From: Spiroplasma culicicola AES-1
GTDB taxonomy: Bacteria; Bacillota_I; Bacilli_A; Mycoplasmatales; Mycoplasmataceae
Length of the DNA stretch: 64,000 nucleotides
Assembly: GCF_000565175.1 (NCBI RefSeq)
Contig: NZ_CP006681.1
Span: 1-64,000 of the forward strand
Direction of reading: 5' to 3'
In this document: positions 1 through 64,000 of the stretch, one piece after another
How the letters are laid out: the number at the start of each line of letters is the position of its first letter
How positions within the stretch are numbered: position 1 is the stretch's first letter
Translations under genes and position numbers: made by a program
The notes under the pieces: generated by a model
Told to the model about the DNA's origin: nothing
What the model saw: the letters and a program-made list of their open reading frames with translations, nothing else
Databases searched by the model: none

Positions 1-1329
1 ATGACAAATTCAACTTTGTGAAAAAAAATTAAAGAATGATTAATTTCAACCGATTTAATTGAACCTAACGTTTATGAAGATTATATTAAAAATGCTTCAT
101 TAGAATCATTATCTGAAGATCACCTTGCAATAGTTGCTTCTTCAGACTTATCTAAGTGATATTTACAAAACATTTTAAAAAACATTGAAGATCAAGCATC
201 ATTATTATTAGAAAGAGATATTCAAATTTCTTCTTTTACAACTGATGAATATAAAAAAGAAAAAAAATATCAAGATGTACTTAAAAAGAAAAAAAATGTT
301 GTTAAAAATGAATTTTCATTCGATACATTTGTTTCTGGATCAAGTAATATTAATGCTTACAACGCATCAAAAGTTATTGTTCAATCTCCTGGAATAAAAT
401 GAAATCCATTGTTTATTCATGGAGATTCTGGATTAGGAAAAACACACCTTTTAAAAGCTATAATAAATGAAATTGATTTAAACTATTCTGATCTAAAAAT
501 TAGATATTATACTTCTTCTGATTTTAGAAAAGAAATTATTGACTCATTAAAAGATGGTTTTTCAGAAATAGAAAATACAAAAAGTGATATTTTAAAATTA
601 GATATTTTATTAATTGATGACATTCAATTTTTGGCAAATAGTGGAAAAACAAACGAAATATTTTTTAACTTATTTAATTCACTTGTCGAAAATAATAAAC
701 AAATTGTAATTACATCCGATAAAGCTCCAGAATTATTAAATGGTTTTGACATACGTCTAGTTTCAAGATTTAATCAAGGTTTGAATGTTAAAATCAACGC
801 ATTAGACTTAGAAACTGCTATAAATATTGTTGATTTTAAAGCAAAACAACTTAATTTAACATTATCAAATGATGCAAAAAAATACATTGCATCATATTTT
901 GGAACTGATGTTCGAAAAATTGTTGGTATTATTAATAAAATTGAATTTGCTTTAATTCAAGATAAATCAAATATTGATAAAATAATTGAACTTGATGATA
1001 TAAATGGTTTTTTAGAAGAATATTCTTATGCTCCTGGAGGAGAAGTAAACATTCAAAAAATAAAAAATGTAGTTTCACAAAATTATGGTGTAACTGTTAA
1101 ATCACTTGATGCAAAATTAAGAACTGGAAACGTTGTGAAAGCTCGTCATGTTGCAATGTATTTATCAATGAAAATTTTGAAAAAAAACTACAGTGAAATT
1201 GGTGTTGTATTTGGTGGAAGAGACCATACAACAGTAATGCATGGAGTTAAAAAAATAGAAGAAGAAATCTCAAAAGATAAAATATTTAAGAAAACACTTG
1301 ATAAAATTAAAAAAGAAATAGGGTCATAG
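1..1329 (+). CDS. dnaA: Chromosomal replication initiator DnaA
   Basis: 442-residue DnaA, the AAA+ initiator that binds DnaA boxes and opens the origin. The gene starts on the first base of the window and reads through UGA-Trp codons early in domain I (codons 7 and 13). The Walker A motif GDSGLGKT lies at residues 141-148 and Walker B has acidic residues 206-207 followed by IQFL. The C-terminal DNA-binding signature GGRDHTTVMHG is at 405-415. Length is normal. It is followed by a short oriC-like gap and dnaN, the standard dnaA-oriC-dnaN arrangement. Its own promoter lies outside the window. Confidence 0.98.
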
Positions 1330-1466
1330 GTATGTTAATTATTTCTTATAAATGATATTATTAATTAGGAAATAAACAATTACTTTCCCTATTATTCTTA
1401 GTTATCCACAAATTAACGACATAATAATAATAAATAATTAAATAAATATAATATTGAGGTGATCTT
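1330..1466. other. oriC: Candidate replication origin region (dnaA-dnaN intergenic)
   Basis: 137-bp, almost pure A/T gap between dnaA and dnaN, the usual Mollicute oriC position. It contains one perfect DnaA box, TTATCCACA, at 1402-1410 on the plus strand. The rest is A/T-rich, with TAATAATAATAAATAATTA-like sequence at about 1422-1441 that could serve as an unwinding element. No second perfect box was seen here; further boxes may lie upstream of dnaA, outside the window. Confidence 0.7.
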
Positions 1467-2591
1467 GTGTATTTTAAAATAAACAGAAATTTTTTTATTG
1501 AAGAAATTAATAAATGTAGTAGAATTATCGACTATAAAATTTTAAGTCCTATTCTTACAGGAGTTTTTATAGAAGTAACTACTGATAAAATTTCTTTAAT
1601 TTCTACAAATACAGTTGTTTCAATAAAAAGTGAAGTTTTTTTAGGAGAACATGATTTAGTTATTAGTGAAACTGGATCAGTTTTAATTAAAGCTAAATAC
1701 TTCTTAGAAATTTTAAGAAGAATGGATGATGAGATTATTTCAGTTTCAAAAGTTGAAGATAATGTAGTTTCTTTAGCTGGAGATAAATCAGAATTTGTAT
1801 TAAATGTTTTAGACGATGTTGAATATCCTATTATTGCTTTTAGAGAAAAAGGAAGTTCAATTATGGTTGATACACAAGAATTAAAAAAATCATTAAACCA
1901 AACAATTATTTCAGTTAATGAATATAATCAAAAAATTGTTCTAAGTGGTTTAAATTTTAGTGTGGAAAATGAGACATTTTATGTAACAGGAACTGATGGA
2001 TATCGTGTATCAAGAAAAAAAATATTTTTACCTTACTCTGTAGAAGAAAAATTTGAAGCAAATATACCTTATAAAAGTGTTTTAGAAATTACTAAAATTT
2101 TAAGTGAAAAAAATGAAACAAAAATAAATATTCAAGATAATTTTATTTGTTTTAAAGTTAATAATACTTTTATTCAATCAACATTATTAGAAGGACAATT
2201 CCCAAATGTAAGTATGGTATTTCCAACTGATTTTAATACAACAATTTATACTGAAAATAGAAAAATTGTTAAATTAATTTCTAGAGCTGATATTCCAAGT
2301 GAAGAAACAACATCAACTGTTGTTAATTTAATATTGAATGGAGAAAGTATCTTTGTAAAATCAAATATTCAACAAATAGGAAGTTTTGAAGAAGAATTTA
2401 AAGATTTTGAAATTAGAGGATTAGATGAACAAAATATTTATTTTAATTCTAAATTTATTTTAGAATCATTAAAAAGTTTTGAAACAAAGACAATTGAAAT
2501 TAATTTAATTGACGCAAAAAAACCAATTGTAATTTCTTCAAATGAAGATCAAAGTTTAAGTCAAATAATATTACCAATGTTTTCAAATTAG
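1467..2591 (+). CDS. dnaN: DNA polymerase III beta subunit (sliding clamp)
   Basis: 374-residue DnaN sliding clamp, the ring that tethers DNA polymerase III to its template. The start is GTG at 1467, chosen because GAGGTGAT (about 1456-1463) sits just upstream. Length and the three-repeat clamp pattern, with a C-terminal strand ending in the typical LPMFSN-like tail, fit the family. It lies directly downstream of the candidate origin and upstream of gyrB, as in most Firmicutes. Confidence 0.97.
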   Translation: MYFKINRNFFIEEINKCSRIIDYKILSPILTGVFIEVTTDKISLISTNTVVSIKSEVFLGEHDLVISETGSVLIKAKYFLEILRRMDDEIISVSKVEDNVVSLAGDKSEFVLNVLDDVEYPIIAFREKGSSIMVDTQELKKSLNQTIISVNEYNQKIVLSGLNFSVENETFYVTGTDGYRVSRKKIFLPYSVEEKFEANIPYKSVLEITKILSEKNETKINIQDNFICFKVNNTFIQSTLLEGQFPNVSMVFPTDFNTTIYTENRKIVKLISRADIPSEETTSTVVNLILNGESIFVKSNIQQIGSFEEEFKDFEIRGLDEQNIYFNSKFILESLKSFETKTIEINLIDAKKPIVISSNEDQSLSQIILPMFSN

Positions 2592-2622
2592 TAATCTTTA
2601 AAAATAGCAAGTAGGTAAAATT

Positions 2623-4524
<1,902 letters not shown>

Positions 4525-4559
4525 TTATGAAAAAAAAAAAAAAAAGTGAGGTGTACAAA

Positions 4560-6995
4560 ATGTCTGATAATTTAGGTCTAGGAAAGATTCTTGAAATAGA
4601 TATTAAAAATGAAGTTGAAAAAGATTTTTTAGAATATTCAATGAGTGTTATTGTTAGTCGTGCACTTCCAGATTTAAGAGATGGTTTAAAACCAGTTCAC
4701 AGAAGAATTATTTATGCAATGAATGATTTAAAAATTACTTCAGATACTCCACACAAAAAATCTGCGCGTATTGTTGGTGAAGTAATTGGTAAGTATCATC
4801 CACATGGTGATTCATCAGTTTATGAAGCAATGGTTAGAATGTCACAAGATTTTTCATATCGTTATCCACTAGTTGAAGGACATGGTAACTTTGGATCAAT
4901 TGATGGTGATGGAGCTGCTGCTATGAGATATACTGAAGCAAGATTGTCAAAAATTTCAAATATGCTATTAAAAGATATTGATATGGATACTGTTCCATAT
5001 GTTGATAATTATGATGCTTCTGAACAAGAACCAAGATATTTAACTGGATATTTTCCAAATTTATTAGTAAATGGTGCAACAGGAATTGCTGTTGGTATGG
5101 CAACAAATATTCCACCACACAATTTACGTGAGGTAATTTCTGCAATAATTGCATATATTGATAATAATGAAATTACAATTGATCAAATTTTGGAATATAT
5201 TAAAGGTCCTGACTTTCCAACAGGAGCATTAATGACAAATGGAAGAAGCATGATTGAAGGTTATAGAACCGGAAAAGGAAATCTTACAATCAGAGCAAAA
5301 ATTGATATTGAAGATGTTAATAAAAAACAAAGAATAGTTATTAGTGAAATTCCGTATCAAACAAACAAAATTAGAATTGTTGAAAAAATTGCAGAGCTTT
5401 ATAAAAATAAAATTATTACAGGAATTTCTGATATTCGTGATGAATCAAACTATGAAGGAATTAGAATTGTTTTAGATTTAACAACAAATGCAAATGCTCA
5501 ATTAATAATTAAACGTTTGTATAAATATACAAGCTTACAAACAAATTTTGCAATTAACATGTTGTCATTAAATAATGGAATTCCAGTTGTTTTAAATATT
5601 AAAGAAATAATTCGTCTTTATGTAAAACATCAAATTGAAATGATTTTGAAAAGATCATTATTTGAAAAAAATAAATTAAATGCTAAGTTACATATTTTAA
5701 ATGCAATTAGAAAAACTTTAGATCATATTGATGAAGTTATTAAAATTATTCGTGAATCTAAAACTACAGAAATTGCACATCAAAAATTAAATGAAACTTT
5801 TGGATTCGATGAAAAACAATCTAAAGCAATTTTAGATATGAGATTGCAAAGATTGGTTGGTCTTGAAAGAGAAAAAATTGAACAAGATATTTCAAATATT
5901 GAAATTAGAATTGCAGAACTTGAAAAAATTATTAATTCAAGAGAAGAACAAAATATTGTTTTAAAAGATCAATTGACAAGTATTTTTGAAAAATTTGGAG
6001 ATGACAGAAGAACAAAAATCATTCAAGAAGAACAAACACAAATTGATGAAGAAGAATTAATTCAAGACACTCAAATGATTTTAACTCTGACTGAAAATGG
6101 ATATATTAGAAGATTAACTCCAGAGGAATTTAAAACTCAAAAACGTGGTGGAAAAGGAATTATTATTAATTCATATCCAGAAGATAATATTGTAATTTCA
6201 AAAATGGGAAAAACAAAAGATGATATTTTATTTTTTTCAAATGAAGGTAAAGTTTATAAAATTAAAGGTTATAACATTACTCAATTTACAAGAACATCAA
6301 GAGGTTTACCAATTATTAATTTTATAGGAATTAATTCTTCTGAAGAAATTACTTCAGTTCTTCCTATTAAAAATAAAAATAAAAAATTCAAATACCTTGT
6401 CTTTATTACAATGAATGGTGTTGTTAAAAAAGTTGAGATTAATGAATTTGATAGAATTAACAATTATGGAAAAATTGCAATTCACCTTGATAAAGGTGAT
6501 AAGTTAGTTTCAGTTGTTCCTTCATCAGGAGATAATCATATTTTAATTGCTTCTAATAAAGGAAAAATTATTAAAGTACATGAAAATGAATTTAGAGCAA
6601 TGTCAAGATCATCTCGTGGTGTTAAAGGTATGACTTTAGATAAAGATGATAAAGTTATGACAGCTGTAAGCGATTATGGGAATGATAGTATTGCAACAAT
6701 TTCAGAATATGGAATTATGAAAAAAACACTTATAAGTGAATACAATACTTTTGGTCGTGGAGCTAAAGGTGTTGTTGGTATGAAACTAAATGACAAGACT
6801 GGTAAGTTTAAATCTATGCTTGCAATCCGTGATTCTGATGAAATTTTAATGATTTCATCTCAAGGGAAAGTAATTAAAATTCAGGTTAAAGATATCAATT
6901 TACAATCAAGAAATTCAACTGGTGTAATTGGATTCAACTTAGAACAAGACGAATATATTACAGCAACAGCACTTGAATTTAATAAAGGAGAATAA
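4560..6995 (+). CDS. gyrA: DNA gyrase subunit A
   Basis: 811-residue GyrA, the DNA breakage-reunion subunit of gyrase. Catalytic Tyr124 is in AAMRYTE. The quinolone-determining loop reads [11 protein letters not shown], so the E. coli Ser83 and Asp87 positions are Ser85 and Glu89. The C-terminal half holds repeated beta-pinwheel blades, including a GyrA-box-like QKRGGKG near 536. An ATG at 4527 is in frame but would be read through the poly-A run. GAGGTG at 4548-4553 is spaced for ATG 4560, giving MSDNLGLGK, so that start is preferred. Confidence 0.96.
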
Positions 6996-6997
6996 GT

Positions 6998-8263
<1,266 letters not shown>

Positions 8264-8265
8264 AA

Positions 8266-8281
8266 TGTTTCACGTGAAACA
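8266..8281. other. parS: parS-like chromosome partition site 1
   Basis: 16-bp perfect palindrome TGTTTCACGTGAAACA immediately after the serS stop codon. It matches the bacterial ParB/Spo0J binding consensus TGTTNCACGTGAAACA at every defined position. A second identical copy lies 37 bp downstream, and both are about 8 kb from dnaA, where origin-proximal parS sites are expected. No parA or parB gene is in this window. Confidence 0.85.
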
Positions 8282-8302
8282 TTTTTTATTTATATGTGAA
8301 AT

Positions 8303-8318
8303 TGTTTCACGTGAAACA
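8303..8318. other. parS: parS-like chromosome partition site 2
   Basis: Second exact copy of the 16-bp palindrome TGTTTCACGTGAAACA, 37 bp (start to start) after the first. It is in the non-coding gap between serS and the SRP RNA gene. Two perfect copies in so short a non-coding stretch of A+T-rich DNA are not expected by chance. Read as a ParB nucleation site by consensus match. Confidence 0.85.
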
Positions 8319-8371
8319 TTTTGAACATAATTAATAGGTTAATAAAATATAACAAAATGTTTTAAAACTAT

Positions 8372-8377
8372 GATAAT
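8372..8377 (+). promoter_or_regulatory. Candidate -10 element for SRP RNA
   Basis: GATAAT hexamer about 8 bases before the first base of the SRP RNA. No good -35 element is visible, as is common in these A+T-rich genomes. Confidence 0.45.
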
Positions 8378-8385
8378 ATAAATAT

Positions 8386-8471
8386 GTCATTGTAAGGGTG
8401 ACGTTCGAACCTGGTCAGGACCGGAAGGTAGCAGCCATAAGAATCTAGTGCCTTGTACAGTGACTTTTTTT
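8386..8471 (+). ncRNA. ffs: Signal recognition particle RNA, small bacterial type
   Basis: About 80-nt SRP (4.5S-type) RNA, which with Ffh targets membrane proteins co-translationally. The universally conserved domain IV loop, GGTCAGGACCGGAAGGTAGC, is present at 8413-8432. The ends pair over nine bases (GTCATTGTA with TACAGTGAC), closing a single long hairpin. Seven T residues follow and should terminate transcription. In Bacillus the same RNA gene (scr) sits between tadA and dnaX; here it precedes tadA. Confidence 0.95.
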
Positions 8472-8490
8472 ATTTTGGAGTGATTTTGAT

Positions 8491-8907
8491 ATGAATGAAA
8501 GTATTTTTAATAGATTAAAAACTGAAGTTATAAAATGTCAAAAAACACAGGATGTTCCTGTAGCTGCAATTCTTTTAAAAGAAGAAAAAATAGTTGCATC
8601 AGGAAGAAATATTCGTGAAGGAAAAAAAGATATATCTGGTCATGCTGAAATAAAAGTTATAAATAAGATCTTTAAAAAACAAAAAAATAAGAATTTAAGT
8701 GAATATCAAATGGTGGTGACATTAAAACCTTGCATTATGTGTATTGGTGCAATTGAGCAAGTTAATATAAAAAATGTTTATTATTATTTAGAAAACGAAA
8801 AATGTAATTATAATAAGATTGATACAAAAATTAATTTTATAAAAATTGAAAATAATGGCGAGTTTTTTAAAACTGAGATTCAACAATTTTTTAAGAGATT
8901 AAGATAA
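8491..8907 (+). CDS. tadA: tRNA adenosine deaminase
   Basis: 138-residue zinc deaminase. TadA converts the wobble adenosine 34 of tRNA-Arg(ACG) to inosine so that one tRNA reads several CGN codons. The metal site is HAE at residues 51-53 (Glu53 as proton shuttle) together with PCIMC at 80-84. Length is slightly short of the usual 150-165 residues, mostly at the C terminus. GGAG lies about 10 bases before ATG 8491. It sits between the SRP RNA and dnaX, the Firmicutes arrangement for tadA rather than for a free cytidine deaminase. Confidence 0.9.
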   Translation: MNESIFNRLKTEVIKCQKTQDVPVAAILLKEEKIVASGRNIREGKKDISGHAEIKVINKIFKKQKNKNLSEYQMVVTLKPCIMCIGAIEQVNIKNVYYYLENEKCNYNKIDTKINFIKIENNGEFFKTEIQQFFKRLR

Positions 8908-8926
8908 AAATAATCGAGGGAAAATT

Positions 8927-10813
8927 ATGGAAAATAATAAATCATTATACAGAGAATATAGACCAAAAAATTTAGATGATGTTGCTGGTCATGAGGGAAT
9001 GAAAGATATTTTAATTTCACAAATCAGAAGTGGACATTATAATCATGCAATGCTTTTTTCTGGCCAAAGAGGTACAGGTAAAACTTCTATTGCAAAAATT
9101 TTAGCTAAAGTTATTAATTGTGAAAATGTACAAGATTATAATCCATGTAATGAATGTACAAATTGTAAAGAATTTAATTCTAATTCACATCCAGATGTAT
9201 TTGAAATGGATGCTGCGTCAAATAATGGGGTTGATGAAATTAGAAATATTAAAGCTAATGTTGCTACTTTGCCTGCATTGGGTAAATATAAAGTATATAT
9301 AATTGATGAAGTTCATATGTTAACAAATTCAGCTTTTAATGCTCTATTAAAAACTTTAGAAGAACCACCAAAACATATTATTTTTATTTTAGCAACAACT
9401 GAATTTTCAAAAATTCCTCAAACAATTATTTCAAGATGTCAGACATATAATTTTAGAAAAATTAATAAATCATCTTTACAAAATAGAATTTTAAAAATTG
9501 TAACAGATAAAAATAAGTCCATTTCACAAGAAGCACTTGAAGAAATATTTTTACTATCTGAAGGTTCATTAAGAGATGCATTAAATTATGTTGAACAAAC
9601 AATGCTAGTAGCAAAAAGTGAAATCACAATTGACGATCTTAAAAAAGTATTTTATATTTCAACTAAGGAAGATAAATTAAATATTATTAAAAATGTTTTT
9701 AGAAATAATCCAAAAGAAATAATTGAATATTTTGAAAGTTCTAATAATCAAGGAATAGATTTTCAAAATACAACAGTTGGAATTTTAAATGTTTTAAAAG
9801 AAATAATTGAATATAAAATGACAACTGAAACTCAATTTTTAAATATTTTAGATCAAAATGATTTACATGAATTTGATCAAATTAGTTTAAATGATTTGTT
9901 TACTTTAGCAAATAATATTTCTGATGCATATTCAAATTCAAAAAATGATTCTTCAAGTTATCAATATATTTTAATTAATATATTAAAAACAATTACTGAA
10001 ATAACTACACCTATAAGTGTTTTTAAAGAAAATGAATTAGTTCAAAAAAATGAACCAAAAATTTTTAAAGAAACAATTGAAGAACAAAAAACAGTTGAAG
10101 AAGTTAAAATAGTTGAAGAAGTTGAAATACAAAAAGAAATTTTGATTGCTAAAGAAGAATTAAATATTGAAAATCAAGAAATAAAAACTGAACCAGTTAT
10201 TAAAAATGATGAAGAAAATATAAATTCAAAAATCTGAAATATTATGGAATCTGAAAATGATGAAGAGAAATTTTTAAAATTACAAATGTTAATGATGGTT
10301 GATGAATTAAAAGAAAATTCTAAGTCGGTTGAATTTTCAGATGATCAAATTTTGAATGCTTTGATTAATGTTGAAAAAGAAACTAGAAAAAATTATGAAA
10401 GTATATTTTTAGAAATAATTTCAAGTAATCAAGATAATCTTGAACATTTAAAATCTGTAATATGTTTTTATAATATAAAAATAACAGCTGCAAATTTTGA
10501 ATCGCTAATAATGATTGCAGAGGATCGTGGACTAGCAAATTGAATAAATCAAAAATTAAAAAATACAGAATTTAGAAGTTTTGTTTTTAATAAATTACAA
10601 AAAGAAATTGCAATATTTTGTATAGATAAAAAGAGATGAGCACATATTAAAGAAGAATATATGTTTAGAAAAAATTCAAATACACTTAGTTTAAATTACC
10701 AAAATATTAATATTGATGAATTTTATAATCAAATTGAAACTAATGAAACCAGTAATGAATATTTAAAAAGAGCTAGAGAAATTTTAAATATTAATATTAA
10801 GGTGGTTGATTAA
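8927..10813 (+). CDS. dnaX: DNA polymerase III subunits gamma/tau
   Basis: 628-residue clamp-loader subunit that opens the DnaN ring and ties the replisome together. Walker A GQRGTGKT is at 46-53. Zinc ligands Cys65, Cys74, Cys77 and Cys80 are followed by Walker B DEVH (127-130), the sensor TTE (157-159) and the SRC arginine finger (169-171). After about 370 there is a Glu/Lys-rich linker rich in EE-VKIVEE-like repeats, then a tau-type C-terminal domain. UGA-Trp codons at 10238 and later interrupt it under the standard code. The usual ybaB/yaaK gene between dnaX and recR is missing. Confidence 0.95.
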
Positions 10814-10814
10814 A

Positions 10815-11399
10815 ATGAATGAAATTTTGGAATTGATTAAACAACTTGATGGTGTTGGAAATAAAGCTGCAAAAAAAATCTTTTTTGAATTATTAACAAG
10901 TTCACAAAAAAGAGAAACATTTCAAAAGGTCATTGATACTATTTCAAAGGATTTTAAAATTTGTGAAAGATGTTATTTTTATAAAAAGAATAATCTTTGT
11001 GCTTTTTGTGATGATAAAACAAGAGAACAAAATTTAATTTGTGTAGTTTCGTATTTGAGTGACGCACAAAAGATTCTTGATAATAATTTTAAAGGATTAG
11101 TTCATGTTTTAAATGGTGAACTAAATTTTAATAAAAACATTAAACCAGAAAACTTAAAAATAGATAAATTATTTGATAGAATTAATAAAGAAATTGAAGT
11201 ACTGTTGGCTCTAAATTTAACATTTGAGGGTGAAGTCACAGCTGGGTATTTAGCTAGTGAATTGAAAAATAGAGTAAAAAAAGTTTCTAGAATTGCAAGG
11301 GGTATTCCATTAGGAGGAGTCATTGATTATATTGATGATGAAACTTTATTGGACGCAATTCAAAATAGAAAATCATTAAAAAAGAAAGAGCAGGAATAA
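10815..11399 (+). CDS. recR: Recombination protein RecR
   Basis: 194-residue RecR, which acts with RecO in loading RecA during recombinational repair. An N-terminal helix-hairpin-helix ([12 protein letters not shown]) is followed by the four-cysteine zinc finger at Cys50, Cys53, Cys62 and Cys65, then a Toprim domain ([10 protein letters not shown]... [11 protein letters not shown]). ATG 10815 is preferred over an upstream in-frame TTG because AAGGTGG at about 10799-10805 is correctly spaced only for the ATG. The SD lies inside the end of dnaX, so translation is probably coupled. Confidence 0.93.
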
Positions 11400-11403
11400 A
11401 AGT

Positions 11404-12042
11404 ATGTTATTTATATCATTAGAAGGTGTTGACGGATCTGGGAAAACAACCATTTCAAAAATGTTAAAAGACTCATTAGTCCAAAAAGGGTATGACGTTT
11501 TACTAACAAGAGAACCAGGTGGAGAACCTTTAGCTGAATCAATTAGAAAAATCATTTTGGACACAAAAAGTGCTCCAACTCCTTGAACAGAAACATTATT
11601 ATATGTTGCTGCAAGAAAACAACATTTAGATACAATAATAATTCCAGCTTTAAAAAAAGGAACAATTGTTATTTGTGATAGATTCATGGATTCAACTTCT
11701 GCATATCAAGGTTATGGAAGAAATATTGGTATTACAGATGTTGATGAATTGCAAAATATTGTATTAGGAATGACAAAACCAGATTTAACAATCTTTTTTG
11801 ATATAACACCAAAAGAAGCTCAAATTAGATTAATGAATAGAAAAAGAAGTGCGGATAGACTTGAAAAAGAAGATTTAAAATTTCATGAAGCAGTTTATGA
11901 AGGTTACCAAATGTTAATTTCTGAAAACACAGAAAGAATTAAAGTAATTGATTCAAGAAAACCAATCAATGAAGTTTTACAACAAGTTGACTTTTTAGTT
12001 GAAAACGCAATTAACGAAAGAATGAAAATGCGCAATGAATAA
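11404..12042 (+). CDS. tmk: Thymidylate kinase
   Basis: 212-residue dTMP kinase, which makes dTDP for DNA synthesis. The P-loop GVDGSGKT is at residues 8-15, the substrate loop TREPGGEP at about 35-42, and the DR motif (CDRFMDST) plus YQGYGR follow. The LID region has [12 protein letters not shown]. It follows recR with a 4-bp gap and overlaps holB by 8 bp, so recR-tmk-holB look like one operon. The same neighbourhood is seen in Bacillus. Confidence 0.96.
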
Positions 12043-12781
12043 ACAAGAAATATTTAGAACAGTAAGAGAATTAATTTTAAGCAATAATCTATATCATTCA
12101 ATGATAATTTCTTCAACAGACCAAGAACAATTAAATCTTGTAGTTGATGATGTAGTAAGAATTATTTTATGTGAAAATAATTCAATTGAATTTGATGGAT
12201 GTATTTGATGTAAAAAAATGAATTCTAAGAATGCTCTAAATATTTTTTTTATTGGTGATGGAATTAATAAAATTAAAAAAGAATCGATAAAAGAATTAAT
12301 TTTAACTTTTTCACTTTCAAATGTTGAAGATAGTGACAAAAAAATTTACATAATTAGAAATGCAGAAAATTTAGGAGATTCAGCTTCAAATGCACTTTTA
12401 AAATTTCTTGAAGAACCACCAAAAAATGTTTTTGCCATTTTGCAAACAAATGATCAAAATCAAATTATTAAAACAATTAAATCAAGGTGTAAATTTTTAA
12501 ATTTAGAAAGTATTAAAACAAATGAAGTTAGAGATAATGATTTAATTAGATTAATAAATTTGAAAACTAAAAATGATATTTTGTTATATGCAAATGATTT
12601 TAAAAAACTTGAAAAAGATGAGCAAATTAAAATTTTAGAGGAAACTTATTCACAGATTATTATTAATCAATATATAAATTTAGCTGAAAAATTTATAAAT
12701 ACAATTCAAGAAATTAAAAATTCATCATATACTGCATTAGCTATTGATAATTTATTTATAAATATTTATGAGGTGTTTTAA
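12035..12781 (+). CDS. holB: DNA polymerase III delta' subunit
   Basis: 248-residue clamp-loader subunit, the partner of DnaX. The start ATG 12035 overlaps the end of tmk. The AAA+ fold is seen in RNAENLGDSASNALLKFLEEPPKN-type sequence around residues 107-132 and in the SRC motif (IKSRCKFL) near 150. A degenerate P-loop is typical of delta'. The protein is shorter than the usual 300 or so residues, with a reduced C-terminal domain. It ends by sharing one base with the next ATG at 12781. Confidence 0.87.
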
Positions 12782-13509
12782 TGAAAATTTTAAATGAAAT
12801 TGTTGGCATTAAGAATAAAAAAATATATCAAGATACAGAAATGTTTAATTTTTGTTTGGATTCTATTCTTCTTGCTAAGTTTTATGTTCCAAAAAAATAT
12901 GAAAAAAATGTTTGTGATTTTGGAACAAATAATGCAATTATTCCTATAATTATTTCTGAACGTTTTTCAAATGATGTAAAAATATTTGGAATTGAAATTC
13001 AAGAACAAGCTGTGCAATCTGCAATTGAAAATATTGAAATGAATCAGTTAAGTAAAACTATAACAATTATTAATCAAGATATTAAAGAATATATCAAAGA
13101 TAAAAATAATTTTTTTGATGTAATTTATTCAAATCCTCCGTATTTCAAAATTAATGAAGGATCTAAATTAAATAAAAAATCAGAACATCTGATTGCTGCA
13201 CGACATGAAAAATTTATTACACTTGAAGAAATAATTTATAGTGCAAAGGTTGGTTTAAAAAATGGTGGAAAGTTTTTATTAGTACATTTAGCAGAAAGAA
13301 TTGATGAGATAATTTTTCTTCTTAGAAAACACAATTTTACAGTTAAAAAAATACAATTTGTACATTTTAAAAAAAATAAAAAAGCTGAGAGAGTATTAAT
13401 TGAAGCTGTTAATGATGGAAATGATGGTGCAGAAATAATAATGCCATTAATTATTCATGAAGATAATGGTGAATATACTTTAGAAGCTAAACAAATATTG
13501 GGTGATTAA
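12781..13509 (+). CDS. trmN6: tRNA1(Val) adenine-N6 methyltransferase, TrmN6-like
   Basis: 242-residue SAM-dependent N6-adenine methylase. The SAM-binding loop is CDFGTNNAI (45-53) and the catalytic NPPY tetrad is at 118-121, characteristic of amino-methylases acting on adenine. In Bacillus this slot, downstream of holB, is occupied by yabB/trmNF, a TrmN6 homologue that modifies A37 of tRNA-Val. The substrate is inferred from that synteny and family. It overlaps holB by one base and tilS follows without a gap. Confidence 0.82.
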   Translation: MKILNEIVGIKNKKIYQDTEMFNFCLDSILLAKFYVPKKYEKNVCDFGTNNAIIPIIISERFSNDVKIFGIEIQEQAVQSAIENIEMNQLSKTITIINQDIKEYIKDKNNFFDVIYSNPPYFKINEGSKLNKKSEHLIAARHEKFITLEEIIYSAKVGLKNGGKFLLVHLAERIDEIIFLLRKHNFTVKKIQFVHFKKNKKAERVLIEAVNDGNDGAEIIMPLIIHEDNGEYTLEAKQILGD

Positions 13510-14670
13510 ATGAAAATATGTAATCAAAAAAAATATATAGCTGGTTTATCTGGTGGAACAGATAGCATTTTTATGTTATCTAAATTAGTTGCTAAAGTTA
13601 AACCAAACAAGATAATTGCATGTCATGTTAATTATAATTATCGAAGTGATTCAAGTATTGATCAAAAAATTTGTGAAGAGTTTTGTAAAAAAAATAATAT
13701 AAAGTTAGAAATTTTAAATGTAACACAAAATTATAAAGAGTTAAGACAGAATTTTGAATCATGAGCACGTAAAATAAGATATGATTTTTTTGTTGAAAAT
13801 TTGAATAAATATGAATTTGATAAAATTTTAATTGCCCATAATATGAATGATGATATTGAAACATTTATAATGCAAAAACAAAAACAAACTATTGTGCAAT
13901 ATTGAGGAATTGAAAAAAAGACCTTTTATAAAGACGCAATGATTTATCGTCCAATTATTGAATATAAGCGTTCACAAATTTTAGAATACTTAAATGAAAA
14001 TGAAATAGTCTATGCAAATGACTCAACTAATTTAGATTTAAAGTATACAAGAAATAAAATTAGAGATAGTTTAGATGAAAATAATTTTGAAAAGATATCA
14101 GAAGAAAAAAAAGTTTTAAATCAAAAATTAAAAAGAACAATAAATACAGTTTTAAAATTAGTTGAAAATATTAAAGATAAACAGTTAGATTTAAAAAGTT
14201 TAAGACATGATCAGTTATATGATCAAATATTAATTTTTAAATTTTTAGAAACTAATGGTTTTGGTAATTTATTTTATGGTAGAAAAAAAGCTACAATTAA
14301 AGAGATTATTAAAGAATTGTATTCAAATAAATCTTTTATAAAAATAGAAATTAATAATTTAATTCTTTTAAAAGATAGAAATATTTTAAAAATTATTGAT
14401 AAATCTGATTTATGTATCATTAACAAACCAATTGTTGAACTTTCAAAAGAAGAAATTGACTATTTTAATTGCAAGGAAGAAATCTCAAAATATAATAAAA
14501 CAAATATTTGAGTGACAAATGATTGAGAAAGAACTTTTAAATTTTTAAAAGTTAATAATAAACCTTTAAATAAAGTATTAACAAAACAAAAAAAGTCATA
14601 TTTTAGTAGATGATTTGACTTGGTTATATATAATGAAAGTGATAAAAATATATTAAATATCAATATATAA
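13510..14670 (+). CDS. tilS: tRNA(Ile)-lysidine synthase
   Basis: 386-residue N-type PP-loop ATPase that attaches lysine to C34 of tRNA-Ile(CAU), so that it reads AUA. The PP-loop SGGTDS is at residues 14-19 and KYTRNKIR, the family RN-IR motif, lies near residue 180. The C-terminal domain is rich in UGA-Trp codons, so only fragments appear under the standard code. It begins directly after the methylase stop. AUA is used heavily in this A+T-rich genome, so the gene should be essential. hprT, normally next in Firmicutes, is absent. Confidence 0.93.
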
Positions 14671-14711
14671 ATGATAAAATTATAGCGATATTTTAGAAAA
14701 CGGTGAAAAAA

Positions 14712-16589
<1,878 letters not shown>

Positions 16590-16598
16590 TAAATGAGG

Positions 16599-16630
16599 CA
16601 CAACAATTAAGAGATTGTTGTGTTTTTATT
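16599..16630 (+). terminator. Rho-independent terminator after ftsH
   Basis: Perfect 9-bp stem CACAACAAT / ATTGTTGTG with loop TAAGAG, followed by TTTTTATTT. It lies 10 bases after the ftsH stop. Confidence 0.9.
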
Positions 16631-16643
16631 TGAGAAAAATAAG

Positions 16644-16649
16644 TATAAT
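16644..16649 (+). promoter_or_regulatory. Candidate -10 element for hslO
   Basis: TATAAT hexamer 33 bases before the hslO start, just after the ftsH terminator. No convincing -35 is seen 17 bp upstream. Confidence 0.55.
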
Positions 16650-16681
16650 TAGATAAGTTAAAACAAGGGGGACAACTTTTT

Positions 16682-17542
16682 ATGGATATGGAAATTAGAG
16701 CTATTAGTGATAGTAAAAGTGTCAAAATGGCAATCATAGATATAAGTGAATCACTAAATGAAATTATTAAATTACAAAAAACAAATCCATTAACAACTGT
16801 GGCTTTAGGAAGAACAATTCTTGCAAATGGTCTTTTAAGTTTAAGTATTAAAGATGGTAGCAAAATGACTACAAATATTAGTGGTATGGGACTTGGAGGA
16901 AGCATTATTGCTGAATTTCAAAATAATGCAGTAAGAGGATATATTGAAAATCCAAACTTCAAAATAGAAGAAATTGATGAAGCAGAAGGAAGCGCTTTAT
17001 CTCAAGTAGTTGGTAAAAATGGATATTTACAAGTTTCAAGAGATAATGGAACTAAAGAGCCTTATACATCAAGAGTTGAATTAATTTCTGGAGAAATTAA
17101 CATGGACTTTATGTATTATTTACAACAATCAGATCAAGTTAATTCTTTAATAACTACAACTGTTGAATTAGAAGATAATGGTGAAATTAAAAAAGCTTGT
17201 GGAATCATTATTCAGTTATTACCAGGATACAAAGAAGAAGATATTGACTTTATTGAAGAAAAAATTGGTTCATTAGAGCATTTAAAATCAACATTAGTAA
17301 GTAGTACAAATTATGAATCTTTATTAAAAGACATTTGTGATGATGCAAAGATTTTAGGAGTAAATGAATTACGATTTGAATGTACTTGTACAGAAGAAAA
17401 AGTAATGGATTCAATTAAAATGTTAGGCCAAGAAGAAATTCAAAAAGCTTATAGTGATGGTGAAGTGGTTGAAGTAATTTGTGACTTTTGTAAAAAACAA
17501 TACAACATTAAACCTGAGCAACTAAAAACTCTTTTAAACTAA
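16682..17542 (+). CDS. hslO: Redox-regulated chaperone Hsp33
   Basis: 286-residue Hsp33, a cytosolic holdase activated when its zinc cysteines are oxidised. The C-terminal redox switch is intact: CTC at residues 234-236 and CDFC at 267-270. The N-terminal folded domain has the family's TALGRTI and MTTNISGMGLGGS-like glycine stretches. AGGGGGA around 16666-16672 precedes ATG 16682; an in-frame ATG at 16688 is a possible alternative. ftsH-hslO adjacency matches Bacillus, minus coaX. Confidence 0.95.
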   Translation: MDMEIRAISDSKSVKMAIIDISESLNEIIKLQKTNPLTTVALGRTILANGLLSLSIKDGSKMTTNISGMGLGGSIIAEFQNNAVRGYIENPNFKIEEIDEAEGSALSQVVGKNGYLQVSRDNGTKEPYTSRVELISGEINMDFMYYLQQSDQVNSLITTTVELEDNGEIKKACGIIIQLLPGYKEEDIDFIEEKIGSLEHLKSTLVSSTNYESLLKDICDDAKILGVNELRFECTCTEEKVMDSIKMLGQEEIQKAYSDGEVVEVICDFCKKQYNIKPEQLKTLLN

Positions 17543-17547
17543 AAGTG

Positions 17548-17556
17548 TGCTATAAT
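17548..17556 (+). promoter_or_regulatory. Extended -10 promoter for the ABC ATPase gene
   Basis: TGCTATAAT, a TGn-extended consensus -10, starting six bases after the hslO stop codon and 43 bp before the next ATG. Confidence 0.7.
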
Positions 17557-17598
17557 TTTTTTGACGTTATTTTTATTTCCATGAAAGGAAGACTTTAA

Positions 17599-18585
17599 AT
17601 GGAAGATATCAAAAAGCCAGAAGTTCAAGAAGTTGAAGCTAAAGAAGCAAAAATTAAAGAACCTAAGGCACCAAAAGAGAAAAAAAATAAAATAGTTGAA
17701 GTAGTAAAAGAAAGAGAATTTTTAGAAATTGACTTTCCACATCCAAGTGAAGAAGGAGTTAAAGGTTTCAAACAAAGAAATAAATCTTTAAAACAACTAA
17801 CTTCAAAACATTCTAAAGGTATTTTAGAGGGTGACATTATTACTACAACAAATAATAAACCAGATATTAATAAGTATGTTATTGAACTATTTGGTGTTAA
17901 AAAATGATATGTTACTGGAGATGTTTTAACTCCAGTATTAAAAGGAATTGATCTTAAAATTGAAAAAGGTAAATTTATTGTTATATTAGGACCATCAGGT
18001 TCAGGTAAAACTACTTTACTTAATGCAATTTCAGGGTTAGATAAAGTTAATGAAGGTGACGTTTTTGTTTTAGGAAGCAACCTAACTTTATTAAAAGATT
18101 CACATTTAACAAAATTTAGAAGAGATAATGTTGGGTTTATTTTCCAACAATATAATTTACTTTCAAACTTAACTGCAAGAGAAAATGCAGAAGTTGGAGA
18201 AAACTTAAGTAAATCAAAAGAAGATGCTATGAGTATTGAAGATATTTTCAAAACAATTGGTATGGAAGAACAAATGAATAAATATCCTCACCAAATGTCA
18301 GGGGGACAACAACAAAGGGTTTCAATCGCTAGAGCTTTAGCAAAAAACCCAGAAATTCTATTTGGAGATGAACCAACTGGAGCGCTTGATGAAGAAATGG
18401 GTAGAAAAGTTCTTGAAATTTTAGTTGATGTAAAACAGAAATACAATACAACTGTAATTGTTGTTACTCACAACCCTAATATTTCAGAAATTGGAGATAC
18501 AGTTATTCATGTAAGAAATGGTTTAATTGATGAAATTAAACATAATGCTAAACCAAAAAAACCATCAGAAATTGATTGATCATAG
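17599..18585 (+). CDS. ABC transporter ATP-binding protein (MacB/LolD type)
   Basis: 328-residue ABC ATPase. Walker A GPSGSGKT is at 131-138, signature MSGGQQQR at 233-240, and Walker B with the catalytic Glu (FGDEPTGAL) at about 255-262. The Q-loop reads FQQYNLL. These are features of the LolD/MacB/FtsE branch that powers FtsX-like permeases. An N-terminal extension of about 100 residues, highly charged (Lys/Glu), precedes the ABC domain and is not part of the usual 230-residue core. No permease is adjacent, so the partner must be elsewhere. SD AAAGGAAG is well spaced. Confidence 0.88.
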
Positions 18586-18600
18586 TATTAATATTATTAT

Positions 18601-18632
18601 CTTGTTTAATATCATTAAACAAGATTTTTTTA
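18601..18632. terminator. Terminator between convergent ABC ATPase and HAD genes
   Basis: Perfect 10-bp stem CTTGTTTAAT / ATTAAACAAG with loop ATC, followed on the plus strand by ATTTTTTTATTT. It serves the plus-strand gene and may act on the reverse-strand HAD gene as well. Confidence 0.88.
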
Positions 18633-18638
18633 TTTACA

Positions 18639-19436
18639 TTAAAATTTAATATCTGAAATTTTATCAATTTGAAATTTAGCTTTATCTTGGATTGATTTGT
18701 TTTCAGGATGACAAACAATATATGAATGTTCATAAAAATCTTTAAACATTGTTAAATCATTAAAATCATCTCCAGCTACTAATAAATCATTGCCACTAAT
18801 ATTAAAATTTTCTTTCATCCAATGAATTGCGTTAGCCTTTGAAATACCTTTTTTGATAATTTCTGGGTAAAAAATATCACCAATTTGGGCTTGAGAATAA
18901 TCCATGTTTAATTCAGCAATAGAATTTTGAACCTCACTTCAAAGTTCTTTGGACATGAAAAATTTAAAATTAATAATTTCTTCATTAATAATTTCTTTAA
19001 ATTCTCTATCTTCATTATAAGGAATCATCATTTGTTCAAATAATTGACTATGTCCAACATTATCAATAATACATTTTTCAATTTTAGGAGTTGTAACAAA
19101 CATCACATTAAAATCTGGGCGATTTGTAAAAGGTTTTAGTTTATTTAAAATTAAAACCTTTTTGTTTTCTTCAATTGAATAAGAAAAAAGAATCTTTTCA
19201 TCACTTGAGTGAATAGTTGAACCTGTACTTGAAATAAAAAAATCAGGTGTAAAATTATATAAATCCTTTAAAGGTTTTTTAATTCTTAAAAAAGAACGCC
19301 CACTAATCAAAACTATTTTATTACCTTTTGATTGAAATTCATTAATCCATTTTAAATCATATTCATTGATATCCTTATCATCTTTCTTTAATGGATTTTT
19401 TAAAGTACCATCATAATCAGTAAATAATCATTTCAT
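18639..19436 (-). CDS. Cof-type HAD-superfamily phosphatase
   Basis: 265-residue HAD hydrolase of the Cof/type IIB group, which dephosphorylates sugar phosphates, flavin or related metabolites. Motif I is the N-terminal DYDGT with nucleophile Asp7 and acid/base Asp9. Motif II is around LISGRS, and the motif III/IV region reads LLVAGDDFNDLTMF near the C terminus. It is split by UGA-Trp codons. Substrate cannot be assigned. Two further paralogues lie at 37549 and 38444. It is the only reverse-strand gene between 1 and 43 kb. Confidence 0.88.
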
Positions 19437-19528
19437 AAATATAATCTCCTATCACTAATATATTAAGACTTATATTTAATAAAGTACTTTTTAGAAGTGA
19501 AAGTAGAAATAAAATATAGTAAGTTATC

Positions 19529-19586
19529 ATAGTATTAATAAAAAATATTGGTTTTTGTTTTCAATACTATAAAAAAACTATATAAT
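19529..19586 (+). promoter_or_regulatory. Promoter with inverted repeat before the DUF1904-dusB-lysS-asnA operon
   Basis: TATAAT at 19581-19586 lies 37 bp before the DUF1904 start. An 8-bp inverted repeat, ATAGTATT (19529-19536) and AATACTAT (19563-19570), spans the -35 area, which reads TTGTTT or TTTTCA. The arms are 26 bp apart and could be an operator. The -10 context AAAAACTATATAATT recurs upstream of secA (63757). Confidence 0.5.
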
Positions 19587-19622
19587 TTAGTTATGTTTGA
19601 AAAAAGGTAGGAGAAAAACAAT

Positions 19623-19937
19623 ATGCCAGTTTTTAGTTTTAGAGGAGTATCTGAAAAAAGGATACAAGAATATTTTAAAAAAATAGGAGAATTAGCACAA
19701 CTTATCAATGCAGAAGTTGAGCAATTTGTTTTTTGAAATGAACCAGTTACATTAATTGGAAATGGTTATGAAAAAGACGCAATTTTAATTACAATCGATT
19801 GATTAGGAAGACCATTAAAGCAAGATGCTGTAACTAAGCACATTCAAGAATTTTTTGGATCTGACTCAAAAAATATCTATGTTAAATTTACAGAAGTTAA
19901 CAGTTTCTTATACTTAAATGGGGAAGTTATAGGTTAA
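19623..19937 (+). CDS. DUF1904 family protein
   Basis: 104-residue protein whose N terminus (MPVFSFRGVSEKRIQEYFKK) resembles the DUF1904 family found in Firmicutes. It carries a few UGA-Trp codons, for example in VFWNEP and IDWLGR, so it is invisible under the standard code. The fold is expected to be a small tautomerase-like alpha/beta protein from the starting Pro2 and the pattern, but that is inference. No function is known. It is the first gene of a run with dusB, two bases downstream. AGGAG lies just before ATG 19623. Confidence 0.7.
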
Positions 19938-19939
19938 TA

Positions 19940-20923
19940 ATGAAAATTAAAAATGTAGAAATTAAAGGTAAAGTATTTTTAGGTCCTATGGCAGGTACTA
20001 CAAATGCAGCCTTTAGAATTATTTGTAAGGAAAAAGGGGCATCTCTAGTTTATGCAGAGATGGTAAGTACTGAAGGTCTTGTCCATAACAATCAAAAGAC
20101 AAAGACAATGATCGAAGTTTCAGAACTTGAGCACCCAATTACCTTACAAATTTTTGGTTTTGATGTAAATTCATTTGTTGAAGGAGCCAAAATCGTTGAA
20201 CAATTTTCTGAATGTGACATTATAGATATTAATATGGGTTGTCCAGCACCAAAAGTGGCTTTAAGAAGTCAAGCGGGTGCGAATTTATTAAAGTATCCAG
20301 AAAGAGTTGGAGAAGTAATTAAAGCTGTTGTTGAAAATACATCAAAACCAGTTACTGTTAAAATGAGAATTGGTTGAGATGATCAAAATAAAAATGTAGT
20401 TGAACTTGCAAAGATTGCAGAACAAAACGGAGCTGCAGCAATTGCAGTTCATGGTAGAACTAGAAGTCAATTTTATACTGGAAATGCAGATTGAAGTTGA
20501 ATTAAAAAAGTTAAAGAAGCAGTTTCGATTCCAGTAATTGGAAATGGTGATGTAACTGATGGACCAACTGCTAAAAAAATGATTGAAGAAACTGGTTGTG
20601 ATGGAATTATGATTGCAAGAGCAGCTCAAGGAAATCCATGAGTTTTTCGTGAAATTCAACATTACTTAGATACAGGTGAACAACTTGAAAAACCTAGTTA
20701 TCAAGAATGAAAAGAAACAGTATTAAGACATGCAAACATTTTGACAGAAATGCGTGGCGAAGAATTTGCAATGCGTGAAATGAGAAAACAATTATTGTGA
20801 TATATTGCTGTACTGGGCAAAAGTGAAGTTACAATAAGTATGAAAAAGAAAGCAACTGATTTAAATACAATTAAAGATATTGAAGAAATATTTGCAATGT
20901 ATGAAGAGCAAGGAGAACAATAA
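19940..20923 (+). CDS. dusB: tRNA-dihydrouridine synthase
   Basis: 327-residue FMN-dependent TIM-barrel enzyme reducing uridines in the tRNA D-loop. The FMN site begins FLGPMAGTTN and the catalytic Cys101 sits in NMGCPAPKV. AVHGRTRSQFYTG and IGNGDVTDG are further FMN/phosphate motifs. The IMIARAAQGNPW segment is typical of DusB. It is directly followed by lysS with a 2-bp gap, the same dusB-lysS pairing as in Bacillus. Confidence 0.95.
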
Positions 20924-20925
20924 AA

Positions 20926-22434
<1,509 letters not shown>

Positions 22435-22437
22435 AAA

Positions 22438-23442
22438 ATGAAATACGGTATTACATTAGGTTATGTTTCTAAATTAAATCAAATCGATACATTAAAAGGT
22501 ATTGAAAAAGCTAAAAGTGAATTAAAAAAAGTCATTAAAAAAGAATATAAGTTAATTGAAGTTTCAAGTGCAATTGTGACTGAAAAAAATCTTTGATTAA
22601 ATGATGACTTTCAACAATCACGAAGACCAATTGATTTTGATATTTCTTCAACTCTTTCTTATGGAGAAATTATGCAATCAAATAATAAATGAAGACGTTT
22701 TTTCTTAATGAAAAATGATTTATCAAAAAATAATATGGGAATTATGACAGAGTTTAATTCAATTCAAAGAGATATGGAAATGGACAATACTAGTTCAATA
22801 ACTTTTCAAGAATTGGGAATTGAAATTGTTAAAGATGAATATGATATTAATTATGTAAATGAAATGGTTATTAAATTATTTGAACATATTGTTAGTGTTG
22901 ATAAAAAGGTTGCAAGTGAATTTGAAGAACTACAAGAATCTCATTTTGGAAATACAATTATTTTTATAACTTTCAAAAAATTAAAAGAACTATATCCATT
23001 ATTAACTTTTAAAGAAAGATTAAATAAATTTGGAAGAGAAAATGGATCATTTGTGCTTCAAGATTATGTTGAAAAAATGTTTAATCAAACAAAAATTCAA
23101 CAGTTTTCAAGTGATATTTTTGATTTTAAAACTTATTCAAGAATTTACTACTACAATAAAAGTGTGGAAAAAGTTTTAAGTTTAGGATATGTTTCTTATC
23201 AAGTTGATCGTGAAATGTTAAAAATTCAAAATAATATCTTGAAAGAAAATACAAAAACCCAATCGGGATATCAACATTTATTAAAATCAAATAAATTACC
23301 TTTAACAATTAGCGGGGGAATTTATCTTGATAGATTAACAATGGCTATTTTAGAAAAACAACATATTGCCGAAGTCCACTCAACGATTTGAGATGATGAG
23401 TTTGTTGATTATTGTGAAACTAACAAAATTAAAATACTGTAA
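22438..23442 (+). CDS. asnA: Aspartate-ammonia ligase
   Basis: 334-residue ammonia-dependent asparagine synthetase A, making asparagine from aspartate, ammonia and ATP with AMP release. It belongs to the class II synthetase fold. The family features seen are LIEVSSAIVTEKNLW near residue 40, the RRPIDFDIS segment, KWRRFFL near 83 and the C-terminal GGIYLDRLTM motif 3. Located three bases after lysS and probably co-transcribed. A tRNA-synthetase-like paralogue was considered, but the short length and lack of an anticodon domain favour AsnA. Confidence 0.9.
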
Positions 23443-23467
23443 AACACCTTTCGAGGTGTTTTTTATT
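23442..23467 (+). terminator. Terminator after asnA
   Basis: Stem AACACCT / AGGTGTT (23443-23449 and 23454-23460) with a tight loop, followed by TTTTATTT. Confidence 0.88.
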
Positions 23468-23490
23468 TATAATAAATAAAGGTGATAAGA

Positions 23491-24102
23491 ATGTTTGATT
23501 TAATAATTGTAGCTAATGGCAAATCATTGCGTTTTGGAGAAAATAAAATGTTAATCAAAATTAATGATCAATATTTAATTAACAAAACTGTTAGCCAATT
23601 TATAGATAATAAAATGTTAAATAAAATAATTGTAGTTTCAGATATAGGCATGTCAGAGTACATTGATAAAAAATATTTAGACAAAATTGATTTTGTAAAT
23701 GGTGGTTCTACAAGAAGTTTGAGTGTCCAAAAAGGTTTGGAAGTAGTTGAAAGTGAGTATGTTTTAATTCATGATGGAGCAAGACCATTTACTTCAAAAC
23801 AATTAATTGCAAAAATTGTTGATAATTTAAAAGACAATCAAGTTGTTATACCAATTTTAAAAGTTTCAAATTGTTTAAAGTATGTTAATGGAGAAATTAA
23901 AACAGTTAATCGTGATGATTATGTAATGTCACAAACTCCTCAAGGTTTTAGAAGTGAGATTATAAAAAAAGCTTATAGCAATGTGGATCCAAATTGAATT
24001 GATGATTGTCAGGCTGTTGAAAATAAAAATATTGAAATTAAATTTATTGAAGGTGAAATTAAAAATATCAAAATCACTTATAAAGAAGATACAAAAATCT
24101 AA
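23491..24102 (+). CDS. ispD: IspD/TarI-type cytidylyltransferase
   Basis: 203-residue nucleotidyltransferase of the IspD family (MEP-cytidylyltransferase; the related TarI activates ribitol phosphate). Visible motifs are the N-terminal NGKSLRFGENK loop, GGSTRSLSV near 71-79, HDGARPF at 94-100, and MSQTPQGF near 146-153. ATG 23491 follows AAAGGTGAT; an in-frame GTG at 23482 would overlap that SD. No other MEP-pathway or wall-teichoic gene is in the window. In Bacillus ispD lies in the same neighbourhood, upstream of cysS, so it may be a retained relic with a changed role. Confidence 0.8.
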
Positions 24103-24122
24103 TAAAATATTTTGTTTTCATA

Positions 24123-24128
24123 TATAAT
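24123..24128 (+). promoter_or_regulatory. Candidate -10 element for the rpsF operon
   Basis: TATAAT 75 bp before the rpsF start and a few bases ahead of the structured leader. No clear -35 element is seen. Confidence 0.55.
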
Positions 24129-24133
24129 TATAT

Positions 24134-24197
24134 GGCGAGTTAATTAACGTTAACTCCTTGCCGATTAAGGCCAAAAGACCATAAGGAGAATTTATAC
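24134..24197 (+). promoter_or_regulatory. Structured leader of rpsF, candidate S6:S18 autoregulatory element
   Basis: The leader folds into a perfect 7-bp hairpin, GAGTTAA (24137-24143) / TTAACTC (24150-24156), flanked by GGC (24134) and GCC (24160). A CCG at 24161-24163 lies in GCCGATTAAGGC, which can form alternative short stems. Known S6:S18 leaders upstream of rpsF rely on an unpaired CCG beside a hairpin, mimicking the 16S rRNA site. The resemblance is by eye. An SD (AAGGAGAA) follows before ATG 24198. Confidence 0.55.
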
Positions 24198-24746
24198 ATG
24201 ATTAGAAAATACGAAATAATGTATATTATTGATCAAGACACTACTGATGTAAAAGCTGTTCAAACTAAATTGAATGATACTCTTACAGCAAACGGTGGAA
24301 AAATTCTAGCTTCAGAAGACTGAGGTTTAAAAGATTTCGCTTATGAAATAAATAAAAAGAAAAAAGGACACTACACAGTGTTAATCGTTGAAACTGATTC
24401 AAGTAATATTTTAGAATTCCAACGTGTATCAAAAATTGATAAAAACGTTGTAAGAGAATTAGTAATCAATACTGAAAACGAAAAGAAATATATTCAATCA
24501 ACAAAATTAGCAAAAACAGATATGTCAAAATTCAAAGAAGAAAAAAGACCTTCAAGAGGATTTGACAGAAAACCTGGTGGACCTGCAAGAAGACCTGCAG
24601 AAGATAGACCAGCACCTGTTAAAGAAGAAGTTAAAACAGATAAACCAGCTGCAGCAAAAACTGAAAAACCAGTTGAAGCTAAAGTTGAAAAACCAGCAGT
24701 TGAAAAAAAGCCAGCTGCTAAAAAAGCTACTAAAGAAGAAGCTTAA
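24198..24746 (+). CDS. rpsF: 30S ribosomal protein S6 with charged C-terminal extension
   Basis: 182-residue S6. The first 95 or so residues are the normal S6 ferredoxin-like fold (MIRKYEIMYIIDQ... KGHYTVLIVET... RVSKIDKNVVRELV). The rest, from about 115, is a low-complexity Lys/Pro/Ala/Glu tail (AKTEKPVEAKVEKPAVEKKP and similar), absent from typical 95-residue S6. First gene of rpsF-ssb-rpsR, the conserved S6 operon. Strong SD AAGGAGAA. Confidence 0.95.
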
Positions 24747-24767
24747 TAATTTTAGAGGAGAATTAAA

Positions 24768-25205
24768 ATGAATTCAGTTAATTTAATAGGAAGAATAACA
24801 AAAGATCCTGAACTTAGAAAATCATCAGGAGGTAAAGACTATGTTGCCTTTACTCTTGCTGTGAATGAATTTTCAGGAGGAAACCAATTTACACAATTTG
24901 TACCATGTTTTGCTTGAGAAAAAACAGCAGAAAATATGGCTAAGTATGTTAAAAAAGGTGCACAAATTGCAGTTGAAGGAAGTTTAAATGTTAGACAAGA
25001 TAACAACAATGGGCAATTTTCAACAGTTATTTCTGTTAGAGCAAATAGGGTTCAATTTTTAGGTGGTCAAGGACAAACTGGTGGTTCAAATTTTGAACAA
25101 CCAAAATCTGCTCCGAGCCAATCATCACCAACAAATTATGATTTTGATTTAATGGATGATGCAAGTTCTTCAAATAATGACGACTCAATTTTATGAGAAG
25201 ATTAA
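24768..25205 (+). CDS. ssb: Single-stranded DNA-binding protein
   Basis: 145-residue SSB, which coats single-stranded DNA in replication and repair. The OB fold covers about 1-105 (MNSVNLIGRITKDPELR at the start; GSLNVRQ in the core). A Gln/Ser/Gly/Asn-rich linker follows and the tail is acidic (DDSILWED), the end that recruits partner proteins. It sits between rpsF and rpsR as in most bacteria. AGAGGAGAA is 6-8 bases before ATG. Confidence 0.94.
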
Positions 25206-25220
25206 GAGAGGTAGTTAAAT

Positions 25221-25442
25221 ATGAAAAAATTTGTTAGAAGAAAAAAAATTAACTTCTTTGCTAAAAACAATATTGAATATATCGATTACAAAGACATCGA
25301 TTTATTAAAAAAATTTATTTCAAATAATGGACAAATCTTACCAAGAAGAATTACTGGTACTTCACCAAAGCACCAAAGAATGCTTTCAACAGCAATCAAA
25401 AGAGCTAGAATCATGGGATTATTACCATTCGTAAATCAATAA
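25221..25442 (+). CDS. rpsR: 30S ribosomal protein S18
   Basis: 73-residue S18, partner of S6 in the small-subunit platform. The basic N terminus ([16 protein letters not shown]) and the motif [17 protein letters not shown] are diagnostic. Full length. GAGAGG lies upstream, and a strong terminator follows directly. Confidence 0.97.
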
Positions 25443-25456
25443 TTTATTAAAATTAG

Positions 25457-25482
25457 AGCACTTATTTATAAGTGCTTTTTTA
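25457..25482 (+). terminator. Terminator after rpsR
   Basis: Stem AGCACTT / AAGTGCT with loop ATTTAT, extendable by inner A/T pairs, followed by TTTTTT. Confidence 0.9.
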
Positions 25483-25488
25483 ATACTT

Positions 25489-25497
25489 TGTTATAAT
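25489..25497 (+). promoter_or_regulatory. Extended -10 promoter for rplI-dnaB
   Basis: TGTTATAAT, an extended -10 sitting just past the rpsR terminator. The predicted start point is only about 10 bases before the rplI ATG, so the mRNA would carry a very short leader with the GGTGAT SD almost at its 5' end. Confidence 0.65.
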
Positions 25498-25513
25498 ATG
25501 TTTGGTGATAATA

Positions 25514-25960
25514 ATGAAAGTTATACTGTTACAAGATGTAAAAAATTATGGGAAAAAAGATCAAATAGTAGAAGTATCTGATGGATATGCAAAAAACTAT
25601 TTGATTCCTAAAAAATTAGCAACTATTGCTTCACAAAATCAAGTAAGTCATTTAAATGTAAAATTAAAAAATGAAAAAATTGAAACTGAAAATAAAAAAC
25701 ATGAAGTTGAAAAGTTAAAAGAACAAATTGAAGTTTTAAACTTAAATTTTGCTTTAACTATTAAAGACAACAAACCATTTGGTTCAGTTTCATTAGTACA
25801 AATTTGTGACAGACTAAAAAAAGAACATAATATAATAATTGATAAAAGAAAATTTGAAAAACATGATAATTTAAATCAGATTGGTCTTTTCTATTTAAAG
25901 ATTAAATTAGATTTTAAAATTGTAGCAACTTTAAAAGTAAATGTGGAAGGTAAAAAATAA
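25514..25960 (+). CDS. rplI: 50S ribosomal protein L9
   Basis: 148-residue L9. The N-terminal domain reads MKVILLQDVKNYGKKDQIVEV followed by the signature DGYAKNYLIPKKLA, then the long connecting helix and a C-terminal rRNA-binding domain. ATG 25514 is preferred because GGTGAT lies just upstream; an in-frame GTG 12 bases earlier would overlap that SD. It overlaps dnaB by one base. Confidence 0.95.
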   Translation: MKVILLQDVKNYGKKDQIVEVSDGYAKNYLIPKKLATIASQNQVSHLNVKLKNEKIETENKKHEVEKLKEQIEVLNLNFALTIKDNKPFGSVSLVQICDRLKKEHNIIIDKRKFEKHDNLNQIGLFYLKIKLDFKIVATLKVNVEGKK

Positions 25961-27312
25961 TGGAATTTAATTTAGATACAAATCAAGAATTAGTTTTAAT
26001 TGACTCAGAAAAAGCAGTTTTGGCAGTTGCGATGCATTCTCCTAAAGCTAGTTTTGATATTTTAACTCAATTACAAGATGAAGATTTTTCACTTGAAAGT
26101 CACAGAGTAATTTTTGATGCTGTAAATCAACTAAGTCAAAATGGACAAGCGCCAACTGTTACAAAAGTAGCTGATTATTTGCAAGAAAAAAAACAATTAG
26201 ATAAGGTTGGGGGAATTGAATATATTTCAGATATTTCAAGTTACTTTTATACTGATGAAGGTTTTGAAGATTATGTACAAATTGTATTTAAAAATTCAAT
26301 TGGAAGACAACTTGATCGTATTTTAGTTCATATTAAACAATTACGTGAAAGTAAATCTCCAATTGAAGAAGTATTTTTTGTTGCACAACAAAAAATTTTA
26401 AATATTAGAACAGAAATTAAAAAAGATGATGCAGTTCCTGTAAAGAGTACTGTTGTTGAAGTTATTAAAAAAATTGAGGATTTAGAAAAAAATGGAGGAG
26501 TTGTAACAGGAGTTCCTTCAGGTTTTACAGATATTGATCAAATTACAAATGGATGACAAAAAGGTGATTTTATTATTTTAGCTGCTAGACCCTCAATGGG
26601 AAAAACCGCTTTTGCTTTAAACTTAGCAGTTAATGCAGCAGAAAGAAAAAAAGGAGTAGCTTTCTTTTCTTTAGAGATGCCCAAAGAACAATTAGTTCAA
26701 CGTATTTTATCTTCAGTTTCAGGAATTGATTCAGGAGCATTAAGAAATGCTCAAGGATTGACAACAGAAAAATGAACCAGAATTACATCTGGAGGAGAGC
26801 AAATTAAACAAATGAATATTGTTATTGATGATTCTCCAGGAATTACAGTCTTACAATTACAATCAAAACTAAGAAAAATGAAACGTGATTTTGATATTGA
26901 AGTATGTTTTATTGACTACTTACAATTAATTTCTGCAATGCAAGGTCGATTTGAAAGTCGTCAAAATGAAGTTGCAGCAATTTCAAGACAATTGAAAAAA
27001 ATTGCTCGTGAATTGAACATTCCAATTATTTGTCTTTCACAGTTATCTCGTAGTGTTGAAAAAAGAGAAGAAAAAACACCTTTGATGTCAGATTTACGTG
27101 ATTCAGGAGCGATTGAACAAGATGCCGATATTATTATGTTCCTATATAGAGATGCATATTATAAAGCAAAAGAATATAATATGGGTGATGATAACCCCAC
27201 TGATGAAACTGATGTTATTATTTCAAAACACCGTAACGGAGCAACTGGAGTTGTAAAAGTTAACTTCATGAGAAATTATGGTAAGTTTGTTGATCAGTCA
27301 AAAAATTCATAA
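25960..27312 (+). CDS. dnaB: Replicative DNA helicase
   Basis: 450-residue hexameric 5'-3' helicase that unwinds the fork (DnaC in Bacillus naming). The N-terminal helical domain begins around ..[13 protein letters not shown]. The RecA-like core has Walker A RPSMGKT (210-216), FSLEMP, the Walker B aspartate in CFIDYLQLI and the LSQLSR segment, with [13 protein letters not shown] near 370-380. One intein-prone site, the P-loop, is uninterrupted. rplI-dnaB coupling is standard in Firmicutes. Confidence 0.96.
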
Positions 27313-27332
27313 TAAATTAATTTAAAAAATAA

Positions 27333-27338
27333 GGTAGA
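27333..27338 (+). promoter_or_regulatory. Candidate -10 element for the lipoprotein gene
   Basis: TAGAAT about 36 bases before the lipoprotein ATG, with AAAGAGGT as SD (about 27357-27364). No firm -35 element. Confidence 0.4.
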
Positions 27339-27373
27339 ATATTAGATAGATATTACAAAGAGGTCGAAACAAA

Positions 27374-28633
27374 ATGAAAAGATTATTAGCAGGTTTAGCA
27401 GCAGTTACTTTAACTACTTCATCAGTTGCAAGTGTTGTTGCTTGTCAAACAAAAGCAATTCCATTAGAAATTAAAATTGATGGATTCAAATATTGAGATA
27501 AAGAAACTGGACAATTAGTTAATGAATCGAATGAAAATACAGAGGCTGCTACTTCAATATATGATAATGCCTTTACAGGAAAAATTGCAAGTGTTGGCTA
27601 TCAGTTACTTAATGCAATTACTTTTAGTGATTTAAAATATGCAGATCAAAGTAAACTAGCAGAAGCCAAAGAGACTATTGGTGAAGCTGGACTTAAATTA
27701 TCATTAGATAATTTAAAAGACATTGAAACTGCAGAAGGAGATTTAGAAGAATTTTTAGCATCTTATACTGCACCAAGAAATACTAATTTTACAGCAATTG
27801 ATTTTAAAACAAAATCAAATAACACATTTAATATTGGAGACACACCAGTATTTTTAGTCGATAGAACTTATAAAGAAAATAAACTTGTTGAAGATAAAAT
27901 AGTTGATGGATTTGATTATGAATCACCAGAGGGAGGAGATTGGTTTTCAAAATTAGAAGATCAAAATTCCGAATTAGTAACTCCTTTAAATAATTTAAAA
28001 ACTGGAAGTAAAGTATCTGAATGAAAGGATGCATTAGGATTAACAGAAGAAGAATTTAAAGAAAAATTAGAAAAAACAAATTCTGGAGATGACAAATTAA
28101 CTGATGCAGAAACAACACAAGCAAAATCATTTTTTACAAAAATGAAAGATGTATCTGAAAAAGAAGTTAAATTAATGGGAAGTTTTAGTATTCCAACAAC
28201 AATTAATAAAACTATTGTGCCTGCTGATGAAGAAGGACAAAAAAATGCTGATGAAATCTCAAATGAATGATCTCTTTATTCATCAACAACAGGTGAAGGT
28301 GAAGATAATGGTATTAAAATAAATACTGCAAATACATTTGTTTATAATAAAGGTGGCAGCTTTGCAGATCTTGAATTAACATTTACAGATGAAGAAAAAG
28401 AATTTTCTATTACTTATTCTGGATTAAATAATATCGTTTTAAGCTATGCACTTAATGGTTTTGCTTTAAAAACTGGAAGTGGAAAAGAAGAAAGAACAGA
28501 TAAATATGTTTATTGATATGAACCATATACATATTCATTTGATGCGCAAAAAAGTGCAGCAGGAAATAAAGATATTTTTAATGAATTAGCAGGATTTGAT
28601 CCAACAACTAATATTACAATTTCCAAAAAATAA
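27374..28633 (+). CDS. Predicted surface lipoprotein, unknown function
   Basis: 419-residue protein with a lipoprotein signal: basic MKR, a hydrophobic Ala/Leu/Thr stretch and lipobox VVAC with acylated Cys24. The mature part is Glu/Lys/Thr/Asn rich, with no recognised domain and no further membrane segment. It should be anchored on the outer face of the single membrane. The reading frame is open only with UGA as Trp (for example near 27496, 28020 and 28266), plus one TGG at 27941. It lies between dnaB and another lineage-specific gene, so it is an insertion in the ancestral order. Confidence 0.85.
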
Positions 28634-28667
28634 AGAGCAATAAAAGTGGGTAAAATATGAGATAATA

Positions 28668-28673
28668 TATAAT
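28668..28673 (+). promoter_or_regulatory. Candidate -10 element for the Q/N-rich protein gene
   Basis: TATAAT 18 bp before ATG 28692, leaving a very short leader whose SD is GAGGG at 28681-28685. Confidence 0.5.
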
Positions 28674-28691
28674 GAGAATCGAGGGCTAACG

Positions 28692-29927
28692 ATGAATTGT
28701 TACATACGTCTGAATAATGGCAATTACGAAGTTGTTGATGGAAACACCAACAAAACTATAGCAACTTTTGTGAGTGAATTTGATGCTCACAAATTTTTGC
28801 AGTCTTATTTAAATAGTGTGTATGGAGCACAGCCACCAATTCAACCACAGCAATTTGTACCAATGCCAATGTATTCAGTTCCAATGGTTTCATATGGTAT
28901 GCCAATGATGATGCCACAATCTGGATATGCACCTCAACAAGCATATGGTCAACCAGGTATGCCAACAAATTATGGTCAACCAAATAATGGAATGATGATG
29001 CAACAAGGCAATAATATGGCACAACAACCACAACAAAATAATGGTTATCCAATTGCTGGAATGGGAAATGGTCAATTTAACAATAGTTCAGCGGGATATC
29101 AACAATATCCACAAGACGATTCTAATAATGGACACAAAAAACAGGGTGTAGATATTTTTGATGATACTACTTTAACTTTTGACATGAGTGCATTTGATGA
29201 AGATAAAATTGGGGCAATTATTCAAGATAATTCTTTGATGATAAATAATACAGATGATGATAGCTTAGGTGAAGTTTCTCTTTATAGTAAAAAAGACAAA
29301 CTACAAGGAGAAAAGAAATCAAAAAAAATAGAGGACGAAACTCTCGTTAATGTAAGTTTTAGAAAAGAAGACGACCTTTACAACATTGACAGGTTACAAT
29401 TGAAAAAGGCAGAGGCTCAAATGGATGTTATTGATGATTATGATCTAGATAACATGAGTTCGATTGTAGTGAGTGAAAGTCCTAATGAAGATGTTTGAGC
29501 ACAAAACATAAAACAAACTAGTGACGTTAACAAACATAACAAACAAAATTCACATTTTGAAAAAGAAAAAAATAGTAATTCTGCTTTAGATATAAATTCT
29601 AAAGTTCAACCTTTAAATGAAAATGTTAAAGTTGAAACAAATGAATCTCAGAACAGATATAATGAAGAACCAAATAATGCATCAATTACTTCATTATATG
29701 AAAAAAACTTAATTCCTGATGATATCGTTGTTCCTAAAAAAGATGATAATTTAATTGACTTGGGACCAGTTGAAGAGGATGACGAAGTTTTTTCAACTCC
29801 AAGAAGAGATGCAGAACAAGATGATTTTGAGAACTTTTCTTTATCAAAAGGTGATAAAAAAGCATTAAAAAAACGCAAAAAGGCTGAAGAAGCAAGCAGA
29901 AAGAAATATAGTAAGCTATTGAAATAA
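28692..29927 (+). CDS. Unknown protein with prion-like Q/N/P/M/G-rich segment
   Basis: 411-residue protein that I do not recognise. Residues 1-42 form a small compact-looking N-terminal segment (NGNYEVVDGNT, then DAHKFLQSYL). Residues 44 to about 145 are low complexity, built from Gln, Asn, Pro, Gly, Met and Tyr, with repeated YGQP, PMP and QQ blocks and almost no charge. The middle is acidic and probably disordered. The last 25 residues are strongly basic (KKALKKRKKAEEASRKKYSK). No signal peptide or membrane segment. ung starts one base after its stop. Confidence 0.8.
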
Positions 29928-29928
29928 T

Positions 29929-30597
29929 ATGAATGCAATTTTTAAGGGCATATACCCAGAATGAATTAAATTATTTGAAGAAAATAATATTTTAATTGAT
30001 ATTCAAAACACATTGGATAAAATAACAGATTTTAATAATGTTTTTCCTCCTAAAGAAAACATCTTTAGGATTTTTACTTTAATTAAACCAGAAGATGTTA
30101 AAATAGTTATTATTGGTCAAGACCCATATCACACTAAAGGAAGTGCAAATGGAATTGCTTTTAGTGTTTCAAATAATGTAAAAACTCCTCCAAGTTTAAA
30201 AAATATATTTAAGGAATTAAAAAATGATCTAAATATTGATCATTTTGATAATAATGATTTATCACAATGAGTTAAACAAGGAGTATTGCTAATAAATACA
30301 ATCTTTACAGTCAAAGAATCTCAACCAGGTTCTCATAAAAATATTGGATGAGAACAAATTGTTGTTAAAATTCTAAATTGCATAAATAAAATAAACACTA
30401 ATATTATTTATTGTTTGTGGGGAAATTATGCAAAAAACTTATATAATAATCTTGATACAAAAAGTGAATATTGCATTATTTCAATGCATCCTTCACCTTT
30501 TAGTTACAAAAATGGATTTGAAAATTCAAAACCTTTTTCCAAGATTAATGGTATTCTTAATGAAATGAGAATTAGGACTATTGATTGACAAAAGTAG
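29929..30597 (+). CDS. ung: Uracil-DNA glycosylase, family 1
   Basis: 222-residue glycosylase removing uracil from DNA. The water-activating loop GQDPYH is at residues 63-68 (catalytic Asp65) and the Leu-intercalation loop HPSPFS at 187-192 (His187). LINTIFTV and CLWGNYA match the uracil pocket strands. Length is normal. Trp164 is encoded by TGG, rare in this window. It follows the Q/N-rich gene with a 1-bp gap, so they probably share a transcript. Confidence 0.94.
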
Positions 30598-30609
30598 AGG
30601 AGTATTAAC

Positions 30610-31530
30610 ATGCAAACAATTGCAGAATATTTATTAAATGGCAATAATTTAGCCTATATTGCTTCAGGGGCAATGGGAATATTAATTGTTGCATATATAA
30701 TTTATAATTCTCTTTCTTTTTTAATTTTAAAAGAACGTTATCATGGAATTAGATTTACAACTAAAAACATTGCCTATATTACAATGTTTACAGCAGTTTC
30801 AGTTAGTGTGACTGTTGTTATTTCATTAACTGTTCCAATTACAGTCTTTCCCCCAATTAGAATTGCTTTTGAGGGGGTTATGGTAAAAATTACTGGATTT
30901 ATTTTTGGTCCAATCGTTGGAGTAATTGTTGGTTTAATTACAGAAATTTTGGTTATGATTTTTGTGCCTTCATTTATTCATCCAGCATTTATTATTGTAA
31001 TTATATGTTATGGTTTTGTTGCTGGAATTGGTTCAAGTTTCTTAAGAGTTGGAAAAGGAAATAATTGAGTTATTATTGCTTTAATCAATATCTTTTTAAT
31101 TGGTTTTGCATTGGTAATGGTATTTTTAATTGATTCATTACCAGAATTAAATGCAAAAGGTGAACCATATGATATTGGTGGATTTAGTCCAACAGTTTTT
31201 AAATGAATTTTTCTTGCTTCAATTTTCTTATGTATTTTTGTTGTATGAGCTTTAACGATCTTTATGGCTGCAAAAGGTCATAAAAAAACACTAAATATTT
31301 TATTGCCAATTATTTTATTTGCAACAGCATCTGAATATTTAGTAACTTCAATTATTTCTGCTTGGGGAGATTATGGATTCTTAGGTTTAGAACAAGATGC
31401 TGACTTAAATGGATATTTTATAATGTTATTAAGTAGGCTAATTCAAGCACCACTAAAAATATTATTTAATTCTACGGTTTTATATTATACATATAAAGCT
31501 GTTTCGCCACTAATCAAAAGAGATAGATAG
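30610..31530 (+). CDS. ECF transporter S component, FolT-like
   Basis: 306-residue membrane protein with six or more hydrophobic segments: about 12-40, 54-75, 95-120, 120-145, 155-175 and 200-220, plus C-terminal ones. The stretch GVMVKITGFIFGPIVGVIVG resembles substrate-binding (S) subunits of energy-coupling-factor vitamin transporters, and the Mollicute versions are usually annotated as folate-type. Substrate is inferred only. No ECF A or T genes are adjacent, as expected for a shared group II module. AGAGGAG precedes the ATG. Confidence 0.7.
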
Positions 31531-31546
31531 GTAAAGGGTTAAGTTT

Positions 31547-32878
31547 ATGAAAATATATGATTCATTATCAACTGAATATAAAGAAATTGATGTTCCTAAA
31601 GTATGTATTTACAATTGTGGTCCAACAGTATACAACTATATTCATATTGGCAATGCAAGACCATTGATTCTAAGTGACCTAGTAATAAGATTTTTAGAAT
31701 ATAGAAATATAAAATATAAATATTTATTAAATATTACAGATATTGATGACAAAATTATTGATCGTGCAGAAATTGAAAAGATTGAAGAAGAAGAATTAAC
31801 AAAATTCTATACTAAAGCTTTTCTTGACGATTTAGATGGTTTAAATATTAATAGACCAACTGCAATTATTCCAATATCTGAAAGAATAAATGAAATTATT
31901 GATTTTATTGATGCTTTAATTAATGATGAATTTGCTTATGAAGTTGATGGAAATGTTTATTTTGATGTAAATAAAATGGAAAACAAATATGGTAATCTTT
32001 CAAAACAGAAACTAGAAGAGTTAGAAGTTGGAAATAGAGTTGAAGAGGATTTAAACAAAAGAAATCCTTTTGATTTTGTTTTATGAAAAAAAACAGAAAA
32101 AGGAAAAAAATGATTATCAAAATGAAGTCTAGGAAGACCTGGATGGCATACTGAATGTGCTTTACTAATTGATTCATTCTTTAAATATCCAATTGATATT
32201 CACGTTGGGGGAATTGATTTAAAATTTCCTCACCATGAAAACGAAAGAATTCAATACTTAGCAAAAAATTCACGTGAGATCACTAATGTGTGAATGCACA
32301 ATGGTCACCTTTCAATTGATAATGTAAAAATGTCTAAATCTTTAAATAATACAATTCTTGTTAAGGACTTTATTGAAGAGTATGGAAACAATACCTTAAG
32401 GTATATGTTTTTAAATACTAATTACAAACAACCATTAAATATAACAAAAGATTTAATTGAACATTCACAAGAGTGATGTCAAAAAATCCAAAATATTTTA
32501 AAACAAGTAAACTGAATGCAACGTGTTGGAGATATTAGTTTTAATAATCAAACACCAATTGATGATGATTTTAATTCATACAAATACATGACAAAATTTA
32601 GAACTTATTTTAAAGATGATTTAAATACACCGATGATTATTACTTTAATTGATGAGATGTCAAAAAACTTAAATAAACAAATTAGGTCAAAAGTTGTTGA
32701 TTTAACTTATGAAAAACTAATCAAAATTTTAAGAGTATTGGGATTTAAATTTGAAATTAAAGATATTGATAATAAAACAGTTAAAAAAATAACTGAGTGA
32801 AAAAAACTAGTGGCTGAAAAAAACTTTGAAAAAGCTGATAAATTAAGAGATGAATTGAAAAAGGAAAATATAATCTAA
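31547..32878 (+). CDS. cysS: Cysteinyl-tRNA synthetase
   Basis: 443-residue class I synthetase charging tRNA-Cys. The zinc ligand Cys24 is in [10 protein letters not shown] and the HIGN motif (33-36) replaces HIGH. The cysteine-selective zinc site is seen in [11 protein letters not shown] and [13 protein letters not shown] is at 261-265. Shorter than the E. coli enzyme at the anticodon end but normal for Mollicutes. It starts the ancestral block cysS-rlmB-sigH-rpmG-secE-nusG. The start overlaps nothing; AAAGGG lies upstream. Confidence 0.96.
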
Positions 32879-33603
32879 TGAAAAAAAATATAATTTATGG
32901 AAAGAACCCAGTTCAAAATACAATTTTACATTTTAGTCATGAGATTAAAGAAATATATATCCAAAAAGGATTTGCTTTTGATAATGAAGTTTTTAACGTA
33001 ATTAAAAATAATAACATCAAGTGAACTTCACTTGAAAAACAAGAATTTAATAATTTAATTCAAGAAAAAATAAACCATCAAGGGATATTTGCAGAAATTA
33101 AAGATTATAAATATAGTGATTTAAAAGATATTATAAGCAAAAATGAAACTAAAAGCACAATTTTAGTATTAGATAGAATTCAAGATCCAAATAACTTTGG
33201 TGCAATTATTCGAACAGCTACTTTATTTGGAGTTAATGGAATAATTATTCTTGATCACAATCAAGTTGAAGTTACTCCTGCAGTTATTAAAGCATCAGCA
33301 GGAACTATCTATAATATTGCAATTGTCAAGGTTTCTAATTTAAGTAATGCTTTAAATACTTTAAAAAGTTATGGTTATTGAACATATTGTTCAAACATTT
33401 CTGATGAATCACAAGATATAACAAAAATAGCTTTTGATAATAAAAGCGCAATAATATTAGGAAATGAAGGAGAAGGTGTTATGAAAAAACTTATTTCACA
33501 ATCTGACTTCAACTTTATTATTCCAACCAATAATACAATTGATTCTTTAAATGTTTCGGTTGCAACAGGAATTATCTTATTTGCTCGAAGTTTAAATGAG
33601 TAA
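32878..33603 (+). CDS. rlmB: 23S rRNA 2'-O-methyltransferase, TrmH/RlmB family
   Basis: 241-residue SPOUT methylase. The N-terminal small domain starts YGKNPV, the family substrate-binding domain. The knot motifs are LDRIQDPNNFGAIIRTA (about 100-116), LGNEGEGV (around 199) and SLNVSVATGI near the end. RlmB methylates G2251 in the peptidyltransferase region; the target here is inferred. It overlaps cysS by one base and sigH by 8 bases. The mrnC gene normally between cysS and rlmB is absent. Confidence 0.9.
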
Positions 33604-34216
33604 TAGATTAAACGATATTATTTATCATGTTGTTCACAATGAATTTCCTGAATTAGGAGATGAACAATATCTTATGGTTATAAATTCAATTAGATCGGAA
33701 ATATTTAGATATATTTTTGCTAATGGTGATCTAAATATTGAACCAGAGGAATTATTAACAACAACATATTTGGCTTTAAAAGAAGTTAAAGCTAAATTTA
33801 ATAATATGAGGGGTACTAAATTAACCTCCTATATCATTTATATTGTAAAAAGAAGACTTGCAGATTTTGTAAGAACTTTTCGTCGAAAGGAAAAGTTAGA
33901 ATATATAGCAAAAATTTGTGGTTATAAAGATAGTAGCGAACAACAATTGAATCCATTTGAATTAATGGCAGATTTTCATGTAAGTCGCAATTACCAATCA
34001 TTTGAAATGATGAAAAATATTTTAGATTCAATTGTTATTTATATACAACAATTGGATAATCCAATTGAAAAAGAAGCACTGAAATATGTTTGTGCTGGAG
34101 AAAGTAAAACTTTTGTTTGTTGCACATTAAATATAACAAGAAGACAACTTGAGAGATACATTAATCATTTAAAAAATTACTTAATTAGTTTAATAAATGG
34201 GTCAAGTAATATATAA
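33596..34216 (+). CDS. SigH-like RNA polymerase sigma factor
   Basis: 206-residue sigma-70-family protein. Region 2 is recognisable around ELLTTTYLALKEVKAKFNN... LTSYIIYIVKRRLADFVR (about 48-91). Region 4, with a degenerate helix-turn-helix, spans about 145-195 (ALKYVCAG... CTLNITRRQLERYINHL). Sequence similarity to SigH is weak by eye, but the locus is exact: Firmicutes sigH sits between rlmB/yacP and rpmG-secE-nusG. It overlaps rlmB by 8 bp. It would be an alternative sigma factor in an organism with very few regulators. Confidence 0.78.
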   Translation: MSNRLNDIIYHVVHNEFPELGDEQYLMVINSIRSEIFRYIFANGDLNIEPEELLTTTYLALKEVKAKFNNMRGTKLTSYIIYIVKRRLADFVRTFRRKEKLEYIAKICGYKDSSEQQLNPFELMADFHVSRNYQSFEMMKNILDSIVIYIQQLDNPIEKEALKYVCAGESKTFVCCTLNITRRQLERYINHLKNYLISLINGSSNI

Positions 34217-34217
34217 T
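34212..34217 (+). promoter_or_regulatory. Candidate -10 element for rpmG-secE-nusG
   Basis: TATAAT overlapping the sigH stop codon, 29 bp ahead of rpmG. It would let the ribosomal/secretion genes be transcribed apart from sigH. Confidence 0.5.
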
Positions 34218-34245
34218 TATGTGGTAAGAAAAGAGTTGTTTTATT

Positions 34246-34404
34246 ATGTCGCAAAGTAAGAAAAAAATTATTTTGGTTTGTGAAGATTGTTTATCTAGAA
34301 ATTACAGTATTCAAAAAAGTACGCTTTCTCAAAGAGAAAGATTAGTTATTAAGAAATTTTGTAGAACTTGTAATGCTCACACAACCCATAAGGAGACACG
34401 ATAG
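34246..34404 (+). CDS. rpmG: 50S ribosomal protein L33, zinc-binding form
   Basis: 52-residue L33, too short for most ORF screens. It is the zinc-ribbon (C+) form, with CEDC at 12-15 and CRTC at 39-42, and ends [11 protein letters not shown], the family C terminus. Preceded by a poor SD (AAGAG). The stop is followed two bases later by secE. Position rpmG-secE-nusG is universal in Firmicutes. Confidence 0.93.
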
Positions 34405-34406
34405 TA

Positions 34407-34823
34407 ATGGATAACAAAGCTGAAAAAAAAGCTAAAGAGAAATTAGATAAAATTGCCCAAAAGCAAGCTTTAAAAGAACAAAAGAAACTTGAAAAAGATA
34501 GCAAGAAAAAACAAATTGAAGAGCTTTATAAACAACTTGATGGAGACAAAGGTCTTACAAAAGAAGAAAAAATAAAAAAAGCTAAAGAAAAGAAAATTAA
34601 AAAGGAAAAAGAAAAAATTAACTATAAATTAGCAATTAAAGAAATGCCTGTTAAAATGCTAAAAGAAGTTAATAAAATTAAATGATCTGATCGTAAAAAT
34701 TTAGGTCAAAAATTTACATGAGTTATTGTTTTCCTATTAATATTTGGTATATTCTTTTATGCAGTTGATTTAGGTCTACAATATTTATTTGATTTACTAA
34801 AAATTGTAGATCTAACAGGTTAG
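34407..34823 (+). CDS. secE: Preprotein translocase subunit SecE
   Basis: 138-residue SecE, the clamp subunit of the SecYEG channel. The conserved part is the C-terminal single membrane helix (about 103-128) preceded by EVNKIKWSDRKNL, the amphipathic helix signature. The first 75 residues are an unusual, almost purely Lys/Glu-charged extension likely to be a coiled coil; Firmicutes SecE is usually about 60 residues. The stop is followed by AGGAGG and nusG. Confidence 0.92.
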
Positions 34824-34835
34824 GAGGAAATAAAA

Positions 34836-35459
34836 ATGGAAGATAATTTAATGCAATTAGAAGATGAACTAAGTTCATACAAAGGACAATGATTTGTAAT
34901 CAATTGTAATAGTGGACACGAAGAAAGAGTTAGAGGAGACTTATTACAAAAAGTTGAAACTTCTTCTTTAGAAGATCGTATTTTTGATATAAGAATTTCA
35001 AAAGCTCCAGTTGTTGGAAAAAACAATAAGATTACAGATAAAAATAAATATCCTGGTTATATTTTTATTAATATGTTAATGACAGATGAAACATGATTTA
35101 TTGTTAGAAATACTCCTGGAGTTACAGGATTTATTGGATCATCTGGAAAAGGTGCAAAACCTTTCCCATTAACAATTGAAGAAGTTTCAAGAATGCTTGC
35201 ACCAACTGTTGATGAAAGTACAAAGAAATCAAAATCAGGACAAGGACAACAACAAAAAAAAGAAAAAGTACTATATACTGCAGATTACAAATTAAAAGAT
35301 GTAGTGCTTGTAAAAGATGGTCCATTTGCACAAGTTGAAGGACAAGTTATGGATATGGATTATGAAAAAGGAATTGCTGTTGTAAACATTGAATTATTTG
35401 GACGTATTACTCCAACTGAATTTGAATTTTCAAACTTAGAATTAGCTTATAAACTATAA
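34836..35459 (+). CDS. nusG: Transcription termination/antitermination factor NusG
   Basis: 207-residue NusG. The NGN domain starts at about 18 (QWFVINCNSGHEERV) and includes the KYPGYIFINM and RNTPGVTGFIG signatures. A KOW domain occupies the C terminus (VVLVKDGPFAQVEGQV). The linker between them has a Lys/Gln/Ser-rich insertion (about 128-145). AGGAGG at 34822-34827 overlaps the secE stop. Confidence 0.96.
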
Positions 35460-35463
35460 TTTT

Positions 35464-35495
35464 AAATAACTTTGTAAATCAAAGTTATTTTTTTT
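35464..35495 (+). terminator. Terminator after nusG
   Basis: Perfect 10-bp stem AATAACTTTG / CAAAGTTATT, loop TAAAT, followed by six more T residues. It cuts the normally continuous nusG-rplK transcription unit. Confidence 0.92.
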
Positions 35496-35527
35496 ATGTA
35501 TTATCAATAAAGAAGGAGAAAGCATAG

Positions 35528-36040
35528 ATGAAAACAGTAAAAATTAAAATTATTTTAAATGATGGAAGAATAATGAATGCAGATTTATTTCCAGAATATG
35601 CCCCAATTAGTGTTGAAAACTTTATTAATTTAATAAAAAATAAATATTTTGATGGATTAATTTTTCACAGAGTTATAAAAGGATTTATGATTCAAGGTGG
35701 AGGAATGAATTTAGAAATGCAAGAAAAAAGTGGATTGACTCCAATTAAAGGTGAATTTTCAATTAATGGATGAAATAAAAATGCTACAACTTTAAAACAT
35801 GAACCAGGTGTTCTATCAATGGCAAGAACTAATGTAATGGATAGTGCAACAAGTCAATTTTTTATTGTAACTGGTGATGCAAAATTCTTAGATGGACAAT
35901 ATGCTTCATTTGGAAAACTTGCAGATCAAGAAAGCTTAAATGTGGCTTTAGAAATTGAAAATGTTCCAACAACTAACAAGGGATATCATGATGATGTTCC
36001 AGTGGAGCCAATTATTATTAAAACTATTGAATTGGTTTAA
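35528..36040 (+). CDS. ppiB: Peptidyl-prolyl cis-trans isomerase, cyclophilin type
   Basis: 170-residue cytosolic cyclophilin catalysing proline isomerisation. The active-site residues are visible in [13 protein letters not shown] (Arg of the FHR motif), [15 protein letters not shown] and FGKL. There is no signal peptide. It lies as an insertion between nusG and rplK, with its own SD (GAAGGAGAA). One UGA-Trp at about 35771. Confidence 0.94.
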
Positions 36041-36069
36041 TAATTTTTTCCAAAAATTTATAAAAAAAG

Positions 36070-36097
36070 TGGAAATTATTAAATTATAAGTTATAAT
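36070..36097 (+). promoter_or_regulatory. Promoter of the candidate small RNA
   Basis: TGGAAA (36070-36075) as a 4/6 -35 element and a consensus TATAAT (36092-36097), 16 bp apart. The predicted start is the GGG run near 36104. Confidence 0.6.
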
Positions 36098-36103
36098 AAT
36101 TAT

Positions 36104-36239
36104 GGGTATAAAGCCCACATAATAATGTCTTAAAAGTAATGAATTTTTCAAAAGGATGTTGGATCCTCAAGAGGACGATACGACTAATAATTTTATAATG
36201 AGTGATGAATAATTAACTAACCTTAGGGTTAGTTTTTTT
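36104..36239 (+). ncRNA. Candidate small non-coding RNA, unknown class
   Basis: About 135-nt transcript bounded by a TATAAT promoter and a strong terminator. It begins GGGTATAAAGCCC, which can close a small 5' hairpin. It has an internal palindrome TCCTCAAGAGGA at about 36163-36174, flanked by GTTG and CGAC, which can extend the stem. It ends in the terminator hairpin at 36215. It does not match tRNA, tmRNA, RNase P or SRP RNA. It could instead be a 5' leader whose terminator regulates rplK, but a separate rplK promoter follows. Mycoplasma small RNAs such as MCS4 are a thought, untested. Confidence 0.5.
36215..36239 (+). terminator. Terminator of the candidate small RNA
   Basis: Stem AACTAACC / GGTTAGTT, loop TTAG, then a run of T residues (36233-36239). 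It lies upstream of the rplK promoter, not downstream of any coding gene. Confidence 0.88.
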
Positions 36240-36258
36240 ATCTTTAAATTAAAAAATG

Positions 36259-36267
36259 TGATATTAT
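36259..36267 (+). promoter_or_regulatory. Extended -10 promoter for rplK-rplA
   Basis: TGATATTAT. The same nonamer with similar A-rich upstream sequence lies before the rplJ leader (39252-39260). Confidence 0.65.
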
Positions 36268-36273
36268 TATTTA

Positions 36274-36353
36274 TGGCAGATTTTAATTGTGGAAGTAAAG
36301 ACGAGAATTCGTTTATTACGTTAGGACCACAGCGAAAACAGGAGGTGTTGTTC
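36274..36353 (+). promoter_or_regulatory. rplK leader with hairpin, candidate L1-binding site
   Basis: About 80-nt leader. ACGA-GAAT-TCGT (36301-36312) makes a tetraloop-sized hairpin extended by GTAA/TTAC flanks. L1 regulates the rplK-rplA mRNA in many bacteria through a leader element; that this is the element is inference. The SD AGGAGGTG at 36340-36347 is the strongest in the region. Confidence 0.4.
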
Positions 36354-36788
36354 GTGGCAAAGAAAATCACACGTATAGCTAAATTAGAATTTATGGCAAT
36401 GCAAGCAAAACCAGGAGCAGAGCTAGCTTCATTGGGAATTAATATGCCTCAATTCACACAACAATTTAATGACGCCACTAAAGACAGAGCAGGAGAAGTA
36501 GTACCTGTTGTTATTACAGCATATGATGACAAATCATTTGACTTTGTATTAAAAACTACACCAGCTGCATTTATGTTAAAAAAAGCAGCAGGAATACAAA
36601 AAGGTTCAAAAACTTCGGGTAAAGAAGTTGTTGCAACTATTAGTGCTGAAGAAATTAAAAAAATCGCAGAATACAAAATGGTTGATTTAAATGCAAATAC
36701 AATTGAAGCAGCAATGAGAATAATTGAAGGAACAGCTAGAAATATGGGTATTAAAGTAACAGGAATGCCTGAAAAAGAAGGTAAATAG
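36354..36788 (+). CDS. rplK: 50S ribosomal protein L11
   Basis: 144-residue L11, part of the GTPase-associated centre. The true start is GTG 36354 ([13 protein letters not shown]), seven bases after AGGAGGTG; the longer upstream frame is not supported. The C-terminal rRNA-binding domain ([24 protein letters not shown]) is intact. Followed by rplA after 2 bp. Confidence 0.96.
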
Positions 36789-36790
36789 TT

Positions 36791-37477
36791 ATGGCAAAAG
36801 TAAGTAAAAAATTACAAGCAGTTAATGCTAAAGTTGACAAAACTAAATTATACCCAATTGCAGAAGCAATCAAATTAGCTAAAGAAACTTCAATTACAAA
36901 ATTCGACTCAACTGTTGAAATTGCATTTAATTTAAATGTTGATCCAAGACATGCCGATCAACAAATCAGAGGAGCACTAGTATTACCTGGAGGAACAGGA
37001 AAAAGTCAAAAAGTTTTAGTGTTAACAAAAACTAAAGCAAAAGAAGCGCAAGAAGCTGGAGCAGATTTTGTTGGAGCAGAAGATTTAATTCAAAAAATCC
37101 AAAAAGAAAACTGATTTGAATATGACGTAATTGTTGCTACACCAGAAATGATGGCAGAATTAGGAAAAATTGGTAAAATCTTAGGACCAAAAGGATTAAT
37201 GCCTAACCCAAAAACTGGAACAGTTACTCCAGATGTTAAAAAAGCTTTAGACGAAATTAAAAAAGGTAAAGTTGAATATAGAACTGATAAAGAAGGAAAC
37301 ATCCATTCAATTTTAGGAAAAGTTTCATTTACAGAAGACAACTTACTAAAAAACTACTCAGCTATTTTAGAAGTAATTAAAAAAGCTAAACCAGCTGCAG
37401 TTAAAGGAACTTATATTAAAAATATTTCAGTAACTACTACAATGGGTCCTGGAATTAAAGTTTTAATTGAAAATTAA
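36791..37477 (+). CDS. rplA: 50S ribosomal protein L1
   Basis: 228-residue L1, mobile L1-stalk protein and probable repressor of its own mRNA. The diagnostic motif [19 protein letters not shown] lies at about 131-149. ATLPGGTGK-like VLPGGTGKS is near 64-72. One UGA-Trp at 37112. Terminator follows. Confidence 0.97.
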
Positions 37478-37481
37478 TAAA

Positions 37482-37505
37482 AATAACCGCAAGGTTATTT
37501 TTTTA
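37482..37505 (+). terminator. Terminator after rplA
   Basis: Stem AATAACC / GGTTATT with GCAA tetraloop, followed by TTTTT. It separates rplKA from the HAD pair. Confidence 0.9.
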
Positions 37506-37511
37506 TTTAAT

Positions 37512-37520
37512 TGATATAAT
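37512..37520 (+). promoter_or_regulatory. Extended -10 promoter for the first tandem HAD gene
   Basis: TGATATAAT, 28 bp before ATG 37549, with AAGGAAGG as a good SD in between. Confidence 0.7.
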
Positions 37521-37548
37521 TATGGTGTTAAGGAAGGATATTAATAAT

Positions 37549-38340
37549 ATGAAGTGATGATTTTCAGACTATGATGGAACTATTAATTTGCAACACAATG
37601 ATTATATTGATCCAAGAGACATGGAATTTATTAACAAATGAATTGAGGAAGGAAATTCATTTGCAATTGCAACAGGAAGAATGCATCATGAAATTGAACG
37701 TGTATTGGATAAAGTAAAAATACCTTATAATTACATGATTTGTAATAATGGAGCAATTGTTTTTGAAAAAGGAAATGGAATAATTGCAAATACAATTATT
37801 CCATTTGAAGAAAGAGAAGAAATAGTTAAAATTTTTAATGAATTAAAAGATAGACACATTCTTGCATATTGTCTTTTAGATCAAAGAATGGATTATTCAA
37901 GAGTAGCTGTTAAAGAGGTTGATGAAAGTGAATTTTTAACAACTTATGCACCAAAAGCAAATAATTATGATGAAGGAAATCACGATATTTTGACTTCAAC
38001 TGATTTAAATTTATTATATGTTTATTTGAATCAAGCAGAAATTGAAAATGTTCAAAATATCTTTAATAGTCGTTTAAAATCTTGTAAAGCTGTAAGAACT
38101 CATAAAAATGTCATTGAAATTATGCATAAAGATGTTTCAAAAGCTCATGGTATTTTAAAAATTAAAGAAATTAAAGGTTTTTCTTTAGATGATGTTTATA
38201 CTTCAGGAGATGGTGAAAATGATATTGAAATGTTAGATTTAACAAAAAATTCATTTACAATGAGAGAACATCAACCAAAAGTTAAGGGGCATGCAAAACA
38301 CGTGATTGATAATGTGTTTGAAATTGGAAAATACTTATAA
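37549..38340 (+). CDS. Cof-type HAD phosphatase, tandem copy 1
   Basis: 263-residue HAD hydrolase. Motif I is SDYDGT (nucleophile Asp7, Asp9), motif II IATGRM, then YMICNNGA, and motif III/IV SGDGENDIEML, all typical of the Cof subfamily that cleaves small phosphorylated metabolites. Substrate unknown. The neighbour at 38444 has the same length and the same first 12 residues. The stop codon lies within the terminator stem. Inserted between rplA and rplJ. Confidence 0.9.
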
Positions 38341-38360
38341 AGTATTTTTTTTTTTTTTTT
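38328..38360 (+). terminator. Terminator after HAD copy 1, with a 16-T tract
   Basis: Perfect 9-bp stem AAAATACTT / AAGTATTTT, loop ATA, overlapping the stop codon. Its T tract is 16 bases long (38345-38360), much longer than any other terminator here. Confidence 0.85.
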
Positions 38361-38361
38361 C

Positions 38362-38392
38362 TTGACTTCAAGTAACTTGAAGTCAATATACT
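38362..38392 (+). promoter_or_regulatory. Palindrome overlapping the candidate promoter of HAD copy 2
   Basis: Perfect 11-bp inverted repeat, TTGACTTCAAG / CTTGAAGTCAA, separated by TAA (38362-38386). It contains a TTGACT -35-like hexamer in its first arm, and TATACT (38387-38392) follows at a 19-bp spacing. There is no T run after the stem on either strand, so it reads better as an operator or promoter dyad than as a terminator. Confidence 0.55.
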
Positions 38393-38443
38393 AAATTATG
38401 TAGGGTAAAGAACCTACTCAAAAGATAGGAATTTGGATTATAT

Positions 38444-39235
38444 ATGAAGTGATGATTTTCAGACTATGATGGAACAATTCAATTACATAATGAGCCCAAA
38501 ATTAAGAATGAAGATATGGACTTTATTAATAAATGAATTGGCGCAGATAATAAATTAATTATTACAACAGGGAGAAATAAATTTGAAGCATTAGAAAAAA
38601 TTCAAGAATATAAACTTGATTATGAGTATTTAATTACAAATAATGGAGCTATGGTACATGATAAAAATAATAAAACACTAATGCATTCAACAATTAGTTT
38701 AGATATTCGCAAAAAATTGGTTGAGAAATTAGATATTATGGTTGGAAGATGTGGAATTGCTTTTACATCTAATAATGATAAAAAAATTTTATGTGGTTTT
38801 GATAAACCTAAAAAAAATGAAACAGAACCAGTTCTAGAATATTGATTTAATCAAGAAAATGTTTATGAACAATATCGCAATCAATTATTAACTGATAAAA
38901 ATGTTAATAATATAGCATTTTATTGTTATATTGAAGATATAAATTTTATTAAAGAACTTTTTAAAGATATTAAAAGTATTAAAATTTTGCAAACATTTAC
39001 CTTTGTAGTTGAAATAATGGATGAACATGTTTCTAAAAAGGCAGGAATTGAATTTATTCAAAAGATCCACAATTTTAATGATAGTGATATTTATACTTCA
39101 GGAGATGGCGAAAATGATATTGAAATGTTAGAAGGATATCAAAATTCATTTGCTATTAACAGTGGTTTAGAAATAGTTAAACAAAAAGCAAATTACATTA
39201 TTGATTCAGTTAAAGATATTGAAAAATATTTATAG
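38444..39235 (+). CDS. Cof-type HAD phosphatase, tandem copy 2
   Basis: 263-residue paralogue of the preceding gene. Residues 1-12 (MKWWFSDYDGTI) and the SGDGENDIEMLEG motif are shared, while the cap domain in the middle (about 80-190) differs strongly. Motif I Asp7/Asp9 and the TTGRN motif II are intact, so it should be active. SD is weak (AGGA at 38427-38430). It may act on a different substrate from copy 1, since the cap decides specificity in this family. Confidence 0.88.
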
Positions 39236-39251
39236 CTTAAAAATTAAAATA

Positions 39252-39260
39252 TGATATTAT
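39252..39260 (+). promoter_or_regulatory. Extended -10 promoter for rplJ-rplL
   Basis: TGATATTAT, identical to the rplK promoter element at 36259. Confidence 0.65.
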
Positions 39261-39266
39261 ATATAT

Positions 39267-39415
39267 GCTATTCGTACCGAAGAAAGTAACTGGGAATTAT
39301 CCCTTAATTTGTTACCGAGGAATGAAATTACATAGATAGGCTATTATTTAAATAATAGTATTTAGTGTATTTTTAATTAACCTCGGAAATAATATTTTCG
39401 AGGTTTTATTTTGAT
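39267..39415 (+). promoter_or_regulatory. L10-type ribosomal protein leader with attenuator
   Basis: About 150-nt leader before rplJ. It contains a GTAAC/GTTAC-closed arm with a GGGAATTATCCC hairpin (39286-39315), as in L10 leaders. CCGAGG at 39315-39320 can pair with CCTCGG at 39381-39386 (antiterminator). Alternatively CCTCGG pairs with CGAGG at 39399-39403 followed by TTTTATTTT (terminator). This is the mutually exclusive logic of the Firmicutes L10 (rplJ) leader: L10(L12)4 binding favours termination. Confidence 0.8.
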
Positions 39416-39449
39416 CTTAATTGAATAGTAAAAAAGGAGGGCGTTAGAA

Positions 39450-39950
39450 GTGTCAGTTTCAAGACCAGCTCACAATCAAAAAGGTGAAGTAGTTAAAGAT
39501 ATCGTTGATAGAATTAAAAACTGTAAAGGTTTAGCTATCGCTGAATATAAAAACCTTTCTGTTACTCAAATGACAGAATTAAGAGACAAAGCTCGTGAAC
39601 AAGGAATCTTTATTAAAGTTTATAAAGACTCATTAGTTAGAAGAGCCGTTGAAGAACTAAAAATCCAAGGATTAGATGCGTACTTAACACAACAAAATGT
39701 TTACATTTTCTCAGATGAAGAAGCATTATATCCACCAAAATTAGTAGCTGAATTTGCAAAAGCAAATCCAGATTTAAAACTAAAAGCAGGTATTTATGAA
39801 GGAAACGTTATGGATACAGCTGCAATCAATGAGATTGCATCTCTTCCATCAAAAGATGAACTATACTCAATGTTTGCTTCATCACTTATCTACCCATTAC
39901 GTCAATTTATGTTGACAGTAAAAGAATTAGCAAAAACAAGATCAGAATAA
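39450..39950 (+). CDS. rplJ: 50S ribosomal protein L10
   Basis: 166-residue L10, which anchors the L7/L12 stalk. GTG 39450 is chosen because AAGGAGG (39434-39440) lies 9 bases upstream; it gives MSVSRPAHNQKGEVV. The core GLAIAEYKNLSVTQMTELR and YKDSLVRRA are typical. The last helix (SLIYPLRQFMLTVKEL) binds L7/L12. Controlled by the leader upstream. Confidence 0.96.
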   Translation: MSVSRPAHNQKGEVVKDIVDRIKNCKGLAIAEYKNLSVTQMTELRDKAREQGIFIKVYKDSLVRRAVEELKIQGLDAYLTQQNVYIFSDEEALYPPKLVAEFAKANPDLKLKAGIYEGNVMDTAAINEIASLPSKDELYSMFASSLIYPLRQFMLTVKELAKTRSE

Positions 39951-40017
39951 TTTAAGTAAAAGTGTACTAATAGCAAAACAATAATTAGAATAGAAAATTT
40001 TAAAGGAGAAAAAAATC

Positions 40018-40383
40018 ATGGCAATTACAAAAGATGATATTATCAAAGCATTAGAAGAAATGAAATTAACAGAATTAAACGATTTAGTTAAAGCAATCGA
40101 AGATCACTTCGGTGTTGTTGCTGCTGCAGCTGTTGCTGCACCAGCTGCTGGAGGAGCTGCAGCTGCTCCAACTGAAGTTAACGTTATGTTAACAAACCCA
40201 GGTGGAAACAAAGTTTCAGTTATTAAAATCGTTAAAGAAATTACAGGATTAGGATTAATGGATGCTAAAAAATTAGTTGATGGAGAATTACCTGTAGCTA
40301 TTAAAGAAAATGTAAAAGTTGAAGAAGCAGAAGAAATTAAAAAACAATTAATGGAAGCTGGAGCTTCAGTTGATTTAAAATAA
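40018..40383 (+). CDS. rplL: 50S ribosomal protein L7/L12
   Basis: 121-residue L7/L12, the multi-copy stalk protein that recruits translation GTPases. N-terminal dimerisation helix, an Ala-rich hinge (about 38-52), then the C-terminal domain with [32 protein letters not shown] precedes the ATG. A strong terminator follows, so rpoB is not in this operon here. Confidence 0.97.
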
Positions 40384-40398
40384 TAAATTATTAAAATA

Positions 40399-40434
40399 AA
40401 AAAGTTCACACTAATTGGTGTGAACTTTTTTATT
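40399..40434 (+). terminator. Terminator after rplL
   Basis: Perfect 11-bp stem AAAGTTCACAC / GTGTGAACTTT, flanked by A and T runs that lengthen it; loop TAATTG. Confidence 0.93.
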
Positions 40435-40450
40435 TTATATCTAAAAGCAC

Positions 40451-40481
40451 TTGACTTAAACATACTTTAATCTTTTATAAT
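40451..40481 (+). promoter_or_regulatory. MerR-type promoter with 19-bp spacer
   Basis: TTGACT (40451-40456) and TATAAT (40476-40481) with a 19-bp spacer, the over-long spacing that MerR activators correct by DNA distortion. A TTAAA-N5-TTTAA dyad (40456-40470) lies mostly within the spacer. It drives the MerR gene itself. Confidence 0.75.
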
Positions 40482-40508
40482 CTATATTGTAATGATAAGG
40501 ATGGAGAA

Positions 40509-40880
40509 ATGAAGAAAATATATTTAAAGGAGTTAGCCTCGAGGTTTAATCTAAATGAATCAACAATTAGATTCTATGATTCCAAAGGCTTATTTCCAAT
40601 GATTTATAGAGATGTTAACAAATATAGATATATACATGAATCAGATTTAAACTGAATTCAAACAGTTATTTGCCTTAAAAAAACTGGAATGAGTTTGAAA
40701 GAAATCAAACATTACTTAGATTTGGTTCAAATAGGTGAATCAACTATTAAAGATCGTTATAATATGATTCTAAAACAAGAAAAAGTTGCTTGTAAAATTA
40801 GAACAGAAATTGAAGATCAAATAAAATACATAAAATGAAAAAAGACAGAATATGAAAATATTTTGAAAGAAATGAAATAA
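40509..40880 (+). CDS. MerR-family transcriptional regulator
   Basis: 123-residue regulator. The winged-helix DNA-binding domain is at the N terminus (LKELASRFNLNESTIRFYDSKGLFP, then RYIHESDLNWI), followed by the GMSLKEIKHYLDL wing region and a coiled-coil dimerisation helix. There is no Cys-rich metal site; the C-terminal part is too short for a large ligand domain. It is the first gene of an accessory run with the acetyltransferase and membrane protein downstream. Confidence 0.9.
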
Positions 40881-40932
40881 CTATATAAAAAGTTATTTTT
40901 TTTATTTAAAATTTAACAAGTAGGTGAAAAAA

Positions 40933-41520
40933 ATGGCTAAATCTAATAAAGTATTGCTTTTAAAAAACTACATAACAAACAAAAATATTAAAGTGGGAAA
41001 CTATTCATATTTCTATGGATTTGAAGGAGAACAATCATTAAAAGAATTTCAAAATCGAAATGTACTTTATCATTTTCCAGAAATTCACGATGATTGATTA
41101 ATTATTGGCAATTATTGTGCAATTGCAGCTGATACTAAAATAATTATGAATGGGGCAAATCATAGAATAAATTCAATATCAACTTATCCTTTTGAAATTT
41201 TTAATGAATTTAATGTTCAAAAAGATAAAATTCCAGCTCCAGTTAATAAAGGAAATACTGTCATTGGAAATGACGTATGAATTGGATATGGATCAATTAT
41301 AATGCCAGGAGTAACGATTGGAAACGGTTCAATTATTGCAGCTGGAAGTGTTATAGTCAAAGATGTTGAACCCTATACAATAGTTGGGGGCAATCCAGCA
41401 AAATTAATTAGAAAAAGATTTTGCAAATCTACAATTGATAAAATTGAAGAGACAAAATGGTGAGATCAAGATATTGAAGAAGTTAAAAAATTAATACCTT
41501 GATTAATGAGTAGTGAATAA
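40933..41520 (+). CDS. Hexapeptide-repeat acetyltransferase, Vat/XAT-like
   Basis: 195-residue left-handed beta-helix acetyltransferase of the xenobiotic (XAT) type. It has the catalytic His in the NGANHRINSISTYPF segment, typical of streptogramin A acetyltransferases and related CatB proteins. Hexapeptide repeats run through VIGNDVWIGYGSIIMPGVTIG, and the GGNPAKLIRKRF C-terminal signature follows. True substrate is unknown; many XATs acetylate sugars or unknown hydroxyl compounds. Contains both TGG and TGA for adjacent Trp (41458-41463). GTAGGTGA serves as SD. Confidence 0.85.
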
Positions 41521-41531
41521 TAAGGAGAAAC

Positions 41532-42374
41532 ATGAAATCTTGATTTAAAGAACAAACGGGATATATCAAAAAAGATTGAAGAGTGCTTTTAGTTAAAGCA
41601 TCATTATTAATTGCAGGAATGTTTATAATGGCTTTGGGAATAAGATTGTACATTCCTACGGGAATTGGAAAGAGTCAAGTTGATTTTACAATTTTTACAT
41701 TGATTGGCTTAAAATTGGGAAATGGTGATGTAACTTCAGCAGCAGCATATGACTCTTATTCAGGAATGCTATTATATTTTTATTTAGTAATTGCTTTAAT
41801 AAGTGCATCGATGTCACTTGTAAATTCTATTAAAAAATATAGAGAAGCAAAAGATAAAGGAATATGAGTAAATTTTAGTTTTAAAATTATGGCTGATATA
41901 TTTGTATCACTTATGTTGCCATTAATTGTATTAATGTTTCAAAAAATAATTAATGAAGATAGCATTGTCAATTTAATAAAAAGTGATTCTACATCAACAG
42001 ATGTAAATCCAGGAAAAGCAAGTTGATTTTTTGCACTTGCATTTCTAATTTATGCTTTAGGTATTGCTTTATGAGTTAAGTCTGGTTGAATTCTTGGACC
42101 TTACAATAGTATCTGTCAAGAATTTATTACATTAACAAAAATTCAATATGGTACAGGAAGAATAATTATGGATCTATTAATGGCTGCTCCTGGATTAATT
42201 CTATTTTGAATTATTCCAAGTGGTGATGTATCAACAATGGATTTCTTATTTACAAACTTTTCAATCGCAACAATGGTGTTCTTGTTTTGCACAGGACCAT
42301 TAGTAGCTCAAATTATTAAAATATTAAATAAAGCTGTTGATTATGAAAAACTAAAAGTAATTTCAACAAATTAA
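41532..42374 (+). CDS. Integral membrane protein, YczE/YitT-like, unknown function
   Basis: 280-residue polytopic membrane protein. Hydrophobic segments lie at about 18-40, 72-90, 118-140, 160-180, 212-235 and 240-265. The start of the first segment (MALGIRLYIPTGIGKSQVD) and the GPYNSICQEF stretch recall the YczE/YitT group of Mollicute membrane proteins. No transported substrate can be named. AAGGAG precedes ATG, and it follows the acetyltransferase by 11 bp. Terminator downstream. Confidence 0.7.
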
Positions 42375-42380
42375 TAAATA

Positions 42381-42412
42381 AAAAAGTGGTGTTGTTAGGC
42401 ACCACTTTTGTG
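42381..42412 (+). terminator. Terminator after the YczE-like gene
   Basis: Perfect 10-bp stem AAAAGTGGTG / CACCACTTTT, loop TTGTTAGG. The T residues are within the stem, and little T run follows. Confidence 0.75.
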
Positions 42413-42423
42413 TGTTGTGAGTG

Positions 42424-42429
42424 TATAAT
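42424..42429 (+). promoter_or_regulatory. Candidate -10 element for mreB
   Basis: TATAAT 32 bp before the mreB ATG. No clear -35; the terminator is just upstream. Confidence 0.5.
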
Positions 42430-42461
42430 TTAGGTGGCAAGATTAATCTTGTTGGAGAGTG

Positions 42462-43490
42462 ATGAAAGTGAAGAAAAATGAAAGAAAGTTTGTTTCAATA
42501 GACTTGGGAACAGCCTATACATTAGTTTATGCTGAAGGCCAAGGCATCATTTATAATGAACCCTCAATTGTGGCATATAAGATTAAAGAAAACAGAATTG
42601 TTGCTGTTGGGGAAGAAGCATACAAAATGATTGGAAAAGGAAACAAAACAATTCGTGTTGTAAGACCTATGGTTGATGGAGTTATTACTGATATAAGAAC
42701 AACAACAGCTCAACTTAGATATATTTTTACAAAATTAAGAATGGAAAAATATTTAAAAGGTTCAATTATGTTGTTGGCATGTCCTTCAGTTATTACTGAA
42801 TTGGAAAAAACAGCGTTAAAAAAAATTGCTCATAATTTTGGAGCAGAAAAAGTATTTATTGAAGAAGAGGTTAAAATGGCAGCACTTGGTGGGGGAGTAA
42901 ATATTTTTGCTCCAACAGGAAGACTTGTTGTTGATAGTGGTGGAGGAACTACTGATGTTGCAGTTCTTTCATCAGGAGATATTGTTATTTCTAAATCAAC
43001 AAAAGTAGCTGGAAATGTTTTAAATGAAGAAATTCAAAAATTCATACGATCACAATATGGTATGGATATAGGATTAAAAACTTCCGAAATGATCAAAATT
43101 AACATTGGATCATTGGCAAAATACTCAGATGAAAGACGCATGAAGGTTTATGGACGTGATGTTGTTTCTGGATTACCAAGAGAAATCCAAATATCACCTG
43201 AAGAAATAAGAGAAGTTTTAAAAGTACCTGTTTCAAGAATCATTGATTTAATTGTACAAGTACTAGAAGATACACCACCAGAATTAGCTGGGGATATCTT
43301 TAGAAGTGGAATAATAATTTGTGGTGGGGGTGCCTTAATTAAAGGAATTGACAAATACATCGCAGATACACTACAACTTCCAACAAAAATTGGTGAGCAA
43401 CCTTTATTAGCAGTAATAAATGGAACTAAAAAGTTTGAATCAAATGTTTATGACATGATAAAAAGTGAAGCAAGACAAGTAAGTTATTAA
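42462..43490 (+). CDS. mreB: Actin-like cell-shape protein MreB
   Basis: 342-residue bacterial actin. The nucleotide-binding motifs are DLGTAYTL (phosphate 1, about 14-21), VDSGGGTTDVAV (phosphate 2, near 160) and ICGGGALIKGI (adenosine motif, near 285). Hydrophobic residues near the N terminus that insert in the membrane are not obvious. MreB in a wall-less cell is a Spiroplasma-type trait, where it drives helicity and motility with Fibril. ATG 42462 is 4 bases from GGAG; GTG 42468 is also possible. Confidence 0.93.
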   Translation: MKVKKNERKFVSIDLGTAYTLVYAEGQGIIYNEPSIVAYKIKENRIVAVGEEAYKMIGKGNKTIRVVRPMVDGVITDIRTTTAQLRYIFTKLRMEKYLKGSIMLLACPSVITELEKTALKKIAHNFGAEKVFIEEEVKMAALGGGVNIFAPTGRLVVDSGGGTTDVAVLSSGDIVISKSTKVAGNVLNEEIQKFIRSQYGMDIGLKTSEMIKINIGSLAKYSDERRMKVYGRDVVSGLPREIQISPEEIREVLKVPVSRIIDLIVQVLEDTPPELAGDIFRSGIIICGGGALIKGIDKYIADTLQLPTKIGEQPLLAVINGTKKFESNVYDMIKSEARQVSY

Positions 43491-43504
43491 AATTTACTTA
43501 TCTA

Positions 43505-43532
43505 ACGATAACTAATATAGTTATCGTTTTTT
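43505..43532. terminator. Bidirectional terminator between mreB and the MarR gene
   Basis: Perfect 10-bp stem ACGATAACTA / TAGTTATCGT, loop ATA, followed by TTTTTTATTTT on the plus strand. The reverse-strand MarR gene converges on it. Confidence 0.92.
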
Positions 43533-43968
43533 ATTTTGGCAGGTACATAAAAATTACTTTTAATATTTCTAAATTTATTTTTTCTTTTATATTTTGATCT
43601 AAATTAAACAATTGTTCGTACTCTTCAATAAATTCTATAATTTTATCAACAGCTTTTTCACCTTTAGTACTTAAATAAATTTCATTTTCATTTGCTCTTG
43701 AAGAAGTTTTTTTGATTATATAATTTGCTTTGCTTAAAATATTAATATTTCTAAATAATGTACTTTTATTAGTGTTGGTTAAGTCTGCCAATTCAGCTTG
43801 ACTAATACCAGTTACATTTTTAATAAACATTAAATGAATAAAAGCATTGTCATATAAGTCATTAAAAACCTCTTTGCTTTTTTTATTTAAATCCTTTATT
43901 AAAAATTCAATCATGACATAGTTTTTCAATAAGAAACTTAAGTCAACAATATTATAATTCTTTTTCAC
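43531..43968 (-). CDS. MarR-family transcriptional regulator
   Basis: 145-residue winged-helix regulator. The helix-turn-helix is GISQAELADLTNTNKSTLFRNINIL, followed by the wing (ANENEIYLSTKGEKAV), both typical of MarR. Start is GTG at 43968 with GAGGT upstream on the reverse strand. It is divergent from an ABC exporter gene, the classic arrangement for a MarR repressor of an efflux pump. Its ligand is unknown. Confidence 0.87.
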   Translation of the reverse strand: MKKNYNIVDLSFLLKNYVMIEFLIKDLNKKSKEVFNDLYDNAFIHLMFIKNVTGISQAELADLTNTNKSTLFRNINILSKANYIIKKTSSRANENEIYLSTKGEKAVDKIIEFIEEYEQLFNLDQNIKEKINLEILKVIFMYLPK

Positions 43969-43982
43969 TTTTTACCTCACAG

Positions 43983-44030
43983 TGCTATAATCATTTCAAA
44001 TGAAACAACTTATTTTAATTGAAACAATTA
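43983..44030. promoter_or_regulatory. Divergent promoter and operator region, MarR / ABC exporter
   Basis: Plus-strand extended -10 TGCTATAAT (43983-43991) for the exporter. Downstream are a TTTCAAATGAAA palindrome (43994-44005), a TGAAACAA direct repeat at 44001 and 44020 (19-bp period), and a TTAATTG-AAA-CAATTAA perfect palindrome (about 44015-44031). These fit two adjacent dimer sites for the MarR protein just downstream of the exporter start point, where binding would block it. Confidence 0.65.
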
Positions 44031-44066
44031 ATTATGAAATTATTATATCAAAAAGGGAGCATTATA

Positions 44067-46031
44067 ATGAATAACAGTCAAGATTTTATTACTAAGAGTA
44101 AAAGAAAACTATTTAATCATCTTTTAACAGCATTAAGAGACAGGTGATTTCTAAGTTCACTTATGTTTTTAATAACTGTGACAATGGCAATTGTTTTGAT
44201 GATAAATATTAAGGCAATTGAATATGTAACAGCATTATTAATTTCAAAAAGTTTAAGCGATGCATTTTTGACTTTAGATGCAGACCAAATTATTACAGCT
44301 TATCCAGAATTGGCACCTTTTCGTGAAATCATTGTTCAAATTATTACTAATTTAAATGATCCTGCAAGTGAACAATACATTGAACAATTTTTGCAAACTT
44401 TCTTTTATGATTATGTGCATTATAGTGAAGGAATAGTTTATGTTATTCTTTTCAATCAGCACTTAAATTTATATAGTTTAGTCACAATCATGATTATTGA
44501 TATATCAATTGTTGTTGTTCTGGCATATTTTGTTTATATAATTAGTGGTTTTATTGCATCAAGTTATGAGCAAAAACTGCGAGTTAATTTAATAGCAAAA
44601 TTAATTGATCAAGATTTACACTACTTTAGTGAAAATAAAACTGGAGAATTAATTTCTGCTTTAATCAAAGAATCACAAGTATTGTCACGTTATATTAAAG
44701 AAGCACCCGTCAATTATTGTTTATCGATTACAACAATTATTGTTTCTTCAATTATGATGTTTAGTATCGATTGAAAATTAGCTTTATATGTTTTTGGTTT
44801 ATTGATAATTTGTTTATTTTTGGTTTATTTATTTACATTAATTACTATTAAATCTACTAAAAATACTGAAAAACTAAATACGATTGTAAATAATGATTTA
44901 AATGAAAAGGTATATAGCATGCGTTTAATTAAAGCAAGTGGAACATATCAAGAAGAAAAAGAACAATTTAATAAGGCTTTAAAAAATGTAGCCACAAAAA
45001 ATAAACAAAAATTGTTTATATCAGAAATTCCAGGTGCTTTAATTGTTGGGGGAATTGGAAGTTTTTCAATGGCTTCAGTTATTTTTGGTGTTATTTTATA
45101 TTACAACGATACTCAAAGTTTAATAAGTATTTTAACTGCATTTACAACTGGAGTTATTGTAATGGTTATGCCAATTTTACAGTTAAGACAAGTGATTGCA
45201 AACCAACCACTTGCAACTGAAAGTGCTAAAAATATTTCTAAAATACTTGAAAGTAAAATAACAATTAATAAACATGAAACAAAAATATTCGATGAAAAAG
45301 TGAAGTCAATAGAATTTCAAGATGCTTCATTTGCTTATCCAAATAGTGATAAAGTTATTTTGAATAAATTAAGTTTGAAATTAGAAGTTGGTAAAAAATA
45401 TGCATTTGTAGGTCCAACTGGTAGTGGAAAATCTACAATAGCTAAATTGTTGTTAAGATTTTATGATTTAACAACAGGAAATATTTGTATTAATAATCAA
45501 TTTGATTTAAAACAATTAAATTTAAAAAGTTGATTAGATACAATTGGTTATGTTGATCAAGAACCACAAATTCTAAGTGGAACAGTTATGAACAATATTA
45601 AATATGGTTTAGAAAATGCAACAAATGAACAAGCCATAGAAGCTGCTAAAAAAGCAAAATTACATGATTTAATAATGACTTGACCTGATGGTTATGACAC
45701 TATTTTATTTGAAAGAGGAAGTCAATTAAGTGGGGGACAAAAACAAAGACTTGTAATTGCAAGGTTAATATTGAAAGATCCCCAGATTTTGATTTTAGAT
45801 GAGGCTACAAGTGCACTTGATAATATTGTTGAAAAAGAAATTCAAATGGAATTAGAAAAATTAATGATAGGAAGAACAACCATTTCAATTGCTCATAGAT
45901 TAAGCACAATCAAATCATTTGATAAAATATTCGTTTTAGAACCAAATGTGGGGATTATTCAATCAGGAACTTATGAACAATTAATTAAAACTCCAGGATT
46001 ATTTAAAACTTTATATGAAATTTCAAAATAG
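44067..46031 (+). CDS. ABC exporter, fused membrane and ATPase domains
   Basis: 654-residue half-size ABC exporter. Six membrane segments lie in about 30-400, including an unusually large loop of about 75 residues between the first two. The NBD has Walker A GPTGSGKST near 450, signature LSGGQKQR near 555 and Walker B LILDEATSALD near 572. Typical of multidrug or peptide exporters (MsbA/LmrA type) working as homodimers. Regulated by the divergent MarR gene. Substrate unknown. Confidence 0.9.
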
Positions 46032-46058
46032 TAATCTGTACTATTTAAATGTTTTTTT
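46026..46058 (+). terminator. Terminator after the ABC exporter
   Basis: Stem AAATAGTA / TACTATTT with loop ATCTG; a T run (46052-46058) begins five bases after the stem. Imperfect spacing. Confidence 0.6.
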
Positions 46059-46082
46059 CTTTAAAATAACGTAAAAAACTAT

Positions 46083-46110
46083 TGATTTTAAGAATAATTT
46101 CATATAGAAT
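46083..46110 (+). promoter_or_regulatory. Candidate rpoBC promoter
   Basis: TTGATT (46083-46088) and TAGAAT (46105-46110), 16 bp apart, 36 bp before rpoB. rpoBC here needs its own promoter because it is detached from rplJL. Confidence 0.5.
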
Positions 46111-46146
46111 TTGTTTGCGTATGTTTTACTTGAACGGAGGCCAGTC

Positions 46147-49989
<3,843 letters not shown>

Positions 49990-50010
49990 TTAGGAAAGGA
50001 AGTTAAATAG

Positions 50011-53769
<3,759 letters not shown>

Positions 53770-53774
53770 AAATT

Positions 53775-53805
53775 AAACATCTCATTAAAGAGATGTTTTT
53801 TTATT
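53775..53805 (+). terminator. Terminator after rpoC
   Basis: Perfect 9-bp stem AAACATCTC / GAGATGTTT, loop ATTAAA, followed by TTTTATTTTT. Confidence 0.93.
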
Positions 53806-53860
53806 TTTCAATACAATACTTTAATTTTTAGTGTATATTTTTAAAAGGGAGAAATGAAAA

Positions 53861-54289
53861 ATGAAGATATATATTGGAAATGATCATACGGGAGTGGAAA
53901 TGAAAGATTTCATTAAAAATCACTTAGTTAACAATGGTTATGAAGTTATTGATTTAGGAACAAATACTCAACAATCTGTTGATTATCCTAATTTTGGTAA
54001 AGATGTTGCACAAAAGACAGTTGCAGATCCAGGAAGTTTTGGAATTGTAATTTGTGGAACTGGAATTGGTATATCAATCGCTGCTAACAAAGTTAAAGGT
54101 GCAAGAGCTGCGCTTTGTTATGAACAAGAAACAGCAAAACTTTCAAGAGAACATAATAATGCAAATATTTTAGCTCTTGGAGCTCGTGTTATTGCAAATC
54201 ATAAAGCAATCGGTTTAGTAGATATTTTTCTTTCTACTGAATTTGAAGGTGACAGACACTCAAAAAGAGTGGACATGTTAAACGATTAA
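53861..54289 (+). CDS. rpiB: Ribose-5-phosphate isomerase B
   Basis: 142-residue RpiB/LacAB-family isomerase interconverting ribose 5-phosphate and ribulose 5-phosphate. Asp8-His9 are in GNDHTG and the catalytic Cys65 in VICGTGIGISIAAN. The HNNANIL phosphate-binding segment is present, and the C-terminal part reads GDRHSKRVDML. Adjacent to upp, so ribose phosphate and PRPP supply are grouped. AGGGAG precedes the ATG. Confidence 0.93.
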   Translation: MKIYIGNDHTGVEMKDFIKNHLVNNGYEVIDLGTNTQQSVDYPNFGKDVAQKTVADPGSFGIVICGTGIGISIAANKVKGARAALCYEQETAKLSREHNNANILALGARVIANHKAIGLVDIFLSTEFEGDRHSKRVDMLND

Positions 54290-54312
54290 AACAATAAGAG
54301 GAGAAAATTTAT

Positions 54313-54936
54313 ATGGCATTTACTGTAATTAAACATCCACTTATCTTAGATAAGTTAACAAGAATGAGAAAAACAGAAACAAGTTCAAAAGACTTTAGAG
54401 AAAATTTAAATGAAATTGGTCAATTAATGGCTTATGAAGTTTTTAGAGATGTTCCTCTAAAAGAAATTGAAATTGAAACTCCAGTTACAAAAACTACTGG
54501 ATACACTGTTGATATTCCTGTTGTCTTAATTCCAATTATTAGAGCGGGATTAGGAATGACAGAAGGAATTCAACGTTTAGTTCCCACTTCAAGAATTGCT
54601 CACATTGGTTTATATAGAAATGAAGAAACATTAACTCCAGTTCAATATTTTGCAAAAAAAACTGAAGATATTGATAAGAGTTATGTTTTAGTAGTTGACC
54701 CAATGTTGGCAACGGGAGGAAGTGCAGCTAAAGCAATTGAAATTGCTAAAGGTTGAGGAGCAAAAAATATCAAATTCGTATGTTTGGTCGCAGTACAAGA
54801 GGGTGTTGACAAAATATTAAGTGAACATCCAGACGTAGAAATTTATACAGCAAGTTTAGATCCAATTTTAAATAATGACGGGTACATCGTACCTGGTTTA
54901 GGAGATGCTGGAGACAGAATCTTTGGAACAAAATAA
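54313..54936 (+). CDS. upp: Uracil phosphoribosyltransferase
   Basis: 207-residue UPRTase making UMP from uracil and PRPP, the main pyrimidine salvage route in organisms without de novo synthesis. The PRPP loop is [11 protein letters not shown] (128-138), and the uracil flap [14 protein letters not shown] lies near the C terminus. AGAGGAG precedes ATG. The stop lies within the terminator stem. Confidence 0.96.
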
Positions 54937-54961
54937 TCACTTTTTAGTGATTATTTTTTTA
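54932..54961 (+). terminator. Terminator after upp
   Basis: Perfect 10-bp stem AATAATCACT / AGTGATTATT, loop TTTT, then TTTTTTT; overlaps the stop codon. Confidence 0.92.
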
Positions 54962-55083
54962 TCTAAATTTAAGAGAATTAATTTCTAAAAATCTTGTAAG
55001 TAATTGTAGTAAAAAAACCTTAATAAAGGATTTTTTGAATTCACAATTTTAAATTTGTTTTTTTAGCAAACACAAAAATTTAA

Positions 55084-55112
55084 TAGACATATTATATTTT
55101 TGGTAGTATTAT
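55084..55112 (+). promoter_or_regulatory. Promoter of the ATP synthase operon
   Basis: TAGACA (55084-55089) and TATTAT (55107-55112) with the optimal 17-bp spacer, 31 bp before the first gene. The best -35/-10 pair in the window. The rest of the 54962-55143 gap is A/T-rich with no gene. Confidence 0.72.
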
Positions 55113-55143
55113 TTATTAGATGGAACCTTTAAGAGGGTGAAAT

Positions 55144-55509
55144 ATGTTTAAAACGTTTTTTATAAATAACAAAATGAGAATTATATCAATTTTAGTACCA
55201 ATTTACATGTCCATAACAATAACTTTTTTTGTATTGGCTATAGTTGGTATTATTGATTATTCTTGACTGTTTGGATATTTTTTATCAACAGCCTTTGGGT
55301 TCACGTCATTTATATGCTTGAAGATTTCAGTTGAAAAGTTAAAAGATAATCAAAATTATTTTTTATTTCTATTCTTTTCAATTTTAAGATTTGGGATATA
55401 TTTGGTTCCATTCCTTATAAGTGTCTATTTGCCAGACGCCTTTAATTTATTTGGCGTTTTGATTGGATTTTTATACTCACTAGTATTACTAGTTGTATTT
55501 AAAAACTAA
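55144..55509 (+). CDS. atpI: AtpI-like membrane protein, first gene of the atp operon
   Basis: 121-residue protein with four predicted membrane helices (about 12-37, 41-60, 70-95, 100-119). It is at the AtpI position immediately upstream of atpB. Mollicutes carry a divergent protein of this size and layout here (MG406 type) instead of a clear AtpI. It may help assemble the c ring; that is inference from position. AGAGGGTG is its SD. Contains one UGA-Trp. Confidence 0.7.
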
Positions 55510-55564
55510 TGCAAATAAATTTTTATATGGTATTTTTTAAAACAACTTTTTAAGGGGGGATACT

Positions 55565-56419
55565 ATGCTATTTGCATTAGATCAAGTACTTGAATCCTGA
55601 AAAGATATAACCCCGCAATTAACTTCTATAGTTCTAACTTTTATTATTATCTGTACATTTTGTATTGTCTATAATGTAAAGGTTAGAAATCTAAAAGAGG
55701 GTCAAGAACTAAGTGGATTTTTAGTATTAACAGAGTCATTTATTATGACAATGGAAAATATGGTTGTTAATGTTATGGGAAAAAAATTCAAACATTTAAC
55801 ACCTTATGCTATGTATCTATTTATGTACATTATTGTTTCATCTGTGATTGCTCTTTTAGGTTTTGAACCATTAACAAGTTCACTAACAGTTACTTTATCG
55901 ATGGCTTTGATATCATTTATTGGTATCTATTATTATGGATTGCGATATCAAAGATTTTTATTCTTTCAAAGATATCTATATAATCCAATCGATATAATAA
56001 CTCAGTTTGTGCCAATCCTATCTTTATCATTTAGGTTATTTGGAAATATCTTGGCTGGTTCAATTGTCTTGGGATTATTATATGGAACATTAATAAATGC
56101 ACAAGGAGCTATATTTGGCTTTAGTGGAATCGCTCAAGAAATCTTTGATGAAGGCGATTTTAGTGCACAATTCACTTATTGATGATCTGGATTTAACTTT
56201 TTATCAGTGGCATTATTGCCGTGATTACATCTATACTTTGATTTATTTGATGGATTAATCCAAGCAATCGTGTTTACAATGTTGACATTATCTTATTGAG
56301 CAAATGCTAAAAACGGAGAACATGAAGTTTCAAATGAGCCGGTTGAAAGAGATAATATCAAAAAACTTAAAATTAGAATGAAAAAAAATAAAACTAAAAA
56401 AGTAGAAATTATTAAATAA
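55565..56419 (+). CDS. atpB: ATP synthase subunit a
   Basis: 284-residue Fo proton-channel subunit. The essential Arg157 lies in SFRLFGN, and the C-terminal half has the second half-channel region (FDLFDGLIQAIVFTMLT). Five or six membrane helices. The last 35 residues are a basic tail (KKLKIRMKKNKTKK). AAGGGGGG sits 5-10 bases before ATG. Confidence 0.95.
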
Positions 56420-56440
56420 AATGAAGAGGAGAAATTTATT

Positions 56441-56758
56441 ATGTTTGCAGAAATGTTTTCAAACTTTTATATGACTTTTGCTGGTAACTTAATCTCAGTT
56501 TATTCTGTATTTTTAGCAGAAGATACAATCGAAACTGGTAAAGGATTATTAGCAATCGGTGCTGGATTAACTGGTATCGGAATGATCGGTGCATCAATCG
56601 GACAAGGAATGGTTGGTTATGGTGCATGTTTAGCAATCGGAAGAAATCCAGAAGTAGCTTCAAAAATTACTTCAACTTTAATTATTACTGCTGGTTTCTG
56701 TGAATCTGGTGCAATTTACGCTTTAGTTATTGCTCTATTAATTCTGTTTGTTCTTTAA
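56441..56758 (+). CDS. atpE: ATP synthase subunit c
   Basis: 105-residue proteolipid, longer than the usual 70-80 residues because of a 30-residue N-terminal extension that may act as a signal-like segment. Two helices are joined by the loop GRNPE (67-71). The proton-carrying Glu88 is in AGFCESGAIY. The Glu plus flanking residues suggest proton rather than sodium coupling, but the ligand set is not conclusive. Confidence 0.95.
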   Translation: MFAEMFSNFYMTFAGNLISVYSVFLAEDTIETGKGLLAIGAGLTGIGMIGASIGQGMVGYGACLAIGRNPEVASKITSTLIITAGFCESGAIYALVIALLILFVL

Positions 56759-56761
56759 TAG

Positions 56762-57292
56762 ATGTTAAATTTATTAGCAAGCACACCAGGTATACCGGAA
56801 ATTACTAAAGCGTTATTTCCAAATTTACCAAATTTTATAGCTCACGTATTATCAACAATAATTATTATTATTTTCTTATCAAAACTTGTTTATAAACCAT
56901 TTAAAAAATTGGTAGCGGAACGTAGAAGAAAAATTAATGAATTATTAGATGATGCTTCATCAAAACAAGCTTTAGCAAATAAAGATAAAAAAGATGCTGC
57001 AAAATTGCTAATTAAGGCAAGAGAAGAATCAAAAGAAATTTTGGTGCAAGCAAAAAGCGAAGCTGATGTTTTGAAGTTTGATATTATTGATACAGCCAAA
57101 GAAGAGGCTCAAAATATTCACGAACATGCAAAACAAGCTATAGAATTTGAAAAAGACGAAGCACAAGAAAATATTAGACAAGAAATTATAGATCTTGCTT
57201 TTATGGCTGCTGAAAAAATCATGGCCACAAATGTAAATGAAGATGTTAATAAAAAATTGATAGAAGAATTTTTAAATAAAATTGACGATTAA
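56762..57292 (+). CDS. atpF: ATP synthase subunit b
   Basis: 176-residue peripheral stalk subunit. One membrane helix (about 25-44) is followed by KLVYKPFKKLVAERRRKIN and a long charged coiled coil. No lipobox is seen, unlike some Mycoplasma b subunits. It starts after a 3-bp gap to atpE without its own strong SD, so it is translationally coupled. Confidence 0.92.
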   Translation: MLNLLASTPGIPEITKALFPNLPNFIAHVLSTIIIIIFLSKLVYKPFKKLVAERRRKINELLDDASSKQALANKDKKDAAKLLIKAREESKEILVQAKSEADVLKFDIIDTAKEEAQNIHEHAKQAIEFEKDEAQENIRQEIIDLAFMAAEKIMATNVNEDVNKKLIEEFLNKIDD

Positions 57293-57294
57293 TT

Positions 57295-57843
57295 ATGTTT
57301 GCAAAACAAAGTTTAATTAAAAGTTGAGCAATTGCAATTAGTGACATTGCTTTAGAAACAAACAACGTTGAGCAATTTTTAAAAACATCATCAGATCTAT
57401 CACATATCTTTTTAGATAACCAAGATTTAAATGATCTTTTATCTAATAAGTTTGTTCCATTAGAAACAAGAAATAAAGTTTTAGAGAATATCTTTTCAAA
57501 AGAAATAGATATAACTCTTTTAAACACTTTGAAATTAATTGTTGAAAGAGATTTAATCTCTGCAACACCTTACATTTTTAGAGAAGTTGAAAAAAAATTA
57601 TTGCAAGAAACAAATACAGTTAAAGGAATTGTTTATTCAATTAATAAATTAGACAAAAGTTTAATTGATTTGTTTGAGCAAAAATTTACAAAAAAACTAA
57701 ATAAAAAAGTTATGCTAGTCAATGAAATCAAAACTGATTTGATTGCAGGAATTCGTGTCCAAGTTGATGGTAAAAAATATGATTCATCAATTCAAGGAAA
57801 AGCTCATGACATGAAAAGAAAAATTAAACAATATAGAAAATAG
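57295..57843 (+). CDS. atpH: ATP synthase subunit delta
   Basis: 182-residue OSCP/delta subunit linking the F1 head to the b stalk. N-terminal six-helix bundle, then the conserved C-terminal strand GIRVQVDGKKYDSSIQGK. It begins two bases after atpF. ATG 57295 includes the UGA-Trp at residue 11. Confidence 0.9.
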
Positions 57844-57852
57844 GGTGAGATT

Positions 57853-59427
57853 ATGCCATTAAAAATTAATGAAATTTCTGAAGTAATTAAAAAACAAATC
57901 CAAGAATATGGAAAAGACTTAGTAGTTCAAGAAACAGGAACTGTTGCAAGTATTGGTGATGGTGTTGCCTTGTTATTTGGATTAGATAAAGTAATGATGG
58001 GTGAGTTATTAATTTTTAACGATGATATTTATGGTATGGCTTTAAATTTAGAAGATGGTGCTGTTGGTGCTGTTGTTATGGGGAATGATTCTCAAATTAA
58101 ACAAGGAAGTATTGTTAAAAGAACTGGAAAAGTTGTTGAAACTCCAGTTGGCGATACTTTATTGGGAAGAGTATTAGATGGAATTGGAAATCCAATTGAT
58201 GGTAATGGTCCTTTAGGAAAAATTAAGCATAGTCCAGTTGAAAGAATTGCTTCAGGAGTTATGTCAAGAAAATCTGTTGATCAACCACTTGAAACTGGAA
58301 TTTTGTCAATTGATTCAATTATTCCAATTGGAAAAGGCCAAAGAGAATTAATTATTGGAGATCGCCAAACTGGAAAAACTGCAATTGCAGTTGATGCTAT
58401 CATTAATCAAAAAGGAAAAAATGTTAAATGTATCTATGTGGCTATTGGTCAAAAAGAATCAACAGTTGCACAAGTTGTTGAAAAATTAAAACAAGCAGGA
58501 GCAATGGAATTTACAACTGTAATTTCTGCTTCAGCTAGTGAACCAGCTCCAATGCAATACATTGCTCCTTATACTGGAGTATCAATTGCAGAAGAATGAA
58601 TGGAAAATGGTGATGATGTACTAATTGTTTATGATGATTTATCAAAACATGCGATTGCATACAGAACTTTAGCATTACTTCTTCGTAGACCACCAGGTCG
58701 TGAAGCTTATCCTGGGGATGTATTTTACTTGCATTCAAGATTGTTAGAAAGAGCTGCAAGAGTAAATGAAAAATTTGGTGGAGGAAGCATTACTGCTTTA
58801 CCAATTATTGAAACTCAAGCAGGAGATATTTCAGCATATATTCCTACAAATGTAATTTCAATTACTGATGGACAAATTTTCTTGTCTGAACAATTATTTA
58901 ATTCAGGAATTCGTCCAGCAGTTGATACAGGATTATCAGTTTCAAGAGTTGGTTCTGCTGCACAAATTAAAGCTGTTAAACAAATGGGAGGAACTTTAAA
59001 ATTAGAGTTAGCCCAATATTATGAATTACAAGCATTTGCAAAATTTGGAAGTGACTTGGATGAATCAACAAAAGCAACTTTAGATCATGGTGCAAAAATT
59101 GTTGAATTATTAAAACAAAGACAATTTAGTCCAATCAATCAAATTGTTCAATCAATTATTTTATTGGCAATTAAGGAAAGATTGATTAAATGATTACCAG
59201 TTAATGAAATGATAAATTTCAAATCAGAATTAATTAAACATTTTAAATTAAATGAAAAAGCAAAAGCCTTGAAAAAATTATTAATTACAGAAAAGGCTTA
59301 TGATGAAGAGCTAACACAAAAAGTTAAAAAAGAAGTTATTATAGTTTTAAAAAATGTAATCAAAAATATCACAGATTGAGATGCAACTAATTATGGTTCA
59401 ATTGAAGAATGAAACGCTTTAAAATAA
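57853..59427 (+). CDS. atpA: ATP synthase subunit alpha
   Basis: 524-residue non-catalytic F1 subunit. P-loop GDRQTGKT at 169-176, the alpha signature [17 protein letters not shown] near 356-372, and the [19 protein letters not shown] segment. UGA-Trp codons at 58597 and near the C terminus. AGGGTGAG precedes ATG. Confidence 0.97.
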
Positions 59428-59428
59428 A

Positions 59429-60274
59429 ATGGCCAATTTAAGTGAATTAAAATCACAAATCTCATCTGTAAATGACATTGGTAAAATTACTGGGGCAATG
59501 GAATTAGTTGCAACAGCTAAGCTAAAAAGAATCTCAAAAAGAGTTGGTGACATTCATCAATATTTAGAAGAAGTTTATAATGTTTTTAATTACATTATTA
59601 ATCACTCTGAAGATTCAATCTATTTAAAAAAACCAAATCAAGAAATTAAAAAAACTCTTTGAGTTGTAATATCTTCAAATCTTGGTTTATGTGGAGGATA
59701 TAATTCAAATATCTTCAAACTTATTAATAATAAAATTAAAAGCAATGATGAAGTTGTTGCTATTGGTTCAAAAATTTTGAGTCACTGTAATTCAAATAAT
59801 TTGAAAGTTAAAAAATCACTATTAGATGTGGATGTTAACTTTACAAGTGATCAAGCAAAAAATTTAGCATCAGATTTATTATCAATTTATTCACAAGGTG
59901 AAGTTGATGCAATTAATATTGTTTATACAAAATTTATTAATAATGCTACTTTTGAACCATCAATTATAAATCTATTTCCAATTATTAAAGATAAAACAGT
60001 TACTTCAAGTGAAGATATTTTGTTAGAACCAGATCCAGAAACTATTTTGGCAACAAGTGTATCTTTATATTTAAATACAATAATATTTGGAACTATTTTA
60101 GAATCTCAACTTTCAGAACAAGCAAGTAGAAGAACTGCCATGGAAGCTGCAACAAAAAACGGAAAAGAATTATCACATACTTTAAATATTGCTTACAACA
60201 GAAAAAGACAAGAGAATATTACTCAAGAAATTTCTGAAATTGTTGGTGGTGCAAATGCACAAAATGATGAATAA
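59429..60274 (+). CDS. atpG: ATP synthase subunit gamma
   Basis: 281-residue rotor shaft. N-terminal helix contains the conserved ITGAMELVATAKLKR and the C-terminal helix SRRTAMEAATKNGKELSHTLNIAYNRKRQ. It starts one base after the atpA stop, with no separate strong SD. Confidence 0.95.
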
Positions 60275-60292
60275 TTCTTAGGAGGAAGATAA

Positions 60293-61686
<1,394 letters not shown>

Positions 61687-61687
<1 letters not shown>

Positions 61688-61977
61688 TGCCAATTAATTT
61701 AAAAATAATTACTCCAGAAGGAACTTATATTGATAATGTACCAGTTGACTGAGTCAATGTTCAAACAAATGCTGGAGAGATGACAATTTATCCTCGACAT
61801 GCTCAACTTGTTTCAACATTAAAAATTGGAACTATTAAATTTACAAATGAACAAGGATTAAAATACATTCATGTTCATAGGGGAATTTTACAAGTTACAA
61901 AAGATCAAGTTAAAATATTGACACAATGATTATATGAGATTGATGCAAAAGGTAAAAAGATCGGTCCAAAAAAATAA
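61687..61977 (+). CDS. atpC: ATP synthase subunit epsilon, short form
   Basis: 96-residue epsilon subunit. It has the N-terminal beta sandwich (ITPEGTYIDNVPVDW... AGEMTIYPRHAQL) but lacks most of the C-terminal two-helix hairpin that inhibits ATP hydrolysis in longer (about 135-residue) homologues. It ends the operon next to a bidirectional terminator. Two UGA-Trp codons. Confidence 0.92.
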
Positions 61978-62005
61978 AACAACGCTTTTTAAAGCGTTGT
62001 TTTTT
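61977..62005. terminator. Bidirectional terminator, atpC / exonuclease
   Basis: Perfect 12-bp stem AAACAACGCTTT / AAAGCGTTGTTT with TT between the arms, flanked by A and T runs. It begins at the atpC stop and ends within the stop codon of the convergent gene, so it serves both. Confidence 0.92.
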
Positions 62006-62969
62006 AGTCTTTTAAGATATATTCATGTTTTAATTCTTCTAGACCATCAAGACGTTTTTTTCTTTCATCAATTTGGTTTAAAACTTTATTTTCAATAATT
62101 CTTGTAAATGCTCACATTTTTTCACGTTTTAAAAATCCCATAAAGCGAATATAGTTAACTCTTAAAGGTTTAAAATTAATGCGTCCAATACTTACATTTT
62201 TAAGAATTTTGGCAATTTTTTTATTTAAAAGAATTTGTTCTTTTGCTCTTAAAAGTTTTTCACGATGATCAATTGTAAAGTCATCTAAATTTTCAAAAAT
62301 GTTTTCAACACAACCATATTTTTCAATTAATTTAATTGCAGTATTATAATGCATTCCTTTAACACCTTTGATGTTATCTGAGTGATCACCAATTAGACTT
62401 TTCATATCAGGAATTTGACAAGGTTTGCAACCAAAACGTTTGAAAACTTCTTTTTCAGTAATAACTTCTCTTGAAGTTTTTTTAGATTGTTGTGAAATAA
62501 CACAAACATCTTTAGAAACTAATTGATAAGTATCTTTATCATTTGAAATGATATCAACGCGATATCCCAATTTAACAGCAACTCTAGCAACAGTTCCCAT
62601 AATGTCGTCACCTTCATATTGACATTTTTCATATCATGGTATATTTGCAGAAGTTAAAAAATCTCTAACCAATTGCATTTGGGGAATTAAATCACAGGGT
62701 GTTTCTTTTCTTGTTGCTTTATATGCTGGATATAATTCTTTTCTTCAACATTCTTTTCCCACATCAAATGTAACAATTATTGTGTGATATTCATTTGACT
62801 CAATCATTTCGTGAATTTTGGCAACAAATACATAAACTGCATTGATTAAAACCCCATCACGATTTACAGCTACTTTTTTACGTTTAAGTGAACCATAATA
62901 ACCTTTATGTAATAGATGATAGCCATCAACTATAACAATTTTTTTCTTTAATTCTTGTTGTATATCCAT
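62004..62969 (-). CDS. 5'-3' exonuclease (flap nuclease, Pol I N-domain type)
   Basis: 321-residue stand-alone homologue of the N-terminal domain of DNA polymerase I. Metal-site motifs are VDGYHLLHKG near the start, EGDDIMG near 112, SNDKDTYQLV near 131-140 and IGDHSDNIKGVKG with its helix-hairpin-helix near 180-192. It would remove RNA primers and flaps from Okazaki fragments in organisms whose polymerase I is reduced or absent. Follows yigZ by 12 bp on the reverse strand. Confidence 0.92.
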
Positions 62970-62981
62970 TTTTGTTAACTC

Positions 62982-63572
62982 CTAATAATAACCGTTAGCT
63001 ATTGTTCTTTCTATAATTAATTTGTTGATTGAATTTAATAAGTTTAAGTCAAATAATAAAAATTCATAACTTACATTATCATTATCAAAGATTGAATTGA
63101 GCAAATCAATCTTATTTAAATGCACAAAATTGTTCACAAGTTTAATACTTGCAATATTAAAAACAATTGAGACTTTATTTGTTAAAATTAATTCTCTAGA
63201 AGTGATTTGTTTTAAAAGGTCAATAGCTCCGTTGCTATATGCTCTTTGTAAACCACCAGTTCCCAATTTGATACCCCCATAGTATCTCACACAAAAAATA
63301 ATTATGTTTGTTAAATCATTAATTTGAATTAATTTTAAAAGTGGTTCACCTGCAGTCCCAGTTGGTTCACCATCATTGTTATAACCATATTTAATATCAT
63401 CAACACCATATTGATAAGCTCAGCAATTGTGACGCGCATCAGGCTTAGAATATTTATTAATAAAATTATTGAGATCTTCTTTTGAATTTATGTAGCCTAT
63501 GTAAGTAATGAATTTTGATTTCTTAATTGTTTCTTGGAAAACATATACTTGTTTGTTATCAAGAACTTTCAT
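62982..63572 (-). CDS. yigZ: YigZ/IMPACT family protein
   Basis: 196-residue IMPACT-family protein. The N-terminal RNase PH-like domain 2 fold has DARHNCWAY, DDGEPTGTAG-like GEPTGTAGEPLL, and VRYYGGIKLGTGGL, all family hallmarks. The C-terminal half is the ferredoxin-like domain. Function in bacteria is unsettled (translation/RNA-binding suspected). ATG 63572 has AAGGGGA upstream on the reverse strand; a nearer upstream ATG is out of frame. Confidence 0.9.
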
Positions 63573-63807
63573 TTCATGAAATCCCCTTCGTTACAAATAA
63601 TATTTTACCCTATTAAAGAAAAATTAAAACCCTAAATTAAATTTAATGTTAGTGATAATAATATATTTTTAAATCTAGTTAAAAACTACAAAATACAAAG
63701 AAAGTAAGCTTATTGCACTAATCATTTATTTGTTTTTAAAAACAGTTAAAAAACTATATAATTAATATGTTGTTTATACAAATAAAAACAGAAGGGAAGA
63801 TGCTGTT
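63573..63807. promoter_or_regulatory. 235-bp divergent gap, yigZ / secA, with secA promoter
   Basis: Divergent non-coding region. TATAAT at 63757-63762, inside AAAAAACTATATAATT, is a good secA -10; the same string precedes the DUF1904 operon (19574-19588). Its candidate start is about 40 bases before secA. The rest is A/T-rich with no further gene seen. Confidence 0.5.
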
Positions 63808-64000
63808 ATGGCACGTGATACTGGTATTATTAAAAAACATGGTAAACTTGCAGACTTAATTATTGCTCAAGATGAAGTTTATTCAAAATTAACAGATCAA
63901 CAACTTAGAGATAAAACAGAAGAATTTAAAGAAAGATTAACAAAGGGAGAAACTCTTGATGATATTTTAATTGAAGCATATGCAACAGTTAGAGAAGCGG
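63808..64000 (+). CDS. secA: Protein translocase ATPase SecA (partial, N-terminal)
   Basis: First 64 codons of SecA, cut by the window end. The start [16 protein letters not shown], then [13 protein letters not shown] and EAYATVREA, match the N terminus of the SecA motor (just before its DEAD Walker A). GAAGGGAAG precedes the ATG. SecA drives SecYEG export, consistent with secE earlier in the window. Confidence 0.93.

Follow-up and report, generated by a model that had tools for sequence, protein, structure and literature searches.

Expression of MreB5 alone in Mycoplasma capricolum produces helicity and kinks without directed swimming, and expression of MreB together with Fib likewise produces helices and kinks without directed swimming (PMC9663586). 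The latter result suggests that further factors are likely needed. The detergent-insoluble cytoskeleton of Spiroplasma eriocheiris has yielded 16 identified proteins, with the tip left unresolved; what the Spiroplasma tip dumbbell consists of has yet to be solved, and homologs of the tip proteins known from M. pneumoniae were not found there (PMC5289999). Among the terminal-organelle proteins of M. pneumoniae, P65 comprises 405 residues and is disordered over residues 1-217 (PMC11940719), while the title of reference 31 of that paper refers to size polymorphism of P65.

The locus compared with these systems is a forward-strand gene of Spiroplasma culicicola AES-1 (positions 28692-29927 of the window, the 64,000-nucleotide stretch that was analysed), supported by its translation and by orthologs. 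The ORF starts with ATG and comprises 411 codons under table 4, including one TGA read as Trp; the genome is a single contig of 1,175,131 bp, and the species belongs to the Apis clade. With a probability of about 45%, the product is interpreted as a soluble multivalent scaffold or tether in spiroplasma cells, specific to this lineage, which would hold membrane or cytoskeleton components of the helical cell through several weak sites.

Composition, conserved blocks and selection

The original prediction had described a cytosolic protein in which an uncharged, repetitive Gln/Asn/Pro/Gly/Met/Tyr segment is followed by an acidic middle and a basic tail, and this layout is confirmed. The linker at residues 44-145 (28821-29126, + strand; Q19, P15, G13, M13, N11, Y9) lacks D, E, K and R throughout residues 44-140 and contributes to a charge-free run of 107 residues, while residues 141-378 carry a net charge of -28 and residues 379-411 one of +9. 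Cytosolic placement is reasonable, since 19-residue hydropathy peaks at 0.83 and no window of the protein reaches transmembrane hydropathy. A surface adhesin, lipoprotein or secreted protein is rejected on the same maximum, together with the lack of a transmembrane helix and of a hydrophobic N-terminal signal.

The composition was further said to be unusual for this genome, and among 385 non-overlapping ORFs from ~464 kb (40%) of it the gene is indeed the most biased. It ranks first for Q+N+P+G+M+Y+S (85 per 100 residues, the next ORF reaching 59; chance from bulk composition ~1e-28) as well as for the longest charge-free run, and second for Q+N (28 per 80 residues; chance ~1e-3 over the 385-ORF sample). 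The highest Q+N among the sampled ORFs belongs to an FtsA-like ORF (L116:5341-6849) with a very Q-rich C-terminal tail, which matches NCBIfam TIGR01174 at E 3e-13, below the cut-off.

Across aligned proteins of the family, invariant residues fall in three blocks, all encoded on the + strand. Block A (residues 1-43, 28692-28820; MNCYIRLNNGNYEVVDGNTNKTIATFVSEFDAHKFLQSYLN) is predicted by single-sequence AF2, run on the 411-residue protein, to form a beta-beta-beta-alpha microdomain (pLDDT 91-96 in the full protein; mean 92.2 when modelled alone). Block B (residues 154-199, 29151-29288; FDDTTLTFDMSAFDEDKIGAIIQ..INNTDDDSLGE) is built on a short motif around NNTDDDSLGE, of which the core DDDSLGE (29253-29273; D188 D189 D190 S191 L192 G193 E194) is invariant in 17 aligned proteins. 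Block C (residues 347-411, 29730-29924) carries the IDLGPVEEDDEVFSTPRRDAE motif (core 29754-29810), of the family form IDLGP..EDDxIFSTPRxDAE, and then a Lys-rich helix that AF2 places at residues 386-410. Confidence is low for residues 103-351 and most of 46-101; pLDDT is mostly below 50 in the linker, and the acidic second variable segment (residues 200-346, 29289-29729) is likewise predicted to be disordered. The protein combines block A, a long disordered linker and a basic C-terminal helix, by which the family is defined.

Comparisons of close pairs give dN/dS values that lie mostly at 0.02-0.25 in the three blocks (~0.05-0.25 in A, 0.02-0.19 in B and 0.03-0.32 in C) and 0.2-0.8 in the linkers, with 0.91 in one pair. 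The blocks are under strong purifying selection and the linkers are not. Linker length ranges from 45 aa (G025) to 1,993 aa (G011), Q+N makes up 16-42% of it in every homolog except G024 (11%, in an acidic linker; another genus), tandem Q/N/P repeat expansions are seen in several species, and G008 and G013 carry block C twice. The G011 ortholog (L041:2704-9333) is one open frame of 2,209 aa, almost entirely linker; the G025 ortholog (L051:4612-5660) is divided into two ORFs in a draft assembly. Loss of the segment in close relatives had been named as grounds for refuting the prediction: its composition persists in nearly all of them, but its sequence is not kept, and in G024 the linker is acidic instead.

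These patterns bear on a prion-like reading, which makes the Q/N-rich segment itself the driver of phase separation or of self-templating assembly. For yeast-prion-like domains, 30 Q+N per 80 residues is often used as a threshold; homologs span 15-49 and about half reach at least 30, whereas the 411-residue protein stays at 28. The composition of the segment, its Tyr, Met and Gly and the repeat expansions would suit such behaviour, but Q+N falls short of the customary value, G024 lacks the segment, the length of the segment differs greatly between homologs, and conservation lies in the flanks. Selection on the flanking blocks, combined with the change in linker length, agrees more with a flexible spacer than with a sequence that specifically forms prions; the prion-like reading is very unlikely, and prion behaviour of the protein is unsupported.

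The codons of block A also contain a candidate RNA element, an intragenic hairpin of 9-10 pairs (28767-28793, + strand; codons 26-34), proposed from covariation in 20 genomes and from null models. Its arms are codons 26-28 and 32-34, whose synonymous third positions track the partner codon, and one pair occurs in all four Watson-Crick types (UA 8, GC 4, AU 1, CG 1). For a site that was noticed after the fact, and with scores of a kind that relatedness inflates, 82% of the pair cells across 20 genomes of the genus are paired, as against 25-44% in slid controls, the observed mean pairing is reached in 0/20,000 trials when codons are redrawn with amino acids fixed, and the site ranks 8th of 10,898 (ten genes) by codon-redraw score and 4th of 8,798 by pairing, where it shows a wider range of pair types than the other sites at the top. 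The hairpin does not occur beyond the genus, it is doubtful as a terminator because the T-run past it is not conserved, Rfam gave no match, and palindrome-correcting mutation is a rival account of it.

Relatives, neighbours and the recurrence of block A

The statement that the protein belongs to no known family holds: Pfam, NCBIfam, PDB, plasmid and phage searches gave no relative, and no homology emerged when known adhesin and cytoskeletal families were considered; such homology would have told against the prediction. Pfam and NCBIfam have no match for the 411-residue protein; the aligned family, searched against both, shares no domain with the M. pneumoniae P65/APR proteins, and single members give scattered matches (E 0.0025 or worse) to unrelated low-complexity families. 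Short, non-significant matches were returned by the PDB sequence search with block A, motifs B and C have no significant occurrence elsewhere in the sampled part of the genome, and a contig collection scanned by protein and by alignment yielded no relative, while a separate genome search gave many. A mobile origin is rejected, no plasmid or phage match having been obtained.

In 20/20 sampled genomes of its own genus the gene is placed between a dnaB-linked lipoprotein gene (27374-28633, + strand) and the uracil-DNA glycosylase gene ung (29929-30597, + strand; identified by sequence and synteny), which starts one base past the stop codon. In four more genera (g6, g7, g9 and g12) the gene lies near dnaB, and ung was not seen beside it in G024 of g6. 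Genus g8, a second Spiroplasma genus, has a divergent homolog in 14/14 genomes; where the flanks were read, the homolog follows truA and in most cases lies a few kb upstream of dnaB. The g8 N-terminal domain resembles block A (profile-profile probability 95.7%, E 8.6e-9), the reciprocal search gives a weak match to G018, and the g8 proteins have a P/Q/N/Y-rich linker and a Lys-rich tail; their homology, drawn from ~45 residues and the architecture, is less certain than that of the rest of the family. An invariant SPQVFFIQQPA follows block A in the g8 homologs L151:1954-3084, L152:1792-2916, L153:2003-3100, L162:2220-3143 and L171:3194-4483.

Since the neighbours differ between clades (dnaB-ung as against truA), they give no functional hint, and a functional link to dnaB, ung or the lipoprotein is weakened. 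The same evidence touches the proposal of a fast-evolving protein without a structural role, for example one that regulates the lipoprotein gene or the repair genes next to it. The gene does adjoin the lipoprotein gene, and lipoprotein genes are likewise neighbours of some block A paralogs; the lipoprotein nevertheless persists in non-helical species devoid of the gene and the g8 homolog is located elsewhere, which leaves this proposal improbable.

The suggested search with the N-terminal 42 residues uncovered a real, recurring microdomain. Block A paralogs in the genome are two proteins of 168-169 aa and one of 1,016 aa. The last (L113:8624-11674, genome positions ~722,624-725,674) consists of block A, a transmembrane helix and Ig-like (Big_2) repeats, and is flanked by lipoprotein, permease and ABC ATPase genes; the two short proteins, encoded near it, carry a YGNITIN motif. 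Comparable block A proteins are found in other species, several adjoining lipoprotein genes. A basic stretch just ahead of the transmembrane helix of the paralog implies, by the positive-inside rule, that block A is the cytosolic head of these surface proteins.

A nucleic-acid- or ribosome-associated adaptor has also to be weighed, on the view that block A is akin to the arm-binding domain of lambda integrase, of beta3-alpha type, and that RNA or DNA is bound by the Lys-rich tail. Its basis is a VIA Z of 4.7 to the lambda Int N-domain over 44 residues, a Foldseek TM of 0.61 and the basic tail itself. The Foldseek E value of that match is >1 and Z is <5, the fold is common and small and says little on function, block A (4 acidic and 3 basic residues, net -1) lacks the basic nucleic-acid-binding surface expected of an integrase arm-binding or AP2-like DNA-binding domain, and the paralogs place it on the cytosolic face of membrane proteins; such an adaptor seems hardly probable. 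Foldseek otherwise gave weak PDB matches (E >0.8) and, in BFVD, small phage proteins (TM up to 0.87, E 0.02 or worse).

Distribution and a putative scaffold of the helical cell

Among 60 genomes of the family, the protein is found in 40/42 MreB-rich genomes (three or more MreB matches, helical by that criterion and not by microscopy) and in 0/18 MreB-poor genomes (0-2 weaker matches). The PF01048 (Fib) profile also matches nucleosidases. Genus g11 (G029 and G036; L164 and L163) bears MreB and has no detectable copy of the gene, so the gene is not needed for the MreB set; in G029 the lipoprotein gene directly adjoins ung downstream. In a dnaB tree the 18 MreB-poor genomes, represented by 8 rows, form one clade (97/93), and the distribution of the gene hence reflects about two losses. 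The match of gene presence to MreB-rich lineages, resting on this number of losses, is suggestive and gives no statistical proof.

The scaffold or tether favoured here would operate through block A as a folded interaction head and through B, C and the basic C-terminal helix as short binding motifs for a partner protein, an acidic membrane or nucleic acid. The intervening segments, Q/N/P-rich or acidic, would serve as flexible spacers in which composition and disorder matter rather than order; several weak sites may hold together components of the helical cell at its membrane or cytoskeleton, possibly at the polar tip. We infer scaffolding, partners and location from several patterns: disorder is predicted between ordered ends; A, B and C are under purifying selection while the linkers evolve fast; linker composition is kept over lengths of 45-1,993 aa; block C is duplicated in two species; block A recurs in transmembrane and Ig-like paralogs; the gene tracks MreB-rich genomes; and the Q+N window is exceeded in the sample by a single ORF, which is FtsA-like and has a Q-rich tail. 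Against it stand the dependence of the distribution on about two losses, the retention of MreB without the gene in g11, and the 16 identified S. eriocheiris insoluble proteins, none of which fits the family in size and class. The homolog in G067, presumably S. eriocheiris itself, has 429 aa.

A tip or cytoskeletal role is plausible, since the distribution, the P65-like layout and the lack of identified Spiroplasma tip components all fit such a location. A more specific version makes the protein a scaffold of the polar tip (dumbbell core), the spiroplasma counterpart of the acidic, proline-rich terminal-organelle proteins of the P65/HMW3 type. Size and layout similar to P65, the unsolved dumbbell with its missing M. 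pneumoniae homologs (PMC5289999) and restriction to MreB-rich lineages favour it; the lack of sequence homology to P65, the coiled coils of P65 as against one short predicted C-terminal helix, the lack of a matching protein among the 16 and the gene-free g11 make it unlikely. Somewhat more doubtful still is a core organiser of the cell pole or of membrane-ribbon linkage, with block A as a docking module held in common, through which Ig-repeat surface proteins would be recruited there as well, in the manner of an attachment organelle arisen independently of M. pneumoniae.

As a putative missing organiser of the spiral cell, the 411-residue protein is a good candidate, and it bears on how the spiroplasma polar tip is built and how kinking helices swim one way. 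An unnamed conserved family, limited to MreB-rich lineages and with a docking module common to surface proteins, offers a concrete, deletable candidate. Furthermore, the family provides a clean natural series for the evolution of linker length and composition around fixed motifs.

Comparison with described systems

The Spiroplasma Fib/MreB ribbon and the 411-residue family are both restricted, apart from g11, to MreB-rich lineages, but the protein has no filament fold and was not identified in ribbon preparations (PMC5289999). With the N-terminal domain of lambda integrase and other beta3-alpha microdomains block A shares a predicted topology; unlike the integrase domain it is not basic, the protein has no integrase domain, and the match is not significant (Foldseek E 0.02 or worse, Z <5). 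A Q/N/G/Y/M/P-rich, charge-poor segment is held in common with yeast-type prion-like domains, from which the protein differs in a Q+N content just under the threshold and in conservation that lies outside the segment. P65/APR of M. pneumoniae and the 411-residue protein are both cytosolic, measure ~400 aa and contain a long proline-rich disordered region and an acidic segment (PMC11940719); P65 has N-terminal disorder and C-terminal coiled coils, whereas the spiroplasma protein begins with a folded microdomain and ends in a Lys-rich tail.
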